Source of the DNA: Cytophagales bacterium
GTDB taxonomy: Bacteria; Bacteroidota; Bacteroidia; Cytophagales; Spirosomataceae
Direction of reading: 5' to 3'
NCBI GenBank assembly: GCA_013298125.1
Contig: JAAFJP010000024.1
Location: 1-64,000 of the forward strand
Length of the DNA stretch: 64,000 nt
Position 1 is the stretch's first letter. Each line of letters opens with the position of its first letter. The position numbers and the translations under genes are program-made. Below are positions 1-64,000 of the stretch, piece by piece. The notes beneath the pieces are model-generated. The model worked only from the letters and a program-made list of their open reading frames with translations. It was not told the DNA's origin and did no database searches.

Positions 1-68
1 CCTGATAGTGTTGGACAACGGACAATTTCTCTGTCGCATTCCAACTTTTACGATGTTTGCTCATAAGT

Positions 69-110
69 ACACAAGTTAGGAATTTCCCTTACACTTGTGT
101 CCAGTTTTTT
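69..110 (+). terminator. possible hairpin terminator at the left edge
   Basis: ACACAAGT (69-76) pairs with ACTTGTGT (93-100) across a 16-nt loop, and a run of six T follows at 105-110. The stem is only 8 bp and the loop is long, so this is a weak call. No reading frame in 1-112 is recognisable. Confidence 0.25.
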
Positions 111-112
111 AG

Positions 113-253
113 CGGGCTGGCAGGAAAAAAGACCCTTACATACAGGTAATTATCAGATACAGAGCCAAAAACGGATTTGGTGCAATGATGTTGAATGAGA
201 CGGTTTTTAACTTTGATGAATCACTAAATATGGTAAAAACCTACAATAATTAA
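113..253 (+). pseudogene. remnant of a Bacteroidota secreted/lipoprotein-type gene
   Basis: An open frame from just after a TAG at 110-112 to a TAA at 251-253 encodes about 46 residues, including RYRAKNGFGAMMLNE. A YRAKNGFGA-like motif followed by a short beta strand is what I recall from the C-terminal end of small conserved Bacteroidota lipoproteins. There is no start codon before the motif and no signal peptide, so this looks like the 3' stump of a decayed or transposed gene. The match is from memory only. It could also be the genuine end of a gene whose upstream part has been frameshifted. Confidence 0.3.
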
Positions 254-275
254 TTCCTAAAATTAAACGTGTTCG

Positions 276-1304
276 ATGGAAAAAAGACAAAAAAGAGACA
301 AATATTTTGAATTTTGGAAAAAGGAAAAATTGCGTTTAGAGAAAGTAGAAAGGAAATTAAGAGAGAAAGAGGAAGAAAAAGAACGTAAAAAGATTGAAGA
401 AGAAAACAAAATATTAGAAGTAAAAAGGCTAAATAACTTAGCTATTGAAGAGTATTGTAAAAAAGAAAATTACGTCCAATCAGAAAGGAATATTTATGGT
501 ATATTAACCAAAACGGAGATTGAGATATTAGTAAGATATGCGTACAAATTGCATAGAAATATTACAGATGATAGATGTTTCTATATCATTAATAGAGATA
601 GAGTTGAATCAATGTCAAGACCTCAACTAATAAATTTTCAAGACATAGATAGAATCTCGTTATTAGAAAGATATTTGAAGGCAACACCTCAAATATACAA
701 ATTAGAAGATTTAAGGGAATACTTAAAAGGAGATAGAAGAAATAAGAAAATTTTTAATGTGTGTATAAACGATTTTGATGAATGTAACTTTTCTACAATG
801 AGACTCTGTTATCTTTTTCGTAAGGAAGAGTATTTTTATAGTGCTATTCGTCATTTGCTCAGAGATAGGGTTTTATTAATTTCATACATAGACAGATTAA
901 AAAGTGAGAATACAAACAAAAATCTATACTTGGAATGGAATTTAAACGAAAATCAAATAATTTATTTATACAATCAGTTTATCGAAAATGAAATTATAGA
1001 TAGAAAAATTCGTCTTGGTTTATTTTATCAAATATTTGATAATCAGGTAACTGACTTTAATCAGCCTATACAGATTAATTCTATGAATTTAGCGTGTTTT
1101 TTATTTTGGAGTAAAGGAAAAAATATCTTAATAAATAAACAACCATTTAAGATAATTGAGAACTTAAAAATGTTCTGTACCGCAGAAGGAAAACCTATTA
1201 CCTCCCATAATTTAAACAGGTATGTTTCAGAGTATAGAACAGATTTTGTTGAATGTACCAAACCAACATTTAAGAAAATTAAAGAAATTATCAACATGAT
1301 TTAA
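276..1304 (+). CDS. island hypothetical protein with charged N-terminal coiled coil
   Basis: A 342-residue protein I do not recognise. Residues 1 to about 58 are almost purely Lys/Glu/Arg (repeated KEEEKERKK-type heptads), predicting a long coiled coil or nucleic-acid-binding helix. The rest is Ile/Leu/Asn/Tyr-rich and looks globular, with no signal peptide or membrane span. The gene is much more AT-rich than the chromosomal genes right of 6200, which fits acquired DNA. It is the first intact gene of the island, separated from the HTH gene by a 588-bp repeat array. A function cannot be assigned. Cargo genes of satellites and IMEs often sit in this position, so an accessory or anti-phage role is possible but only a guess. 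Confidence 0.6.
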   Translation: MEKRQKRDKYFEFWKKEKLRLEKVERKLREKEEEKERKKIEEENKILEVKRLNNLAIEEYCKKENYVQSERNIYGILTKTEIEILVRYAYKLHRNITDDRCFYIINRDRVESMSRPQLINFQDIDRISLLERYLKATPQIYKLEDLREYLKGDRRNKKIFNVCINDFDECNFSTMRLCYLFRKEEYFYSAIRHLLRDRVLLISYIDRLKSENTNKNLYLEWNLNENQIIYLYNQFIENEIIDRKIRLGLFYQIFDNQVTDFNQPIQINSMNLACFLFWSKGKNILINKQPFKIIENLKMFCTAEGKPITSHNLNRYVSEYRTDFVECTKPTFKKIKEIINMI

Positions 1305-1341
1305 TCTATTTATGAGGGACATTAACCTAACATATAAAATA

Positions 1342-1774
1342 TTGATTATCAAATGATTACAATAAAATATTTGAAAAAATCGGATACACTTTACAAACAA
1401 TGATAGCCATAGTTTAAATATATTTTTGATGGAACACGGGAATTATACTAAGTATCTAAAAATCAATGTTTTATGGTATAACTTTTTGTGTACACTTTTT
1501 AGAAAAAAAATCAGAAATATGAAAACTATTTTACAATCTCTAACACCCACCCCTTAATATATTGATTTTCAGATATTTAACTTTGAAAAAAAAGGATACA
1601 CCTAAAATTAAATTTCATTAAAAATTAATTTTACTAAAATCGAACCTAAATTTTAAGTGTTTGATTATCAATTAGTTATGAAGTATTCTTTCTAATTTTT
1701 TGGTACACCGATTAATGTAAATATCTGATTTTTAATAGGTTATATCGTATGATTTATAAAGTTCTGATAATCAA
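1342..1774. repeat. degenerate tandem repeat array, about 106-bp period
   Basis: The gap between the first island gene and the HTH gene holds two alternating short motifs. Box A (TTGATTWTCA or its complement) lies near 1342, 1453 (inverted), 1561, 1661, 1721 and 1762. Box B (GGATACAC-like) lies at 1382, 1488, 1594 and 1702. The B boxes are 106, 106 and 108 bp apart. No convincing ORF lies here. Such an array next to an excisionase-like gene could be an iteron origin, recombinase arm sites or a regulatory region. Box A recurs in the loop of the hairpin at 6107-6143 beside the tRNA. Confidence 0.55.
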
Positions 1775-1891
1775 CAACTTACAATTTTAGATTATTGTGC
1801 AAATTTGAATTTTATACATATAGATTAATCCAAATACACCCAAAATTTGCATCATCAAACGGAGCGAACCAAAACCCGTTTATCCAAATAG

Positions 1892-2176
1892 ATGCAAACA
1901 CAAACAATTATCCAACACTCCCCCACGGAGTTTGTTGCCAACGTTGCGGAGGAGGTAGTTGAACGCCTCAAACCTCTTCTCAATAAACTAATTTCCCCAA
2001 CGCCAGAAATGCGTCTTCATTCAAGACAGGAAACTGCAAAAATCCTAAATATTGCCCTCAGCAACTTAGCGGAAAAGACTAAGAACGGGGAAATTACCGC
2101 CTCACGTCTCGGTTCACGTGTACTTTATTCAGACGAAGACATTAAAAACGCACTCACCAAAATACGCACCGTTTAG
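1892..2176 (+). CDS. excisionase/AlpA-like helix-turn-helix protein
   Basis: A 94-residue protein. Residues about 42-92 (SRQETAKILNIALSNLAEKT, then TASRLGSRVLYSDEDIKNAL) match the HTH_17/MerR-type DNA-binding fold: helix-turn-helix, a wing with an R-x-G-x-R-V-L-Y strand, then a final helix. The first 40 residues look like an oligomerisation helix. In Bacteroidota islands such proteins act as excisionases or AlpA-like activators that direct the integrase towards excision. It opens the gene run towards the rep-like gene and directly follows the repeat array, a likely binding region. A repressor role is the main alternative. Confidence 0.7.
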   Translation: MQTQTIIQHSPTEFVANVAEEVVERLKPLLNKLISPTPEMRLHSRQETAKILNIALSNLAEKTKNGEITASRLGSRVLYSDEDIKNALTKIRTV

Positions 2177-2261
2177 GCGTGTACGTTCACCAACTAAAAC
2201 CGATTGTACAAACTTGTAACTCATTAAAATAGAGTTACTTAAACAAACAAATACAAACATA

Positions 2262-2486
2262 ATGAAACGAGAATTTCAGAATAACGGGAAAACCGTTACT
2301 TACTACCGTATTGCCTTTACTTTGAGTGAACAGTCGCAACGGTACGGAAAAGAACCCATGATTAGGGATTTTAAGAAAGTCCCCACGGATTTAAAGATTG
2401 AGGAAACCCAAGACCCAAAAATCAAACTAAGGAGTGAGTATTTACTCCGTGGAAGGACGGTAAACGGAAATGTACTTTTCATTTAG
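2262..2486 (+). CDS. small island hypothetical protein (74 aa)
   Basis: Short basic protein with no recognisable domain. It starts KREFQNNGKTVTYYRIAFTL and contains several predicted beta strands. It lies between the HTH gene and another small frame, all on the same strand with short gaps, so it is probably co-transcribed with them. Base composition is as in the neighbouring island genes. No function is suggested. Confidence 0.45.
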   Translation: MKREFQNNGKTVTYYRIAFTLSEQSQRYGKEPMIRDFKKVPTDLKIEETQDPKIKLRSEYLLRGRTVNGNVLFI

Positions 2487-2512
2487 GATTAGAAAAAACC
2501 TCATTCCCTCCC

Positions 2513-2692
2513 ATGTTTAGGAGTGCCTTAGACGATAAGAAAAAGAGTGAGGTACATATCATTTTGTCGGACGATTATAAAACAATGACGATGTATGTTT
2601 TCAATAATTTCAGAGTAGAACGCCCCGCCCGTCCGATGTTTCAAAGTGAATTTATCAAACATTTAACCACGATAGGAGAATGGAAGAAATGA
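2513..2692 (+). CDS. small island hypothetical protein (59 aa)
   Basis: ATG at 2513 opens a 59-residue frame ending at TGA 2690-2692 inside the start of the next gene (ATGGAAGAAATGA overlap). The product contains SEVHIILSDDYKTMTMYVF and ends GEWKK. The close coupling to the next gene and the filling of an otherwise empty gap support a real gene. No domain is recognised. Confidence 0.4.
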   Translation: MFRSALDDKKKSEVHIILSDDYKTMTMYVFNNFRVERPARPMFQSEFIKHLTTIGEWKK

Positions 2693-2994
2693 ATTTTTAC
2701 AACACTATCCACCTGACAGGGGAAGACCTGAAAGACGGAAAAAAACAGGCAGGAACACAGGCAGGAAAGATTTTAGATTTTTTACAGGAACATTCAGAGG
2801 GAAAGTTTACCAGCTCAGAGATTAGAAAAAATTTAATTCAGAACGGTAAAATATCAGAGAAAACCCAAGAGTGTACGATTAGAGCGAGATTAACCGACCT
2901 TTCAAAGAAAGACTACATAATCAAGTTATCTGAATTGAGAGACGGATTTTATGGTAAACCAAACCACGTTTGGCAGTTGAAAACAGGACAATAA
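2680..2994 (+). CDS. winged-helix phage/mobile-element regulator-like protein
   Basis: A 104-residue protein. It begins NFYNTIHLTGEDL and then has an alpha-alpha-beta pattern (KILDFLQEH, TSSEIRKNLIQNG, IRARLTDLSKKDYI, YGKPNHVWQL) typical of small winged-helix proteins in Bacteroidota prophages and islands. Family members that I recall start at the MNFYNT methionine. An AGGAG at 2674-2678 would serve that start (2689) at a normal distance, so 2689 is a good alternative to 2680. It probably regulates the downstream rep-like gene, which lies 100 bp away. Confidence 0.55.
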   Translation: MEEMNFYNTIHLTGEDLKDGKKQAGTQAGKILDFLQEHSEGKFTSSEIRKNLIQNGKISEKTQECTIRARLTDLSKKDYIIKLSELRDGFYGKPNHVWQLKTGQ

Positions 2995-3094
2995 AAATGA
3001 GGGGGGAAATATTCCCTCCTCATTCGGTAATGTGTTCGATTGTACAACCCACACAAACCAAATTGCATGAATTAAACATATCACAAAGTTACAA

Positions 3095-4276
3095 ATGATT
3101 GACGGAATTAAAACATACGACTTGAAAACCGACCCTCAAAAGTTAATCGAAAATCCGTATTTAGATGGACATTGGAGAACTACCATAAATTCAGATGCAG
3201 AACCATTGTATGATTTTGCTGAATACTTTGGATTGAATTTCAAATTAAAACATGGAAAGATAAGATTGCAGGGGAGCGTACATAAATACCGTAATGCAGG
3301 ACGGCACAACTACGATGATTTTAGAGCCGTGGACGTTGCGGAGGTTGTACGGGAACTATCAGAACGTTTTGAGATTGACACCGCCAAGACCTTACTAAAC
3401 AACGTGGAGTTTGGCGTAAATGTGGTTTTACCCTTTGGGGTTAATGTTGTATTGGATAATTTAATTGTGTACAAAGGACAGCCTTTTAACTTCATTGAGG
3501 AGGAGAAAATGAATTATTATCAATGTAAGAGAGCAAAGTTTATTATCAAGATATACGACAAAACAAAACAGTTCGATTTACCAAACAACGTTTTAAGATT
3601 TGAAATTAAAGTTACTGCAATGCAATATCTTGAAACGAAGGGTATAAAATTACGGTATTTGTCCGACCTCCTCAATATGGAGATTTACGAACCTTTGGGG
3701 AATATTTTAACAGAAGTGTATGAAGAAATTTTGTTTGGAGACAATACGATAAATAAGAGTGATTTAACGACCAAAGAACGTCAAATATATTCAGATGGAA
3801 GTAACCCCAAAGAGTGGAAACCCCAGAAAGGGGAAACGGAGCGTAAAAGGTTGTATCGTTTAGAGAATGAGTTTAAGGGAATATTAGAACGCCACCGTAC
3901 AGGCGTAAATTTTAGGAGCGTAGTATCTGATTTAATCAGAGCGAAGAGTTTAGAATTGTCCCAAATATCACAAAATTCAATTACTGAAAATAGTGTTTTT
4001 AGTATGGTTTTGTTCCCCTATTTGTCAGATGAAAAAGATGATGGAAAAAGTCTATTTGTCCCAAATATCAACTTTAACTATACTCGACATTTGGGACAAC
4101 GCCCTAACACCAAAATAAAGAAGTGTGCAGGGTGCAGGAAAGTTTTAAAAGAGAATCAAATATCATATTGTTCTGATAGATGCAAAATTGAAAAAGACGG
4201 ACGGAATGCCAAGAGCAACGCCCGACACGCAACTATCAGAAAGTATGGTTTATTCTTACCGTCATTATTTAATTAG
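3095..4276 (+). CDS. putative replication initiator-like protein with C-terminal zinc finger
   Basis: A 393-residue protein. An N-terminal domain contains GSVHKYRNAGRHNYDDF (61-76) and EFGVNV (105-110), followed by KIYDKTKQF (152-160) and LRFEIK (167-172). A Tyr-containing KIYDK motif followed by a R-F/V-E-x-K strand recalls rolling-circle replication initiators (Rep_trans and filamentous-phage G2P types). The assignment is from motif memory and the HUH metal site is not clear. Residues about 344-363 form a Cys4 finger (CxxC near 344, CxxxC near 359), a tail common in this Bacteroidota family. FGVNVVLP/FGVNVVLD at 106-121 is a tandem 8-residue duplication. The gene is central in the island, as rep genes are in satellites and IMEs. 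Confidence 0.5.
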   Translation: MIDGIKTYDLKTDPQKLIENPYLDGHWRTTINSDAEPLYDFAEYFGLNFKLKHGKIRLQGSVHKYRNAGRHNYDDFRAVDVAEVVRELSERFEIDTAKTLLNNVEFGVNVVLPFGVNVVLDNLIVYKGQPFNFIEEEKMNYYQCKRAKFIIKIYDKTKQFDLPNNVLRFEIKVTAMQYLETKGIKLRYLSDLLNMEIYEPLGNILTEVYEEILFGDNTINKSDLTTKERQIYSDGSNPKEWKPQKGETERKRLYRLENEFKGILERHRTGVNFRSVVSDLIRAKSLELSQISQNSITENSVFSMVLFPYLSDEKDDGKSLFVPNINFNYTRHLGQRPNTKIKKCAGCRKVLKENQISYCSDRCKIEKDGRNAKSNARHATIRKYGLFLPSLFN

Positions 4277-4350
4277 GGAATGGTAAGATTATCAGAGCAA
4301 CAAAAAGTAAAAATTAAAAATCAATTCAAAAATTTAAAATCATAGAAAAC

Positions 4351-4680
4351 ATGACAGCATCATTAAAAATTGAAAAACAAGATTATGTAATTGAAAACGT
4401 AGAGTTTCCAAGTTACTTGACAGATATGACTTCACAGAGTGATTATTTTGTTGAAGTCAAAGAAACGCTAAGAGAAGTATTTGCAGAGTTTTATCATTCA
4501 GAGAGTTTCAAGACCAATGACGACACAGAAAGATTTAGAATTTTAGACTACTCATTGCACAGTTTATTAGATGATTTGTTCACGGCTCACAATAACGGCA
4601 GAAACAAACATATTCAAGAGCAACTTGATAAGATTAACAACCCTGACAAAGTTGAGCCAAAGAAAGAGATTTTGAATTAG
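4351..4680 (+). CDS. island hypothetical protein (109 aa), acidic
   Basis: An acidic, mostly helical 109-residue protein without signal peptide or membrane span. It follows the rep-like gene by 74 bp on the same strand and is the last gene before the terminator at 4912. No domain is recognised. Position and size would fit a replication accessory or regulatory protein, but nothing in the sequence shows this. Confidence 0.5.
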   Translation: MTASLKIEKQDYVIENVEFPSYLTDMTSQSDYFVEVKETLREVFAEFYHSESFKTNDDTERFRILDYSLHSLLDDLFTAHNNGRNKHIQEQLDKINNPDKVEPKKEILN

Positions 4681-4911
4681 AGAATTATTTGAGGGTGTGG
4701 GGTTTTGTTCCTATACCCTTCTATTATTCTGTTATTTAGAATAATTTTAGATAAATATTCTTTTGAAATACTACTTTATAGAAAACGTTTCTGCAAATGA
4801 GTTAAATTTTAACAAATTATCAATGAATTAGATTTATCATTGTAATATTCTCAAAGAATGATTATTTTTATTGAGAAATGTATAAAATTTGGTGGTTTGG
4901 GTAATACAGAA

Positions 4912-4937
4912 CGTTCTTCATCGAGAGGAGCGTTTTT
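4912..4937 (+). terminator. intrinsic terminator of the island gene run
   Basis: CGTTCTTC (4912-4919) pairs with GAGGAGCG (4925-4932) through a 5-nt loop with two G-U pairs, followed by five T. The right arm GAGGAGCG is identical to that of the terminator at 5995-6023, so the island uses two related terminators. Confidence 0.75.
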
Positions 4938-4956
4938 GTATTTTAGTCCACAGATT

Positions 4957-5368
4957 GAGAACCCCACAAAACCCCACATTTGCCCAGAAAGTAACGAAAG
5001 TAATGACCTAAAAGAAAACCTGTCAAAACCGTACATTTTGCGTAAAACCGAACGAATCAGACGACCTAAAAAGAACCTCATAAAATCTCATGTTTTCAAA
5101 GGGTTTGAGTTGTTCAAAAAGCTAACATTTGCTAACCTTTTCTTTACTATGAGGAGGATTTAAAAACCTTACTAAACTTTACTTTTTGAATGCGAAAACC
5201 TTACAAAACCTTACATTTTGAGTATGAAAACTTAACTAAACTTAACCTTTTGAAAGAAAAATAACATCGTGATAACACCGTGAAAATGCTAAAAACTGAA
5301 CACTTTGGACACTCTAAAAAAGGGGTGAATTATCGAACCCGAAAACCTTACCAAACCCAACCTTTTGA
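4957..5368. repeat. iteron-like array of AAACCTTAC double half-sites
   Basis: At least eight related units, starting near 4957, 5015, 5071, 5116, 5163, 5195, 5227 and 5342. Each unit has two copies of a 9-mer close to AAACCTTAC, followed by a T-rich end (TTTTGA in the later units). Units at 5163, 5195 and 5227 are exactly 32 bp apart, about three helical turns. Earlier units are more diverged (AACCCCAC, AATCTCAT). The array fills most of the 868-bp gap upstream of the terminase-like gene. The regular phase suggests cooperative protein binding: an origin or a packaging/partition site. Confidence 0.6.
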
Positions 5369-5548
5369 AGTATATGGAAAAGGTAAATAAATAAGATAGA
5401 AATAAGATAGAACAGTAAAATTAATACGATGGAAATAAGAGAAAAAGTAAAATTTACAGGTGCATAACAGGTACAAATGGTTAAAATAAATGGTGCATAA
5501 ATGGTGCAAAGAGTAAAATTAAATAAGAGATAAATAAGAGAAACGACC

Positions 5549-5947
5549 ATGCCAGCGACAAAAAAGAATGAGTTTTGGAAGTTGAGAAACCGCCACGGGA
5601 AACCGCCCAAATATGACGATGCAGAAACGTTTGTAATAGATGCAAACAGATACTTTGATTACATGATTGAGAACCCATTTAAGAAAGAGGTTATTTACTC
5701 ATTCAATGGTAAAATCGTAAAAGGTTACATCACTAAACAAAGACCTTTTAGCATAACAGGATTTTGCGTATTTCTTGGTATTCCAAAAAGGAGTTTTTAC
5801 AACATGGCGAAGGATGCAAGGTTAATGCACATCGTTACCCGTGTGCGTGATATAATTTGGTTAAATCAATATGAAGGAGCGTGTGCAGGAATTTTCAACG
5901 CAAATATCATTTGGAGGAAATTGTGTTCAATCGAGAGGGAGGTTTAG
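5549..5947 (+). CDS. terminase small subunit-like DNA-packaging protein
   Basis: A 132-residue protein. Its order of motifs (RHGKPPKYDD, ANRYFDYMIENP, RPFSITGFCVFLGIPKRSFYNM, then EGACAGIFNANIIWRKL) is that of Bacteroidota terminase small-subunit-like proteins: a basic N-terminus, a helix, a T-x-x-G-x-C-x-F-L-G helix-turn-helix, and an E-G-A-x-x-G-x-F-N-A-N helix. The usual C-terminal tail is short. The small subunit recognises the packaging site on phage DNA. No large subunit, portal or capsid gene is present, which is unusual for a prophage but normal for a satellite that redirects a helper's packaging. It sits directly downstream of the repeat array. Confidence 0.55.
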   Translation: MPATKKNEFWKLRNRHGKPPKYDDAETFVIDANRYFDYMIENPFKKEVIYSFNGKIVKGYITKQRPFSITGFCVFLGIPKRSFYNMAKDARLMHIVTRVRDIIWLNQYEGACAGIFNANIIWRKLCSIEREV

Positions 5948-5994
5948 GAATCAAAGGATAAATTTTAATAGTTTATAGGTGAATAGTGATTAAA

Positions 5995-6023
5995 CGTTTC
6001 TCAATTTGGGAGGAGCGTTTTTT
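5995..6023 (+). terminator. intrinsic terminator after the terminase-like gene
   Basis: CGTTTCTC (5995-6002) pairs with GAGGAGCG (6010-6017) with two G-U pairs and a 7-nt loop, followed by six T (6018-6023). It shares its right arm with the terminator at 4912. Confidence 0.75.
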
Positions 6024-6032
6024 GTTTAAAAA

Positions 6033-6082
6033 GTGTCCCCCAAAAATAGCAAATGAAAAAAAGTGTCCCCCAAAGTGTCCCC
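6033..6082. repeat. three direct repeats of GTGTCCCC near the tRNA end of the island
   Basis: AAGTGTCCCC occurs at 6031 and 6061, and GTGTCCCC again at 6075. The copies lie 70-120 bp from the tRNA 3' end, where arm-type binding sites of a tyrosine recombinase usually lie. That role is inferred from position only. Confidence 0.4.
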
Positions 6083-6106
6083 ATTGAAAAATTTAGGTCA
6101 AAAAAT

Positions 6107-6143
6107 AACCCATAAATATCTGATTATCAAATATTTATGGGTT
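6107..6143 (-). terminator. terminator of tRNA-Arg, with a box A motif in its loop
   Basis: A perfect 13-bp stem (6107-6119 with 6131-6143) has an 11-nt loop containing TGATTATCAA. On the reverse strand the stem is followed by TTATTTTTT-type sequence, fitting termination of the leftward tRNA transcript. The loop motif matches box A of the array at 1342-1774, so the site may also bind an island protein. Confidence 0.6.
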
Positions 6144-6151
6144 TTCAGTTG

Positions 6152-6223
6152 TAGCCCCAGCGGGAATCGAACCTGCATCTTAGGTACCGGAAACCTACAT
6201 TCTATCCATTGAACTATGGAGCC
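6152..6223 (-). tRNA. tRNA-Arg (anticodon CCG)
   Basis: Reading the reverse strand, GGCTCCA pairs with TGGGGCT (two G-U pairs) as acceptor stem. The D arm is GTTC...GAAT, the anticodon stem TAGGT/ACCTA closes loop TTCCGGT (anticodon CCG), and the T arm GCAGG-TTCGATT-CCCGC has one A-C mismatch. The discriminator base is A and CCA is not encoded. The 3' end faces the island at lower coordinates, so it is the probable attachment site. The second attachment copy would lie left of the window. Confidence 0.93.
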
Positions 6224-6241
6224 AGTTAATTCTTTACAAAA

Positions 6242-6961
6242 TTACGAAAACTTATCTAACTGCTTGACCAAAACCTCAAAATCTTTTGGGTAGGGTGCTT
6301 CAATTTTTATTATCTCTTCGTTCAACAATCTAAATGTCAGTGAGTGGGCATGAAGAGCAACCCGCTTAATTAGGGGCAATTCTTCTGTTTCTTTTTTGAG
6401 GTTAAATTTTCGTTTTATATCCGATAAATAAATCATCTCGCCTCCATACGTAGGATCACACACGATGGGGGCTTTCAGACACACCAAGTGTATGCGGATT
6501 TGGTGCATACGTCCTGTGATGGGCATACACTCCACGAGGGTATGATTCCTATAAACTTTTATCGTATTAAAAATCGTATCGGCTTCTTTTCCTTTTTGGC
6601 GGTCAATAGCAACCATCGTACCATCTCGCTTTATAGCAATGGGTAAATACACCGAGATCATTTCTAAGTCATGCGTTCCATTAACTACGGCATGATAGCG
6701 TTTTTCGACCTGACGATGCTCAAATTGCATAGAAAGATGACGGTAAGCCGCTGGATTTTTGGCAATTGCTAATACGCCCGAAGTCTCCTTGTCTAAACGA
6801 TGACAAAGCTGAGCATCATCGGCGTACTCTTTGGCTAACCGCAAGATACTCTGAGAGTTATCAGCTTGGCGTTCGTCTAAAGAAGCGATGTGTGGCGGTT
6901 TATTTATCAGAATATAATCGTCGTTCTCGAATATAATTAAGTCTTTAAAATTCAGTCGCAT
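6242..6961 (-). CDS. RluA-family RNA pseudouridine synthase
   Basis: A 239-residue enzyme that isomerises specific uridines in rRNA or tRNA. The catalytic motif HRLDKETSG is at 54-62 with catalytic Asp57. The family motif GRMHQIRIHL lies further on, and VYLPI, GKEADTIF and CDPTYGG segments agree with the RluA fold. There is no N-terminal S4 domain, so it is of the short RluA/RluC-core type. The exact target site cannot be told from sequence. It lies 18 bp upstream (in map order) of the tRNA gene and is read in the same direction, so the tRNA may be transcribed with it or from its own promoter. Confidence 0.9.
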   Translation of the reverse strand: MRLNFKDLIIFENDDYILINKPPHIASLDERQADNSQSILRLAKEYADDAQLCHRLDKETSGVLAIAKNPAAYRHLSMQFEHRQVEKRYHAVVNGTHDLEMISVYLPIAIKRDGTMVAIDRQKGKEADTIFNTIKVYRNHTLVECMPITGRMHQIRIHLVCLKAPIVCDPTYGGEMIYLSDIKRKFNLKKETEELPLIKRVALHAHSLTFRLLNEEIIKIEAPYPKDFEVLVKQLDKFS

Positions 6962-7112
6962 AAAGGATGTTTTTCATTTTTGGTAATTATCAAATCACCT
7001 ATTTTTGAGCTACAAAGTTACCAAAATAAAACGAAACGGATTCAAGTCCTTGCTACAAACCGTAAATCCTCTAAAACAAGGTTCTATCACATTAAGGTAG
7101 GCACTGAAATCC

Positions 7113-7199
7113 AGTTTGCAGTAGGCAGTCAGTAATCAATCTAAGTGATTAATAATAAGACAGTTAGGTTTGAATATGGCTAACTGCCCACTGCAAACT
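7113..7199. repeat. inverted repeat pair (AGTTTGCAGT family)
   Basis: AGTTTGCAGTAGGCAGT (7113-7129) is the near-complement of ACTGCCCACTGCAAACT (7183-7199), with one unpaired position and about 53 bp between. It lies in the 323-bp gap between divergent genes 6242-6961 and 7284-7790. It looks like a small dispersed palindromic element. Nothing else is seen in this gap. Confidence 0.6.
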
Positions 7200-7283
7200 A
7201 TTTACTTACTTCTACATATTTTTTCATTCGATTAATAAAAATCCTTAATTTTAATTCTGTAAACCAAAATTCAATCCCAATCC

Positions 7284-7790
7284 ATGACTTTACGAGACAT
7301 CTTTGACCAAATTTCCATTAATCCCAACGGCTTACTTTGGTTTTTGGTTTGTATTCCTTTACTGACATTTCTCATCAGCATTTGGCAAGACCGAAACACG
7401 CCTCCGCAATTATCTCCTACCCGTTATGGATATGCGGCTATGGCATATTTAACCAGTATTCCTGGGATTTTTGCGATTACTTTAAACGTCTATTTATTCC
7501 TTTTTGAGCGTCAAAGTATTTGGGATATGAACCTCATTACTCAGCTTTTACCCATCGTTACCATGGTCGGAACACTCATTATTATCAAACGAAATATTCC
7601 ATTTGAATACGTACCAGCTTTCGGAAAATTATCAGGATTTGTAACGTTGATTTTTGCGATGATTGGTATTATGTGGTTTGTGGATAGACTCCGAATTTAT
7701 GCCATTACCTACATTCCTTTTCAGTATATTGCCATAACTTTTATTGGAATGTTGCTATTAATTCGCTTTGGGTGGAATAAAATGTTTTAG
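7284..7790 (+). CDS. conserved Bacteroidota integral membrane protein, unknown role
   Basis: A 168-residue hydrophobic protein with about five membrane segments: near 17-34, 50-73, 84-100, 113-132 and 142-163. The loop after the first segment carries QDRNTPPQLSPTRYGYAAMAY. No enzymatic motif is visible. It stands alone, divergent from the pseudouridine synthase gene, with a 94-bp gap to the next envelope protein. I cannot assign a function. Confidence 0.7.
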   Translation: MTLRDIFDQISINPNGLLWFLVCIPLLTFLISIWQDRNTPPQLSPTRYGYAAMAYLTSIPGIFAITLNVYLFLFERQSIWDMNLITQLLPIVTMVGTLIIIKRNIPFEYVPAFGKLSGFVTLIFAMIGIMWFVDRLRIYAITYIPFQYIAITFIGMLLLIRFGWNKMF

Positions 7791-7884
7791 GCTCTTGCCG
7801 TAAAATAAAATACATTCTTTTTTCGACAGTTTTTTTACTTTTAAATGTAACTTGCCAATAAAAAACAAATTCACCCCCTACGAA

Positions 7885-8559
7885 ATGCGGTCTATAACCC
7901 TAATTATTAGCTTTTTACTATTAACAGTTACCTGCGATGCTCAAACAAAAAAAGACCGTAGTTTTTTTAGATTTGGATTGAGAAATGTCTCTGTTCGTGG
8001 AGAAAATATCGGTCTTCAAGAAAACATGGGCTTGAAACCTGTTATTGATTTAGGTTTTGGGCTTACCTATAACCTATCAGACCATCTTCGTTTTCAGCCA
8101 GGTATTCAATATTCTCCACGGGGTTTTAATGCAAAAAGTAAATTTACAGACTCTACTTTTGTTGAAAATACGCTTGAATTACATTACTTAGATATTTGCC
8201 CTAATTTCAGCTATGCTTTCGGAGGATTTAATAGCTATGGCACACGCTTAATTGTGTGGGGAGGTCCGTATTTAGGTGTTGGTATTGGAGGAAAAAATTA
8301 TGAATCTGGGACTATTCTAAATACAAAGAAGATAAAGGCTGATAGCACTTTTAACAATACAAAATTTACTTTTAGTAATGGGCTGAATCGAATTGACTAC
8401 GGATTTAACGTAGGTTTGGGTGTACAGGTAGAAAAATTTACGCAGGTAGGTGTTGCCTACAGCATGGGATTCAACAATATTGCGGATAATAAAATTTTTA
8501 CCGTCTATAATCAGTCATTTGGATTTTATGTGACTGTTCTATTTGATGATATGTTCTGA
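7885..8559 (+). CDS. outer-membrane beta-barrel protein (PorT-like fold)
   Basis: About 224 residues from the ATG at 7885. That start puts a signal peptide (MRSITLIISFLLLTVTCDAQ) directly at the N-terminus; an upstream TTG would only add an unlikely extension. The mature part is a chain of amphipathic beta strands (FGLGLTYNLSDHLRFQPGIQYSPRGF, YGFNVGLGVQVEKFTQVGVAYSMG) ending in an aromatic residue, the pattern of Bacteroidota outer_membrane_beta-barrel proteins. The strands are too general to name it PorT itself. Two terminators and a long hairpin follow it. Confidence 0.75.
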   Translation: MRSITLIISFLLLTVTCDAQTKKDRSFFRFGLRNVSVRGENIGLQENMGLKPVIDLGFGLTYNLSDHLRFQPGIQYSPRGFNAKSKFTDSTFVENTLELHYLDICPNFSYAFGGFNSYGTRLIVWGGPYLGVGIGGKNYESGTILNTKKIKADSTFNNTKFTFSNGLNRIDYGFNVGLGVQVEKFTQVGVAYSMGFNNIADNKIFTVYNQSFGFYVTVLFDDMF

Positions 8560-8673
8560 TGCTTGAATAGTCAATTAGCATTATCAACCAAGAAAGAGAT
8601 TAGGTGGAAAACCCATTTGTGCTTTGATGGATATTACGGTTGAAAGGGATGGAACAGCAAGTATTTTAGCATC

Positions 8674-8713
8674 AAAAAAAGTCCTTCAAATTGAGTTTTG
8701 AAGGACTTTTTTT
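8674..8713 (+). terminator. strong intrinsic terminator
   Basis: A 17-bp perfect stem (8674-8690 with 8697-8713) around a 6-nt loop ends in seven T. The core AGTCCTTCAA/TTGAAGGACT is shared with the terminator at 8847-8879. Confidence 0.85.
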
Positions 8714-8727
8714 GTGGTTATTAGAAT

Positions 8728-8830
8728 TTATAAGTCGCCAAAAGTGGGGTAAAAAAGGTAGTTTTGGCTGGATATAAAATTTATAAGTCGCCAAAACTAC
8801 CTTTTTTACCCCACTTTTGGCGACTTATAA
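8728..8830. repeat. perfect 40-bp inverted repeat with 23-nt loop
   Basis: 8728-8767 is the exact reverse complement of 8791-8830. The sequence TTTATAAGTCGCCAAAA at the left edge is repeated directly at the loop/right-arm junction, so the order is A-B-A-B'-A'. It lies between two related terminators in the 380-bp gap before the TPR gene and has no ORF. Formation by template switching or an inverted duplication is likely. Confidence 0.9.
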
Positions 8831-8846
8831 TTTCAAAATGAATTAA

Positions 8847-8879
8847 AAAGTCCTTCAAGTAATACGCTCGAAGGACTTT
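8847..8879 (+). terminator. second, related hairpin terminator
   Basis: AAAGTCCTTC (8847-8856) pairs with GAAGGACTTT (8870-8879). Poly-A precedes and a short T-rich stretch follows, so it could work in both directions. Its stem is nearly that of the terminator at 8674. Confidence 0.6.
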
Positions 8880-8909
8880 CTTGTTATAAAAACTCTAAAC
8901 TAAATCCCT

Positions 8910-8917
8910 TATATTTG
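8910..8917 (+). promoter_or_regulatory. possible -7 box (TATATTTG) of the TPR gene
   Basis: TATATTTG fits the Bacteroidota -7 consensus TAnnTTTG and lies 22 bp before the ATG at 8939. No good -33 TTTG is found at the usual 19-21 nt spacing, so this is a weak call. Confidence 0.35.
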
Positions 8918-8938
8918 ATATTCATTTTCATAATCATA

Positions 8939-10918
8939 ATGGCTAAAAGAAAATTAATTAAAGAAGAGGAAAAACCTTGGTATAAAGAAAAGTGGTCAAA
9001 GTTTATAGTTGTTGGCGGATTTGTTATTGGAGCAATCAACTTCTATCCTAATCTAAAACAATTTTACCAAGATATAATACAACCTCATATAAAAACCTCT
9101 TCTAATGAGGGAGAGAATACTACTTTACCTTTCCCTAAAAAATTCCAAAAAGATAGCCTCTACGTCTTAGTCACAAGGTTTGAAGACTATATTTCCAAAA
9201 AAGAAACAGAGTGCTTTGGACATTCTTTAATTAGGAGAATAGATGTCATTAAAATCGAAAAAAACTTACCCGTTTCCTTCAAATATGAGCCAAAATTAGC
9301 TCCAAAAACAAAGGATGAAGCCAGTAAAATACAAAAACAATACAATGCTGATTTGGTATTTTGGGGAAGCATCAAAAACATTGAAAAAGATTGTGGTGCA
9401 GGAGATTTATGTTTTAGAAGTCAGCCATCGGATACACTTATACACTTGGCTGGTGGAGATACCTCTCCTCAAAAAATGGATGTAAAATATGAAATAGGGA
9501 TAAGTCCGTCTGATGTAGAACAAGGGGCATTTCATGTGAATGAAAAACGATTTGATTCTTGGCTTTTGGCTATTTATAATGTTAAAATTGGAAGGTATAA
9601 CCCTGATTTATATGTGATTGATGAGTCGTTAAACATATTTGAAAAAGTAAAAGCGAATTTAGAGAAATCACAACTATTTTATACACTCAATAAGTATCAA
9701 AAAGCGTTAAAATATGCTGATGTAGCTTGTGATTTACTGCCTATTTCGCAAGCATATAGTTGTAGAGGAAGAATAAAATATCAGTTAAATGATTTTAAAG
9801 GGTCTATATTAGATTTTACAAAAGCAATAGAATTAGACCCCCAAAATCCGTCCCATTATTTAAATAGAAGTACAGCTAATTATAGAATGAATAAATTTAA
9901 TGATTGTATTGACGATTTAACACAATTAATAGCATTGGATAGTTCTTTCTCAAATTTAAATTTAGAAATATTCTCTGAATCAGATATATACAATCTTTTA
10001 GGAATTGCAAAGATGAATATAAAAGATTTTAAAGGAGCAATTAGTAGTTTTTCAAAAGCAATTTCTTCTGACTCTACCGAGTCAATGCCATATTCTTTCC
10101 GAGGTAAAATTAACTTACATTTAAAGAATTATGAAAATGCGAATAAAGATTTTTCAAAAGCAATCTTATTAGAACCAACTTTTGCGGGACATTATTACTG
10201 GCGAGGTAAATTAGAGAATGAATTGAAGCAACATGAAGTTTCAGTTAATTACTTATCATCGGCGATTAAAATAGACCCAATATATAAAGAACCATATTTT
10301 TTACGAGGTAAAATATATATGCTTGAAAAAAAGTATCGTGATGCGGAAAAAGATTTTTCAAAAATAATTGAGTTAGATTCTATAAATTTCCCTGATGCCT
10401 TTCTCCAAAGAGGTGTTGCACAAGTTGAGCTAAATAATTACGAAAATGCAGTAATTGATTTTACGAAATATATTCAGATAAATCCCAAATCAACAGTAGC
10501 GTATATTTTTAGAGGAGTTATAAAAATGAGATTTCAAGAGAATGAAAGTGCCGTTTATGATATTACCAAAGCTATAAAACTAAGTCCTCAAAATGAAATG
10601 ACTGACTTCCTTTATCATTCAAGAGGTGTTTTAAAATATAGACTAATTGATTACAAAAGTTCCATAATCGATTTTAATGAAGCTATCAGAATAAATCCTA
10701 AATACGCAGAAGCATATTTTAACCGTGGTGAAGCAAAAGAAAAATTAGGCTTAAAAGAAGAAGCCAAAAAAGATTTTCTAAAAGCAAAACAACTGGGTTA
10801 TGTAGAAAAGAAATCTCTACAATGGTATTATCCACTAATGTCTTTTTTGCTTCTTACTTTATATTTATACATTTTCAAAAATAAAATGATAGCCCGTTTC
10901 AAAGCGGTCAATAAATAA
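8939..10918 (+). CDS. membrane-anchored tetratricopeptide repeat protein
   Basis: About 659 residues from the ATG at 8939; an upstream in-frame TTG is less likely. One membrane segment follows the basic N-terminus (KFIVVGGFVIGAINF). A middle domain of about 200 residues contains ADLVFWGSI, like the Bacteroidota N-terminal domain that senses or binds an unknown ligand before TPRs. Then come about ten TPR units (for example SCRGRIKYQLNDFKGSILDF and AYFNRGEAKEKLGLKEEAKK), and a C-terminal membrane segment (YYPLMSFLLLTLYLYIF). The repeats should scaffold protein-protein contacts. Topology with both ends in the membrane is unusual for simple TPR proteins. It is 29 bp upstream of the BNR gene, a possible operon. 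Confidence 0.8.
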   Translation: MAKRKLIKEEEKPWYKEKWSKFIVVGGFVIGAINFYPNLKQFYQDIIQPHIKTSSNEGENTTLPFPKKFQKDSLYVLVTRFEDYISKKETECFGHSLIRRIDVIKIEKNLPVSFKYEPKLAPKTKDEASKIQKQYNADLVFWGSIKNIEKDCGAGDLCFRSQPSDTLIHLAGGDTSPQKMDVKYEIGISPSDVEQGAFHVNEKRFDSWLLAIYNVKIGRYNPDLYVIDESLNIFEKVKANLEKSQLFYTLNKYQKALKYADVACDLLPISQAYSCRGRIKYQLNDFKGSILDFTKAIELDPQNPSHYLNRSTANYRMNKFNDCIDDLTQLIALDSSFSNLNLEIFSESDIYNLLGIAKMNIKDFKGAISSFSKAISSDSTESMPYSFRGKINLHLKNYENANKDFSKAILLEPTFAGHYYWRGKLENELKQHEVSVNYLSSAIKIDPIYKEPYFLRGKIYMLEKKYRDAEKDFSKIIELDSINFPDAFLQRGVAQVELNNYENAVIDFTKYIQINPKSTVAYIFRGVIKMRFQENESAVYDITKAIKLSPQNEMTDFLYHSRGVLKYRLIDYKSSIIDFNEAIRINPKYAEAYFNRGEAKEKLGLKEEAKKDFLKAKQLGYVEKKSLQWYYPLMSFLLLTLYLYIFKNKMIARFKAVNK

Positions 10919-10947
10919 AAATCATCATCAACCTAATATCACAAAAA

Positions 10948-13900
10948 ATGAAAAACCAATACATTATCCTTTTAGCCCTAACACTGACTTTCTCAGTAAA
11001 TGCCCAAAAGAAAAAGAACCAACAACAATCCAACAATTCAACAATTCAACAACTCAACTTCACGTCCGCAAGCGAGCGAATGAAGGCTTATGACCAACGT
11101 AAAGCTCTGGAAATGAAATCATTAGTCAATAATGTAAAGTTTCGTTCTGTTGGTCCAACCGTGATGTCGGGACGGGTGGTTGATGTGGATGTTAATAATC
11201 AAAACCCTACGGAATTTTTCGTGGCTTATGCTTCGGGTGGACTTTGGAAGACTGAAAATAATGGCATTAGCTTCTCGCCACTCTTTGATAATGAGGCAGT
11301 TATGACCATTGGTGATATTGCCGTCGATTGGAAAACCAAAGGCAAAACTATCTGGATTGGCACGGGCGAAGCCAATTCTTCTCGCTCATCCTACGCAGGT
11401 GTGGGAATGTACAAAAGCGAAGACGGAGGCAAAACTTGGCAACACAAAGGCTTGGACGAAACGCACCATATTGGCAAGGTGATTTTGCACCCAACCGACC
11501 CAAATACGGTCTGGGTAGCGGCTTTGGGCAAACTTTATACGCCCAACAAAGAACGTGGATTATTCAAAACTTCCGATGGCGGAAAGACGTGGAAAGAGAC
11601 GCTTTTTGTGGACGAAAACACGGGAGGCGTAGATTTGTCCATCGACCCAAGCAATCCAAATGTCTTGTATGCGGGCTTATGGCACAAACAACGTAAATCG
11701 TGGAATTTTGTAGAATCTGGCAAAACTACGGGTATTTATAAATCAATCGACGGTGGTGAATCGTGGCAAAATATCACGGGCGAAGGTTCAGGTTTTCCAC
11801 AGGGTGAAGGCAATGGTCGGGTTGGGGTAGGTATCTCTCCACAGAATCCAAATATTGTGTATGCAGTTTTAGATAATCAGAAAAATCGTCCTGATGATGG
11901 CAAGAAAAAAGTTGATAATACTCTGAATGCCAAGCAATTAAGAGCCATGACGGCTGAACAATTTTTGGCTTTGGAAGACAGTAAATTAACGGAATATTTA
12001 GACGAAAAACGTTTTCCAGAAAAATACACCACCAAGTCCTTGAAAGCGGATGTAAGGGCGGGTAAATTTCAAGTGTTGGACATTGTAAAATTTACCGAAA
12101 ATGCCAATGATGATTTGTTCGATACACCCATCACGGGGGCGGAGGTTTATCGTTCGGATGATGCGGGTAAAACTTGGAAACGTACGCATAAAGACTATTT
12201 AGATTGGGTTTTCAATACCTATGGCTATTATTTCGGAACGGTTTTCGTGGCTCCCGATAATGCTGATAAAATCGTAATTCCTGGATTTCAAATCATAAAA
12301 TCAGCCGATGGGGGTAAAACTTTCCAGTCGATGAATGCCGATAATGCCCACGCCGACCACCATATTGTTTGGATAAATCCTACCAATTCTAAGCACCAAA
12401 TCTTAGGAAATGACGGTGGAATTAATATCACCTATGACGATGGGAAAACGTGGTTTAAAGCCAATACACCTGCCGTCGGACAGTTGTATGCCGTGCAAGT
12501 GGATATGGCAAAACCGTATAATGTTTATGGTGGTTTGCAGGATAATGGCGTATGGTTTGGACCTTCCTCGAACAAACCTGACTACGATTGGTACGATAGC
12601 GGACAATATCCTTTCAAGCGAATTATGGGTGGTGACGGAATGCAAGTTGCGGTGGACACTCGTGATAATCAAACGGTTTATACAGGTTTTCAATTTGGTA
12701 ATTACTTCAAAATCAATACATTAACGGGTTCGCAGAAGTATTTGCAAATGCCCCAAGAAATTGGTGAAGTCAAAAATCGTTTCAACTGGCAAAGTCCAAT
12801 TTTACTGTCAAAACACAATCAAGATGTAGTGTATTTTGGAGGAAATCGCTTTTTCAGAAGTTTGGATAAAGGCGAAACTTGGAAGGCACTTTCGGGCGAT
12901 TTGACCAAGGGCGGAAAAGAAGGCGATGTACCTTTTGGAACAATTGCCACCATTGACGAATCACCTTTGAAATTTGGGCTTTTATACGTGGGAACGGATG
13001 ATGGATTTATTCATATTTCAAAAGATGGCGGCTACACTTGGACGAAGATTTCGGACGGTTTACCTCAGAATCTTTGGGTGAGTCGGGTCAATGCTTCCAA
13101 TCACAATGAGGGAACTGTTTATGTGTCCTTGAATGGGTACAGAGACGACCATTTTGCGGCTTACGTCTATCGTTCGGACGACTACGGACAGACATGGCAA
13201 AAATTGGGCGAAGACCTCCCAACCGAAGCCGTTAATGTAGTAAAAGAAGACCCTAAAAATCCAAATTTACTCTATGTGGGAACAGACCACAGTTTGTACA
13301 TTTCCTTGAATAAAGGAAAATCTTTTATGCGTATGTCGAGCGATATGCCCGCCACTCCCGTACATGATTTGGTAGTGCATCCACGTGATAATGAGTTAGT
13401 TGTGGGTACACACGGACGTTCGATTTATATTGCTGATGTAAGTTTAATTCAACAATTGGCGGATTCTTTGATGGATAAAAATTTGCATTTATTCACGATG
13501 AAGCCTATTAACTTAAATCCACGTTGGGGCAAAGTTGATGCCATGCGAAAATATGATGAACCTGAAAAAAGAGAATATCAAATTCCGTATTTTACAAAAG
13601 CATCAGGTAAAACGAAAGTAAATATTTCAACGGATAAAGGCTTGATTTTGAAAGAATTAACGGACGATAATGAGACAGGAATTAACTATGCCATTTGGGA
13701 TTATACCATTAATCCAACGGCTGTTAAAGATTATGAAAAACACTTAAACGATACGAAGAAAAAGGACGATAAAGCCATCGTGTTGGAGGAAGGCGAAGAC
13801 AAGCAATTTTACATCAAAGCGGGTAAATACAAAGTAGTTTTTGAGACCAACGGAGCAAAATCAGAACAATCTTTTGAAATAAAAACCCCCGAAAGACGCT

Positions 13901-13989
13901 CACGCAGAATGGCAATTCCATCAGCAATTTCTTCGCCTGGGGAGTTTGAGGAATGGTTTGAAGAGAGTGGGTTTGAGGGGAAGAAGTAG
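10948..13989 (+). CDS. secreted sortilin/VPS10-like BNR-repeat protein
   Basis: A 1013-residue exported protein with signal peptide (MKNQYIILLALTLTFSVNAQ). Many BNR/Asp-box motifs of the form S-x-D-x-G-x-T-W occur (KSEDGGKTW, KTSDGGKTW, KSIDGGESW, RSDDAGKTW, ISKDGGYTW, RSDDYGQTW), building one or two beta-propellers like the VPS10/sortilin and photosystem-assembly YCF48 folds. These are widespread in Bacteroidota and usually annotated as glycosyl hydrolase, but no sialidase catalytic set is evident, so enzymatic activity is unproven. The C-terminal approx. 150 residues (DKQFYIKAGKYKVVFETNG) look like a beta-sandwich accessory domain. It may be co-transcribed with the TPR gene upstream. Confidence 0.85.
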   Translation: MKNQYIILLALTLTFSVNAQKKKNQQQSNNSTIQQLNFTSASERMKAYDQRKALEMKSLVNNVKFRSVGPTVMSGRVVDVDVNNQNPTEFFVAYASGGLWKTENNGISFSPLFDNEAVMTIGDIAVDWKTKGKTIWIGTGEANSSRSSYAGVGMYKSEDGGKTWQHKGLDETHHIGKVILHPTDPNTVWVAALGKLYTPNKERGLFKTSDGGKTWKETLFVDENTGGVDLSIDPSNPNVLYAGLWHKQRKSWNFVESGKTTGIYKSIDGGESWQNITGEGSGFPQGEGNGRVGVGISPQNPNIVYAVLDNQKNRPDDGKKKVDNTLNAKQLRAMTAEQFLALEDSKLTEYLDEKRFPEKYTTKSLKADVRAGKFQVLDIVKFTENANDDLFDTPITGAEVYRSDDAGKTWKRTHKDYLDWVFNTYGYYFGTVFVAPDNADKIVIPGFQIIKSADGGKTFQSMNADNAHADHHIVWINPTNSKHQILGNDGGINITYDDGKTWFKANTPAVGQLYAVQVDMAKPYNVYGGLQDNGVWFGPSSNKPDYDWYDSGQYPFKRIMGGDGMQVAVDTRDNQTVYTGFQFGNYFKINTLTGSQKYLQMPQEIGEVKNRFNWQSPILLSKHNQDVVYFGGNRFFRSLDKGETWKALSGDLTKGGKEGDVPFGTIATIDESPLKFGLLYVGTDDGFIHISKDGGYTWTKISDGLPQNLWVSRVNASNHNEGTVYVSLNGYRDDHFAAYVYRSDDYGQTWQKLGEDLPTEAVNVVKEDPKNPNLLYVGTDHSLYISLNKGKSFMRMSSDMPATPVHDLVVHPRDNELVVGTHGRSIYIADVSLIQQLADSLMDKNLHLFTMKPINLNPRWGKVDAMRKYDEPEKREYQIPYFTKASGKTKVNISTDKGLILKELTDDNETGINYAIWDYTINPTAVKDYEKHLNDTKKKDDKAIVLEEGEDKQFYIKAGKYKVVFETNGAKSEQSFEIKTPERRSRRMAIPSAISSPGEFEEWFEESGFEGKK

Positions 13990-14001
13990 AGCTTTCGTTT
14001 G

Positions 14002-14064
14002 AATTTTGCAGACAATGTCTGCAAAATTTAAATAGTCAATTCGCCAGACAGCGTCTGGCGAATT
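14002..14064. repeat. two adjacent palindromes sharing a CAGAC/GTCTG core
   Basis: AATTTTGCAGAC (14002-14013) pairs with GTCTGCAAAATT (14017-14028), and AATTCGCCAGAC (14038-14049) with GTCTGGCGAATT (14053-14064). Both have 12-bp perfect arms and 3-nt loops. No long T run follows, so they are palindromic repeats rather than standard terminators. Confidence 0.8.
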
Positions 14065-14149
14065 CAAAAACAGTTTGGTCAGGTAAACCCCAAACAATAT
14101 TTCAACAACCCTCTACGTTCACAATTAAGAATTTTACCCCAAAAACCAC

Positions 14150-16513
14150 ATGAAAACCCTTTTACTGATTGCGTTTGCCCTATTTTCTACGTTTTCTTTT
14201 TCTCAAAAAATCCAAATTCTGGATAAAAATACTAACCAACCCGTACCGTTTGCCAATGTACGTTTTGTAGAAAATAATCACGGTGTTTCTTCGGATATTG
14301 ATGGATATTTTATCCTCAAAAATAGTCACAAATCATTGATAATCAGTCATGTGAATTATCAAACGCAGCAAATCAATATTCCCTTTTCTTCTAAGATTTA
14401 TCTGATTCCCAAGCAAAATGATTTATTGGAGGTTGTTGTCAGTAGCGTAAATCCAGCTATCAGAATTATCAAAAAAGCCGTCGAGAATCGAGATTTACAC
14501 GACCCCAAAAATTTTAATTCCTTCTCACACTATGCTTACTCACGCCTGTATATAGACATTGAGCAAATAGATTCATTAAATGGTAAAAAGATTAAAGATC
14601 AACATCTTTTTATGACAGAATCCAGAACCAAACATGATTTTTTGAAACCTAATCTCGAACAAGAAACCATTTTAGCACATAAAACATCTGGTTTCAAAAG
14701 CCCCATTTTAGCCTCAATATTAACTGAATTTCAGCCATTTACCTTTTATGATGAATTGATTTTCTTGAAACTCATGGACAAAACGTATCTGAATCCAATC
14801 AGTAAAAATTCTTGGAAGAAGTATGATTTCGATTTGGTAGATACCTTGATAACCGATTCCGATAGCACATTTATTATCACTTTTGAGCCAAAACAAAACA
14901 CTACTTTTGAAGGATTTAAGGGCTTTCTGCACATTAATTCTGATGGATATGCTTTGGAAAATATCAGTGTCGAACCTGTGAGTGTTGGCTCAGTATTGAC
15001 CTTCAAAATGCAACAGCGTTATGAGCGAGTAGATAAAAAGTGGTTTCCCAAACAGCAAAATACAGAAATCATTTTAGTGATGCCAAACCAAAAGGGAAAA
15101 CCCAAGTCTCAGTACACACACAAGACGTATCTAACTGATATTCAGATAAATAATGAGATAAGAAAGAAAATTTTTTCGGATTTTAGTCGGGTAATTACGC
15201 CTAAAAGTTATGTCAAAGAAGACACATTTTGGAATAAATATCGCTCTGATAGCCTTTCTTCTAAGGAAATAAACACGTACCAATTTTATGAAAAATTACC
15301 CATCAAACAGCTCAATAAAATTGACAAACTGTTCAATGCCACCGAAATCCTGTTAGGAGGATATTTACCTTTTCGTAAATTCAAAATACCGCTCAATTCA
15401 TTGTATAAATGGAATGTTTACGAAGGAAGCCGTTTCGGATTTGGCTTACGTACGGGTGAAGGTATTTCTAAAACCTTTGAGTTAGAAGGCGGTATTGGCT
15501 ACGGATTAAGAGATAAATCCTTGAAATACAATATTTTAGGTCAAATAAACCTCAAAAATCCAAGAACATTTTTTCAATTATCCTACAAACAAGATTTAAT
15601 TGAACCCGCTACGATTGATGAAGGCAATCAGAATTTGGGCATCACCGATTTATCATTTCGGAATTTTATCATTGAGCGGATGGACAGTTTGCAACAAGCT
15701 AAAATCCAGTTCAATACCCCAATTTCAAGAACGGGGCGTATTCAAATAGGTCTTTCGCACGAACTACGCAATCCGACATATGCGTATCAATTCTCAAAAA
15801 ATGAAACTCAAAAAGCGGACTCTTCTTTCAGAAATACCTCTTTAAACATTGGTTTACGTTGGGCTTGGGGCGAGAAGTTTTCACAAATTGGCAGCACCAT
15901 CTATCAGTCCGATAAACCCAATAAATTACTACAAATGTATGTTGAGAAAGGTTTTAAGGGCATTTTTGACTCTGAGTTTGATTTTACAAAAGTAAATATT
16001 AGCTTTCAACAACGTTTTGCGAGTAGAAGTTTTGGAACAACTGAGTATCAATTCATCGCCACCAAAACGTGGGGAGAAGTGCCTTATTCCTATCTTTCAA
16101 ATGGTTTAGGAAGTTCAAAACAGGCAGGACTTTTTATGATACCAAGTGCATTCCAGACCATGAAATTATACGAATTTACTTCCGATCAACAAATCACCTT
16201 GTTCGTCAAGCATAATTTTGGCAGACTCATTTCCAGTAAAAAAGCATACTTCCAACCTGAACTTTCACTAACGCAAGGTATCAGCTACGGCAGTTTACAA
16301 AACGCCAATTTTCATAATAATATTGACCTAAAAACACTTCAAAAAGGATATTTTGAGTCAGGATTAATGATAGATGAACTGTTAAGAATTAAGCAATTAC
16401 AAGCAATTTTTTTAGAATTTGGCGTTGGTGTTTTTGCTCGCTACGGAGCATATTCTTTACCTAGTAAAATTGATAACTTCGCATTAAGATTTAACTTTGG
16501 CGTTTCGTTTTAA
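14150..16513 (+). CDS. DUF5686 outer-membrane protein with carboxypeptidase-regulatory-like N-terminus
   Basis: A 787-residue exported protein. After the signal peptide (MKTLLLIAFALFSTFSFSQ), residues about 20-95 form a CarboxypepD_reg-like beta domain (ILDKNTNQPVPFANVRFVENNHGVSSDIDGYF). The remainder fits the DUF5686 family: a soluble domain followed by a C-terminal barrel with alternating strands up to the final ALRFNFGVSF. The family is specific to Bacteroidota and of unknown function, often thought to act in the outer membrane. It is monocistronic, with a palindrome pair upstream and a bidirectional terminator downstream. Confidence 0.85.
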   Translation: MKTLLLIAFALFSTFSFSQKIQILDKNTNQPVPFANVRFVENNHGVSSDIDGYFILKNSHKSLIISHVNYQTQQINIPFSSKIYLIPKQNDLLEVVVSSVNPAIRIIKKAVENRDLHDPKNFNSFSHYAYSRLYIDIEQIDSLNGKKIKDQHLFMTESRTKHDFLKPNLEQETILAHKTSGFKSPILASILTEFQPFTFYDELIFLKLMDKTYLNPISKNSWKKYDFDLVDTLITDSDSTFIITFEPKQNTTFEGFKGFLHINSDGYALENISVEPVSVGSVLTFKMQQRYERVDKKWFPKQQNTEIILVMPNQKGKPKSQYTHKTYLTDIQINNEIRKKIFSDFSRVITPKSYVKEDTFWNKYRSDSLSSKEINTYQFYEKLPIKQLNKIDKLFNATEILLGGYLPFRKFKIPLNSLYKWNVYEGSRFGFGLRTGEGISKTFELEGGIGYGLRDKSLKYNILGQINLKNPRTFFQLSYKQDLIEPATIDEGNQNLGITDLSFRNFIIERMDSLQQAKIQFNTPISRTGRIQIGLSHELRNPTYAYQFSKNETQKADSSFRNTSLNIGLRWAWGEKFSQIGSTIYQSDKPNKLLQMYVEKGFKGIFDSEFDFTKVNISFQQRFASRSFGTTEYQFIATKTWGEVPYSYLSNGLGSSKQAGLFMIPSAFQTMKLYEFTSDQQITLFVKHNFGRLISSKKAYFQPELSLTQGISYGSLQNANFHNNIDLKTLQKGYFESGLMIDELLRIKQLQAIFLEFGVGVFARYGAYSLPSKIDNFALRFNFGVSF

Positions 16514-16576
16514 ATTTAATATTCTGCCTGATTGGAAACAACAAAATTAACATTTTTCCAAAAGTCTAAAAAATAG

Positions 16577-16615
16577 TAAAAGGGCTGTCAAAATACATTT
16601 AACAGCCCTTTTACT
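16577..16615. terminator. bidirectional terminator between convergent genes
   Basis: A perfect 13-bp stem (16577-16589 with 16603-16615) with GGGCTGT/ACAGCCC core flanked by A and T runs. It lies between the rightward DUF5686 gene and the leftward phosphatidylserine decarboxylase gene, and can serve both. Confidence 0.85.
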
Positions 16616-16637
16616 TATTTTTCTTTATCAAAATATC

Positions 16638-17297
16638 TTACGCTAACTCCGCAATCACGGTCTCTCCACCCACAGGACGATCATCTAATTTTACTAAAAT
16701 CTTTGCATCCAGAGGCAAGAAAATATCAATTCTTGAACCAAATTTAATAAAACCAAACTCTTTTCCTTGCTCAACAGAAGTCCCAGCCTCTACATACCAA
16801 CAAATTCTACGAGCCAAAGCCCCTGCAATCTGACGAAAAAGAACCTCTGTTCCGTTTGCGTGTTTGGTTACGATTGTCGTTCTTTCGTTATCGGTACTTG
16901 ATTTTGGATGCCAAGCTACCAAAAATTTTCCTGGGTGATATTTGAAATAAGAAACAATACCCGAAATTGGATTGAAATTAATATGTACATTGATTGGTGA
17001 CATAAAAATTGATACCTGACGACGTGGTTCTTTAAAGTATTCAGTCTCTATAACTTCCTCAATTACAACGACTTTGCCATCGGCAGGTGCAATAATATGT
17101 TTGGGATTTTGAACTGTAGTGCGAGTAGGTACACGAAAAAACTGAAGCACAATTATTGCCAAAATAACGCTCAATACGACAACGATTTTCCGAATAATGT
17201 CATTGTCTGGAAAAAAATAAGCCGTTGCGCCATTCAAAACTATCAAAAATAGGGTTGTTACCAAGATAGTTCCTTTACTTTCTCTGTGAATTGTCAT
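16638..17297 (-). CDS. psd: phosphatidylserine decarboxylase family protein
   Basis: A 219-residue membrane-bound proenzyme that makes phosphatidylethanolamine from phosphatidylserine. Two membrane segments lie at about 9-28 and 33-53. APADGKVVVIEEV, INVHINFNPISG, and the self-cleavage motif FGS at 186-188 (pyruvoyl group formed from Ser188) are all present. The short length and FGSR motif are those of the archaeal-type, small PSD class common in Bacteroidota. No phosphatidylserine synthase gene lies next to it here, although the two are often paired. Confidence 0.92.
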   Translation of the reverse strand: MTIHRESKGTILVTTLFLIVLNGATAYFFPDNDIIRKIVVVLSVILAIIVLQFFRVPTRTTVQNPKHIIAPADGKVVVIEEVIETEYFKEPRRQVSIFMSPINVHINFNPISGIVSYFKYHPGKFLVAWHPKSSTDNERTTIVTKHANGTEVLFRQIAGALARRICWYVEAGTSVEQGKEFGFIKFGSRIDIFLPLDAKILVKLDDRPVGGETVIAELA

Positions 17298-17383
17298 TGT
17301 CTCTTTTTAAGATGTTAGTTTCACAAAGTTACAGAAAATCTCTGAATTTGAGAAGAGGTAAAGAAGATGAAAGGGAGTGAATC

Positions 17384-18088
17384 TCAGCTATACCTATCAT
17401 TTCGCCAAGGATATGCCGTGTTTGAATAGCCTCTTTCCTCCCAAAATCCCAATTTATTTTTTGGCATAAACTCAATCCTTTTAATCCATTTTGAGCCTTT
17501 CCATGCGTAAAGTTGTGGCGTAATCATGCGTAAAGGACCACCATGTTCAACCGCCAATGGCTGACCATCAACGGTATGCCCCAAAAGAACATCTGGTTTT
17601 AGAGCTTCTTCTAACGACACATTTGTCGTGTAAGTATCATATCCATAACACATGATATGCGTAGCCGTTTCTTTGGGTTGCACCAATGCCGCTAAATCAA
17701 TTAGACTCACGCCTTTCCACACCATATCCAATTTCGACCAAGTGGTTACGCAATGAAAATCGGAAGTGTCTTCGGTTTGGGGTAATGCCATGAATTCGTC
17801 CCATGTTAGCATTACTGGATTTTCAACTTCTCCGTCAATAATCAAACGCCATTTATCTAAGGGGATTTTAGGTTGATAACCCAAATCAAGCACGGGCCAC
17901 TTGGTTGTAAGTGTCTGACCCACAGGCGTATTGGGCATTCCATGACGATTGGTTGGACCTTTTCCTTGGGGTTTTTCGTCTGCCATCGAAGGCGTTAATT
18001 TCATCTTTTCTTCGAACCGATTTTTCAGTTTCATCCGTGCTTCGATGATTCGGTCGAGTTTACTATTTTCTAATGCTTCGTTTTCCAT
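17384..18088 (-). CDS. sulfite oxidase-like molybdopterin oxidoreductase
   Basis: About 234 residues from the ATG at 18088 (MENEALENSKLDRI). A further in-frame upstream ATG at 18148 adds only a poor, low-complexity N-terminus. The oxidoreductase_molyb fold is clear: LIIDGEVENPVMLTWDEFMALP, then SDFHCVTTW with the molybdenum-ligating Cys113, and LAVEHGGPLRMITPQLYAWKGSKWIKRIEF. It is shorter than true sulfite oxidases and lacks a Tat signal, so it is of the cytoplasmic YedY-related type. The substrate is unknown. A possible link to methionine sulfoxide repair is only by family analogy. Confidence 0.85.
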   Translation of the reverse strand: MENEALENSKLDRIIEARMKLKNRFEEKMKLTPSMADEKPQGKGPTNRHGMPNTPVGQTLTTKWPVLDLGYQPKIPLDKWRLIIDGEVENPVMLTWDEFMALPQTEDTSDFHCVTTWSKLDMVWKGVSLIDLAALVQPKETATHIMCYGYDTYTTNVSLEEALKPDVLLGHTVDGQPLAVEHGGPLRMITPQLYAWKGSKWIKRIEFMPKNKLGFWEERGYSNTAYPWRNDRYS

Positions 18089-18188
18089 GTTTTTAGTTTT
18101 TGATATATTTTTAACATGAAAACGAATAGAAAAGTTTATGATTATCAAGCGTTAACTTATCCGCATTATTTAATATTTTACTCAAACT

Positions 18189-19241
18189 CTAAAACTTCGG
18201 ACACTTTAACTCCCCTTTACGTGGGCGAGCGTGACGAGCTGGTTCTATCCAGTCTTGGAATGTGTAAGATAGGGATATCTCGTGAGCTCCACCTGTTGAA
18301 CCTAATCTCGAAATGGTAGCATCGTAACTGTACCCAATTGAGAAATTATCTTGACGATACCCAACCAAAAATACTGCTGCGTCGTGACTGATAATACTTA
18401 CGTTATCTTTCGTATAAGTTTTTAGCGGGATACCTCTGTACCAAGCACCTATGACAAGCGGCGAGTAAGTCAGGTAGGCACCAACGTCTAATTGGTCAGA
18501 TGCTCCTTGGCGTTTGTAATGAATGACTGGCGTAATACTTTTTTCACGTTCGATAGCATCTCCTAAGTTATTTCCAATCAAATAATCCGCCAAAGGGATT
18601 CTATAACCCGCTTGAATTCCAATTTTCATGGATAATCGAGCATCATTATTATTGAATGATTGTGAGGGTTGATTGATATGGTGTAAAGATGCTCCAACCC
18701 AAAATTGTTCTGAATAAACCAATGCTCCTGTTGAGAAATCTGCATAGTTGATAGTAACACCATTTGTAGCTCTTTGGGCAACTGGGTCGGTGGAAGGTGC
18801 ATAAACACCCGTTGATAAATAATTACTTATTTGATCTCCCGTTGTACCATTGAATTTTATACCTCGGGTTACATACGAGCCTTGTACACCTAATTTGGCA
18901 GTCAAATTATCACTTAATTTTAAATGATAGGAGTAAATTCCTCCAAATTCGGTTGTGTTCAAATTGGCAAACTGGCTATCTGAATTGAATATAAATCCGA
19001 CACCACTTTTGAATTTATCAAAATACATATCCGCCGAAAATATTGACGTAACATAGTTGGCACTCGAAGCAGGCCATTGATTGCGGTAGGTGAAATTCAC
19101 CCGTGGAGCCATTGCCGAACCCGCAAATGCTGGATTCAAGTAAAGTGGTGAAGCATAAAACTGTGAAAGTTGTGGGTCTTGGGCTAAGGCAATCGTCCAT
19201 GAGAACGCACAAAATATTAGTAAAAATCCTCTTTTCAACAT
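18189..19241 (-). CDS. PorP/SprF family type IX secretion membrane protein
   Basis: A 350-residue outer-membrane protein with signal peptide ending SWTIALAQ and the family N-terminus DPQLSQFYASPLYLNPAFAGS. A barrel of GVGFIF, GIYSYHLKLSDNLTAKLGVQGSY and VGASLHHINQP strands follows. PorP/SprF proteins anchor or help export T9SS cargo. In flavobacteria SprF is needed for the type-B adhesin SprB. Here it is divergent from, and 510 bp away from, a giant type-B cargo gene, a pairing that suggests it serves that cargo. The C-terminus (RPRKGELKCPKF) is short and basic. Confidence 0.9.
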   Translation of the reverse strand: MLKRGFLLIFCAFSWTIALAQDPQLSQFYASPLYLNPAFAGSAMAPRVNFTYRNQWPASSANYVTSIFSADMYFDKFKSGVGFIFNSDSQFANLNTTEFGGIYSYHLKLSDNLTAKLGVQGSYVTRGIKFNGTTGDQISNYLSTGVYAPSTDPVAQRATNGVTINYADFSTGALVYSEQFWVGASLHHINQPSQSFNNNDARLSMKIGIQAGYRIPLADYLIGNNLGDAIEREKSITPVIHYKRQGASDQLDVGAYLTYSPLVIGAWYRGIPLKTYTKDNVSIISHDAAVFLVGYRQDNFSIGYSYDATISRLGSTGGAHEISLSYTFQDWIEPARHARPRKGELKCPKF

Positions 19242-19500
19242 GGTATTAGGAGCGTTTTTAATGTCCTTATCTGGGGTAAATTTAACAACAGAACTTCAAA
19301 AACGGTTTAATTATTGACATATTACTACTAAGAAATGTATTTATTCTGTTTAAAATGATATTATTTCATACACATTGAAAATTTTTACGCTTAAATTACG
19401 TTAATTTCAATGATTTGTAAGCATTTTTAAATTTGAATAACATCGTAAATCAAGCAAATTTAATGCCACGAAATGGATTTTAGCTGGCAGTTATTAGTTC

Positions 19501-19642
19501 TACTTTGGCATTCTTAAATTTAATAATCAGGGTTCAGCCACCAAGAACATCCCCCTACCCCCTTCAAAGGGGGATTTCCCATTAGTGCAAGTCCCCCTTT
19601 GAAGGGGGTAGGGGGATGTTCTTGATGTAAATTGCCAAAGTA
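19501..19642. repeat. nested palindrome: 33-bp perfect inverted repeat inside 10-bp outer repeats
   Basis: 19542-19574 and 19592-19624 are perfect reverse complements (core ATCCCCCTACCCCC). Outside them, TACTTTGGCA (19501-19510) matches TGCCAAAGTA (19633-19642). It fills the middle of the 510-bp gap between PorP/SprF and the T9SS cargo. It looks like a mobile palindromic element of a different family from the CCTCACCCC repeats. The rest of the gap shows no gene. Confidence 0.85.
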
Positions 19643-19750
19643 ATATTTCAAAATGTTAATCATTCCAACCACTTACAACCTTTTTGATAAATGACCTGTC
19701 TATTGGTTAGGTTTTTGAGTATGTGACATAGGTTTTAGTAAAACGAAAAA

Positions 19751-22700
19751 ATGATACAATTTAGTAGCATACAACGATATTTTTTGATTTTCTCTACGCT
19801 AATACTCACGTGGGGGATGTCAAATCATGTATATGCTCAAACGCCTAAACCGCCCGCTTTCAGAGTTTCTAAAACGTGTTTGCCCGAATGTCAAGACTCA
19901 ACGGCAGCTACGATTTTCAAAGATACCATCACCACTACAAAGGCAACAGCGTGGATTTGGGACTTTGGTGACCCAAATAGTGGGGCAAAAAATACTTCAA
20001 AACTCAAAAATCCCGCTCACTTGTACTCGTCTCCTGGTGTGAAGACCGTTACACTTACTCGTACCGTGGGTGGAGTCGTGCAAACGCCTATTATCCAGAC
20101 TGTTACGATTAATGAACCACCCAGACCATTCTATTTGGGAAATTCTCCTTCGCAACAAGATACTACCATTTGTAAAGGTGATTTCTTGACCCTCGACCCT
20201 TACAAAGGCGGTGGTGACCCCAAATATAAATACATCTGGTATCCCAAGGGTGATACTACTCAAACACTACGGGCGGATACAACCAGTTGTTATTCTGTAC
20301 AGGTTACTGATACTACTACTGGCTGTTCAGCTCAAAATAAAATCAATGTAAAACTTTGTGTACCCCCTCCGCCTAAACCACCAGAAAATTACTGGTATTT
20401 TGGAAATAATGCGGGTATTAAGTTTTCAAATGGCAGTGCCTCGGCTGATGATAAAGGTAAAATAAATACCAAAGAAGGGGTTTCGTCTATTACCGATAAT
20501 AACGGAAACTTATTGTTTTATACAGACGGGCAGAAGATTTATTTTAAAGATGGAAAGGAAATGGCTTCGCTTACCAAGGACTCGTTGGGGGGAAGTTCCG
20601 TTTCTACGCAATCCGCTGTGATTGTGCCACAACCAAGCTGTCAGGGTTGTCAGTCTATTTATTATGTCTTTACCACAACCGAAATTAATGGTAAAAAACA
20701 GTTGAGTTACAGTGTAGTAGATATTCGGCAGAATAAAGGACAGGGGAAAGTTATTCAAAAGAATGTTGTATTGGACGATGAACCATCTACGGAGCAAGTT
20801 ATCTCACATTTTGTCAAAAAAGATTCTACGTACTGGGTTATCTCACACGACTACGGTACGGATAGCATACGCTTGCGAAGGGTTACTAAAAATGGGGTTT
20901 CGATTTCAAAAGTTATCAAAATAGGCTCACGGATTGACAGCACATTTAAGGCTGAAGGATATTTGAAAGTTTCAAAGGACGGAACAAAACTTGCCATTGC
21001 CATTCCAGGAGGAGCAAGAAATTTGGTAGAAGTTTATGATTTTGCAGATTCTACGAATGTGGATGGGGACATTCTCAAAAACAAAAAAGTCATTGATTTA
21101 GGACCTGCCCCACCAACGGTTTATGGTATTGAGTTTTCGCCCGATAGTAAAACCTTATTTGCTACCATGAAGGCAGATACCGTCAAGAAAAAAGATTCCT
21201 ACTCATCATTATTGCGTTTTGACTTAACCAGTGGCGATTCTGCAAGTATTGCAAAATCAAAGTTTACGATAGATTCTTCTAAAAAAGAATACTATGGTGC
21301 TGTTCAATTGGGACCCGATGGCAGGGTTTATCTTGCTGTGCAGGGAAGTACGTTTTTGGGGGTAATTAAAGTGCCGAACGATACCATTTCAAAAGTTAGT
21401 TTAGATTCAAGTTATTATGACCGTAAAGGACTGAACCTAAATGGCAAAACCAGTCAATTGGGATTACCGACTAATTTTTCTGAAAGTCAAATGAAAAGTG
21501 AAGGCATTGGTATATCTGCTTCAGATACGTGTTTTGGTTCGCCAACGACCTTTCAGACCAACCATTTATGTGGAGATAAACTCAAAAATAGTAAAACAGA
21601 TTGGCGTTTTTACAGAGGAGACCCGCCACAAGATGGCAAACCCATTGGACCTCCGATTGCTACCATTAGAGGTGGAGAAGGTGATAATGGCTTACAAACC
21701 AGTTATACTTTTGATGCTCCGGGGAAATACTATGTAATCGTAAATATGGGGAATCGTTGTAAACCTGACACGATGTTACCCCCACAACCTTTTGAAGTAA
21801 AACCTCAGCCCAAACCCGATTTAGGTCCAGACATCGAATTGTGTGCAAATAGTGTAACGCTGGATTCAAAAGTTAAATTAGATAGTACCAATTACTTCTG
21901 GTTTCAGAATAGAAAGTTCTTACCAAAGGATAGTCTACAGACACTAAATGTCAAACAATCAGGTGGTTATATAGTAGTTGTCGAGAATAGAGGGTGTGTT
22001 GGGGTGGATTCCATAAAAGTAACCCTTGCCAAAGCCAAAGCCCTAAGTTTAGGACCTGATACGCTAATTTGTGTTGGTTCTCCAATTACCTTGGATGCAT
22101 CCAATGCCGCAGGTACTGGTTCAACGTATTTATGGAGTACGGGTGCGACCAGTTCAAAAATCATCGTTGGGGCGGCTGGGAGATATATTGTTACCGTAAC
22201 TACACCTATTGGAAATACGAGTTGTAAGACTTCCGATACGGTTAATGTACGAGTGCGTCCAAAACCTATTTTTACCATTACTAAAATACCTCCAACCGCT
22301 TGTAATAGTGCCAATGGAGAGATTAAAATCAATGGATTATCGCCTGCCTATACTTTTACATGGACACAAAGTGGCGTGATTCTCCCTACAAATGGTGTAG
22401 GTGATGGACTCATTGGTCTGAAAACGGGAACGTACAAAGTAACCATCAAAAGCCTTACATCCTGTGATACGACCATCTCAATTATACTGAATTCTACTGC
22501 AACACCCAATGCCATCATCACGCCTACGCCCGTACCCGTTACGTGTATAAGCGATGGTGAAATAAAAATAATAGTGGCAAGTAATAGTGCTTTTAAACCT
22601 ACCAGTTTTATTCTTCGTCAAAAGTTAGATGATGCTATTGTGAAACAGGGCGTTATGGCTTCTATTTTTGTTAAAACAGGCGAATATTCAATTAAGGGGT

Positions 22701-23944
22701 TATTTGAAGGAAAATATTTTATAGAATTCAAAAATGTGGATGGCTGTTTTTACACAACAGGAGATATAACCTTATCGAAAGTTCCTCGAACAGAGGTTTC
22801 ATTCTTGCCTGCCCCCACAGGTAAATGTGAGGGAGATTCAATAAAACTCAGTCCTTTGAATTATAAAGACGGTAGTATTAGATGGAATACAGGGGCAACG
22901 ACCTTGAATATTACGGTGGGTACAAGTGGAAGATATACCGTTACAGTAACTTCAAGTGATGGAAAATGTAGAAGTACAGCCAATTCAAATGTGGTGTTTA
23001 CGCCCGCACCCAAAGTTAATATTACCGCTCCGAGTCGTTTGTGTTTAACGCCATTTCCAACGCAGTTAATAGCTTCGCCCTCGGGAGGAACATGGGCTGG
23101 CTCAAATGTCAATTCAGCAGGAGTATTTTCAATGAAAGCCATTGGCGTTTATGAAGTACGGTATGAAGTAACACAAAACGGTTGTAAAGGAAAAGACCGT
23201 AAAGAAATAACAGTCTTAGATTCTCCCATTCTTGATTTAGGACCCGACAAGAATATTTGTCGTGGCAATAGCACAGATTTTATAGGGGTTTCGACTCCAC
23301 AAACAGGGGTAAGTTATAGTTGGAATACAGGCGATGACACCCCAACTATTTTTCCAGTAAGGTCAGGAAGATACTCACTGACCGCAACTAAGGGGCTTTG
23401 TAAGACGATTGATGACATTTCTGTGGTTATTTTACCATCTCCATTTGTGAACCTCAAAGATGAAATTCCTTTGTGCGTACCCTCAACGCTACCCGTACGT
23501 TTGGATGCAGGAGGAGGTGTGGGATTGAGCTATTTATGGAGTCCTGGTGGACAAAAAACTCGACAAATTTCGGTGAATAGTATTGGTAATTATTCAGTAA
23601 AAGTGACTAATATTTCCAATTGCTCTACAACCGCCCAAACCAAAGTAATTGACCGTTGTGACCCCAGTATTTTAGTACCTGATATTATTACACCCAATGG
23701 TGATAATGTGAATGATAATTTTCAGGTTTTCCCATTTTATATTAAAGAATATGACTTGAAAATCTTTAATCGTTGGGGAGAATTGATATTTACATCCAAA
23801 AGTCCAGAAGACCGTTGGGATGGTAAATACAAAGGTGTTTTGGTAAAACCAGATTCGTTTGCGTGGGTCATTACCTATATACCCGAATACTTCCCTGAGC
23901 AAGGATTGAAGCGAAAAGAGGGAGCTGTAGTAGTAGTTTGGTAG
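19751..23944 (+). CDS. giant type IX secretion cargo with gliding-motility C-terminal domain
   Basis: A 1397-residue cell-surface protein. A signal peptide ends near VYAQTPKP. A PKD domain follows (WIWDFGDPNSGAKN to KTVTLTRT, about 50-125). Residues about 210-600 form a WD40/PD40-like propeller (WYFGNNAGIKFSNG, FSPDSKTLFATMK, VQLGPDGRVYLAV). Then come several Ig-like and SprB-type repeats (DLGPDIELC, LGPDTLICVGSPITLDAS, YLWSTGATSSKI). The end (PDIITPNGDNVNDNFQVFP to the end) is the type-B CTD (gliding motility-associated, CHU_C), the T9SS export and attachment signal. It may act in adhesion or gliding. A strong terminator follows immediately. Confidence 0.92.
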   Translation: MIQFSSIQRYFLIFSTLILTWGMSNHVYAQTPKPPAFRVSKTCLPECQDSTAATIFKDTITTTKATAWIWDFGDPNSGAKNTSKLKNPAHLYSSPGVKTVTLTRTVGGVVQTPIIQTVTINEPPRPFYLGNSPSQQDTTICKGDFLTLDPYKGGGDPKYKYIWYPKGDTTQTLRADTTSCYSVQVTDTTTGCSAQNKINVKLCVPPPPKPPENYWYFGNNAGIKFSNGSASADDKGKINTKEGVSSITDNNGNLLFYTDGQKIYFKDGKEMASLTKDSLGGSSVSTQSAVIVPQPSCQGCQSIYYVFTTTEINGKKQLSYSVVDIRQNKGQGKVIQKNVVLDDEPSTEQVISHFVKKDSTYWVISHDYGTDSIRLRRVTKNGVSISKVIKIGSRIDSTFKAEGYLKVSKDGTKLAIAIPGGARNLVEVYDFADSTNVDGDILKNKKVIDLGPAPPTVYGIEFSPDSKTLFATMKADTVKKKDSYSSLLRFDLTSGDSASIAKSKFTIDSSKKEYYGAVQLGPDGRVYLAVQGSTFLGVIKVPNDTISKVSLDSSYYDRKGLNLNGKTSQLGLPTNFSESQMKSEGIGISASDTCFGSPTTFQTNHLCGDKLKNSKTDWRFYRGDPPQDGKPIGPPIATIRGGEGDNGLQTSYTFDAPGKYYVIVNMGNRCKPDTMLPPQPFEVKPQPKPDLGPDIELCANSVTLDSKVKLDSTNYFWFQNRKFLPKDSLQTLNVKQSGGYIVVVENRGCVGVDSIKVTLAKAKALSLGPDTLICVGSPITLDASNAAGTGSTYLWSTGATSSKIIVGAAGRYIVTVTTPIGNTSCKTSDTVNVRVRPKPIFTITKIPPTACNSANGEIKINGLSPAYTFTWTQSGVILPTNGVGDGLIGLKTGTYKVTIKSLTSCDTTISIILNSTATPNAIITPTPVPVTCISDGEIKIIVASNSAFKPTSFILRQKLDDAIVKQGVMASIFVKTGEYSIKGLFEGKYFIEFKNVDGCFYTTGDITLSKVPRTEVSFLPAPTGKCEGDSIKLSPLNYKDGSIRWNTGATTLNITVGTSGRYTVTVTSSDGKCRSTANSNVVFTPAPKVNITAPSRLCLTPFPTQLIASPSGGTWAGSNVNSAGVFSMKAIGVYEVRYEVTQNGCKGKDRKEITVLDSPILDLGPDKNICRGNSTDFIGVSTPQTGVSYSWNTGDDTPTIFPVRSGRYSLTATKGLCKTIDDISVVILPSPFVNLKDEIPLCVPSTLPVRLDAGGGVGLSYLWSPGGQKTRQISVNSIGNYSVKVTNISNCSTTAQTKVIDRCDPSILVPDIITPNGDNVNDNFQVFPFYIKEYDLKIFNRWGELIFTSKSPEDRWDGKYKGVLVKPDSFAWVITYIPEYFPEQGLKRKEGAVVVVW

Positions 23945-23953
23945 AAAAATTAC

Positions 23954-23995
23954 ACTAAAAAACCCGTTTGGACGATTTCAAACGGGTTTTTTAGT
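23954..23995. terminator. strong bidirectional terminator
   Basis: A 17-bp perfect stem (23954-23970 with 23979-23995), core AACCCGTTTG/CAAACGGGTT, flanked by A and T runs, between the convergent T9SS cargo and DUF2846 genes. Confidence 0.9.
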
Positions 23996-24007
23996 AAATT
24001 GAAAATT

Positions 24008-24448
24008 CTATTTGTTCTGAATACAATTATCAGGTTTTACACCATTCATTTTCCTTTTTGCGGTTGATTCTGTCACTTCTGTCATTTCCATGCGGTCAGT
24101 AAAAAGTCCAGATTTAATATCGCATTGCACAAAATAAACTTTCCCAGCTTCTAATTGCATCTCTAATTTTTCTTTATCTGGAATATTCAATCCACCCGCT
24201 ACGTTCGTGAAATTTACGGTTTTAGGGGCAGTGCGATAGACCAAAAAACGGTTATTACTCAATCTACATAATTCTACACCATCTACTCGAATGGTAAAAT
24301 TTACAGCCGCACGCCATAATTGACTTCCTCTATAAAAAACCACCGTAGCATTCTCTGGTGAAGGTTTATAGTATTCTTCCGCATTTTGGGCAAAGCTCGA
24401 AAAAGTACTCATAAGCATAATCGAGGCAAATAATAGTTTACGTATCAT
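24008..24448 (-). CDS. DUF2846-type secreted protein
   Basis: About 146 residues from the ATG at 24448, which gives an immediate signal peptide (MIRKLLFASIMLMSTFSSFAQ). An upstream ATG at 24499 would overlap the kup gene and bury the signal. The mature part, with ATVVFYRGSQLWRAAVNFTIRVDGVELCRL and AGKVYFVQCDIKSG, resembles DUF2846 proteins: small beta-rich periplasmic or lipoprotein-type domains of unknown role. It follows kup by 43 bp on the same strand and may share its transcript. Confidence 0.65.
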   Translation of the reverse strand: MIRKLLFASIMLMSTFSSFAQNAEEYYKPSPENATVVFYRGSQLWRAAVNFTIRVDGVELCRLSNNRFLVYRTAPKTVNFTNVAGGLNIPDKEKLEMQLEAGKVYFVQCDIKSGLFTDRMEMTEVTESTAKRKMNGVKPDNCIQNK

Positions 24449-24491
24449 AATCGGGTTGTTTAGAATATGGGTATGAATTTTATTAAAAAAT

Positions 24492-26435
24492 CTACTCAAC
24501 TCGTCTCAACTTCACATTCTCAACTGGACGAATCACCAAAGGTACTTTCTCGACTTTCACCGCTGAGGTATCAAGCCCAAACCATTTGTCTTCTGATGGC
24601 GTGAAGTCTTTGATGAAGAAATATGCCTTCATAATGATTCCTTCTACGAGTGATAATTGATTATCGAAAGAAAGGAATCTTTCAAGCACTACAAAACGGA
24701 AGTCACCAATCACATTTTGCTTGTTCAAGGACTCATAACGTGAGGTAATATCCACCTCACCTTTTTGAACCATATCCTCAACCACTTTACGGAAGTAGAG
24801 ATTTATTTTTTGTTCAACTTTAAAGCCTAATTTGAAATTTACCTTAATCACATCGTCCGTTTCGAGCACCGTTACCTTATATTCCATCGTGTAAGGGTCA
24901 TCCATGGTGTCCACGTGTACGAACCAGTAAATATCTGCCCGCTTTGGACGTTTCTGGAAGATGGAGTAAATGATTTTATTCTCAATATCATTCAAACGCC
25001 CCGCATTCGACATAAAAACCAAGTGCGTAGCGTATTTTGGAATACTCATATCTTGGCTCAATTCTTTCAGAGGCTCGATATAATCCGCCAATTTTACATA
25101 TTCCGTCAAACGCATTTTGATGATGTTGGCTCTGTGCCAAATCACCATCAAGCCAATAATAGCCCCAGCAATAAACAAAGACACATATCCGCCATCCATA
25201 AATTTACTTAAATTCGCTACCAAGAAAGATCCTTCTATGGCTACGTAAACAACAATGAACAATACAGCCCACCACATATCAAATTTTTTGATATGTAGAT
25301 AGTACGCCATTAATGTTGTAGTCATCAACATCGTGAGTGTGATAGCAAGTCCGTAGGCGTGTTCCATTGCCGACGATTCTTTAAACCATAACACAACGCC
25401 TATACAACCTATCCACAAAAAGATATTCATACTTGGTACGTACAATTGTCCCTTTTGGTCGGATGGATAATGCAGACGCACTTTGGGCCAAAGGTTGAGA
25501 CGAATAGCCTCCGAAACCAAGGTAAATGAACCCGAAATCAAAGCCTGACTCGCAATAACAGCGGCAGCCGTTGCGATAACGATTCCCCAAATCAAGAACC
25601 ATTCTGGCATTAATTCAAAGATTGGTTTTTTGCCATTCAAGAGTTGCCCTTGTTGGGTCATTAACCATGCACCTTGACCGAAGTATTGAAGTAATAAACA
25701 CGTTTTTACAAAAACCCAACTGATTCGGATGTTTCCACGTCCGCAGTGTCCCAAGTCTGAATATAAGGCTTCTGCACCCGTTGTACATAAGAAAACAGCT
25801 CCCAAGACCCAAAAACCACCTTCTCCACCATGTGGATTAGTCAATAAATCGTAGGCATAATAAGGTGATAAGGCTCTTAGAATAGTCCAATCTTGTGCAA
25901 TCCAGATAATACCGAAGGTTGCTAACATCGTAAACCATATCAACATCACAGGACCAAAAGCACGACCCACAATCTTAGTTCCGAAGATTTGGAGCATGAA
26001 AAGTCCTGTAATAATGGCAATGATGATTGGCACTGTTTTGAGGTCTGGATAGAGTTTCAAAAGACCTTCAACTGCCGAGGCTACTGAGATAGGCGGAGTA
26101 ATAACACCATCCGCCAAAAGCGTTGCAGCTCCAATGATTGCGGGAACAGTGAGCCATTTTGCGTGCCTACGTACAAGGGCAAAAAGGGCTAAAATACCAC
26201 CTTCACCTCGGTTATCAGCTCTCAGAATCAGAATTACATATTTGAGGGTTGTTTGAAGAGTAAGCGTCCAGAAGATGCAAGATAAACCTCCTAAGACTGT
26301 TCGAGCATCAACAGGTTCTTTGTCGATGATAGACTGCATAACGTACAGCGGAGAAGTTCCGATGTCGCCATAAATAATTCCCATTGCTACCAGCAGACCC
26401 GCTGCGGTGGCTTTGTCCATGTTTTTGTGTTCCAT
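24492..26435 (-). CDS. kup: Kup-type potassium uptake permease
   Basis: A 647-residue inner-membrane K+:H+ symporter. The N-terminus AAGLLVAMGIIYGDIGTSPLYVMQSI is the family signature, followed by about 12 membrane segments (for example LKYVILILRADNRGEGGILALFALV and GQLYVPSMNIFLWIGCIGVVLWF). A cytoplasmic C-terminal domain of about 190 residues comes last. Length is normal. The start is MEHKNMDKATAAG; the second Met is also possible. Confidence 0.95.
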   Translation of the reverse strand: MEHKNMDKATAAGLLVAMGIIYGDIGTSPLYVMQSIIDKEPVDARTVLGGLSCIFWTLTLQTTLKYVILILRADNRGEGGILALFALVRRHAKWLTVPAIIGAATLLADGVITPPISVASAVEGLLKLYPDLKTVPIIIAIITGLFMLQIFGTKIVGRAFGPVMLIWFTMLATFGIIWIAQDWTILRALSPYYAYDLLTNPHGGEGGFWVLGAVFLCTTGAEALYSDLGHCGRGNIRISWVFVKTCLLLQYFGQGAWLMTQQGQLLNGKKPIFELMPEWFLIWGIVIATAAAVIASQALISGSFTLVSEAIRLNLWPKVRLHYPSDQKGQLYVPSMNIFLWIGCIGVVLWFKESSAMEHAYGLAITLTMLMTTTLMAYYLHIKKFDMWWAVLFIVVYVAIEGSFLVANLSKFMDGGYVSLFIAGAIIGLMVIWHRANIIKMRLTEYVKLADYIEPLKELSQDMSIPKYATHLVFMSNAGRLNDIENKIIYSIFQKRPKRADIYWFVHVDTMDDPYTMEYKVTVLETDDVIKVNFKLGFKVEQKINLYFRKVVEDMVQKGEVDITSRYESLNKQNVIGDFRFVVLERFLSFDNQLSLVEGIIMKAYFFIKDFTPSEDKWFGLDTSAVKVEKVPLVIRPVENVKLRRVE

Positions 26436-26590
26436 AAAAGGACTCGAAATGTAATGTCAAAAGTATTTAATAAAATTCCTTGAAATATTACAATTATTTA
26501 GGGTTAATGAAATTTAAAGAGACAATATTACGATTAGTTTATTATCAAAAGCAAATATAATACCTCTAATGAATTATTTGTTATCAAATT

Positions 26591-27475
26591 TTACTGTTTA
26601 GGTTTTATGAATATACTTTCGTCCATGGGTTCGTTGAGTTTTACTTGGTCAATGATGTACCAATCTGAATGAGGGGTTATTGGGGCTTCTTTTATAAATT
26701 GAAAATCAGTAACGGTTTTGTGGATTTCATAAGGAAAAAACACTTTTGCTATTTTCTTGTAGGATGAAAAATCTAACTGAATATTTTTTTGAATCACTCG
26801 TGATAATAGGGATGTTTTTTTATCGAAAAAGTATTGTACTGTATCACCTGTTTTAGAAATCATCTCTATTTCTGAAACCTCATCAATACTAATTTTTGAA
26901 TCTCCTTTATAAGTTGCCTTGTAGCCATTTGCTTCATAATCAAGGAAATTCCACGGCATTTGAGTTTGCCATTTGAAGAAGTGCAATGAAAAGAATTGGT
27001 TATGTCCCTCTGAAATATCTCGAATTTGTGTACCGTCTTCAAAAACTCCATCTGTATATTTTTTACAACTACGAGTGCTTGTTTTGATATTGATGAACCC
27101 CAAACTATCTTTTCTAATCTGAAATTTATCAAGAACCAACGAATCGATTGTTTCAGCTTTTATTTTCAGGGAAAAATCTTGTGGGTTTATTACAGCCCAA
27201 CATTTACCATTGTGATACCCAGATACATTTGGGCTTCCAGTTGTCATCATACTCTCGTGCCTGATGCCTTTATCTCGGAGGATGGATACTTTTTCAAGAA
27301 AATCGTTGTATTTACTATCTTGATGCCGAACAATCTGCAAAGTCTTAATCCCTTCCCACTCCTTCGCCCCACCAATAGCTTTGAGGTATTTTTTAATGAT
27401 TTTGTCTGAACCATCGTCGAAGGCAAATGATGAAAAATGAGAGAATAGAAGGGTGATGATAAGTAGTTTTTTCAT
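26591..27475 (-). CDS. secreted LolA-like/unknown beta-sheet protein
   Basis: A 294-residue protein with signal peptide (MKKLLIITLLFSHFSSFAFD), then DKIIKKYLKAIGGAKEWEGIKTLQI. That opening is common to Bacteroidota outer-membrane-lipoprotein-sorting-like proteins that form a half-barrel binding hydrophobic ligands. The repeated strands (VQYFFDKKTSLLSRVIQKN, FPYEIHKTVTDFQF) agree with this fold. Lipid or substrate binding is an inference. It is alone, with 156 bp to kup and 393 bp to the divergent TonB receptor. That 393-bp gap is AT-rich and shows no ORF or clear repeat. Confidence 0.6.
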   Translation of the reverse strand: MKKLLIITLLFSHFSSFAFDDGSDKIIKKYLKAIGGAKEWEGIKTLQIVRHQDSKYNDFLEKVSILRDKGIRHESMMTTGSPNVSGYHNGKCWAVINPQDFSLKIKAETIDSLVLDKFQIRKDSLGFINIKTSTRSCKKYTDGVFEDGTQIRDISEGHNQFFSLHFFKWQTQMPWNFLDYEANGYKATYKGDSKISIDEVSEIEMISKTGDTVQYFFDKKTSLLSRVIQKNIQLDFSSYKKIAKVFFPYEIHKTVTDFQFIKEAPITPHSDWYIIDQVKLNEPMDESIFIKPKQ

Positions 27476-27867
27476 GGGTAATGTAGGGGGTAAAATTGTT
27501 TTGATGGAAAAATAATTTTCAGTTAATAATTGGGAGGTGTTCCGTATTCAACAAATAATGTTCAAGAATTTTTTAAAACATAAACATTTGAAAATCCAAC
27601 ACTTGAATATTTAGTAACGATTAATAATTCAAAGATAATATTAATGATTTTATCATTTTTGATGATGTCATCCCAAATGAAATTATGCAATTAAGGTTGC
27701 CTAATTCTTATATGTTATTTTTTAACGCATACAAAGTAAGTCATTTTCATCAAAAACCTATCCCAAAAAAACTAAATTCTATCCCCCCAAAAAACCGATT
27801 CATCGGAAAGTCATTTCTAAAACTCCTTCCATGCGTTTATTTTGAACCATAATTCAAGATAAAGACA

Positions 27868-30030
27868 ATGAAAAAATTATTACTCCTCTTCTTTTTACCT
27901 TTTTTGGGGTATTCACAAACGGTTATCAAAGGAAAAGTTACGGACAAAAAAGGGGAAACTTTGCCTGGGGCAAATATCCAAATTGAAGGTACTTACGACG
28001 GGGCTTCTGCCAATGATAAAGGCGAATTCCAATTCAAAACTGATGAAAAAGGTGACAAAATCATTGCCGTTTCGATGATTGGTTTTAAACCTTTCAAACA
28101 AAATATTTCCTTAAAATCGGGTGAAAATATCGTTGATTTCGCTTTGGAAGAATCCATTAATTCGCTTAATGCAGTAACGGTTACGGCAGGAACTTTTGAG
28201 GCTTCGGACGAGAAAAAAATGGTAATGCTCAAACCCTTAGACATCGTTACGACGGCTGGCGGTGGGGCGGATATAACGGCGGTGATGCAGTTTTTGCCAG
28301 GCTCAAATCGGGTAGGGGAGCAGGAGGGTTTGTTCGTGCGGGGCGGTTCTGCCAACGAAACTAAGACCGTTATTGATGGGATGATTGTGCAGAATCCGTT
28401 TTTCAGTAGTACCCCAGATGTGCCTCAGCGGGGTCGTTTTAGCCCTTTTATGTTCAAAGGTACTGCGTTTAGTACGGGTGGATATTCGGCTCAGTATGGT
28501 CAGGCTCTTTCTTCGGTTTTGTTGTTGCAAACCCAAGACAAAATCAGCGAGTCGAGCAATGTGAACATCAATGCTAACTTGGCGGGGCTTTCCACTTCCT
28601 ACACGCATAAGGGTTGGATTACGGGTACGCTTTATTACTCAAATTTATCGCCATTTTTAGCCTTAACCAAAACGACAATTGGTTTTGAAAAAGCTCCCGA
28701 AGCTTTGGGAACGTCCATCACGATTAATGAAAATTTGACTAAAAATAGTGTGTTGAAAGTTTACGCTACGTACTCGGATAATCGTTCGGCAATTCGCTTT
28801 AAATCTTTTGATAAAATTGGAGAAACGTATCTTTTTTCGCTCACGAACAAAAATTTTTTCTCGAATGCTTCCTACAAAAATACATCTGAGGACGGCAACT
28901 GGATTTTGCTTTCGGGGCTTTCGTATAGTTACAACAAAGATTTGCTAAATGTAGCCTCCAACAACAACGACAGATTGGACGAAAGAACCCAAGCAAGACT
29001 CGTTTTGAATCGACTTTTTGATTCTGAAAAATCAAATACTATGACTTTTGGGGCTGAATATCACGTCATTAATCTCAATAATTTCTTTAATCAGTACGAA
29101 TTAAAATTGAAAGATAATTACTCAGCGATTTTTGCAGAAACTGAGTTTTATGCTTCTTCAAAATTGGCAATTCGGGCAGGATTGAGGGGTGAATACACGA
29201 GTGTAATTGACCGTTTTAACATTGCCCCAAGAATCTCTTTGGCACAAAAAACGGGTCAATATTCGCAGGTTTCTTTGGCGGCTGGAAGGTTCTATCAAAC
29301 ACCAGAAAAGAATTATTTGTACCTCAATCAAAACCTTGATTATGAATTAGCCGACCACCTGATTTTGAATTATCAACGGATAAAAAATGACCGTACGTTC
29401 AGGGTTGAGGCTTTTGCTAAGAAATATTCACAATTGGTTTCTGAGAAAACGACTGTATTCGACCCAAATCCTTATCGTTTTCCTACGGGTAAATTAGACA
29501 ATTCGGGCAAGGGTTATGCCAATGGTTTTGATGTTTTCTTTCGTGATAAAAAGACCCTCAAAAATGCTGATATTTGGGTGACGTATTCTTATTTAGATAC
29601 TGAAAGACAATTCAGAAATTATACTTCGCAAGCAATGCCATCTTTTGCCACAAATCATAATTTTTCAGTGGTTTACAAACAGTTTTTTCCTAAAATCGGG
29701 CTGAGTGCGGGGGCAACTTACACCTACACCTCTGGGCGACCTGTGTATGACTACGGAAGTGATTTCAAAAACCCCGAAATGACGACTTCATTCCAAAATT
29801 TGAGTTTGGTTTCCAGTTACTTAAAGCAAGTCAAAAATCATTTTATGGTCTTTTATGTGTCAGTTGATAATGTGTTGGGGCGTGAAAATTCCTTCGGGTA
29901 TCGCTACTCGCAAGATGGCAAACAACGCTTTGCAGTCACGCCCGTTGCGTATAGGACTTTATTCTTTGGCGTGTCGTGGAGTATTGGAAAATTAGATAGA
30001 GTGCCAAAGGAAGCGAATTTGGATATGTAA
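27868..30030 (+). CDS. TonB-dependent receptor with CarboxypepD_reg-like domain
   Basis: A 720-residue outer-membrane receptor. A signal peptide (MKKLLLLFFLPFLGYSQ) is followed by a CarboxypepD_reg-like domain (TVIKGKVTDKKGETLPGANIQIEGT, about 19-105). Next comes the plug domain (LPGSNRVGEQEGLFVRGGS, IDGMIVQNPFF), then a 22-strand-type barrel to the end. No SusD partner is adjacent, so it is more likely a metal-chelate, vitamin or peptide transporter than a glycan Sus pair. The ligand is unknown. It is followed by palindromic repeats and the twin TPR-like genes. Confidence 0.9.
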   Translation: MKKLLLLFFLPFLGYSQTVIKGKVTDKKGETLPGANIQIEGTYDGASANDKGEFQFKTDEKGDKIIAVSMIGFKPFKQNISLKSGENIVDFALEESINSLNAVTVTAGTFEASDEKKMVMLKPLDIVTTAGGGADITAVMQFLPGSNRVGEQEGLFVRGGSANETKTVIDGMIVQNPFFSSTPDVPQRGRFSPFMFKGTAFSTGGYSAQYGQALSSVLLLQTQDKISESSNVNINANLAGLSTSYTHKGWITGTLYYSNLSPFLALTKTTIGFEKAPEALGTSITINENLTKNSVLKVYATYSDNRSAIRFKSFDKIGETYLFSLTNKNFFSNASYKNTSEDGNWILLSGLSYSYNKDLLNVASNNNDRLDERTQARLVLNRLFDSEKSNTMTFGAEYHVINLNNFFNQYELKLKDNYSAIFAETEFYASSKLAIRAGLRGEYTSVIDRFNIAPRISLAQKTGQYSQVSLAAGRFYQTPEKNYLYLNQNLDYELADHLILNYQRIKNDRTFRVEAFAKKYSQLVSEKTTVFDPNPYRFPTGKLDNSGKGYANGFDVFFRDKKTLKNADIWVTYSYLDTERQFRNYTSQAMPSFATNHNFSVVYKQFFPKIGLSAGATYTYTSGRPVYDYGSDFKNPEMTTSFQNLSLVSSYLKQVKNHFMVFYVSVDNVLGRENSFGYRYSQDGKQRFAVTPVAYRTLFFGVSWSIGKLDRVPKEANLDM

Positions 30031-30084
30031 TTTTTCACCACAAAAGTATCAAAAGAAAACAAAAGTATTTTTTGAAAAAGTGGT

Positions 30085-30213
30085 AGATGTGCCACGGATT
30101 GCGTGGGGTTTGAGCTAAGTCCGTGGCACGTCTGGGTTGATGAAACAGAGCCATTATTCCCAAAAATATGCGTGCCACGGTCTCCACCCAAGCCTCTGCA
30201 AACCGTGACACGC
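30085..30213. repeat. two tandem hairpins built on GTGCCACGG
   Basis: AGATGTGCCACGGA (30085-30098) pairs with TCCGTGGCACGTCT (30120-30133), and GCGTGCCACGGT (from 30170) pairs with ACCGTGACACGC (30202-30213), each with one mismatch. They lie in the 303-bp gap after the TonB receptor and belong to a third palindromic family in this window. Confidence 0.7.
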
Positions 30214-30332
30214 AAACATCTCTGAGTTTATGAAAGATTAAAATAACATAACTAACTACAACCCTTTTGTGGACTTTTGTTCCTTTGTGGTTGAATAACA
30301 AACAATCGTGGCGACGAAACGCAACAAACAAA

Positions 30333-30971
30333 ATGAAACGTATCTTACTCACAATCATCATGTTAACCTTTATTTTTGCCAAATCTCATGCTCAAAATCC
30401 AGCTTATCTGAAAGCAATGGAAGGCTTGGTTAGCGAAATTCAGAACACCCAATTCGGAACACCATTGCAGGCTTCTGCCAACAAAATGGAGCGTATTGCG
30501 ACTACCGAAAAAACCGAATGGCTACCAAATTATTGGGTTGCGTATTGCTGTTTGATGGACTCATATTCTGAAAAAGATGCGGGTAAAAAAGACCAATTGC
30601 TCGACAAGGCAGACACGTACATGAACACCATCGACAAATTGGTAAAAGACAATGACGAAGTAGAGGTTTTGCGAGCCAATTTAGCCAGTGCAAGAATGGC
30701 AGTAAATCCACAAGACCGTTGGATGAAATACGGGGGAATGGTTCAAAAAGCCCTTGGTGCAGCCAAAAAATTGAATCCCGAAAACCCAAGAATCGCTCTT
30801 TTGGAAGGGCAAGGTATCTTCTTCACACCAGAAAATTTTGGTGGTGGTAAGGCAAAAGCAAAGCCCATTTTAGACAAATCAATGGAGCAATTCGGAAAGT
30901 TTAAACCTGCGTCTAATATTCATCCAAATTGGGGTGACATGACTGCAAAATGGATGCTTTCGCAGATGTAG
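30333..30971 (+). CDS. secreted TPR-like protein, first of a tandem pair
   Basis: About 212 residues from the ATG at 30333, where a signal peptide starts (MKRILLTIIMLTFIFAKSHAQ). The mature helical part (AYLKAMEGLVSEIQNTQFGTPLQ, WLPNYWVAYCCLMDSYSEK, LLDKADTYMNTIDKLVK) looks like divergent TPR helices. Its neighbour at 31112-31756 is about three-quarters identical by eye. The pair precedes a sensor kinase whose start overlaps the second copy. The function is unknown. A periplasmic partner of that kinase is possible. Confidence 0.7.
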   Translation: MKRILLTIIMLTFIFAKSHAQNPAYLKAMEGLVSEIQNTQFGTPLQASANKMERIATTEKTEWLPNYWVAYCCLMDSYSEKDAGKKDQLLDKADTYMNTIDKLVKDNDEVEVLRANLASARMAVNPQDRWMKYGGMVQKALGAAKKLNPENPRIALLEGQGIFFTPENFGGGKAKAKPILDKSMEQFGKFKPASNIHPNWGDMTAKWMLSQM

Positions 30972-30979
30972 AAGCAAAA

Positions 30980-31080
30980 CCTCACCCCCAGCCTCTCTCC
31001 TTCTGAGAGGGGAGTTTACACGGTCAAATACTCCCCTCTCAGAAGGAGAGGGGTTGGGGCGACCGACGCTTCGGGTGAGG
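30980..31080. repeat. inverted CCTCACCCC-family repeat pair between twin genes
   Basis: The left arm starts CCTCACCCCCAGCC at 30980 and the right arm ends GTGAGG at 31080. Between them, CTCTCCTTCTGAGAGGGGAG and its complement form a second palindrome. The right arm contains CGACCGACGCTTCGGG (31060-31075), which recurs exactly (complemented) at 39514-39529 beside the ileS insertion. Confidence 0.9.
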
Positions 31081-31111
31081 TTATATGGACATAATTTAAT
31101 CCCCAAACAAA

Positions 31112-31756
31112 ATGAAACATATCCCATTGATTATCAGCATAATAATTTTCAGTTTCTCAAATATAAAAGCCCAAAATTCAGCTTATTTAAAAGCAATGGA
31201 AGGCTTGGTTATTGAGATTCAGAATGCAAAATTTGGGTCGTCTTTACAACCTTTGGCAAACAAAATGGAGCGAATTGCCACTACCGAAAAAACCGAATGG
31301 TTGCCAAATTATTGGGTGGCATATTGCTACATGATGGACTCATATTCTGAAAAAGATGATGATAAAAAAGACCAATTGCTCGACAAGGCAGATACGTACA
31401 TGAACACCATCGACAAATTGGTAAAAAACAATGAAGAAGTGGAAATCATGCGAGCGAATATTGCTAACGCACGGATTGCTGTTAGTCCATCTTTTCGTTG
31501 GATGAAATATGGCAGTAAGATTGATAAAGCATTGGCTTCTGCCAAAAAATTAAATGCCCAAAACCCAAGAATCAGCCTTTTAGAAGCACAAGGTATTTTT
31601 TATACGCCAGCAATGTTTGGAGGTGGTAAAGATAAATCGAAGCCCGTTTTAGAGAAAGCCATCGAACAATTCGCTAAATTTAAACCTGTATCAACCATTC
31701 ATCCAAATTGGGGTTTACCAACGGCAAAATGGATGCTTTCACAAACAGACAAATGA
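31112..31756 (+). CDS. secreted TPR-like protein, second of a tandem pair
   Basis: A 214-residue paralogue of 30333-30971 with its own signal peptide (MKHIPLIISIIIFSFSNIKAQ). Long identical stretches remain (NKMERIATTEKTEWLPNYWV, DKKDQLLDKADTYMNTIDKL), so the duplication is recent or kept uniform by conversion. Its TGA overlaps the ATG of the kinase gene (ATGA at 31753), giving translational coupling and a likely common function. No enzymatic motif is seen. Confidence 0.75.
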   Translation: MKHIPLIISIIIFSFSNIKAQNSAYLKAMEGLVIEIQNAKFGSSLQPLANKMERIATTEKTEWLPNYWVAYCYMMDSYSEKDDDKKDQLLDKADTYMNTIDKLVKNNEEVEIMRANIANARIAVSPSFRWMKYGSKIDKALASAKKLNAQNPRISLLEAQGIFYTPAMFGGGKDKSKPVLEKAIEQFAKFKPVSTIHPNWGLPTAKWMLSQTDK

Positions 31757-33918
31757 TGAATCAAGCACCAAGCATGACCAAAAATTTTGAGGCGGAGGAA
31801 ATCAAAAACCTTAAACTCGAAACTTTTTCAGGCGATATTGAACTCGTGGGGCATGATGAAAATAAGATAAAAGTTGAGGCTTATGCCTACGTACGAAGTA
31901 TTTTTACGCTGTTTTTATTTCAAGAACAAGTGCCAGTAAACAAGTTCACTAATGAATTTTCTGTTAATGTTTTTGGCGATACTTTGAGAATTTGGAATAG
32001 AATCAATTTTTTGAATCCGCTTACTTGGTTTAACTTCAAAAAGACATCTTTCAGGGTTTTTATTCCGAAAACAATTACATCTATTTCAAAAACTTATGGT
32101 GGTGATATTTCGATAAAAAATGTGTTTGGAAATCATTATTTCACTACTTGGGGTGGAGATTTATCCATCGAAAATTCAAAAGGGAATCTTGAAGGAAAAA
32201 CTTGGGGTGGTGATATTAATGTTCTTAAATGTGAAGGAAAAATCAATACAAAAACGATGGGGGGAGATTTTCATTTGTCTGAAAATCAAGCAGATATGAA
32301 TATTGATACAAAAGGTGGAAATATTTTTGTAGAAAATCATCAGGGGCAAATTCATATCACTACGTGGGGAGGAAATATCGAAGCCTCAACTTTTCATGGT
32401 GATTTTGAGTGCAGCACAATGGGTGGAAATATCCGTTTGCAAAATGTAAATGGCAATATCGGGGCAAGTACCAAAGGTGGAAATATCACCGTAAATATGC
32501 CCACTATTCATCAATACGCTTGGTTTGATACTTCGGGTGGCAACATCAAAATTGCTTTACCCTTAGACAATCCGATTGATTTTGAGATTTCTGGCAATAG
32601 AATTTACCATCCACCATTCCCAAATTTTCAAGGAAATATTACGAAAAGTAAAATCTTCGGAAAACTCAATGGGGGCGGAAAACACATTACCGCCAAAACT
32701 CGTGGAGGGAGAGTAAGTATTGAAAACACAACGCTTTCTCCTTCTCAAAACGAAAGTTATTTCGTTGAAAATCAGAATATTAATACGTATTCTAATCAAA
32801 ATCAGAACGAAGTTCATACAAATTACTCAAACGCTCCGAGACCCGTTCCTGCATCGCATAGAGAGCCATTCTTAGTACAATTCAAGGAGATAATTTTTGG
32901 CTTATTATTCTGTATTTTATTGGTTTATGGATTGAGTGCTGTGGTCTATTTTACGCTCGAATTTATTAATCCAAAGAGCTTATTGGCATCCATTTCAAAA
33001 GGTGTTTTTTATTCAAACCTCAACAATGGCGTTGGAGCATTGATTTCGGTATATATTTTCATTAATTTATTTGAATTTAAGATAAAATCAAATTGGGCTA
33101 AATACTTAATTTTGATTTCGATAACTTCGGTTTATGTTTTTATTTTTAATGCAATTATGGGGGTTCTCTATTGGCAACGTATTGCCAGAAGTGCATGGAA
33201 TCAAGACCAAAATAATGATAGTATAATTTATATGTTTTTGCCAATAATCGTGAGTTGTGCCTACTATTTTTACTGGCAAAAAACCCGAAGCATTACTCGC
33301 AAAATTTCTGAACAAGAATACCAATTACTGAACCTCGAAAAGCTAAAATCAAAGGCTCAATTGGATGCTTTGGAGGCAAAAATTAATCCGCATTTTCTCT
33401 ATAATTCCTTAAACAGCATCGCAGGATTAATTCACGAAAAGCCCGATAAAGCGGAGGAAATGACGATTCAACTGTCAAAATTGTTCAGATATACCACAGG
33501 CAGAAACGAAGAGAATTTCCATACGATTGAAGACGAATTAGAAATCATAAAAGCCTACTTAGCCATCGAACAAGTACGTTTTGGCAAGCGATTAAGCTAT
33601 ACAATTGATTGCGAAGAAGGTATTTTTACGCATAAAATACCCCGATTTTTACTGCAACCTTTGGTAGAAAATGCGATTAAACATGGCATTTCAAAAATTG
33701 CTCATGCAGGGGAAATCAAAGTAGAAATTAAGCAAATAAATGACACTATTTCAATCAAAATTCACGATAACGGTCCCGATTTTGGAGAAGCCGTTGGGGG
33801 TGGTTTTGGTTTACGAAGTATCAAAGAAAAACTCAAAATTGTCTATGGAGAAAAGGCAAATTTTGAAGTAAAAAATGAGCCTGAAAAAGCGGTGATCATC
33901 ACACTACCACATAACTGA
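31753..33918 (+). CDS. fusion of DUF4097-like beta-helix domain with LytS-type histidine kinase
   Basis: About 721 residues from the ATG at 31753, which overlaps the upstream stop. Residues about 10-330 repeat a short strand with T-x-G-G-[DN]-I (KTWGGDINV, TTWGGNIEA, STMGGNIRL, STKGGNITV), the DUF4097 beta-solenoid. About four membrane segments follow (380-510). Then comes a His_kinase domain (LDALEAKINPHFLYNSLNSI) with phospho-acceptor His547 and an HATPase region (PLVENAIKHG, Asn640; GGGFGLRSIKEKL). There is no signal peptide, so the solenoid is probably cytoplasmic or exported by the first membrane helix. It pairs with the LytTR regulator at 34090. Confidence 0.85.
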   Translation: MMNQAPSMTKNFEAEEIKNLKLETFSGDIELVGHDENKIKVEAYAYVRSIFTLFLFQEQVPVNKFTNEFSVNVFGDTLRIWNRINFLNPLTWFNFKKTSFRVFIPKTITSISKTYGGDISIKNVFGNHYFTTWGGDLSIENSKGNLEGKTWGGDINVLKCEGKINTKTMGGDFHLSENQADMNIDTKGGNIFVENHQGQIHITTWGGNIEASTFHGDFECSTMGGNIRLQNVNGNIGASTKGGNITVNMPTIHQYAWFDTSGGNIKIALPLDNPIDFEISGNRIYHPPFPNFQGNITKSKIFGKLNGGGKHITAKTRGGRVSIENTTLSPSQNESYFVENQNINTYSNQNQNEVHTNYSNAPRPVPASHREPFLVQFKEIIFGLLFCILLVYGLSAVVYFTLEFINPKSLLASISKGVFYSNLNNGVGALISVYIFINLFEFKIKSNWAKYLILISITSVYVFIFNAIMGVLYWQRIARSAWNQDQNNDSIIYMFLPIIVSCAYYFYWQKTRSITRKISEQEYQLLNLEKLKSKAQLDALEAKINPHFLYNSLNSIAGLIHEKPDKAEEMTIQLSKLFRYTTGRNEENFHTIEDELEIIKAYLAIEQVRFGKRLSYTIDCEEGIFTHKIPRFLLQPLVENAIKHGISKIAHAGEIKVEIKQINDTISIKIHDNGPDFGEAVGGGFGLRSIKEKLKIVYGEKANFEVKNEPEKAVIITLPHN

Positions 33919-33920
33919 TG

Positions 33921-34071
33921 GCACACGGATTTAACAGATTGGACCGCAGCTGCGGACCGCACGGATTAAAAGGATTTTTTCTTTTACAAGACTACGTGAT
34001 ATTTTTCATAAAAAACAAAAATTAAATCCGTACGGTCCGCCGCTGCGGTCTAATCCGTTAAATCCGTGTGC
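33921..34071. repeat. long imperfect inverted repeat between the kinase and regulator genes
   Basis: GCACACGGATTTAACAGATT at 33921 and the complement-type AATCCGTTAAATCCGTGTGC ending at 34071 are the outer ends. Inside are GGACCGCAGC/GCTGCGGTC-type segments. The arms are about 48 bp with some mismatches around a 52-bp centre. It nearly fills the 171-bp gap before the regulator start, so it could affect co-expression of the pair. Confidence 0.8.
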
Positions 34072-34089
34072 TATCAACACAACGATAAT

Positions 34090-34851
34090 ATGAAATTTAG
34101 AACTATTCTCATTGACGACGAACCCATTGCCATTTCTCGTCTGAAACGGCTATTGAGGGAGTATGATGATACTTTTGACATCATCACCGAAGCTGAAAAC
34201 GGGCAAGAAGGACTCGAAAAAATCGAAATCCACAAGCCCGATTTAATCTTTTTGGACATAGAAATGCCCTTACTTTCGGGTTTCGAGATGCTCGCCCAAT
34301 TGGAATTTATGCCAATGGTTATTTTCGTAACGGCATTTGACCAGTTCGCTATCAAGGCATTTGAAGAAAATTCGATTGATTATCTTTTGAAACCCATCGA
34401 AAAAGAAAGACTTGAAAAAACTGTTCAAAAATTAAGAAAAATCACTGATAATCAATCGATTAAGATTTCAAATGAAAGCCTTTTGGGTCTTTTTGAACAA
34501 CTAAAACCCAAGAAAGAAATTCATTCAATTTCCGTAAAAAGTGGCGATAAAATTCTGTTCATTCCCTTCGATGAAATCTCAAATTTTCAGGCAGAAGAAA
34601 AATACGTTTTTTTGAATACGATAGACGGAAAACAGTACATCACCAATTATACGATTGCGAATTTGGAAGAAAAACTGCCTAATACTTTCATCAGAATCAG
34701 TAGGGCAGCGATAGTTAATTCTCTAAAAATCAAAGAATTAGAAAGGCATTTTAACGGAAAATACCTCGTAGCTATGCACGACCAAAAGCATTCCAAAATT
34801 GAGACAGGCGTGAGTTACCATGATAATTTGAAGCGGTTGATGGAGATGTGA
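34090..34851 (+). CDS. LytTR-family response regulator
   Basis: About 253 residues from ATG 34090 (MKFRTILIDDEPIAISRLKR). The receiver domain (1-120) has the acidic pair D9-D10, phospho-acceptor Asp56 in LIFLDIEMP, the switch Thr in VTAFDQFA, and Lys in LLKPI. The LytTR DNA-binding domain follows (SISVKSGDKILFIPFDEISNFQAEEKYVFL ... FIRISRAAIVNSLKI). It is the partner of the fusion kinase upstream. The downstream hairpin at 34871 closes the unit. Confidence 0.93.
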   Translation: MKFRTILIDDEPIAISRLKRLLREYDDTFDIITEAENGQEGLEKIEIHKPDLIFLDIEMPLLSGFEMLAQLEFMPMVIFVTAFDQFAIKAFEENSIDYLLKPIEKERLEKTVQKLRKITDNQSIKISNESLLGLFEQLKPKKEIHSISVKSGDKILFIPFDEISNFQAEEKYVFLNTIDGKQYITNYTIANLEEKLPNTFIRISRAAIVNSLKIKELERHFNGKYLVAMHDQKHSKIETGVSYHDNLKRLMEM

Positions 34852-34870
34852 TGAAAAATCTAAAAATAAA

Positions 34871-34914
34871 ATTACAAAAGCCATGACCTAATAAGTTGTG
34901 GCTTTTGTAATTTT
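34871..34914 (+). terminator. terminator of the regulator gene, 4-7 nt before nuoD
   Basis: A 13-bp perfect stem (34871-34883 with 34899-34911) with ATTACAAAAGCCA/TGGCTTTTGTAAT followed by TTT. The nuoD ATG at 34919 begins only a few nucleotides further, so nuoD must use a promoter inside this hairpin, be leaderless, or depend on read-through. Confidence 0.75.
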
Positions 34915-34918
34915 GAAC

Positions 34919-36133
34919 ATGAACAAAATTCAATATCAATACAAACCCGAAAATTTCAAACTTTCTGACCCGAACAAGTACGTTTTAGAAAACTTGCGGT
35001 CAGAGGAAATGATTTTGTCTTTGGGACCTCAGCACCCTTCCACGCATGGGGTTTTGCGGATGGAAGTGATTTCGGACGGTGAGTTGGTGGTGGATGTCAT
35101 TCCACATTTAGGATATTTGCACCGCTGTTTTGAGAAACACGCTGAGTCGCTGCCCTTCAACCAAATCATTCCCTACGTGGACAGAATGGATTATTTGGCG
35201 GCGATGAACTCCGAACACGCCTACGTAATGGGCGTGGAAAAAATGTTGGATTTGACGGGAAAATTGCCAAAACGCCTTGAATATATCCGTGTTTTAGTGG
35301 CTGAAATGAACCGTATTGCTTCGCATTTTGTGGCGATTGGAACGTATGGGCTTGATATTGGGGCATATACCGCCTTCCTGTGGGTGATGCGTGACCGTGA
35401 GCATATACAGAGACTTTTAGAGTGGATTTGTGGGGCGAGAATGTTGTATAATTACATTTGGGTCGGTGGATTATTTTATGATTTGCCCGTAGGTTTTGAG
35501 GAACGTTGTACGGAATTTATCAACTACCTCAAACCCAAAATGGTAGAACTACGTGAGTTGATTATTGAGAATAAAATCTTTGTACAACGGACGGCAAATG
35601 TGGGCGTTTTGCCAATGGATTTAGCGATAAATTATGGTTGTACGGGTCCCGTTTTAAGAGGTTCGGGTTTGAAATTTGACCTTCGTAAAGTAGATAAATA
35701 TTCAGTTTATCCAGAAATGGATTTTGATATTCCCATTGGAAAAGGCGAAATGGGAACGGTGGGTGACTGTTGGGATAGAAATTATGTGCGAGTACAAGAA
35801 TGTGATGAATCCATCAAAATCATCGAACAATGCCTTATCCAACTCAAAAACGACCATAAACGTACCCAAGACTTCGACCCACAAGCCTTAGTTCCCAAGA
35901 AAATTCGTCCGCAAGCCATGGATTTTTATGCTCGTGCTGAAAATCCGAAGGGAGAATTAGGTTTCTTCTTTCGCACAGATGGGCGTTCGGATATTCCTGT
36001 ACGCTTGAAAGCCCGTGCGTGTTCGTTGCATAATTTATCAATCATTCCAGAAGTAAGTCGTGGAGCAATGTTGGCGGATTTAGTGGCGATTATTGGGTCG
36101 ATGGATTTGGTGATGGGGGAGGTGGATAGATAA
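34919..36133 (+). CDS. nuoD: NADH-quinone oxidoreductase subunit D
   Basis: About 404 residues from ATG 34919 (MNKIQYQYKPENFKL); the upstream GTG at 34898 lies within the terminator stem. The motif LGPQHPSTHGVLRMEVISDGE and the end VVLDR-type segment (IPEVSRGAMLADLVAIIGSMDLVMGEVDR) are those of the 49-kDa subunit that builds the quinone pocket of complex I. The normal partners nuoA-C and nuoE-N are absent on both sides. Either this genome splits the operon or this is a second copy. Length is normal for a separate, unfused NuoD. Confidence 0.93.
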   Translation: MNKIQYQYKPENFKLSDPNKYVLENLRSEEMILSLGPQHPSTHGVLRMEVISDGELVVDVIPHLGYLHRCFEKHAESLPFNQIIPYVDRMDYLAAMNSEHAYVMGVEKMLDLTGKLPKRLEYIRVLVAEMNRIASHFVAIGTYGLDIGAYTAFLWVMRDREHIQRLLEWICGARMLYNYIWVGGLFYDLPVGFEERCTEFINYLKPKMVELRELIIENKIFVQRTANVGVLPMDLAINYGCTGPVLRGSGLKFDLRKVDKYSVYPEMDFDIPIGKGEMGTVGDCWDRNYVRVQECDESIKIIEQCLIQLKNDHKRTQDFDPQALVPKKIRPQAMDFYARAENPKGELGFFFRTDGRSDIPVRLKARACSLHNLSIIPEVSRGAMLADLVAIIGSMDLVMGEVDR

Positions 36134-36147
36134 AAAATTTATAATTT

Positions 36148-36669
36148 TCAATGTGAAGTATAGATCATCTTTTCAAGCGTATTGATATTTCTGACAGTCG
36201 TATTTTTCTTGTATTTTGCTTTGGCGATGATTTTGGCAAAAGGAGTATGTAAAGTTTCCCCTTCTGTAACTTTCCAATAGATCACTTGATTACCTGATGC
36301 AATGGGTTCTACGGAGTTTTCAGCAAGGTTTTTTAGCTCTTCAAAGATGGCTTCGCTATCAATCAAAATCACGTAGGCGTGATAATTTTCTTCCCTCTCA
36401 AAAGGATATTTGTCAATAATATTTGACAAAATATCAAAATCATATAATTGCACATACGCCTCATAATTAAAGGTTTCTGAAAGGCTCTTTTCCAGAATAG
36501 GCTTTATTTCTTCCAACGATTTATTCGACTCAAAAACCACGTTTCCAGTCTGTAAATAGGTTTTTACGTTTGTGAAACCTATTTTCTCAAAAGCCGATTT
36601 CAAATCTGGCATTTTGATTCTGATGTTTCCGACGTTGATTCCACGGAGGAAAGCGATTTGTTTTTTCAT
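36148..36669 (-). CDS. DUF1697 family protein
   Basis: A 173-residue cytoplasmic protein with the family N-terminus KKQIAFLRGINVGNIRIKMPDLKSAFEKIGFTNVKTYLQTGNVVFES and the central block VYWKVTEGE. DUF1697 has a ferredoxin-like alpha/beta fold of unknown role and is common in environmental Bacteroidota. It is convergent with nuoD (14 bp) and divergent from the DUF1801 gene (73 bp). Confidence 0.88.
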   Translation of the reverse strand: MKKQIAFLRGINVGNIRIKMPDLKSAFEKIGFTNVKTYLQTGNVVFESNKSLEEIKPILEKSLSETFNYEAYVQLYDFDILSNIIDKYPFEREENYHAYVILIDSEAIFEELKNLAENSVEPIASGNQVIYWKVTEGETLHTPFAKIIAKAKYKKNTTVRNINTLEKMIYTSH

Positions 36670-36705
36670 GGGTTTGTCATTTCTTTTCTATTCAAAAATA
36701 AAAGA

Positions 36706-36713
36706 TAAATTTG
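36706..36713 (+). promoter_or_regulatory. possible -7 box (TAAATTTG) of the DUF1801 gene
   Basis: TAAATTTG fits TAnnTTTG and lies 29 bp before the ATG at 36743. The nearest upstream TTTG is 29 nt away, longer than usual, so the -33 element is uncertain. Confidence 0.35.
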
Positions 36714-36742
36714 TACAAATATCTGTTATCAAACAACTAATC

Positions 36743-37126
36743 ATGGAAAAATTACCCGTAAAAAATATTGATGAATACCTTGCTTTTCAACCTGAAAAAG
36801 TGATGGAAGTACTCGAAAATCTCCGTCAAATCATCAGGGAAACCGCCCCCGAAGCTGAGGAAGTAATCAGCTTCGGAATACCCGCCTTTAAATATCAAGG
36901 GATGTTGGTGTATTTTGCTGCTTACAAAAAACATTGTAGTCTTTTTGCTGGAAACGGAGCATTGACCGAACAAATGCAAGAGCAACTAAAAGCCTACAAA
37001 ACCTCAAAAGGAACGATTCAATTTACCATCGAAAAACCTCTTCCTGACGAACTGGTAAGGGAAATTGTAAAAGTCAGAATGAAACAGAATGAGGAAAAAA
37101 TGAAAGAAAAGAAAACGAAAAAATAA
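36743..37126 (+). CDS. DUF1801/YdhG-like (iron-chaperone fold) protein
   Basis: About 127 residues from ATG 36743 (MEKLPVKNIDEYLAFQPEKV). A longer in-frame start at 36572 would run through the divergent gene and is rejected. The family core VISFGIPAFKYQGMLVYFAAYKKHCSLFAG and ELVREIVKVRMKQNEE match the DUF1801 fold related to YdhG and frataxin-like proteins. The molecular role is not established. It overlaps no neighbour and leads into the lipoprotein gene with a 2-bp gap, so both are probably one operon. Confidence 0.88.
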   Translation: MEKLPVKNIDEYLAFQPEKVMEVLENLRQIIRETAPEAEEVISFGIPAFKYQGMLVYFAAYKKHCSLFAGNGALTEQMQEQLKAYKTSKGTIQFTIEKPLPDELVREIVKVRMKQNEEKMKEKKTKK

Positions 37127-37128
37127 TT

Positions 37129-37539
37129 ATGAAAATAAAGCTAATTATCTTTCTATTTATCCTTACGACTTTATGGAGTTGTTCGAGTTCTAAGCAAGTG
37201 GTAGAGTTGCAGAACAAAGTAAGAGAATTAGAAAAAGAACTTTCTAAACAAAAGGATGAAAATATTGAATTGAGTAGTTTCAGAATTTCTTTGGATGAAC
37301 AACTCAAAAAATATCCATCTGCTTATGTTAGAGTTTGTCAAACTGATGAAATTATACTTGATTCGGTAGTGTTAAAATATAATCGACTTTTCCAAAACTA
37401 CAATCAGTTACAATCTTCATACAAATCTTTAAAGGAGAATTCTGAGATAGATAAAATGAATTTGGAAAAGACTATTTCAACAATGAAATCAGAATACGAA
37501 AAATCGAATAAAAACAAAAAAATCCTCAATTCACTTTGA
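37129..37539 (+). CDS. coiled-coil lipoprotein
   Basis: A 136-residue protein with a lipoprotein signal (MKIKLIIFLFILTTLWSCSSS; lipid-bearing Cys at 18). A coiled coil is predicted at about 24-50 (VVELQNKVRELEKELSKQKD), and a second helical region towards the end (LEKTISTMKSEYEKSNK). No enzymatic motif. Its stop lies within the following terminator. Confidence 0.7.
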   Translation: MKIKLIIFLFILTTLWSCSSSKQVVELQNKVRELEKELSKQKDENIELSSFRISLDEQLKKYPSAYVRVCQTDEIILDSVVLKYNRLFQNYNQLQSSYKSLKENSEIDKMNLEKTISTMKSEYEKSNKNKKILNSL

Positions 37540-37548
37540 GGATTTTTT
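37517..37548 (+). terminator. intrinsic terminator overlapping the lipoprotein stop
   Basis: AAAAAATCCTCAA (37517-37529) pairs with TTGAGGATTTTTT (37536-37548) with a 6-nt loop. The TGA of the gene above lies inside the right arm. It separates the rightward pair from the leftward small gene. Confidence 0.85.
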
Positions 37549-37552
37549 GTTT

Positions 37553-37753
37553 TCAGACTAAAACTGGCTTCTGAATTTTCTGTTTTAACTCTTCCGTCCC
37601 TTGTTGTATTGCCCTAAAATGTTCCAATTTCTCTTCTGGACTCATTGCTAAAAATGCTTCTTTTTGAGTATTTAAGAAGGCTTTTCTATCACTATCATTT
37701 GTCAAATTAGCAAAATCTTTTGCTTGCTGATGGATTTGAGATGTTGTGTTCAT
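37553..37753 (-). CDS. small hypothetical protein (66 aa)
   Basis: From ATG 37753 (MNTTSQIHQQAKDFANLTND) the product is 66 residues, helical and without membrane segments. A longer frame from 37828 would overlap the end of ileS and run through a hairpin, and is rejected. The gene lies downstream of ileS on the same strand, beyond a hairpin. No domain is recognised. Confidence 0.5.
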   Translation of the reverse strand: MNTTSQIHQQAKDFANLTNDSDRKAFLNTQKEAFLAMSPEEKLEHFRAIQQGTEELKQKIQKPVLV

Positions 37754-37772
37754 TGTTTTTTCCTTGGTAATA

Positions 37773-37807
37773 AACTTCCCGAAAGTTCTTTTTACTTTCG
37801 GGAAGTT
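37773..37807. terminator. perfect 14-bp hairpin downstream of ileS
   Basis: AACTTCCCGAAAGT (37773-37786) pairs with ACTTTCGGGAAGTT (37794-37807). No long T run follows in the ileS direction, so it may only weaken transcription into the 66-aa gene. Confidence 0.55.
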
Positions 37808-37814
37808 AACCGTA

Positions 37815-40800
37815 TCACACCACCTCAACCTTCACCACCAAAACCAACTCCTCAAACTCAACCTCCTGACCATCAGCTAATTCCGAAACAATTTCCAAGG
37901 AAATTGCTTGTACTTCTTGGCTAATAAAGTCGGTGAAAACTTTTATGCCTTCCGTAACTTCTGGGTCTGAATCTACTAATTTGATGCTGATTTTGTCGGT
38001 AACTTCAAAGCCTGAATCTTTCCGTAAATTCTGAATACGATTCACAAAATCACGGGCTATTCCTTCTTGTTTTAATTCTGGCGTAATTGTAATATCTAAG
38101 GCTACCGTAATTTCGCTGTCTTTTGCTGATAAATAGCCTGGCAAATCTTCCGTTAAAATCTCAACTTCGTTTGGCGTGATTTGGTAAGTAGTATTTGGTA
38201 TTGAAAACTCGCCTGTGCTTTCTAAAAGAGCAATATCTTCTGTACTCATTGCCAAAATCCCATCGGCAACGGCTTTCATCTCTTTTCCAAATTTTGGACC
38301 TAATGCCTTGAAGTTTGGTTTCACTTTTTTCGATAATGCTCCTGAGGCATCATCCAAATATTCGATGGCTTTGATATTTACTTCGGTCTTAATCAAATCT
38401 TCTACGGAACTGATTTGCTGACGAGTTTTTTCACTCAAAACAGGAATTAAAATCCTACTTAAAGGCTGACGTACTTTAATACGGTTATTTCTACGGATGG
38501 AGTGTACCAACGAACAAATCCGTTGAGCTAATTCCATCGAAGTCTCCAATTCTGGATTAATCCACTCAGGAATTGCTGGATGAAAATCAGATAAATGTAC
38601 CGACGCATTTTTGAAAGGCGTATTCTTCTCAATCGACTCCTCACGCACGTGATTGGTCATGTTTCTGTACAACCAATCGCCATAAAAAGGGGCAATGGGC
38701 GACATCAACTGAGCCACTGCCACCAAACAATGTTGCAACGTTTCATACGCCCCTTGCTTGTCTTCGGTCATTTCGCCCGCCCAGAAACGTCTTCTGCCCA
38801 AGCGTACGTACCAGTTAGACAGGTGGTCGCATACGAAATCTTGGATGGCACGCCCTGCCTTGGTTGGTTCGTATTCTTCGTAAGCCTTATCAACTTCCTC
38901 GACAGTTGTCAATAATTTTGAAATAATCCAACGGTCTAATTCTGAGAGCTTTTCATAAGGCAAACGGTCAAATTGATTGACACGATAGCCGTCCAAATTG
39001 GCGTAAAGAGCAAAGAAATTATAGGTATTTGTAAGCGTTCCGAAGAATTTATTTCGTACTTCGGTGATGCCTGCCAAGTCAAATTTGAGGTTGTCCCAGG
39101 GCTGTGCATTCGTAATCATGTACCAGCGAGTTGGGTCTGCACCAAATGATTTCAACGTCTCAAATGGGTCGATGGCATTACCCAAACGTTTAGACATTTT
39201 GTTGCCATTTTTATCCAAAACCAAACCCGTTGAAACTACATTTTTGAAAGCAACCGATTCCTCGACCATCGTAGAGATAGCATGAAGCGTAAAGAACCAT
39301 CCACGAGTCTGATCAACGCCTTCCGAAATGAAATCCGCAGGGTAAGATTGCTTGAAAACCTCCTGATTTTCAAAGGGATAGTGCCATTGAGCAAACGGCA
39401 TTGCACCCGAATCAAACCAAACGTCAATCAAATCAGTCTCACGAGTCATTACTTGTCCAGAGGTAGAAATTAAGAAAACTTCATCTACAAATGGGCGGTG
39501 GAGGTCGAAAATACCCGAAGCGTCGGTCGCCTCACCCCCAGCCCCTCTCCCGTGGAGAGGGGGGCTTTTTAGCTTGGTGTTTTCTTCTTCATTTTTGGAC
39601 GTTATAGCTTTTAACTTTTGAGTTATTTTTGTTAAAACTTCGTCAAGTCCTTTTAAAACCTCTTCATTTGAAAAACGGATTACTTCATATCCTAAGCTAT
39701 TCAAATAATCAGTTCGAGATTCATCAAAACGTTTTTGTTCTTCCTCATCATGATATTCTCCGTCTATTTCAATAACTAACATGGCAGGAATACAAACAAA
39801 ATCAGCAATATAACTGTCTATTGCGTGCTGACGACGAATTTTAAAACCTAATTTACTATTCCGAACTTCTTGCCATAATGCGTTTTCTGACTCTGTTTGC
39901 TCTTTTCTATTCTCACGAGCAAAAGTTTTCAGTTGTTCCCAAGCGTCCTTATTGCCTGTCAGAACATGAGAAAAAATCTTATTTTTATCAGCTGTCATCG
40001 AGTCCACGAGACTGCCCCCCTCTCCACGGGAGAGGGGTTGGGGGTGAGGGTCTAATGAAGCATAATAACTATTTAAAAACTTCTCATTAAACGCCCGTTG
40101 CTCCTCACTCAAAACATCATCTTTCAGAGCGTGTTTCACGGCATGAATTAACTCATCGACAGAACCAATACAAATTTCTTCATCACCGTTTTCAGTACGC
40201 CAAATTGGCAAAGGAGTTCCCCAATATCTTGAACGTGAAAGATTCCAATCCACCAAGTTTTCCAACCAGTTTCCAAAACGCCCCGTACCCGTTGATTCTG
40301 GTTTCCAGTTGATGGTATTATTCAAGTGAATCAACTTGTCTTTCATCGCAGTGGTACGGATAAACCAAGCATCTAATGGATAGTACAAAATCGGTTTATC
40401 CGTCCGCCAACAATGTGGATAAGGGTGGTCGAATTTCTGAACATTAAAGGCTTTATTTTCCGTTTTCAACTGAATCGCAATTCGCTCATCCACAGACAGA
40501 TATTTGTCTCTATTTTGTAAAATTCTTTGCTCTTCTTTCTCTTCGTCCGACAGATAGGCTTCCTTCACTGGCTCATTGGCATAATCCGTAATTTCAGCCA
40601 CAAAACGCCCCTGACGATTCACAACAGGCACATCTTTGCCATTTTCATCCTTCACCAATATCGCAGGAATGCCATTTTGTTGAGCTACACGGAAGTCGTC
40701 CGCCCCAAAAGTTGGGGAAGTATGCACAACGCCAGTACCGTCTTCTGTCGTAACGAAATCACCAATAATTACCCTGAAAGCTGCCGTTTCGGGTTGCACA

Positions 40801-41783
40801 TAAGGCATCAATTGTTCGTACTCAATACCTTCCAAAAAGTTGCCTTTGAACTCAGAAATTATCGTCCACGGAATGATTTTATCGCCATCATTATACGTCG
40901 TAAAATCACCATCTTTTCCTTTTTCGTTAAAATATTTTCCGACTAAATCTCTCGCCAAAACCACATTTACAGGCTCGAAAGTGTAAGGATTTCGAGTTTT
41001 TACTAAGACATAATCAATGTTTTTTCCAACCGTCAAAGCTGAGTTGGCGGGCAATGTCCAAGGCGTAGTTGTCCAAGCTAAAATATAGACATTATCGCTA
41101 TTGGCAGAATCAAACAAAAAGCCCGATTTGCCCGTCAATTTGACTTTAAATTGAGCTGTCAAGGAAGTATCTTTCACTTCACGATAACAACCTGGTTGGT
41201 TAATTTCGTGCGAAGAAAGTCCAGTACCAGCCGCAGGAGAATAGGGCTGAATCGTATAACCTTTATACAACAATCCTTTTTTGTATAATTGCTGCAAAAG
41301 ATGCCATACCGACTCAATATAGTTGTTTTCGTAGGTAATGTAGGGATGTTCTAAGTCCACCCAATAGCCCATTTTTTCCGTCAAATCATTCCACAAATCT
41401 GTGAATTTCATGACCGTTTCACGACATTTTTGGTTGTATTCTTCAATGGAAATCTTCTTACCGATATCCTCTTTGGTGATACCCAATTCTTTTTCTACTT
41501 GCAATTCTATGGGTAGTCCGTGCGTGTCCCAACCGCCCTTGCGTTTCACTTGCTTGCCTTTGAGGGTTTGGTAGCGACAGAAAATATCCTTAATCGCCCG
41601 TGCCATCACGTGGTGAATCCCAGGCGTTCCGTTGGCAGAAGGCGGACCTTCATAAAAAGTAAAAGTTGGATTTCCCTCACGGGTATCAATAGATTGTTGG
41701 AAGATGTTTTCATCTTGCCAAAATTTCAGGATTTCGTCGGCAACTTGTGCGTAATCGAGGTTTTTATATTCTTTAAAATTCAC
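37815..41783 (-). CDS. ileS: isoleucyl-tRNA synthetase with an in-frame inserted DUF559 nuclease element
   Basis: A 1322-residue class I synthetase that charges tRNA-Ile. The HIGH-type motif is GIHHVMAR (55-62) and the KMSKR loop is at 862-866. Editing-domain and anticodon-domain segments are recognisable. Residues about 579-757 are foreign. They are a Pro/Gly-rich translation of an inverted repeat (PHPQPLSRGEGG), a complete DUF559 nuclease domain, then the other repeat arm (SPPLHGRGAGGEATDASG). The normal sequence resumes at FDLHRPFVDEV. Without the insertion the protein would be about 1144 residues, the usual size for Bacteroidota. The insertion precedes the conserved DLIDVWFDSGAMP block, so it must sit in a surface loop if the enzyme works. 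The gene is probably essential, so the in-frame state is likely functional. Confidence 0.95.
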   Translation of the reverse strand: MNFKEYKNLDYAQVADEILKFWQDENIFQQSIDTREGNPTFTFYEGPPSANGTPGIHHVMARAIKDIFCRYQTLKGKQVKRKGGWDTHGLPIELQVEKELGITKEDIGKKISIEEYNQKCRETVMKFTDLWNDLTEKMGYWVDLEHPYITYENNYIESVWHLLQQLYKKGLLYKGYTIQPYSPAAGTGLSSHEINQPGCYREVKDTSLTAQFKVKLTGKSGFLFDSANSDNVYILAWTTTPWTLPANSALTVGKNIDYVLVKTRNPYTFEPVNVVLARDLVGKYFNEKGKDGDFTTYNDGDKIIPWTIISEFKGNFLEGIEYEQLMPYVQPETAAFRVIIGDFVTTEDGTGVVHTSPTFGADDFRVAQQNGIPAILVKDENGKDVPVVNRQGRFVAEITDYANEPVKEAYLSDEEKEEQRILQNRDKYLSVDERIAIQLKTENKAFNVQKFDHPYPHCWRTDKPILYYPLDAWFIRTTAMKDKLIHLNNTINWKPESTGTGRFGNWLENLVDWNLSRSRYWGTPLPIWRTENGDEEICIGSVDELIHAVKHALKDDVLSEEQRAFNEKFLNSYYASLDPHPQPLSRGEGGSLVDSMTADKNKIFSHVLTGNKDAWEQLKTFARENRKEQTESENALWQEVRNSKLGFKIRRQHAIDSYIADFVCIPAMLVIEIDGEYHDEEEQKRFDESRTDYLNSLGYEVIRFSNEEVLKGLDEVLTKITQKLKAITSKNEEENTKLKSPPLHGRGAGGEATDASGIFDLHRPFVDEVFLISTSGQVMTRETDLIDVWFDSGAMPFAQWHYPFENQEVFKQSYPADFISEGVDQTRGWFFTLHAISTMVEESVAFKNVVSTGLVLDKNGNKMSKRLGNAIDPFETLKSFGADPTRWYMITNAQPWDNLKFDLAGITEVRNKFFGTLTNTYNFFALYANLDGYRVNQFDRLPYEKLSELDRWIISKLLTTVEEVDKAYEEYEPTKAGRAIQDFVCDHLSNWYVRLGRRRFWAGEMTEDKQGAYETLQHCLVAVAQLMSPIAPFYGDWLYRNMTNHVREESIEKNTPFKNASVHLSDFHPAIPEWINPELETSMELAQRICSLVHSIRRNNRIKVRQPLSRILIPVLSEKTRQQISSVEDLIKTEVNIKAIEYLDDASGALSKKVKPNFKALGPKFGKEMKAVADGILAMSTEDIALLESTGEFSIPNTTYQITPNEVEILTEDLPGYLSAKDSEITVALDITITPELKQEGIARDFVNRIQNLRKDSGFEVTDKISIKLVDSDPEVTEGIKVFTDFISQEVQAISLEIVSELADGQEVEFEELVLVVKVEVV
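39514..40049 (-). mobile_element. DUF559 nuclease element with 36-bp terminal inverted repeats, inside ileS
   Basis: The left terminal repeat 39530-39565 and the right one 40014-40049 are reverse complements with a single mismatch (CCTCACCCCCAG versus CCTCACCCCCAA). Each arm also contains its own small palindrome (CTCTCCCGTGGAGAGG-like). CCCGAAGCGTCGGTCG (39514-39529) adjoins the left end and recurs at 31060-31075. Between the arms is the nuclease frame. The reading frame of ileS is open all the way through. No clear target-site duplication is seen. A stand-alone start is available (39998). Confidence 0.85.
39605..39998 (-). other. DUF559 (Vsr-like PD-(D/E)XK) endonuclease domain within ileS
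   Basis: From the internal ATG at 39998 (MTADKNKIFSHVLTG) the frame reads ARENRKEQTESENALWQEVRN, GFKIRRQHAIDSYIADFVC, LVIEIDGEYHDEEEQKRFD, YLNSLGYEVIRFSNEEVL. This is the full order of DUF559 motifs. The Asp of ADFVC and the E-x-D-G-x-x-H segment are the expected catalytic and metal-binding residues, all kept. DUF559 is related to very-short-patch-repair endonucleases. Whether it is made only as part of the synthetase or also alone cannot be told. Confidence 0.88.
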
Positions 41784-41857
41784 GATATTTCAATTAACAA
41801 TTAACAATAATCAATAAACAACTTCTCTTTCCGTAAAATGGAAAAAGAAAATGTTTG

Positions 41858-41865
41858 CAAAATTA
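41858..41865 (-). promoter_or_regulatory. possible ileS -7 box
   Basis: On the reverse strand TAATTTTG (41865-41858) fits TAnnTTTG and lies about 75 bp before the ileS start. No clean -33 element is found at the expected distance. The remaining part of the 331-bp gap up to 42115 holds the promoter and operator of the next gene. Confidence 0.35.
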
Positions 41866-42011
41866 CAATAAATGAGTGTGGAAGAGGAAGAAAAGAAGTC
41901 TTTTTGTAGTATTTTGTTAATTTAAACAATACAAATGTTTGATTTGGAACGTATTTTGTTTGTAAAAAAGCACAAAAAGCAAACAAAAACAGTACAAAAC
42001 AATACATATTC

Positions 42012-42059
42012 GTATCGTTATGTTTGTATCGTTGCTAAATTACATTAATTTTGTATCGT
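42012..42059. repeat. three GTATCGT direct repeats over a promoter
   Basis: GTATCGT occurs at 42012-42018, 42026-42032 and 42053-42059. The second begins at the last G of the -33 box and the third at the last G of the -7 box. This register suggests an operator for a repressor. Confidence 0.5.
42023..42053 (+). promoter_or_regulatory. Bacteroidota-type promoter of the 62-aa gene
   Basis: TTTG (42023-42026), a 19-nt spacer and TAATTTTG (42046-42053) match the consensus TTTG-(19-21)-TAnnTTTG exactly. Transcription would start near 42060, 55 bp before the ATG at 42115. Confidence 0.65.
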
Positions 42060-42114
42060 ACAAAAATGATGGTGTGAATTACAATTATTATTGACAATCA
42101 ATTAATTAACTCAA

Positions 42115-42303
42115 ATGGAAACTAAAACATTATCAAGGAAATACTTTTCTTATTCGGAGGTGATGAAAAATCCTGTACGTCCATTTTTGAATAACGAAAA
42201 AGATACAACGGGTAAGTTTATTACCAATCCAGCACTTCTGGACAAAGTAATGACAGACGTACTTATTTTATTTAAAAGTGTGGATAAAAACAAAGCGAAA
42301 TAA
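42115..42303 (+). CDS. small hypothetical protein upstream of the RES cassette (62 aa)
   Basis: A 62-residue basic protein: METKTLSRKYFSYSEVMKNP, then FLNNEKDTTGKFITNPALLD, ending in a Lys-rich tail. It has its own good promoter with operator-like repeats. It ends at a terminator before the RES pair. Small size and repeat-bound promoter would suit a regulator or antitoxin-like protein, but no DNA-binding fold is visible, so the role is open. Confidence 0.6.
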   Translation: METKTLSRKYFSYSEVMKNPVRPFLNNEKDTTGKFITNPALLDKVMTDVLILFKSVDKNKAK

Positions 42304-42337
42304 GACCAAAGTCTCGACATAATAACATAATTTAGAG

Positions 42338-42370
42338 CAACCATTAAGAAACTAATGGTTGTTTTTTTTT
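42338..42370 (+). terminator. intrinsic terminator in the leader of the RES pair
   Basis: CAACCATTA (42338-42346) pairs with TAATGGTTG (42353-42361) and is followed by nine T. It lies only 20 bp before the ATG at 42390. Expression of the pair must therefore depend on read-through or on a promoter within the hairpin. Confidence 0.85.
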
Positions 42371-42389
42371 GAAAATAATTTCGTACAAT

Positions 42390-42938
42390 ATGCAGGACAC
42401 TACTAAACAAGAAGAAAGATTACAGTTTTTAATCGATTGCTTACATACTTTTCAACAGCGAATGAAAAAGGATGAAGGCATTGAGATTTCATTTGATGAA
42501 GATTTAGAAGGAGTTTGTACAGAAATTAATTCTTATTATTGGCATTTTATCTCAATGATCAAAGAAGAGAAAAATCTAATGAATAAGAATGGTGAAGATA
42601 GCCCTACGAATGCAAATATCTATAAAATTATCTCTGCAACAGAATATTCTATTATCAGACTACAACCCATTCAGGGCAACCAAAGCCGTGAACTAAATGC
42701 AAGACTCGCTTTTTTTGTGTCTCTTTACTTTTATTATCATTGGTTTTCGGATGAAGTTATCGAAAAATCAGACTTTTTAGAAAATCCTAACCTTAAAGAA
42801 ATCTGGGAAAAATTTGCGGAAGATAGATTGACGTGGTTAATGAATTTTGATGAGACAAACAGTTTTCCGTTCTTTCTTAATAGTCAAGTGTGGATGTTAT
42901 TCGATATTATAACCCGTGGAAACAAAGCGATACAATGA
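42390..42938 (+). CDS. hypothetical protein coupled to the RES-domain gene
   Basis: About 182 residues from ATG 42390 (MQDTTKQEERLQFLIDCLHTF). It is acidic, mainly helical, soluble, and contains YYWHFISMIKEEKN and RLAFFVSLYFYYHWFSDEV; no known domain was recognised. Its TGA overlaps the ATG of the RES gene (ATGA at 42935), so the two are translationally coupled. That arrangement is what toxin and neutraliser, or two-subunit effectors, show. An antitoxin or sensor role is an inference. Confidence 0.7.
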   Translation: MQDTTKQEERLQFLIDCLHTFQQRMKKDEGIEISFDEDLEGVCTEINSYYWHFISMIKEEKNLMNKNGEDSPTNANIYKIISATEYSIIRLQPIQGNQSRELNARLAFFVSLYFYYHWFSDEVIEKSDFLENPNLKEIWEKFAEDRLTWLMNFDETNSFPFFLNSQVWMLFDIITRGNKAIQ

Positions 42939-44002
42939 GTGAAATTACTACTATCAAACAAGATTTTTTGAACAGATTTGGGTTACCTGTTAGCTATGGA
43001 AGTAATGAAGATTTCCATTTGTTTTTGTTTGATAAACTATCTGAATTTGAAGAATTTGTAACCACTAATACCCTTTCTGTCGCATCTGAACACCCTGATT
43101 TACAACAAATTACGGGATGTTCAAACAACATTAAGTTAACCATTGAAAACATCAAAATAGCTTTCAATGATTATTATAATGGTCGCCCTGATATAGCTTA
43201 CGCTACTTTTGAAAAAATACTCATCGAATTATTACAGTTCGATGCCCTCCCAGAACGTTCTTTTCATAAAGAGTCATTTTATAGGATTAGACTTGATAAA
43301 AACATTACTTCTCGAAAAGAAATTTTCCATATTCCCTTTTCAAAAAGGACTCTTGTTGCTCCTCAACGTTATAGTATTGCAGGGTACCCATGTCTCTATC
43401 TTGCCAACTCGATATATGTTGCTTGGGAAGAGTTCAATAGACCACCAATTGATACTTTCAATTTTGCAAAATTTCAGTTTTCAACTCCTGCAAACTTCAT
43501 AAATTTTTCCCCAATTGACTTCCAAGAAAGCGTAGAGAACTCCTCAAATTTATTAGAGTTTTTTCAAAAAATTGTTTTATACCCAGTCCTTTTAATATGC
43601 TCTGTGAAAGTTGCAAAACCTGATGGTTCTTTCAAACCAGAGTATATTTTTTCACAATTTACCCTTCGGTGGTGCAAAGAAAAAGACCAATATCACGGTA
43701 TAATGTATGGTTCAACACGAATTCATAATAGCTCAAAGGGTAAATTTTATAATTTTGCCATTCCAGTTTCTGACTACCAAATGAACACAGAAATATGCCC
43801 TGAATTAACGCAAAAAATTAAACTCACAAAACCTTTTAATGTCTCAATGATTGTATCTCAAAACGATAATGAAGATACAAATAATGCTATTTCTGAGATT
43901 TTTTCAAAAGAATTACATAGAATAGTCCCTTTCGGAGAAAGTATTTTTGCTCGTATGGAAAGTTTTTTGCAGAAAGAAGATTTGGGAAGCGTGATGAGAT
44001 AG
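42935..44002 (+). CDS. RES-domain protein
   Basis: About 355 residues from ATG 42935 (MSEITTIKQDFLNRFG). Residues about 117-280 carry the RES pattern: SFYRIRLDKNITSRKEIFHIPFSKR, then QRYSIAGYPCLYLANSIYVAWEEF. These give the conserved Arg and Glu placement of RES proteins. Known RES toxins (RES-Xre systems) degrade NAD+, but this family member lacks a neighbouring Xre-type antitoxin. Its extra N-terminal helical domain of about 110 residues is not part of the minimal toxin. It could be a toxin, a defence effector or a housekeeping relative. Confidence 0.65.
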   Translation: MSEITTIKQDFLNRFGLPVSYGSNEDFHLFLFDKLSEFEEFVTTNTLSVASEHPDLQQITGCSNNIKLTIENIKIAFNDYYNGRPDIAYATFEKILIELLQFDALPERSFHKESFYRIRLDKNITSRKEIFHIPFSKRTLVAPQRYSIAGYPCLYLANSIYVAWEEFNRPPIDTFNFAKFQFSTPANFINFSPIDFQESVENSSNLLEFFQKIVLYPVLLICSVKVAKPDGSFKPEYIFSQFTLRWCKEKDQYHGIMYGSTRIHNSSKGKFYNFAIPVSDYQMNTEICPELTQKIKLTKPFNVSMIVSQNDNEDTNNAISEIFSKELHRIVPFGESIFARMESFLQKEDLGSVMR

Positions 44003-44072
44003 TTTTAAAAATATTTCTTCATATTCCAACGTTTTGTTCGACAAATGGGTCTTTATGAAAACTTAACAGACA

Positions 44073-44480
44073 ATGAAACCAACAACCCTAATCATAGCCT
44101 TTCTTCTGATAGCCTGTGCATCAAAAGAAGACATCGCCCCAAATACCATCGTAGGCAAATGGGCACCCACCTATAAAGTTCAATCCAAACAAGCTGATGG
44201 CACTTTTGGTCCTTGGGGAACTATAAATACCCTTGTAGCATTGCCCGTATATGAATTTACGAGTGATGGACAATTTCTAAGAGACGGAAAACCTGGTGGA
44301 AAATGCTGTTCTTCTGGTGATAAATATAGCGTGTCTGGAAATAAAATTACTTTCGATACGCCTCCCATTTGTTTAACCGCAAGATGTACCATATACGACT
44401 GGATAATTGTCGAAATCAAGGGCGATTCTTTAATACTTGAAGAGTATAACCTAAGAAGTAAATATGTAAAAATTAAGTAG
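44073..44480 (+). CDS. lipocalin-like lipoprotein
   Basis: A 135-residue lipoprotein (signal MKPTTLIIAFLLIACAS, lipid Cys at 15). The sequence IVGKWAPTYKVQSKQADGTFGPW ... YEFTSDGQFLRDGK ... GDSLILEEYN has the beta-strand order of Bacteroidota lipocalin-like domains. It probably sits on the outer-membrane inner face or surface and binds a small ligand. It is alone between the RES gene and glpD. Confidence 0.75.
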   Translation: MKPTTLIIAFLLIACASKEDIAPNTIVGKWAPTYKVQSKQADGTFGPWGTINTLVALPVYEFTSDGQFLRDGKPGGKCCSSGDKYSVSGNKITFDTPPICLTARCTIYDWIIVEIKGDSLILEEYNLRSKYVKIK

Positions 44481-44555
44481 CAAAATCTATTTTTACATAA
44501 TTATTTAAAGTATAAATTGTAACTATAAAAGATTTTGGTGATACTGTAAATTTGT

Positions 44556-44577
44556 TTTGATAATTTGCTATCAAATA
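44556..44577. promoter_or_regulatory. possible operator before glpD
   Basis: TTTTGATA and TATCAAAT form an inverted repeat around ATTTGC, 11-30 bp before the glpD start. A TAAATTTG at about 44545 would fit a -7 box. No -33 element at normal spacing was found, so both calls are weak. Confidence 0.3.
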
Positions 44578-44587
44578 AAAATAGTCC

Positions 44588-46162
44588 ATGAATCGTCAAG
44601 AGCAAATCAGTAAATTACAAGCCACTAAGGAGTTTGATATATGTATAATCGGAGCGGGTGCAACGGGTGCAGGCATTGCCCTTGATGCTACTATGCGAGG
44701 TCTCAAAGTTCTATTAATTGATAAAGGAGATTTTGCGGGACAGACATCCTCAAAATCTACTAAATTGATTCACGGAGGCGTTCGATATTTGGAACAAGCC
44801 GTCAAAAAATTAGATTGGGAACAATTCAAAATGGTTCGCAAGTCCCTACGTGAGCGGGAAACTTTGCTCAAAAATGCCCCACATCTCACCCGTCCTTTGG
44901 CATTGATTACGCCCTGTTTTAATCTCTTTGAAGGTATTTATTACACAATCGGCATGAAAATGTACGAGTGGATTTCGGGTTCGCAAAGCATTGCCAAAAG
45001 TGAATGGTTGTCCAAAAAAGAAACGCTAAATTTCATTCCAGAATTAAAAGCTAAACGCCTAAGTTCGGGAGTTTTGTACTACGATGGGCAGTTGGATGAT
45101 GCCCGTTATTGCTTGGCTATTGTACAATCTGCCGAAGCTAACGGGGCAGTAGTTTTAAACCATGCAGAAGCCTTAAAATTTAGTAAAAATGAAGACAATG
45201 GAAAACTTAAGTCACTGAATATCAAAGATTTGATTGTAGGAAATGAGTTCACGATAAATTCAAGAGTCTTCGTAAATGCCACAGGACCTTTTGCCGATAG
45301 CATCCGAAAAATGGCAAGTTCTAAGCTCAAACCTCGCATCAAAGTAAGTCGTGGAGCTCACGTAGTATTGCCTCGTGAAGTGATGAAAGGAGACACCGCA
45401 ATCCTTGTTCCCAAGACCGATGATGGAAGAGTAATTTTTATGATTCCTTGGCAAGACCAAGTACTTGTAGGAACAACCGACGAAGCCGATGAACTTTCAG
45501 AAAATCCAAAATTAGAAGATTACGAAAGGACTTATCTATTAGAATACGTCAATCGTTATTTTGAAAAAACCGTAACCCTCGACCAGATAAAAAGTGGCTT
45601 TGCGGGATTGCGTCCGCTTTTGCAGGCACAGTTACAAACAGCGATGAATTCAGACACAAAATCACTCGTCCGTGACCACGAAGTAGAAATTGATAGACGT
45701 TCAAAATTAGTTAGTATCATGGGCGGAAAATGGACAACCTACCGACTCATGGCAAAAGACACCTTGGACGAAATTTATAAAGAAGTTTTAAAGAAAGAAA
45801 TCGTGAAATGTACCTCCGAACATCAAATCCTACACGGAGGAGAAAACTACCATTTTGAAGACTGGCAAAATTTAGTATATCAATACAATATCTCAGATTG
45901 GACGGCTCAACATCTGGTGAAAAAGTATGGTTCAAAAGCTAAGAATGTCTTACAACTAACTGATAATCAGAAAGATTTAAAAGAATTATTAAACCCAGAA
46001 CATCCATTTATCAAAGCAGAAGTAATCTATGCAATTCAAGAAGAAATGGCAACTACGGTAGATGATGTATTGGAAAGAAGATTAGGTTTGAAACTACGAG
46101 ATGAAGTTGTTTCAAAAGCTGTTGAGCCTTACGTACAGGAGGTTTTGATGAAAAATAATTAG
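44588..46162 (+). CDS. glpD: FAD-dependent glycerol-3-phosphate dehydrogenase/oxidase
   Basis: A 524-residue flavoenzyme that oxidises glycerol-3-phosphate to dihydroxyacetone phosphate at the membrane and passes electrons to quinones. The FAD-binding segment IIGAGATGAGIALDATMRG lies near the N-terminus. SSKSTKLIHGGVRYLEQ and VRDHEVEIDRRSKLVSIMGGKWTTYR are family blocks, and a helical C-terminal domain (about 380-520) follows. Length is normal. No glycerol kinase or facilitator is adjacent. Confidence 0.94.
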   Translation: MNRQEQISKLQATKEFDICIIGAGATGAGIALDATMRGLKVLLIDKGDFAGQTSSKSTKLIHGGVRYLEQAVKKLDWEQFKMVRKSLRERETLLKNAPHLTRPLALITPCFNLFEGIYYTIGMKMYEWISGSQSIAKSEWLSKKETLNFIPELKAKRLSSGVLYYDGQLDDARYCLAIVQSAEANGAVVLNHAEALKFSKNEDNGKLKSLNIKDLIVGNEFTINSRVFVNATGPFADSIRKMASSKLKPRIKVSRGAHVVLPREVMKGDTAILVPKTDDGRVIFMIPWQDQVLVGTTDEADELSENPKLEDYERTYLLEYVNRYFEKTVTLDQIKSGFAGLRPLLQAQLQTAMNSDTKSLVRDHEVEIDRRSKLVSIMGGKWTTYRLMAKDTLDEIYKEVLKKEIVKCTSEHQILHGGENYHFEDWQNLVYQYNISDWTAQHLVKKYGSKAKNVLQLTDNQKDLKELLNPEHPFIKAEVIYAIQEEMATTVDDVLERRLGLKLRDEVVSKAVEPYVQEVLMKNN

Positions 46163-46185
46163 TCCAATAATTTTTGTACTATATA

Positions 46186-46227
46186 AACAAAAACAGGCAA
46201 TCCATCTCTGAATTGCCTGTTTTTGTT
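46186..46227. terminator. bidirectional terminator after glpD
   Basis: A 16-bp stem (46186-46201 with 46212-46227), core ACAGGCAAT/ATTGCCTGT with flanking A and T runs, between convergent glpD and the repeat-protein gene. Confidence 0.85.
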
Positions 46228-46229
46228 TT

Positions 46230-49200
46230 CTAATTCCCCTGAATCGTCAAAATCTTAGTCGCTTGTTGATTCAATATCCCTCGTAAATCCAAACTTTTTG
46301 CTGCACCGTTTACGTCAAGCGTTATGGTATGTCCTGATGATATTTGGACGGGTTCGGTTACTAATGGGACGTGTCCGCATGACCAAGTGCCTACCGTTCC
46401 CCAGTTGCCTGTCATTAAGGAGGCATTTAGTAAACATTGACATAAAGCGGCTATGTCAATCATCTTTGCAGGATTATTTGTAATCACTGGGGCAGATGAA
46501 ATAATCCTGATTTTATAACCAGTACCCAAAGCAACACTGTTCGGAATTGTGCCTACAATTGTTCCAGAGGTCGTTGAAGTAACTGTTCCTAAATTAGTTG
46601 GACTACTAAAACTTCCTGATGAATTTGACAATTGAGCCGTGAAAATATTCCCAGAATTATAAGTTCCCGAAGTTGTATATGGAATATTAAAACTGGTAGT
46701 ACGACACCAAGAAGCTGGAATATTACCAATCAAAGCCAACTCATCTTGAATATTAAAATCAATTTGTCCCACGACTCCCCACTTATTATTGGCATTTTTT
46801 GCTCTCAAAAACAAACGGTTTACACCCAAATTCAAATCTTCGAGATTGACCGATGCCATAATATTTGTTAAAGTTGGGGCTGCCGTAATTGGAATACTCG
46901 TACCAAGTCCAACGCCTGGGTCTATATTGATGAAATATTCCAAAGCCACAATGTTTGAAATAGGCGTAGCCGTTGGCGTTGCTTCTTTCAAAAATGGTCT
47001 AACCGTTACGGTACTCCATTTATTATTAGCATCTTTTGCCCTGACACTCAACCAGTGTATTCCATTACTCAAAGCATTGGGAATGGGTGAAGTAAAGGTA
47101 AAGTTCGTGAGCGTTGTGCCTGCCGTGATAGGTACATCCGTTCCTAAACCAAAACCTGGGTCTAAATCAAAGAAATATTCGACTTTGGTCAGATTAGGTG
47201 GTAAAACACTTACTGGAATAACCTCTTTCAAAAATGGTCTGACCGCTACGGTACTCCATTTGTTGTTGGCATCTTTCGCCCGAACGCTTATCCAATGTAT
47301 GCCCGTAGAAACAGAAGTAATCGGAATGGAAATCGCTAAATTATTCACCGCTGGGGCAGCCGTGAAACCTGTCGTTACGGCAGTTCCCGAACCAAAACCT
47401 GGGTCGTTATCAATAAAATATTCGACACGGGTAATGTTTACCGAAGGATTGGCACAGTCTGAAACCGTAATCGTGGCTGCATTACTTGCTGCACTTGGGC
47501 AACCATCAAACCTACACGCTGCCGTATAAGTGGTGGTGCTTTGTGGCGTTACTTGTACCGAAGCCCCAATACTTCCATCACTCCAAATCACATCATTTAC
47601 GCAATTGATAGCGGTCAATGTGATAACTGTTCCTCGGCAAACCGTTTGGCTTGTCGTCGTTACAGTCGGTACATTCGGAGGATTCAATACTACAATTTGT
47701 GCCGCATTAAGTCCCGCACTCGTACATGAGCCAATCGTGCAAGTGGCTGAATACGTGGTTGTTGCGTTTGGAATTACGGTTTGCGTAGCTCCCGTTACGC
47801 TATTACTCCACGTTATTGTTCCGCCTGGACAGTTTGATGCTAATAGGTTGATGGATGTTCCTGCACAAACCGTTTGATTGGGCGTATTGATATACATTTG
47901 CGTTGGCGAAGGCGACACAATCGTTATCGTTCCTGTGCCTTTGCTGGTGCAAGTGCCTGATGTACAAGTGACTGTGTATGTGGTAGTTACCGTGGGGGCA
48001 ACCGTAATTGTACCGCCCGTCACACCTGTATTCCATGTACGCACGCCACTACAAGTTGTGGCAGTCAATACCGTAGAAGTACCTGGGCAAACGGCAGAAG
48101 CGGGTACACCATTGACCGTGATTGCGGCTGGGGTATTATTGACCGTTATCGTTACGGGCGAACTTGCCGAACTGGCAGGGCAACTTCCTCTGGTGCAAGT
48201 AGCGGTATAATTGGCAGTTACACTTGGCGTGAATACCAAGGGGCTTCCCGTCAAAGAATTACTCCATGTAACAACGCCATCATCACAACCCGATGCTACT
48301 AAAACCGCTTGCGAACCGTTACAGATGGTGGCAGTATTGGTGGAAATAGTTGGGGCTGAATTGCTATTCAACTTCACTTCCACAGGATTTGTGGCAGAGC
48401 TACATCCTCCGCTTGTTACGACTACATAAAAACTTCCCGTTGATGAAGCCGTATAAGTGGCGGCAGTTTGTCCACTCAAAATATTGCCATTCTGATACCA
48501 TTGATAAGTATTGCCCGTTGGAACACTCAATACTACATTTTGACCAGAACAAAGCGTAGTTGAACCTCCTGCCGTGATGTTGGCATTGACGGGCGAAGCA
48601 CAGACATTAAAATCTTTCGTGCCGACTGTACTCCATTTGTTATTAGCATTCTTGGCTCTGATAAAAATACGGTGCGAGCCATTAGACACGCCCGTGAGGT
48701 TTGCCGTGATTGCTAAATTGCTCAACGTGGTATTGGGCGTAAAGCTGACGGCTGTTCCATTGCCAAAACCTGGGTCGGTATCTATGAAATATTCGATGTT
48801 GGTAATATTGCTCAATGCCACCGAAACGGGTACAATTTCTTTCAAAAATGGACGAACCACTACCGTACTCCAACGGTTAGCATTGTCTTTGGCTCTTACC
48901 GAAAGCCAATGCAAGCCATCGGTTGTGGCGGTGAGTGGGGCAACAAACGTAAAATCGTTGGTAGTGGTGGCGGAAGTGAACGTAACCGCCGTGCCATTGC
49001 CAAACCCAGGGTCATTGTCAATGAAATATTCCATTGCCGTGACGACTCCGAAGGCGGCAGATGCTCCAAAAATACGCTCTTTGTAGAACGGACGAACCAC
49101 CACGGTACTCCATTTGTTTACATCATCTTTTGCCCGAACACTGACAAAGTGAAAGCCATCCCCCACCGTGGCGAGTGGTACGGCAAAGGTTTCGTTGATG

Positions 49201-49358
49201 GTGGAGGCAGCCGTAAAAGTAATGGCAGTACCATTGCCAAAGCCTGGGTCGGTATCTACAAAATACTCTACACGGTTAATATTTTGGGCAAAAAGGGACG
49301 CAGAAAGGCAAATACAAAGCCCAATCGCCCTTGCGAGGTGCCAAATAAGTTTTTTCAT
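46230..49358 (-). CDS. large secreted repeat protein with six EYF(I/V)D-D-DPGFG modules
   Basis: A 1042-residue exported protein. After the signal peptide (ending CLSASLFAQ) come three copies of a module of about 75 residues. Each starts with EYF(I/V)D(N/T)DPGFGNGTA and ends with RAKDxNxKWSTVxVRPFxKE. Then there are about five Ig-like repeats rich in Thr/Cys (NTATICNGSQAVLVASGCDDGVVTWSN type), and three further copies of the first module. The end GNWGTVGTWSCGHVPLVTEPVQI is a common Bacteroidota surface-protein motif. No clear T9SS type-A or type-B C-terminal sorting domain is seen. Surface adhesion or polymer binding is likely but not shown. Confidence 0.75.
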   Translation of the reverse strand: MKKLIWHLARAIGLCICLSASLFAQNINRVEYFVDTDPGFGNGTAITFTAASTINETFAVPLATVGDGFHFVSVRAKDDVNKWSTVVVRPFYKERIFGASAAFGVVTAMEYFIDNDPGFGNGTAVTFTSATTTNDFTFVAPLTATTDGLHWLSVRAKDNANRWSTVVVRPFLKEIVPVSVALSNITNIEYFIDTDPGFGNGTAVSFTPNTTLSNLAITANLTGVSNGSHRIFIRAKNANNKWSTVGTKDFNVCASPVNANITAGGSTTLCSGQNVVLSVPTGNTYQWYQNGNILSGQTAATYTASSTGSFYVVVTSGGCSSATNPVEVKLNSNSAPTISTNTATICNGSQAVLVASGCDDGVVTWSNSLTGSPLVFTPSVTANYTATCTRGSCPASSASSPVTITVNNTPAAITVNGVPASAVCPGTSTVLTATTCSGVRTWNTGVTGGTITVAPTVTTTYTVTCTSGTCTSKGTGTITIVSPSPTQMYINTPNQTVCAGTSINLLASNCPGGTITWSNSVTGATQTVIPNATTTYSATCTIGSCTSAGLNAAQIVVLNPPNVPTVTTTSQTVCRGTVITLTAINCVNDVIWSDGSIGASVQVTPQSTTTYTAACRFDGCPSAASNAATITVSDCANPSVNITRVEYFIDNDPGFGSGTAVTTGFTAAPAVNNLAISIPITSVSTGIHWISVRAKDANNKWSTVAVRPFLKEVIPVSVLPPNLTKVEYFFDLDPGFGLGTDVPITAGTTLTNFTFTSPIPNALSNGIHWLSVRAKDANNKWSTVTVRPFLKEATPTATPISNIVALEYFINIDPGVGLGTSIPITAAPTLTNIMASVNLEDLNLGVNRLFLRAKNANNKWGVVGQIDFNIQDELALIGNIPASWCRTTSFNIPYTTSGTYNSGNIFTAQLSNSSGSFSSPTNLGTVTSTTSGTIVGTIPNSVALGTGYKIRIISSAPVITNNPAKMIDIAALCQCLLNASLMTGNWGTVGTWSCGHVPLVTEPVQISSGHTITLDVNGAAKSLDLRGILNQQATKILTIQGN

Positions 49359-49379
49359 GAGCTTACAGGATTTGGTGAA

Positions 49380-50456
49380 TTAGTTATTTGACCGTACACT
49401 CACCGTAATGCTCAATGGCGTAGTATTATTACCCGACCCCGTACTGATAAAAGAAGTAACGATGGGCGTATTTGGCACACCCGACAAACGATAAGCATTT
49501 GCTCCATTACCAAAAGCACCCGCCTGTGTACCACCCGCCGCAGCCGTGAGGGCAGGAGAACCAGCGGCTAATTGGAAAAGATTATCACCTGTTGTTGTGT
49601 AATTAGCAAAGGGGTCACTTGTACCTGTAAAAACAATATTTTGATTTGCTCCGTTTATATTACCAGCACCAGTTGGTAAACCATTAATTCCTAAGCATAT
49701 ATTATTTGAAACCGTTGTATTATTTGAGCTGGTAACAACTTGAAGTGCAACAGGTGCTAATCTACAATCAAAAATATTGTTTGCAATAATTGAATTATCA
49801 ACACCACTGAATCCAGTTGATGTAAAATTGTAGCATCTCATAGTATTATAAGTGAATGTTGCAGAATTCAATGAACTTACCATAACCGAAAATTGAGAAA
49901 ACAATATATTGTTAGAAATTATGCAATTTGTAGCTTGTGCAGTTCCATTAATACCTCCTTCAATAAAATTCCCTATCACTGTACAATTTGAACCATATTC
50001 AAAATTTCCACTAATTGGTCCTGAACTTTGCCCTAAACTTACACCATTAATTTTACAACGTGATATATTTACATTTGGCGTTTTTACTGAAATTCCTCCG
50101 CAAGATACTCCGCTAATTGTGCTATTCGATGAACCACCATCAAATGTTACTGTCGATAACATTGTCTGTCTTTTATCAAAAGTGTTATTTGGATTTTTAT
50201 CTAAAAAATAACCTTGCCCTACAATATTTATACGTTTAGTTGCTGTCAAAGTACCATAAGAAGGGCTTGCCGAAGGTTCAAGGGAGATGATGTCATTGGG
50301 AGTTGCGGCATCATGGGCGGCTTGTGCGGTGGCATATACGTTTGGGTCATTCAAGCCTGGGGTGTTGTTTACACGGCGAATGGTTTGGGCGTTTACAGAG
50401 GCACAAAGGCACAGTGTAACAAAGGCACAAAGAGAGAAGTAAATTGATTTTTTCAT
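49380..50456 (-). CDS. secreted parallel beta-helix protein
   Basis: A 358-residue exported protein with signal peptide (MKKSIYFSLCAFVTLCLCASVNAQ). The middle part repeats short strands with N/S-rich turns (TFDGGSSNSTISGVSC, NISRCKINGVSL, NCTVIGNFIEGGI, NNTVSNNICLG), as in right-handed beta helices. The opening TIRRVNNTPGLNDPNVYATAQAAHDAA is typical of Bacteroidota surface proteins carrying such helices. It is 21 bp upstream of the repeat-protein gene on the same strand, so both are one operon. Carbohydrate binding or cleavage is a possible role. Confidence 0.7.
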   Translation of the reverse strand: MKKSIYFSLCAFVTLCLCASVNAQTIRRVNNTPGLNDPNVYATAQAAHDAATPNDIISLEPSASPSYGTLTATKRINIVGQGYFLDKNPNNTFDKRQTMLSTVTFDGGSSNSTISGVSCGGISVKTPNVNISRCKINGVSLGQSSGPISGNFEYGSNCTVIGNFIEGGINGTAQATNCIISNNILFSQFSVMVSSLNSATFTYNTMRCYNFTSTGFSGVDNSIIANNIFDCRLAPVALQVVTSSNNTTVSNNICLGINGLPTGAGNINGANQNIVFTGTSDPFANYTTTGDNLFQLAAGSPALTAAAGGTQAGAFGNGANAYRLSGVPNTPIVTSFISTGSGNNTTPLSITVSVRSNN

Positions 50457-50526
50457 TGTTGTTTTTTGTTTTGTGATTATTTTATTTGAATTAATTTTTA
50501 TTAGATTTGTGAAAAAAAAGAGAGAT

Positions 50527-50757
50527 ATGCTAACTAATCTGCAAATTGAAATATTAAAGACTTTTTCTTATCCATTACCAGAGAGTCAGGTAATGGAAAT
50601 CAGAGAGTTATTGTCTAATTACTTTCTAAATAAAATGGACGATGAACTTGACCGTTTAACCAAAGAAAATAATTGGACTGAACAAACTTTTATCGACTGG
50701 TCAAAAGAACATAATCGTACACCTTATATCCCCAAAAAACATGAGGGTAGTAATTGA
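50527..50757 (+). CDS. antitoxin-like partner of the PIN toxin
   Basis: About 76 residues from ATG 50527 (MLTNLQIEILKTFSYPLP), acidic and helical. Homologues of this type (LQxExLxxFSxxLxEExLxEI...) are the usual small gene before COG1569 PIN toxins in Bacteroidota, as I recall them. The 17-bp overlap with the toxin gene supports co-expression. No DNA-binding domain is obvious. Confidence 0.65.
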   Translation: MLTNLQIEILKTFSYPLPESQVMEIRELLSNYFLNKMDDELDRLTKENNWTEQTFIDWSKEHNRTPYIPKKHEGSN

Positions 50758-51151
50758 TACAAATGTTCTGATAGCGACATTATCCAAAATTTCTCCTTAC
50801 AGACTTATTATCAACAAATTGCTACTACAAGAATTTGAAATGGTAGTAAGCACTGAGATTTTATTGGAATATGAGGAGATTATTACGCAAAAATCAAGTG
50901 CTGTCGTTGCTTATAATTTCTTAGAGTTTTTACTCCAACAACCTACCATTATTCGTATTGAACCTCCCTATCACTGGTATTTGATAAAATCAGATTTTGA
51001 CGATAACAAGTTTGTCGATGTTGGTCTTATTGCCAATGTGGACTATATCGTCACAAATGATAAACATTTCAACATCCTCAAAACCACCCCATTTCCCAAA
51101 GTCCAAGTCATCAATATTGATGAATTCATGGAGGTTTTAAAAGATATTTAA
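50741..51151 (+). CDS. PIN-domain toxin (COG1569-type ribonuclease)
   Basis: A 136-residue PIN-fold protein. The first catalytic acid is Asp5 (VVIDTNVLIATL). Glu in the helix LLEYEEII, Asp in SDFDDNKFVDVGL and Asp in VTNDKHF supply the further metal-binding acids. PIN toxins cleave RNA, often initiator tRNA or mRNA. Its gene overlaps the antitoxin gene and, by four bases, the convergent LytTR gene. Confidence 0.85.
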   Translation: MRVVIDTNVLIATLSKISPYRLIINKLLLQEFEMVVSTEILLEYEEIITQKSSAVVAYNFLEFLLQQPTIIRIEPPYHWYLIKSDFDDNKFVDVGLIANVDYIVTNDKHFNILKTTPFPKVQVINIDEFMEVLKDI

Positions 51152-51471
51152 ACCAAAATCCCCCACTTCCGCCGTCTCGAAATCGGTAAAACCGTCTTAT
51201 CAATCAGCACCACAAAGTCATCCCCAACCTCCACAATAAACTTGCGATTGACTAAATATTTGCGATTGATACGGATGAAAGTTTCGGTATTGATTTTGTT
51301 TTGGATATACAGGAGTGTGCGGGCAATCATTTTCTGTTTGCCTGATTTGAAGTGTACCCGTGCGTAATTGACCTCCCCTTCAAAAAAGAGAATTTCGTTG
51401 GAGTACAGCTTGGTTCGGATGCCGATGACTAATGGCGTTCCGAAATAATTAGTAACGATGTGTTTCATCAA
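51148..51471 (-). CDS. stand-alone LytTR DNA-binding protein
   Basis: A 107-residue single-domain LytTR protein (NEILFFEGEVNYARVHFKSGKQ ... RTLLYIQNKINTETFIRINRKYLVNRKFIVEVGDDFVVLIDKTVLPISRRRK). It has no receiver domain. Such solitary proteins are not controlled by phosphorylation. It may repress itself through the palindrome at 51536, upstream of the start. The second Met (MKHIV) is also a possible start. Confidence 0.85.
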   Translation of the reverse strand: MMKHIVTNYFGTPLVIGIRTKLYSNEILFFEGEVNYARVHFKSGKQKMIARTLLYIQNKINTETFIRINRKYLVNRKFIVEVGDDFVVLIDKTVLPISRRRKWGILV

Positions 51472-51535
51472 ATATAACTTTGAAACGAGATAGTTTTAAC
51501 TCATCAAAATTATACTTTTAAAAACACGAAGTAAA

Positions 51536-51551
51536 TACTGTCTGGACAGTA
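51536..51551. promoter_or_regulatory. palindrome TACTGTC-TG-GACAGTA upstream of the LytTR gene
   Basis: A perfect inverted repeat with 7-bp arms lies 65 bp from the start. Two helical turns further (51566-51586) is a related, imperfect repeat CTACTGTCTATCAGGTAG. This pair may be the operator of the solitary LytTR protein. The rest of this 285-bp gap shows no gene. Confidence 0.4.
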
Positions 51552-51755
51552 GTTTTGGATTTTAATCTACTGTCTATCAGGTAGATGTGGTTTCAAATGA
51601 GGGTTTTGAAAAATGAATGAAGAAAAGAGATAGCTTGAAAATGAAGGTTTTTTGAGAAAATTGAAGATTTTTGAAGTTTTTAGAAAAATAAATTAAAAAT
51701 GGTTGAAATCGAGGGGATTTTTGAGAAGAAAACCGTAGAAATAAGGCGAAAAAAA

Positions 51756-52364
51756 TTAAAACTCAACCACAAATACCTTATTTTTCAAGGTAAACAAATA
51801 CGATTTTTTATCATTATTCATGAAGATATTGACAATATTCGTTTGGTCGTCAAACACATCTATTAGCACATCATTTTGAATTTTTGAGCCTTTAATGGGT
51901 TCATTTACAGGCATTTCCAAATATATCCAAGTCGCATCGCCTTCTTTTTCCTTTCCTAAATACTGATAGTTTAGCTTTTGATTTTTTTGAGTTGTTATGA
52001 CAAAATGTTTATGGATGTATTGCTCAATAAAAGGGTCGTTTTTATCGGTACTTTCAATGATAAATTTCTTGTTTTGATTGTTGATAGAAAGCGTTTTTTC
52101 TAAATCATCGGTGAATACTCTGAGGCTGATTTCAAAGGCTTTTTCTTTGGGATTGTACCGCATTTCGGTGATGCTGGTGTGGAAGGCGTGGGCGTTCAGG
52201 AGAAAGGAGGAAGGAGAAGGGAGGAAGGAGGTATTTAGGATAAATATAATTCCTAAAACCAACAACCTCACCCCCCAGCCCCCTCTCCGATGGAGAGGGG
52301 GAGCTATTCGTCCGATTTCCCCCCCTCTCCACGGGAGAGGGGGCTGGGGGGTGAGGTTGTTCAT
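51756..52364 (-). CDS. DUF6702-type secreted protein with a repeat insertion in its signal peptide
   Basis: About 202 residues from ATG 52364, one base after the rseP stop; further upstream ATGs lie inside rseP. The DUF6702-like domain begins HAFHTSITEMRYNPKEKAFEISLRVFTDDLEKTL and continues to the end. Between the start and the hydrophobic segment (RLLVLGIIFILNTSFL) residues 3-33 are encoded by the inverted repeat pair at 52266-52356 (LTPQPPLPWRGGE and IAPPLHRRGGWGVR). The signal peptide therefore has a 30-residue Pro/Gly/Arg-rich n-region. Whether export still works is unknown. The frame remains open. Confidence 0.72.
   Translation of the reverse strand: MNNLTPQPPLPWRGGEIGRIAPPLHRRGGWGVRLLVLGIIFILNTSFLPSPSSFLLNAHAFHTSITEMRYNPKEKAFEISLRVFTDDLEKTLSINNQNKKFIIESTDKNDPFIEQYIHKHFVITTQKNQKLNYQYLGKEKEGDATWIYLEMPVNEPIKGSKIQNDVLIDVFDDQTNIVNIFMNNDKKSYLFTLKNKVFVVEF
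52266..52356. repeat. CCTCACCCC-family inverted repeat pair inside a coding region
   Basis: The left arm starts CCTCACCCCCCAGCC at 52266 and the right arm ends GGGTGAGG at 52356. Each arm has the internal CTCTCC-GGAGAG palindrome. The centre is short (AGCTATTCGTCCGATTT). The same family flanks the nuclease in ileS and occurs at 30980 and 57128. Confidence 0.92.
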
Positions 52365-52365
52365 T

Positions 52366-53709
52366 CTACTTAAAAATCTTAAAAATATCATTCCCAAAAG
52401 CAAAAACCATTAATCCTAAAAGAATTACTGTTCCTACTTGTTGAGCGATTTCTTGTACTTTTACTGATGGCGTTTTGCCCGTGATCATTTCCCAAATCAA
52501 GAAGATAGCGTGTCCTCCGTCTAAGGCTGGGATTGGTAGAGCATTCATGAAGGCTAATGACATAGAAAGTAAGCCTGTCAAGAACCAAAAATTAGCCCAA
52601 TCCCACTTTCCACCGAATATTTTAGCGATTCCAACGGGTCCGCTAACGGCATTTGAGGCTGATACATCGCCCTTGAAAATCTTTTTGAAACCTTTTAAAT
52701 TTGTACCAATAACGGTAAATGCTTCTACAAAACCTGCATTAAACGATTGTCCAAGCGTATAATCTTCATGCGTAAGTTTCAACAAAGGATTCATAATAAA
52801 ACCAACTGTTCCTTCTTTTGAAACATCCATTTTTAGGGTATCCATCGTTCCTTTTCTATCAACCACTGCCGTTATTTTCTTCTCTTTATTTTCATCTAAA
52901 ATAGACTTAAATTCTTGATAAAATTTGATAGGTTTTCCATTAACACTTACGAATTTATCTCCTGACTTTAAGCCCGCTTTGTAAGCACTTCCACCTGCAT
53001 CTGAGGGAACTTCTTTTACTTCAAAAGGCAATCCTTCTTGAATAAACTCTCCCTTTTTACCATTAGCTAATTGGTCTAAAAAGCCCTTTGGAAGCGTTAT
53101 ATCCTTTTTTTCTCCGTTACGTTCGATGGTGTATCTTGCCTCATCTTCCATGATTAACTTAGGCACTTCATCAAAACGAACTGGTACTTTTCCGTTTACT
53201 TCTAAAACTTTATCGCCCGTTTTGAAACCTACTTCTTGGGCTAATTTACCTGCAAAAATTCCTTGTTTATTTACTTCTGAAAGTGTTACGAAGTTATTTC
53301 CAGAGTTATATCTAATTCCCCAAAATATCAAAACCCCTAAAATTAAGTTCACAATAATCCCTCCCAACATTACGATTAGACGTTGCCAAGCGGGTTTGCC
53401 TCTAAATTCCCAAGGTTCTGGGGTGGCTGCCAATTTTGAAGCGTCCTGAGTTTCGTCAATCATGCCTGCGATAGACACGTAACCGCCCAAAGGAAACCAA
53501 CCGATACCGTATTCAGTATCGCCAACTTTCTTTTTGAAAAGTGAGAAATTCAAAAGTGTGGGAACTGGGAAGAGGAAATCGAAGAAAAGATAAAATTTAT
53601 CTACTCGCATCTTGAACCACTTGGCAGTGATATAATGCCCAAATTCGTGCAAACTAACTAAAATTGACAGTGCTAAAATCAACTGTCCCGCCATTACTAA
53701 ACCTTCCAT
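52366..53709 (-). CDS. rseP: RIP metalloprotease RseP (site-2 protease)
   Basis: A 447-residue membrane protease that cleaves anti-sigma factors within the membrane. The zinc motif HEFGH is at 21-25, the second ligand lies in the LDGGHAIFLIWE segment near the C-terminus, and FVSVNGKPIKFYQEF marks a PDZ domain between. At least four membrane segments are present. It follows the Uma2 gene by about 70 bp and precedes DUF6702 by one base. Confidence 0.93.
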   Translation of the reverse strand: MEGLVMAGQLILALSILVSLHEFGHYITAKWFKMRVDKFYLFFDFLFPVPTLLNFSLFKKKVGDTEYGIGWFPLGGYVSIAGMIDETQDASKLAATPEPWEFRGKPAWQRLIVMLGGIIVNLILGVLIFWGIRYNSGNNFVTLSEVNKQGIFAGKLAQEVGFKTGDKVLEVNGKVPVRFDEVPKLIMEDEARYTIERNGEKKDITLPKGFLDQLANGKKGEFIQEGLPFEVKEVPSDAGGSAYKAGLKSGDKFVSVNGKPIKFYQEFKSILDENKEKKITAVVDRKGTMDTLKMDVSKEGTVGFIMNPLLKLTHEDYTLGQSFNAGFVEAFTVIGTNLKGFKKIFKGDVSASNAVSGPVGIAKIFGGKWDWANFWFLTGLLSMSLAFMNALPIPALDGGHAIFLIWEMITGKTPSVKVQEIAQQVGTVILLGLMVFAFGNDIFKIFK

Positions 53710-53778
53710 TATTTTCAGTTATCAGTTACCTTTATTTGAGTCGGTAACGTGTATTGTTATTTTTTAATGTGATAATTT

Positions 53779-54369
53779 TTATAAAATCTCTTGAAAAACT
53801 GTTCTTAAATCTATTTCCAAGCCGTCTAAAATGTCTCCTCCTGTAATAATTCCAAAATCTTGTTCGGTTGGATTCACGTCTTCGGGTGTATAAATCATTA
53901 CTTTTTTATCGAATGGATTAATCAACCAACCTAATTGAACACCATTTTCGATGTATTCAACCATTTTGAGTTGAAGCCCTTTCCACGAATCAGATTCTGA
54001 CATCAGTTCTACTACAAAATCAGGGACAATTTTGGCAAATTTCTTACGCTCAGATTCAGGTAATGCTAACCATCTTTCAGATTTTATCCAAGTTACGTCT
54101 GGACTTCTGATGGCAGAACTTGGTAAGGTAAAAGCCGTTGAAGAACTGAAAGTAAAACCGCCACCTTGTTGGTGACTCCATAATTTTATTCTAAATGATA
54201 AATCCAGTTCTCTCGAACCGCCATCTCCGCCAGTTGGGGGCATAAGTATAATTTCTCTTTTACTATTTCTTTCAAACTTTAATCCCTCATTTGCCATACA
54301 GAAATCGAAGAACTCTTCATCAGAGAACCCTTCGTATTCGAGTTTTGGTATTTTAAGAATTTGATTCAT
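53779..54369 (-). CDS. Uma2 (DUF820) PD-(D/E)XK endonuclease family protein
   Basis: A 196-residue protein. FCMANEGLKFERNSKREIILMPPTGGDGGSRELDLSFRI leads the domain, and RSPDVTWIKSERW with FAKIVPDFVVELMSESDS carries the Asp/Glu catalytic acids. Uma2 proteins are a large, expanded family mostly known from cyanobacteria; their target is unknown. Lying between dxr and rseP it interrupts a pairing usual in Bacteroidota, which suggests later insertion. Confidence 0.85.
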   Translation of the reverse strand: MNQILKIPKLEYEGFSDEEFFDFCMANEGLKFERNSKREIILMPPTGGDGGSRELDLSFRIKLWSHQQGGGFTFSSSTAFTLPSSAIRSPDVTWIKSERWLALPESERKKFAKIVPDFVVELMSESDSWKGLQLKMVEYIENGVQLGWLINPFDKKVMIYTPEDVNPTEQDFGIITGGDILDGLEIDLRTVFQEIL

Positions 54370-54381
54370 ATTGTTTCAAAT

Positions 54382-55533
54382 TTACAATAATCCCCTTGCA
54401 AATCGTCTTGTCTCTTCATCCGTCTGCACATAATCATCAATGCTTGGTTTTTGAATAAACGATACTTTGGTCATACAAGTTTCAATGAAATCTGACATTG
54501 CCAAGAAACCGATTTTGTCTTGTAAAAATGCCTCAACCGCAATTTCGTTGGCGGCATTCATAATACAAGGCAGGTTGCCTCCTTTTGCCATCGCATCAAA
54601 AGCTAATTGCAAGTTACGAAATGTTTTGGTATCGGGCTGTTCAAATGTGAGGGACGGGTATTTTGTGAAGTCAAAACGTGGAAAATCTGATTTTAGTCTA
54701 TTCGGAAAATTCAGGGCAAATTGTATCGGTAATTTCATATCAGGCAGTCCCATTTGTGCTTTCATCGAACCGTCTTGAAACTGTACTAATGAATGAACAA
54801 TAGACTGCGGATGCACAACTACCTCAATCTGAGAGGCTTGCACGCCAAAAAGCCATTTTGCCTCAATCACTTCCAGACCCTTGTTCATCAAACTGGCGGA
54901 ATCAATCGTGATTTTTGCACCCATTACCCAATTCGGATGTTTTAGAGCTTGAGCTTTGGTAACTTGCTCTAAATCAGCTCGTTGTTTCCCACGAAAAGGT
55001 CCTCCCGAAGCCGTCAAGATGATTTTTTCGATAGGATTATGAAATTCACCTACTAAGCACTGAAATATTGCCGAATGTTCAGAATCGACGGGATAAATAT
55101 TTACGCCTTTTTCTTGGGCGAGTTTGGTGATAATTTCACCTGCCACTACCAACGTTTCTTTGTTGGCAAGGGCAATATGTTTACTCGCCTCAATGGCTTT
55201 GATGGTTGGTAAAAGTCCTGCATAACCTACCATTGAAGTCAGTACAATATCCACAGAATCCATCTGTACAACTTCCTCAACGGCTTTCATACCCGCATAC
55301 ACCTTCACGTCTGTATGTGCGAGGGCAGTTACAACTTTGTCGTAAAGGCTTTCGTTGGTAATGACTACGCAATTAGGATTGAACTTAATACTTTGTTCAA
55401 TCAATAAATCAGCGTTATTTTGGGCGGTCAGGATTTCGACTTCAAAACTATCAGGATTCGCTTCGATGACCTCTAATGCCTGTGTCCCGATTGAACCCGT
55501 TGAGCCAAGAATGGCTATTTTTCTTTTTTGCAT
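54382..55533 (-). CDS. dxr: 1-deoxy-D-xylulose 5-phosphate reductoisomerase
   Basis: A 383-residue enzyme of the MEP isoprenoid pathway that converts DXP to MEP with NADPH. The NADPH motif GSTGSIGTQALEVI is at the N-terminus. Family blocks ALANKETLVVAGEI, PVDSEHSAIFQCL, SGGPFRG and KHPNWVMGAKITIDSASLMNKGLEVIEA (metal and substrate site) are present. It is 10 bp downstream of the 181-aa gene. Confidence 0.95.
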   Translation of the reverse strand: MQKRKIAILGSTGSIGTQALEVIEANPDSFEVEILTAQNNADLLIEQSIKFNPNCVVITNESLYDKVVTALAHTDVKVYAGMKAVEEVVQMDSVDIVLTSMVGYAGLLPTIKAIEASKHIALANKETLVVAGEIITKLAQEKGVNIYPVDSEHSAIFQCLVGEFHNPIEKIILTASGGPFRGKQRADLEQVTKAQALKHPNWVMGAKITIDSASLMNKGLEVIEAKWLFGVQASQIEVVVHPQSIVHSLVQFQDGSMKAQMGLPDMKLPIQFALNFPNRLKSDFPRFDFTKYPSLTFEQPDTKTFRNLQLAFDAMAKGGNLPCIMNAANEIAVEAFLQDKIGFLAMSDFIETCMTKVSFIQKPSIDDYVQTDEETRRFARGLL

Positions 55534-55542
55534 AATGAACAG

Positions 55543-56088
55543 CTACACTTGCCCTTTTTTCTCAAATAAAATCTTTAAATTATTTTCATAAACTCCACCT
55601 GCCTCAATGAATGAGATTTGGTCTAAATCTATCATTACGAATTTTCTATCAAGAGAGATTTTTGTACCTATGGCGTTTAATATCAATGTGTTATGGTCTA
55701 ATTCTTCTATTTCACCAATAAAAAAATCATCGTCTAAACTTTGTAATCGGACTGAGAAATATTGATAGTTTTTGACAATTGACCTCAAAATAGTCTCCAT
55801 CGACTCTAAAATGATGTGTGGGACTTCGAGGTCGTAATCTTTTTTATAAATCAATTTAAAAGTATTCTCAATGTCATTTCCGCCCCAATGAAATCGCAAC
55901 ACTTCGTCACGTTTGATGATAACAATTCCATCGTATTGACTGACGTGATTAAACATTTTCAAGACCAAAAACTCATCATTAAAATCAGCAATAAAGCCAT
56001 AGTATGACCGCTCACGACTGTCAATGTACAAATCAATGAAAGTCTTTTCCTGTTTGAATTTTCGTAGATATGTTTCTTTTATGTCCAT
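55543..56088 (-). CDS. conserved hypothetical protein in the dxr cluster
   Basis: A 181-residue protein without signal peptide or membrane segment. It has a repeated SH3/Sm-like pattern of strands: SYYGFIADFNDEFLVLKMFN, then DDFFIGEIEELDHNTLILNAIGTKISL. The two halves look like an internal duplication. The small-barrel, RNA- or peptide-binding fold is an inference from the strand pattern. It leads the dxr-Uma2-rseP cluster on the same strand. Confidence 0.6.
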   Translation of the reverse strand: MDIKETYLRKFKQEKTFIDLYIDSRERSYYGFIADFNDEFLVLKMFNHVSQYDGIVIIKRDEVLRFHWGGNDIENTFKLIYKKDYDLEVPHIILESMETILRSIVKNYQYFSVRLQSLDDDFFIGEIEELDHNTLILNAIGTKISLDRKFVMIDLDQISFIEAGGVYENNLKILFEKKGQV

Positions 56089-56310
56089 CTTTGTTACTCT
56101 TCTAATTATTTACACAAATTTAAGGGTTAAAATTCTATCATCTTCATTCTCTAAAATTAAATGCGTGCAAATGATACTAAAAATTCATAAAACTCAAAGC
56201 AATCATCTGTTTGAGACACTATTTCACAAAAGAATGTTTCGTATCTTGCAAGAAATTATGACATCTTTCGTTTAAATTAAAACGTTTTTTAACGACTAAT
56301 CATCAGAACC

Positions 56311-56877
56311 ATGAAAAAATTACTTTTCTTTTTATTTTTATCAATTGTTTCATACACAAGCACTTATGCCCAAGACCCTATCGTGATTAAACAAGATAGT
56401 ACCGTGAGAGATTTGGATGAGGAGCAAGATGTAAGAGATTTGCCTTTTCGTCAGAGACTTAAATTTGGTGGTGGAATAGGAGGTTTACAGTTTGGAAATC
56501 CCACAGTAATTGGCGTTTCTCCGATGGTGGGTTATCAGGCTACGAATGACTTTATTGTGGGTTTAGCCGTTGATTATCAGTATTTTAAATTTACTGGAAG
56601 GGAAGCTCAAAATCAATATGGACCTCGTCTATTTGGACAATATCGTTTACATCTGTTGGAAAACATATTGTCTGGAGCATTTTTACAGGGAGAATTACAG
56701 AAATACTATGTTTCAGTATCTGGATTATCTATCAATTATGATGTACAGGCATTAGCTGGTTTGGGTATAGGTTTTGGTGGTTTTAATCTAACAGCTCTAT
56801 ATAACTTAAATTACAATGAACGAACTTCCCCTTACGGAAGCCCATTGGTCATCAGAGTTGGCGGTTTCTTCTTCTAA
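56311..56877 (+). CDS. outer-membrane beta-barrel-like protein
   Basis: A 188-residue exported protein (signal MKKLLFFLFLSIVSYTSTYAQ). Alternating strands (RLKFGGGIGGLQFGNPTVIGVSPMVGYQ, DFIVGLAVDYQYFKF, ALAGLGIGFGGFNLTALYNLNY) end in VRVGGFFF, typical for a small barrel. An acidic stretch (RDLDEEQDVRD) follows the signal peptide. The function is unknown. Confidence 0.7.
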   Translation: MKKLLFFLFLSIVSYTSTYAQDPIVIKQDSTVRDLDEEQDVRDLPFRQRLKFGGGIGGLQFGNPTVIGVSPMVGYQATNDFIVGLAVDYQYFKFTGREAQNQYGPRLFGQYRLHLLENILSGAFLQGELQKYYVSVSGLSINYDVQALAGLGIGFGGFNLTALYNLNYNERTSPYGSPLVIRVGGFFF

Positions 56878-56878
56878 A

Positions 56879-57121
56879 ATGATGTCAGAAGAAGAAAGCC
56901 CTTTCAAAAATCTCCGCCCAATGTTGTTGTCATTGATTTTTGGCATTTTGCAAGTTTTCTTTTGGGTAGAAATATTGATTATTGCCGTAATGGCGTATTT
57001 TTGGTACAAAGACCCTGTTACTTTTACTCAAAATCATACTGATAAAGGTCTTATTGTCTTGGTTATTGTACTGATTTTGACTTATTTAGTGAAACGAAAT
57101 ATTTATAAATTGATAAAGTAA
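56879..57121 (+). CDS. small two-span membrane protein
   Basis: About 80 residues from ATG 56879, one base after the previous stop; an upstream in-frame ATG inside the barrel gene is less likely. Two membrane segments (LSLIFGILQVFFWVEILIIAVMAYF and LIVLVIVLILTYLV) and basic ends are seen. The role is unknown; it is probably co-transcribed with the barrel gene. Confidence 0.6.
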   Translation: MMSEEESPFKNLRPMLLSLIFGILQVFFWVEILIIAVMAYFWYKDPVTFTQNHTDKGLIVLVIVLILTYLVKRNIYKLIK

Positions 57122-57127
57122 AAACAA

Positions 57128-57285
57128 CCTCACCCCCAGCCCCTCTCCGATGGAGAAGGGAGCATTCGTCCGACTTACAGCGATGATGAATGCTCTCCTC
57201 AATTAAATGTAAAGAGTTAGAATCCGCCTTGGCAATGTGGACGAATGCTCTCCCTCTCCATCGGAGAGGGGGCTGGGGGGTGAGG
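57128..57285. repeat. CCTCACCCC-family inverted repeat pair with longer arms
   Basis: The left arm starts CCTCACCCCCAGCC at 57128 and continues into GCATTCGTCC. The right arm, GGACGAATGC to GGGTGAGG, ends at 57285. The arms are about 45 bp with a few differences. The 68-bp centre has no ORF. It separates the small membrane protein from the PorE-like gene. Confidence 0.92.
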
Positions 57286-57301
57286 TAAACAAACTATTTT
57301 C

Positions 57302-59299
57302 ATGCAAAAATTGCGTACTTCTATAACGTTACTCTCTGCAATTGTTTTGTTGAACAGTTGTAACTCCGCCTTGCAATCTTTCAAAAAAGGTCAGAAAAAA
57401 TTTGATAATGGTGAGTATGAACTCGCTATCAAGGAGCTACAAAAGGCTTCGGTAGCGGGGTATGAATTGGGCAAAACCAATTATCTCATCGCAGAATCTT
57501 ATCGCCTGTCCAACCGTCCTTTGATGGCGGGGGATTATTATGAAAAAGCACTGATTTCTGGTAGTAAGGAAAACGATTTGCGTTATCATTTGGCAACGAG
57601 TCAAAAGATAAAAGGTAACTACAAAGAGGCGAGTGAAAATTTAGAAAAATACCTCTCAGGCGTTCCAAGTAAGGAATTGAAGCTGAAGGCTCAGACTGAA
57701 ATTGACCTCTTGCCCGAAATCCAAACTTTAGCCAATAAGAAGACCTATATCGAAATTAAACCTTTGAGTTTGAATTCGACGGGGACAGAATTTGCTCCTA
57801 TTCCACAGGGTAATGAGTTGATTTTCACGGCTTCACGCAAGGATGTGATTTATAAAAATAATGGTTTACCGTATTTGGGCTTGTATCGTGCCTCCTTGAA
57901 TACACCTACCGAAATCGGAACACCAACACTTTTTAGTGCTTCTATTTTCAAAGACAACGCCAATGAAGGAACTCCAACGTTTTCAAAAGACGGTAAAATG
58001 ATGGTCTTTGCTCGTGGAAATACGGGTAAGCGGTCTGATTTATCACCCGATGTTGATTTATATATTTCTAAAAATATTGACGGCGTTTGGTCTGAACCTG
58101 AAATGGTTTCTGTCTCAGATTCTTTGGCTTGGGATGGTTGTCCGTCTTTTTCTGCCGATAACAAAACACTTTATTTTGGGTCAAATCGTTCGGGTGGGAA
58201 AGGGGGAATTGACCTTTATCGTGCTAATATTGACAATGCAGGCAGATTCGGAAGAGCTATCAACATGGGGTCTGACATTAACACCCCAGGCGATGAGATG
58301 TTTCCCTATGTTTCGTCAGATGGAAAATTGTATTTTTCCTCGGACGGACACGCTGGTATCGGGGGCTTGGACCTCTACACAGCTACCCGTGTGAATGGTG
58401 AAATTAAGGTTGAACATTTGGGCATTCCACTAAATTCTCGTTTTGATGATTTTGGTTTAGTTGCGATTGATTCGACCAAAGGATATTTTGCTTCAAACCG
58501 TGATTCAGGTAAGGGTGATGATGATATTTATTACTACGAAAATACGCAACCTGGCAAAAAATACGAAGTGCCACCACCAGTTGTTGCAGTAGTTGAACCT
58601 CCAAAAAAGAAAGTAATTCGTTATTTTTTGGCAGGAACAATAACCGATGATAAAAGTCAATCCCTTGATTCTGTGAAAGTTGCGATTATTGACAACTCAA
58701 CTAATCAACCCATCGAAGAGATTTATACCAAGCCCGAAGGTACTTTTGGTAAGGTAAAAATGGACGAAGAAAAGACTTATACCATTGTTACCGAAAAGAA
58801 AGGATATTTCACCAAACGTGAGCCTTTTACGATGGTCGGAAAGTCAGTTTCTTTGGATAAATTGACGAAGGCTGAGACAGATACAATTTTTTATGCAAGT
58901 ATAAAAATGACTAAACCAGAACTTGGGAGAGAGATTACCAAGGACTTTAACATCGCTCCAATTTATTACGATTTGAATAAATCAGATATTAGAAGTGATG
59001 CAGGCAATGAATTGGATAGAATTGTACAAGTCTTAGTTGATAATCCGACTATAAAGTTAGAATTGGGTTCACATACAGATTCACGACAAACGAATGAATA
59101 TAACCAAAAACTATCACAAAGACGGGCAGAGTCGGCAGTAAATTACATCATTTCAAGAGGTATTTCACCAACACGTATCGTAGCAAAAGGTTATGGCGAA
59201 AGTCAATTGGTGAATCAATGTGCGGATGGTGTAACGTGTACGGAAGAAGAACACCAAGCCAATCGTCGGACGGAGTTTAAGGTTTTAGAGGTGAAATAA
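57302..59299 (+). CDS. PorE-like OmpA-family protein (TPR, propeller, CarboxypepD_reg-like, OmpA)
   Basis: A 665-residue outer-membrane lipoprotein (MQKLRTSITLLSAIVLLNSC, lipid Cys at 20). In order it has TPR helices (about 25-130: KKFDNGEYELAIKELQKA), a PD40/WD40 propeller (about 155-425: GTPTFSKDGKMMVFARG, DNKTLYFGSNRSGGKGGIDLY), a CarboxypepD_reg-like domain (about 445-520) and an OmpA_C domain (about 550-665: LELGSHTDSRQTNEYNQKLSQRRAESA). This is the domain order of PorE, the T9SS protein that binds peptidoglycan and the outer ring. Paralogues with the same order are common in the phylum, so the PorE name is tentative. Confidence 0.82.
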   Translation: MQKLRTSITLLSAIVLLNSCNSALQSFKKGQKKFDNGEYELAIKELQKASVAGYELGKTNYLIAESYRLSNRPLMAGDYYEKALISGSKENDLRYHLATSQKIKGNYKEASENLEKYLSGVPSKELKLKAQTEIDLLPEIQTLANKKTYIEIKPLSLNSTGTEFAPIPQGNELIFTASRKDVIYKNNGLPYLGLYRASLNTPTEIGTPTLFSASIFKDNANEGTPTFSKDGKMMVFARGNTGKRSDLSPDVDLYISKNIDGVWSEPEMVSVSDSLAWDGCPSFSADNKTLYFGSNRSGGKGGIDLYRANIDNAGRFGRAINMGSDINTPGDEMFPYVSSDGKLYFSSDGHAGIGGLDLYTATRVNGEIKVEHLGIPLNSRFDDFGLVAIDSTKGYFASNRDSGKGDDDIYYYENTQPGKKYEVPPPVVAVVEPPKKKVIRYFLAGTITDDKSQSLDSVKVAIIDNSTNQPIEEIYTKPEGTFGKVKMDEEKTYTIVTEKKGYFTKREPFTMVGKSVSLDKLTKAETDTIFYASIKMTKPELGREITKDFNIAPIYYDLNKSDIRSDAGNELDRIVQVLVDNPTIKLELGSHTDSRQTNEYNQKLSQRRAESAVNYIISRGISPTRIVAKGYGESQLVNQCADGVTCTEEEHQANRRTEFKVLEVK

Positions 59300-59320
59300 T
59301 TTATACGTAAAATAGAAACT

Positions 59321-59356
59321 AAAGAGCCGCATTATCGAAAGATATGTGGCTCTTTT
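59321..59356. terminator. bidirectional terminator after the OmpA-family gene
   Basis: AAAGAGCCGCAT (59321-59332) pairs with ATGTGGCTCTTT (59344-59355) with one G-U pair, followed by T-rich sequence. It lies between the convergent OmpA-family and permease genes. Confidence 0.75.
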
Positions 59357-59366
59357 ATTTTAATCA

Positions 59367-60671
59367 TCAATGCCCCCAAAACAAAGCCCCAACTGCAAAT
59401 AAATCTATAATCCACAACGTTACAGACACTTCTTTATATTTTCCAGAGGCTACTTTCAAGATTGTCCAAGACAAAAATCCCCAGATAATTCCTTGTGTGA
59501 TTGAATACGAAAAAGGTATCAAAATCATAGCCAAAAATGCTGGAATGGCATCATCCAACTTTGTCCAATTGATTTTGGTGATAGGTTTTATCATAAAAAC
59601 ACCCACAATTACCAAAGCTGGTGCAGTGGCAATGGCAGGAATAATGGACAATAAAGGCGATAAAAACATGAAGGGCAAAAATAATAATCCTGCCGTGATG
59701 GCGGTCAATCCCCGTCGTCCGCCTTGCTCGATTCCTACGGCTGATTCTATGTAGGCTGTTCCTGGGCTTGTACCCAAAACACCCGCCAATAAAGTGGCAA
59801 CTGCATCCGTTAAAAGTGATTGTTTGATATTGCGAGGTTCGCCGTTGTCGTCGTACAGATAAGATGCCTCAGAAAGTCCTACAAAAGTGGAAAGGCTATC
59901 GAAAAGGTCAGTGAAAACGAAGGCAAAAATGATGGGTAATAACGACCATTTCATCGAACCAAGGATGTCCAACTGACCAATCAAACTGAAATCTGGTTTG
60001 GCAAAAACGCCTTGAAAATTGACCAATGTTTTCTGTCCAAAATTAATCACCGAAGCATCGCCCCAGTATCTTCCAATGGGTATTGCCAGTAAGGTTGTAA
60101 AGATTATTCCAATAATTATTCCGCCACTTACTTTCCGAATTATCAAGGCTGAGGTCAGAAATAAGCCGAATAAAAAGGTCAAAATAATGGGGTCATTTAG
60201 CTTTGCGATACCAACTAAGGTAGCGGGATTAGGTACGATAAATTTAGCATTTTCAAAACCTATCAAGCTGATAAACAGACCAATACCCGCTGAAATTGCA
60301 AAACGTAGAGGTTTAGGAATAGCTTTTACAATATAAGTTCTAACGTTAAAAATGGACAATATCAAAAAGAAAATCCCCGCCCAAAAAACAGCTCCCAAAG
60401 CCACTTGATAAGAAATCCCCATACCCTTGACGGCAGTAAATGTGAAAAAAGCATTCATGCCCATACCAGGAGCAACCACGATAGGATTGCGGGCGTAAAC
60501 TCCCATCATTATACTACAAAAAAAGGATAACAAAACAGTTGCCGTCAGTACGGCAGAGAAGGGCATTCCTGTTTGGGAAAGTATGCTTGGATTGACAACA
60601 ATGATGTACATCGTTGCTAAAAATGAACTTACACCAGCAAGAATTTCGGTTTTTTGAGTAGTAGGAGACAT
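59367..60671 (-). CDS. NCS2-family guanine/hypoxanthine permease
   Basis: A 434-residue inner-membrane purine transporter with about 12 membrane segments. Family blocks are PGMGMNAFFTFTAV, GIGLFISLIGFENAKFIV and ATLLAGVLGTSPGTAYIESAVGIEQGGRRGLTA. It resembles the AzgA-like group (Glu/Thr-rich motif near residue 300). The substrate is a purine base by family; adenine cannot be excluded. There is no purine salvage gene next to it. Confidence 0.88.
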   Translation of the reverse strand: MSPTTQKTEILAGVSSFLATMYIIVVNPSILSQTGMPFSAVLTATVLLSFFCSIMMGVYARNPIVVAPGMGMNAFFTFTAVKGMGISYQVALGAVFWAGIFFLILSIFNVRTYIVKAIPKPLRFAISAGIGLFISLIGFENAKFIVPNPATLVGIAKLNDPIILTFLFGLFLTSALIIRKVSGGIIIGIIFTTLLAIPIGRYWGDASVINFGQKTLVNFQGVFAKPDFSLIGQLDILGSMKWSLLPIIFAFVFTDLFDSLSTFVGLSEASYLYDDNGEPRNIKQSLLTDAVATLLAGVLGTSPGTAYIESAVGIEQGGRRGLTAITAGLLFLPFMFLSPLLSIIPAIATAPALVIVGVFMIKPITKINWTKLDDAIPAFLAMILIPFSYSITQGIIWGFLSWTILKVASGKYKEVSVTLWIIDLFAVGALFWGH

Positions 60672-60721
60672 GAGAATGAATTGGATTACTTATCCCCCTA
60701 AGTTACACAAGTTTTTGAGAA

Positions 60722-61810
60722 TTACGAAATCCGCAAAACCATCGACTCCAAAGTCAATCCTGGTCCAAAAGCACAGCTCAAAATGTTCTTGTTTCGGTCT
60801 GATTCTGAGGTATTTTTTAAGATTTCTTTCAAGACAAAAAGGACGGTACAAGAGGACATATTGCCGTAGTTTTTTAGCACATCATACGAAAATCTGTTGT
60901 CCTCTCTCGTAATCTCCAAAGCCGTTTCGATGGCTTCTAAAATTGCCTTTCCGCCTGGGTGCATGGCGTACAAAGCAATGTCATTATTAGATATTCCTGC
61001 ATTAACTAATAATCTATCAATCAATGACTTAATACCCGATTTTACTAATTTGGGAATGTAGGAAGTTAGCGTCATTTCAAAGCCAAAATCTGCCACTTGC
61101 CAAGCCATGTCTTGCTTACCTTCAAAGTATAAATCACAGAAAAAGGAACGCATTTCGAGACTTTTTTCACGCCCTTCTGATTCTACCAAAACAGCGGCAG
61201 CACCATCGGCAAAAAGGGCGTTGGATAGCAAGAAATCTTCATCCATTTTTTTCTGAAAATGAAGCGTACACAATTCTACACAAACGACTAAAACCTTGGA
61301 TTTTGGGTGGGCTTTGCAGATGGTATCCGCCATTTTCAAGCCATTAAAAGCTCCGTAACAACCCATAAAATTGATGGCTGTTCGTTGGATGGTGGTGTTT
61401 AATCCTAACGATGCAATAATCTCAATGTCCAAACCTGGGGCGTACATACCCGTACAACTGACCGTGATGATATGCGTAATTCCGATATTTTGAATGTCTT
61501 GATTTAAGTTTTCGATTGCTTCCAAACAAAGCGGTAAAGCATATTTTTGATACGCTTGCATTCGTTGAGAAATACTTGGAAACGGCTCTAAATCAGGGCT
61601 TTGAGGATAAAATTCGTATTCAGAAAAAGATTTGCCATAATCTTTCAAAACAGAATATCGTTGGTCGATTTTGGTGGTGCGATAGAGGGCTTTGAGTCTT
61701 CGTTGGTCATAGTCGTTCATTTGCAAAGCCGAAGCCATAAACTCGGCAATTTGCATTTGCGGGAAACAATTTTCTGGAACGGCTGTGCCAATGGATGTGA
61801 TAAAACTCAT
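60722..61810 (-). CDS. type III polyketide synthase
   Basis: A 362-residue chalcone-synthase-like enzyme. The catalytic triad is Cys119 (TVSCTGMYAPG), His284 (AMHPGGK) and Asn317 (NYGNMSS). GPGLTLESM closes the fold. Type III enzymes extend acyl-CoA with malonyl-CoA and cyclise the product to pyrones, phloroglucinols or resorcinols. The starter unit is unknown. It is transcribed after the alpha/beta hydrolase gene with a 90-bp gap. Confidence 0.93.
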   Translation of the reverse strand: MSFITSIGTAVPENCFPQMQIAEFMASALQMNDYDQRRLKALYRTTKIDQRYSVLKDYGKSFSEYEFYPQSPDLEPFPSISQRMQAYQKYALPLCLEAIENLNQDIQNIGITHIITVSCTGMYAPGLDIEIIASLGLNTTIQRTAINFMGCYGAFNGLKMADTICKAHPKSKVLVVCVELCTLHFQKKMDEDFLLSNALFADGAAAVLVESEGREKSLEMRSFFCDLYFEGKQDMAWQVADFGFEMTLTSYIPKLVKSGIKSLIDRLLVNAGISNNDIALYAMHPGGKAILEAIETALEITREDNRFSYDVLKNYGNMSSCTVLFVLKEILKNTSESDRNKNILSCAFGPGLTLESMVLRIS

Positions 61811-61900
61811 ATATTCTCGATTGGGAATTTTAACAAAATCATATCCCCCTTATTAACATACGAAGTAAGCACTATAAAAGTTGCGAAAAAGTCGGCTTAA

Positions 61901-62662
61901 TTACTTTTTGAGAAATTCAGTAGTCTTATCAACCAAGCGTGCATGAGAAGATTCGAGGATAATTAACTCCTTGTTTTCGAGGTGTTTTGTCAATGGATAA
62001 ACGTTTTGAATGGGTAATAGTTTATCGTATTTTCCCATAAATATTCTCATCGTAATCTCTTGATTATTAATGAGTTGAGTTAAATTTTTCATGTCAAATC
62101 TCAACTGATGAAAACCCACCCAAGCCTTGATTAATTGCTCTCTTTTTTCAGAAGAATCTACCATCATTTTGGCAAATTTTACTACGCTATGGTCTGTAAT
62201 GCCTATACTTGCGAGCATATTAGCGAAGCCATGAAATTTATGTTGATGATTGACCACGTATTTAAAAATCTTACGAGTAAAACCAAAACGAGTTGCTAAA
62301 ACATAAAACGGGTCTTCCGTGATACCATCGGGGGCTAATAAAATAGCTTCTTCAATCCTTTCGGAGAAGGCTTCGAGTGTTGCCAGTCCAAACCTCCCAC
62401 CCATGCTGAAACAAATGATGGAGAAGTTTTGAATTTGATTTTCTTGTAAAAATTCACTCAAATATTCTTTCCAGATTTCTTTGGTAATAATAAGTTCTTC
62501 TACTTCACTTTTTCCATGAAAAGGTAAATCGAAAAGATAGGTAGTATATTGATTTTCAAAGGTTTGGGCAAATTTTTGAAAACACGAAAAATCCTGCCCC
62601 ATCCCATGAAAGGCGAGCAGGATTTTATCGGATTTTCCTATTTTTGAATGAAATAATTTCAA
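61901..62662 (-). CDS. alpha/beta hydrolase
   Basis: A 253-residue hydrolase. The nucleophile elbow FSMGG (Ser in ICFSMGGRFG), the N-terminal oxyanion region LLAFHGMGQDF, a later Asp (FMGKYDKLLP) and a His (ESSHARLVDK) give a full Ser-Asp-His triad. It lies directly upstream of the type III polyketide synthase gene on the same strand. Release or trimming of the polyketide is a plausible but unproven role. Confidence 0.85.
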   Translation of the reverse strand: MKLFHSKIGKSDKILLAFHGMGQDFSCFQKFAQTFENQYTTYLFDLPFHGKSEVEELIITKEIWKEYLSEFLQENQIQNFSIICFSMGGRFGLATLEAFSERIEEAILLAPDGITEDPFYVLATRFGFTRKIFKYVVNHQHKFHGFANMLASIGITDHSVVKFAKMMVDSSEKREQLIKAWVGFHQLRFDMKNLTQLINNQEITMRIFMGKYDKLLPIQNVYPLTKHLENKELIILESSHARLVDKTTEFLKK

Positions 62663-62668
62663 TTTGTT

Positions 62669-62878
62669 TTAAGCGGCTTGACCGTGAATTTCTACTTCAA
62701 TATCAAACTCATGAAGCAACTCCTTTATTTGATTTGAATATTGAAATTTAAGTCTTTGATAACCATCAATTGCCAAAATATCTGGATTGGGTTGGCTTTT
62801 GTGAATATGAATAATATCATTCAATCCATCTACTCTTTCCAAAATTTCAACTATTGATTTTATGGCATATTTTTTCAT
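62669..62878 (-). CDS. small hypothetical protein (69 aa)
   Basis: From ATG 62878 (MKKYAIKSIVEILERVDGLND) the product is 69 residues. It is soluble and alpha/beta; contains HIHKSQPNPDILAIDGYQRLKFQY and ends EIHGQAA. It is 6 bp upstream of the hydrolase gene and in the same direction, hence probably in the polyketide operon. A ligand-binding or regulatory role is only a guess. Confidence 0.5.
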   Translation of the reverse strand: MKKYAIKSIVEILERVDGLNDIIHIHKSQPNPDILAIDGYQRLKFQYSNQIKELLHEFDIEVEIHGQAA

Positions 62879-62964
62879 AAAATTAATGATTTTCAAATTA
62901 AAAATTGCCAAAAGGCATCTCGTTAAAAGAGTTTAAAATCTAATGTTACGAGATTTATTAAGGC

Positions 62965-63110
62965 TAAGCATCTCCGATGCTGAAATTGCCCATATAATAT
63001 TTTCTACAAAGGTTAGACTTCTCCGAAGTGGTTTTATTTGATATTACTTCGGAGAAGTATGACCTTTGTAGTAAGGAAAAAGTAGTGGAGAATAGCATCG
63101 GAGATGCTTA
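62965..63110. repeat. nested palindrome of about 146 bp
   Basis: TAAGCATCTCCGATGCT (62965-62981) is the exact complement of AGCATCGGAGATGCTTA (63094-63110). Inside, CTACAAAGGTTAGACTTC... (63004-63029) complements 63046-63071 with few differences. The two stems share the CTCCGA core. It fills the 290-bp gap between the small gene and the sugar transporter. Confidence 0.85.
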
Positions 63111-63169
63111 ACCTTTGCATTTCTTAGAGCCTTCGTGATTTAGATGCACATATTCTTTCTTGAAAAAAA

Positions 63170-64000
63170 TCAATGCCCTTTCCCGCCACCTTTCACAACT
63201 TCCTTATCAAAGTCGATGCCTTGTTTACGCAAAACGCCTTGTACGATGATTCCGAAAATGAATAGATACACAAAACAAGCCGCCGCCAATAAATAGGATT
63301 GTTGGATGCCAACGGTATCTGCCAATTTTCCTTGTACCACTGGAATAATTGAACCTCCCAAAATCATCATAATCAGAAATGCTGCCCCTTGGTTAGTGAA
63401 TTTACCCAAACCTGCCGTTCCCAAAGAGAAAATACTGGGCCACAAAACCGAACAAAATAAACCGCCTGAAATCAATGAAAACAAGGCAACTTTACCCGTT
63501 GTCATAACGCCAATAATTGACATGATTGCTCCTAATGCCGTGAAAATCAACAACAAACGTACTGGTTTTTCCTGACTCGCAAAGTAGGCTAAAATCATAA
63601 TAACGATACATCCTGCATACGGAAATAAGTCTGATACATCGCCACTGTACAAAGAATTGGCAATCAAAACGATGGCAAAAGCGATGAATGGAACGATGAC
63701 AATCAATATCTTTTTGAGGGATTCAGAAGGATTAAAATTCCCGATAGAAGCCGTCCAACGACCAATCATCATACTACCCCAAAAAAGAGATACAAATTTT
63801 GAGATTTGAGAAGAATCTAACTTTTCAGTTTCCTTCAAATATTCACCCAAATTTGAGCCAATCGTAACCTCCACGCCCACATATACGAAGATAGCGGTCA
63901 TACCCAAAATAGCTTGTGGGTAACTCAAAACTGACTTCGCATTTTCGATTGCCCCTGCCTTTGTAACGACAGAATAAATCAAATAGCCTACCATCAAAAT
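63170..64000 (-). CDS. FucP-like sugar MFS transporter, C-terminal part (truncated by the window end)
   Basis: 275 codons of a longer gene whose start lies right of 64000. About seven or eight membrane segments are seen (AIFVYVGVEVTIGSNLGEYLKE, FVSLFWGSMMIGRWTASIGNF, NQGAAFLIMMILGGSIIPVVQG). These blocks match the FucP/NagP/glucose-galactose MFS group, which takes up sugars by H+ symport. The exact sugar cannot be told. A full family member has about 430 residues. Confidence 0.85.
   Translation of the reverse strand: MLMVGYLIYSVVTKAGAIENAKSVLSYPQAILGMTAIFVYVGVEVTIGSNLGEYLKETEKLDSSQISKFVSLFWGSMMIGRWTASIGNFNPSESLKKILIVIVPFIAFAIVLIANSLYSGDVSDLFPYAGCIVIMILAYFASQEKPVRLLLIFTALGAIMSIIGVMTTGKVALFSLISGGLFCSVLWPSIFSLGTAGLGKFTNQGAAFLIMMILGGSIIPVVQGKLADTVGIQQSYLLAAACFVYLFIFGIIVQGVLRKQGIDFDKEVVKGGGKGH

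Follow-up and report, generated by a model that had tools for sequence, protein, structure and literature searches.

Does a gene for a small terminase subunit (TerS) lying close to a tRNA-Arg gene, in the company of an excisionase-like and a replication-like gene, mark a phage satellite in a genome of Cytophagales? The window, i.e., the whole stretch of 64,000 nucleotides that was analysed, represents bases 1-64000 of contig C17 of the source genome (G000), and the island in question lies at the contig end. The initial annotation proposed here a satellite similar to phage-inducible chromosomal islands (PICIs), based on an excisionase/AlpA-like HTH gene (1892-2176), a rep-like gene (3095-4276), a TerS-like gene (5549-5947), and a tRNA-Arg 3' end, and all four were recovered at these places.

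Boundaries and gene content of the island

The features of the island and its end in the window are as follows:

1..124, minus strand: end of an IS3-like insertion sequence (IS; transposase 5' end), inside which contig C17 breaks
125..253, plus strand: 3' portion of an ORF of 168 codons that the IS interrupts (5' portion at C28 127-508, minus strand)
276..1304, plus strand: orf342, no family found
1892..2176, plus strand: excisionase/AlpA-like HTH protein, with weak family matches, kept beside Rep in relatives
2262..2692, plus strand: orf143 homologue, frameshifted (alignment to genome G035, see below)
2680..2994, plus strand: orf104, phage-associated family (phrog_9069, 3.7e-15)
3095..4276, plus strand: Rep-like protein of 393 aa with a C-terminal Cys cluster, putatively acting in replication
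4351..4680, plus strand: orf109, kept in G035 and weakly in genome G002
4681..5548: A+T-rich region, then direct repeats in pairs with a period of 10-11; candidate origin of replication (repeat-start count)
5549..5947, plus strand: TerS, P22 gp3 homologue without the C-terminal tail (family models, 3p9a profile match, AlphaFold)
6031..6082: direct repeats of AAGTGTCCCCC in pairs, probably arm sites of the integrase, with further copies beside the integrase gene on C28
6149..6165: attR core TTGTAGCCCCAGCGGGA, with the other copy at C28 2963-2979
6151..6223, minus strand: tRNA-Arg(CCG), the integration target, 3' end facing the island

The IS end at 1-124 is repeated at the starts of contigs C42, C47, C53, and C32, and the opposite IS end was located at C28, C72, C60, and C46. 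The 4-bp target duplications pair these contigs uniquely as C17-C28 (AAAA/TTTT), C42-C72, C47-C60, and C32-C46, with C53 having no target-duplication partner. Since the target duplications of C17 and C28 pair, and since the 168-codon ORF closes with a continuous frame when the IS is removed together with one target duplication, C28 is, on these sequence grounds, the other side of the IS at the C17 start. The window starts at the IS break, so the integrase and the second attachment copy of the tRNA end, which the initial annotation had advised to look for to the left, were out of its view; both are on C28.

The island spans 8,873 bp between 17-bp att repeats, the IS excluded, and its genes are arranged in the order: integrase (Int), small ORFs, excisionase-like HTH gene, Rep-like gene, repeat array, and TerS. 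The 17 bases TTGTAGCCCCAGCGGGA constitute the 3' end of tRNA-Arg in the window, and their second copy is upstream of the integrase gene on C28. This gene, accompanied by small ORFs, encodes a tyrosine integrase with Phage_integrase, SAM_5, and Arm-DNA-bind_5 domains. Repeats of the arm type match at both island ends: those at 6031-6082 have a 27-bp match on C28, and the paired GTGTCCCCC repeats found near attR are also upstream of the integrase gene. Twin repeats of period 12 precede int in most relatives of the island as well. Beyond both att copies lie host genes, named upon inspection of their translations, namely a DEAD-box helicase gene on one side, and tRNA-Arg with a pseudouridine synthase gene on the other. 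In the genus loci examined for an empty-site comparison of G000, tRNA-Arg was nowhere accompanied by the helicase-side flank of C28.

The island proteins include no detectable large terminase (TerL), portal, capsid, tail, or lysis protein, and the named phage functions are only TerS, Int, and a weakly matching excisionase. The statement of the initial annotation that capsid and large terminase genes are missing is correct both for the island and for the vicinity of TerS. Its excisionase-like HTH gene is present, but the family matches are all weak: HTH_17 (9e-4) and TIGR01764 (1.3e-4), neither of which reaches the curated cut-off, and the phrog_1840 excisionase (0.004); the G035 copy matches at 2.2e-4. 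The orf143 homologue of the window differs by one base in a G run from the intact copy of G035, which may be a real mutation or a sequencing error. A DUF6932 protein encoded within the island, adjoining the integrase (C28 986-1447), matches the PADLOC candidate defence family PDC-M63A.

Related elements in other Cytophagales genomes

The genes of HTH, orf143, orf104, Rep, and orf109, the array, and TerS occur in the same order in a Cytophagales MAG of another genus (G035, JAAFJL010000095.1), where the TerS end of the cassette is at the 3' end of tRNA-Phe. In G002, which belongs to the same genus as G000, an uninterrupted sister element occupies the same tRNA-Arg. It consists of an integrase gene, three ORFs, HTH, orf143, orf104, Rep, an orf109 homologue, and an acetyltransferase-like gene, the last being where TerS sits in G000, and its 17-bp att pair, TTGTAGCCTCGGCAGGA, is 8,849 bp apart. 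The position of the G035 copy at tRNA-Phe and of the G002 sister at tRNA-Arg supports the movement of the element as a unit. In G004 and G005, tRNA-Arg adjoins the AlkD-like gene next to which the G002 element lies, so that the site there is without this element; the elements met at tRNA-Arg were only other Int/HTH/Rep elements. The G000 and G002 elements are of similar length (8,873 bp vs. 8,849 bp) although their cargo differs, which might point to a size limit for packaging, as far as two elements can indicate it.

Genes of the Rep family were found in 24 of the 291 Cytophagales genomes, in most cases with a related integrase gene as neighbour and often with an HTH gene; several of the more distant Rep relatives lie in elements bounded by clean att repeats at a tRNA or tmRNA gene. 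Most of the Int/HTH/Rep relatives examined have no TerS; among the closest relatives, this applies to G002 and G890, the latter a 5.2-kb member at a tmRNA-like end with clean att ends and no structural genes. Comparison of these loci indicates that the Int/HTH/Rep element family is real and mobile and, because G002 and G890 are devoid of TerS, that TerS is one of its accessories and not a part of its core. Other cargo of the relatives includes, by inspection of translations, DarTG-like, restriction-like, and toxin-like genes.

Several further observations concern these and neighbouring families. A pair of DarT- and DarG-like genes, recognised by inspection of translations, forms the cargo of one related element (L063 7453-9137). 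In TerS-less relatives, small basic or HTH proteins are encoded directly after Rep (L079 9154-9417, L060 7870-8124, and L071 8307-8597), and one such protein matches a Terminase_5-type HTH among many other HTH families; it is possible that they are packaging-related analogues. A 27.6-kb element between 25-bp repeats in G057 (contig C3, L065 with L080/L081) has Int, HTH, and Rep of the same families, two TerS (phrog_309), a TerL, and a tape-measure-like gene, and no capsid or portal was noticed in it. A different island lies between bat-operon-like genes in G801 (contig C21, L214, about 90-13720). It encodes an integrase, HTH_17, DUF3987, DUF6371, a tape-measure-like protein, a DUF5681-like protein, and a P22-type TerS of 146 aa, with no TerL or capsid, and may possibly be a second kind of Bacteroidota satellite, one with a tail gene. 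The existence of this third, unrelated TerS-bearing island without TerL makes further satellites in Cytophagales plausible.

The small terminase, the Rep-like protein, and the repeat array

The ORF at 5549-5947 encodes a TerS, as the initial annotation had suspected, and this is of the P22 gp3 type. The protein matches Pfam GP3_package (1.3e-14) and the phrog_606 terminase small subunit (5e-30), its profile matches the P22 gp3 structure (PDB 3p9a) at 6e-64, and it is about 35% identical to phage TerS in tblastn. Its AlphaFold model (pLDDT 81.8) has 3p9a chains as the sole significant Foldseek matches, and the core fold and HTH are intact in it; both the HTH and the oligomerisation core are homologous to those of P22 gp3. 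The difference concerns the C-terminus. In the island TerS proteins of G000 and G035, only 6 residues follow the conserved RDLG, vs. 19-50 (median 35) in 51 viral relatives, which are 147-209 aa long. In P22 gp3, residues 140-162 bind TerL, and tail deletion abolishes both DNA binding and the association with TerL (PMC9611059). The absence of the tail argues that the island TerS cannot act alone as P22 gp3 does. The redirection of helper packaging by TerS, assumed in the initial annotation, did not find support, given the absence of the tail that in P22 is needed for TerL and DNA binding and the lack of TerS in most relatives.

The TerS proteins of G000 and G035 are conserved (89%; dN/dS 0.20-0.28). 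Given these dN/dS values and the identical end point of the two island copies, the short form appears, as judged from these two genes, to be kept by selection and not to be decaying. A TerL-sized gene is directly downstream of TerS in nearly all viral and chromosomal relatives, and TerL follows TerS in four prophage-type loci of the same TerS family and in most others; the islands have none. A degenerate TerS match is also present on contig C42 of G000.

In the case of the Rep-like protein, neither a recognisable family nor a PDB match was obtained with family models and profile search, its AlphaFold model from two input sequences (pLDDT 36.6) gave no usable fold, and no relatives were found in IMG/VR, phages, or plasmids. 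It belongs to a conserved family whose genes adjoin those of Int and HTH, and an iteron-like array comes after Rep in three of the four closest copies. The rep-like gene of the initial annotation is therewith retained as a conserved gene, and we infer its replication role from this context only.

The array between orf109 and TerS, with 34 repeat starts vs. 1.5 expected, is the densest stretch of the window. Its degenerate 25-base motif recurs in G035 and in the TerS-less G890 but in no other of the 222 family genomes; it is also absent from the viral contigs of IMG/VR, which were searched with it for a helper. A packaging site tied to TerS was favoured at first, as the TerS-less relatives seemed to have no array, and was given up in view of G890. 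Because in G890 the array follows Rep in the absence of TerS, the arrangement favours origin iterons as the better reading of the array. Both halves of the array pairs vary together between copies, e.g., CTTAAC in G000 and CTTCAC in G035, which was seen in the window (4681-5548), in L027 (3150-3873), and in L232.

Origin of the island and its relation to known systems

On balance, though with no great confidence, we interpret the island as a phage satellite in its integrated state that follows the general plan of PICIs; judging by its gene content, its spread probably depends on a helper virus that it exploits and perhaps sabotages. In such a case, a helper phage would trigger the HTH/Int pair and the element would excise, Rep would copy it from the array, and its DNA would travel in helper particles. 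The TerS could act on the helper terminase in either of two ways that we rate about equal: as a member of the helper TerS ring, which it would steer, or as a tail-less poison subunit. The satellite interpretation is favoured by the exact ends, the identity of TerS, the absence of any other phage morphogenesis gene, the presence of the cassette at a second tRNA in another genus, the G002 sister with an att pair of its own, and the low dN/dS of TerS. Against it are the lack of the TerL-binding tail and the TerS-less state of G002 and G890. A broad TerL model (phrog_2), used to search G000 for a resident helper, found only a PhoH gene. Of the satellite proposed in the initial annotation, the integrase, the att pair, the TerS without TerL, and the mobility stand; the redirection of packaging by TerS was not supported in the form proposed there, no helper was identified, and TerS proved to be an accessory. 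Our more specific suggestion, that in some Bacteroidota satellites a tail-less TerS co-assembles with the helper TerS ring as a poison subunit and blocks or diverts headful packaging, is tentative and more doubtful than probable.

The main rival of the satellite interpretation is a non-satellite integrative element that uses TerS purely for defence. A tRNA-integrating element spread otherwise (plasmid-like, by mobilised conjugation, or by transformation) would have captured a phage TerS as cargo, which would poison the terminase of infecting phages as a tail-less subunit. We consider this rather unlikely. The points in its favour are that most relatives have no TerS and carry cargo of other kinds, such as the DarTG-like, restriction-like, and toxin-like genes, with the acetyltransferase-like gene of G002 in the very TerS position; the island has the DUF6932/PDC-M63A candidate defence gene; and the TerS tail is missing in both copies. 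However, defence genes are also carried by phage satellites, no relaxase or mobilisation family was found among the island proteins, and searches against 72,556 plasmids revealed no similarity at the DNA level, nor any for Rep at the protein level. Mobilisation of the island through an oriT in trans may occur.

That the island is a prophage remnant, in which everything after TerS was lost, is already hard to hold and seems to us improbable. The Int-to-TerS order would fit the early-to-late order of a prophage, and the 27.6-kb element of G057 does combine related Int/HTH/Rep with TerL, a pair of TerS, and a tape-measure-like gene. Yet the same compact layout at two tRNAs in two genera, the conservation of TerS (89%, dN/dS about 0.2), and the 8.8- and 5.2-kb sister elements with clean att ends and no structural genes speak against a remnant. 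As regards a prophage proper, the island has no TerL, portal, or capsid gene, is flanked by host genes at both att copies, and lies in a genome with no TerL detectable by phrog_2. The loss of TerL and DNA binding upon tail removal in P22 (PMC9611059) could also indicate that the island TerS has no role beyond that of a DNA-binding regulator, or is a relic without function; with the core fold and HTH predicted to be intact and the gene under purifying selection, this appears very improbable.

In the literature searched, coverage of which is incomplete, we found no description of a phage satellite in Bacteroidota. The exact ends, the intact sister, the comparison sites without the element, and the conserved tail-less TerS make the island and its relatives a concrete system in which one can test whether such satellites exist and ask if phages may be attacked with a truncated TerS.

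The closest systems are the Cytophagales Int/HTH/Rep islands themselves (G002, G890, G056, G038, and others), which share the Int, HTH, and Rep families, the arm repeats, and the tRNA or tmRNA att sites with the G000 island but have no TerS and carry other cargo. P22 gp3 (PDB 3p9a) has the same fold as the island TerS, with about a third identity over the core, but is of 162 aa vs. 132 aa, and the residues that bind TerL and DNA in P22 are absent from the latter. The PICMI elements of Vibrionaceae resemble the island in their small size, their int, alpA, and replication genes, their low gene number, and the absence of capsid remodelling genes; they differ in having no terS, in integrating downstream of fis, and in encoding a primase instead of the island Rep (PMC10803314). 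The criteria for PICIs are that an integrase, a replication module, and a master regulator occur in conserved order, that genes for structure and lysis are lacking, that prophages never occupy the attachment site, and that a helper phage induces and packages the element and suffers interference from it; PICIs are typically of 12-15 kb, and only a part of them carry terS (PMC6092414). As to this gene set, in the island the integrase is certain, the HTH match is weak, the Rep is assigned by inference, and structural and lytic genes are absent. PICIs, including SaPIs, have likewise an integrase at one end, an AlpA/excisionase-like regulator, a replication gene, site-specific attachment, terS in some members, and phage-resistance-like cargo. 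The island differs from them in its Bacteroidota host, its size of 8.9 kb, its Rep of no recognised family, and its tail-less TerS of the P22 gp3 type. While we do not claim PICI membership for the island, in the features compared its plan appears to fit the published PICI criteria apart from size.
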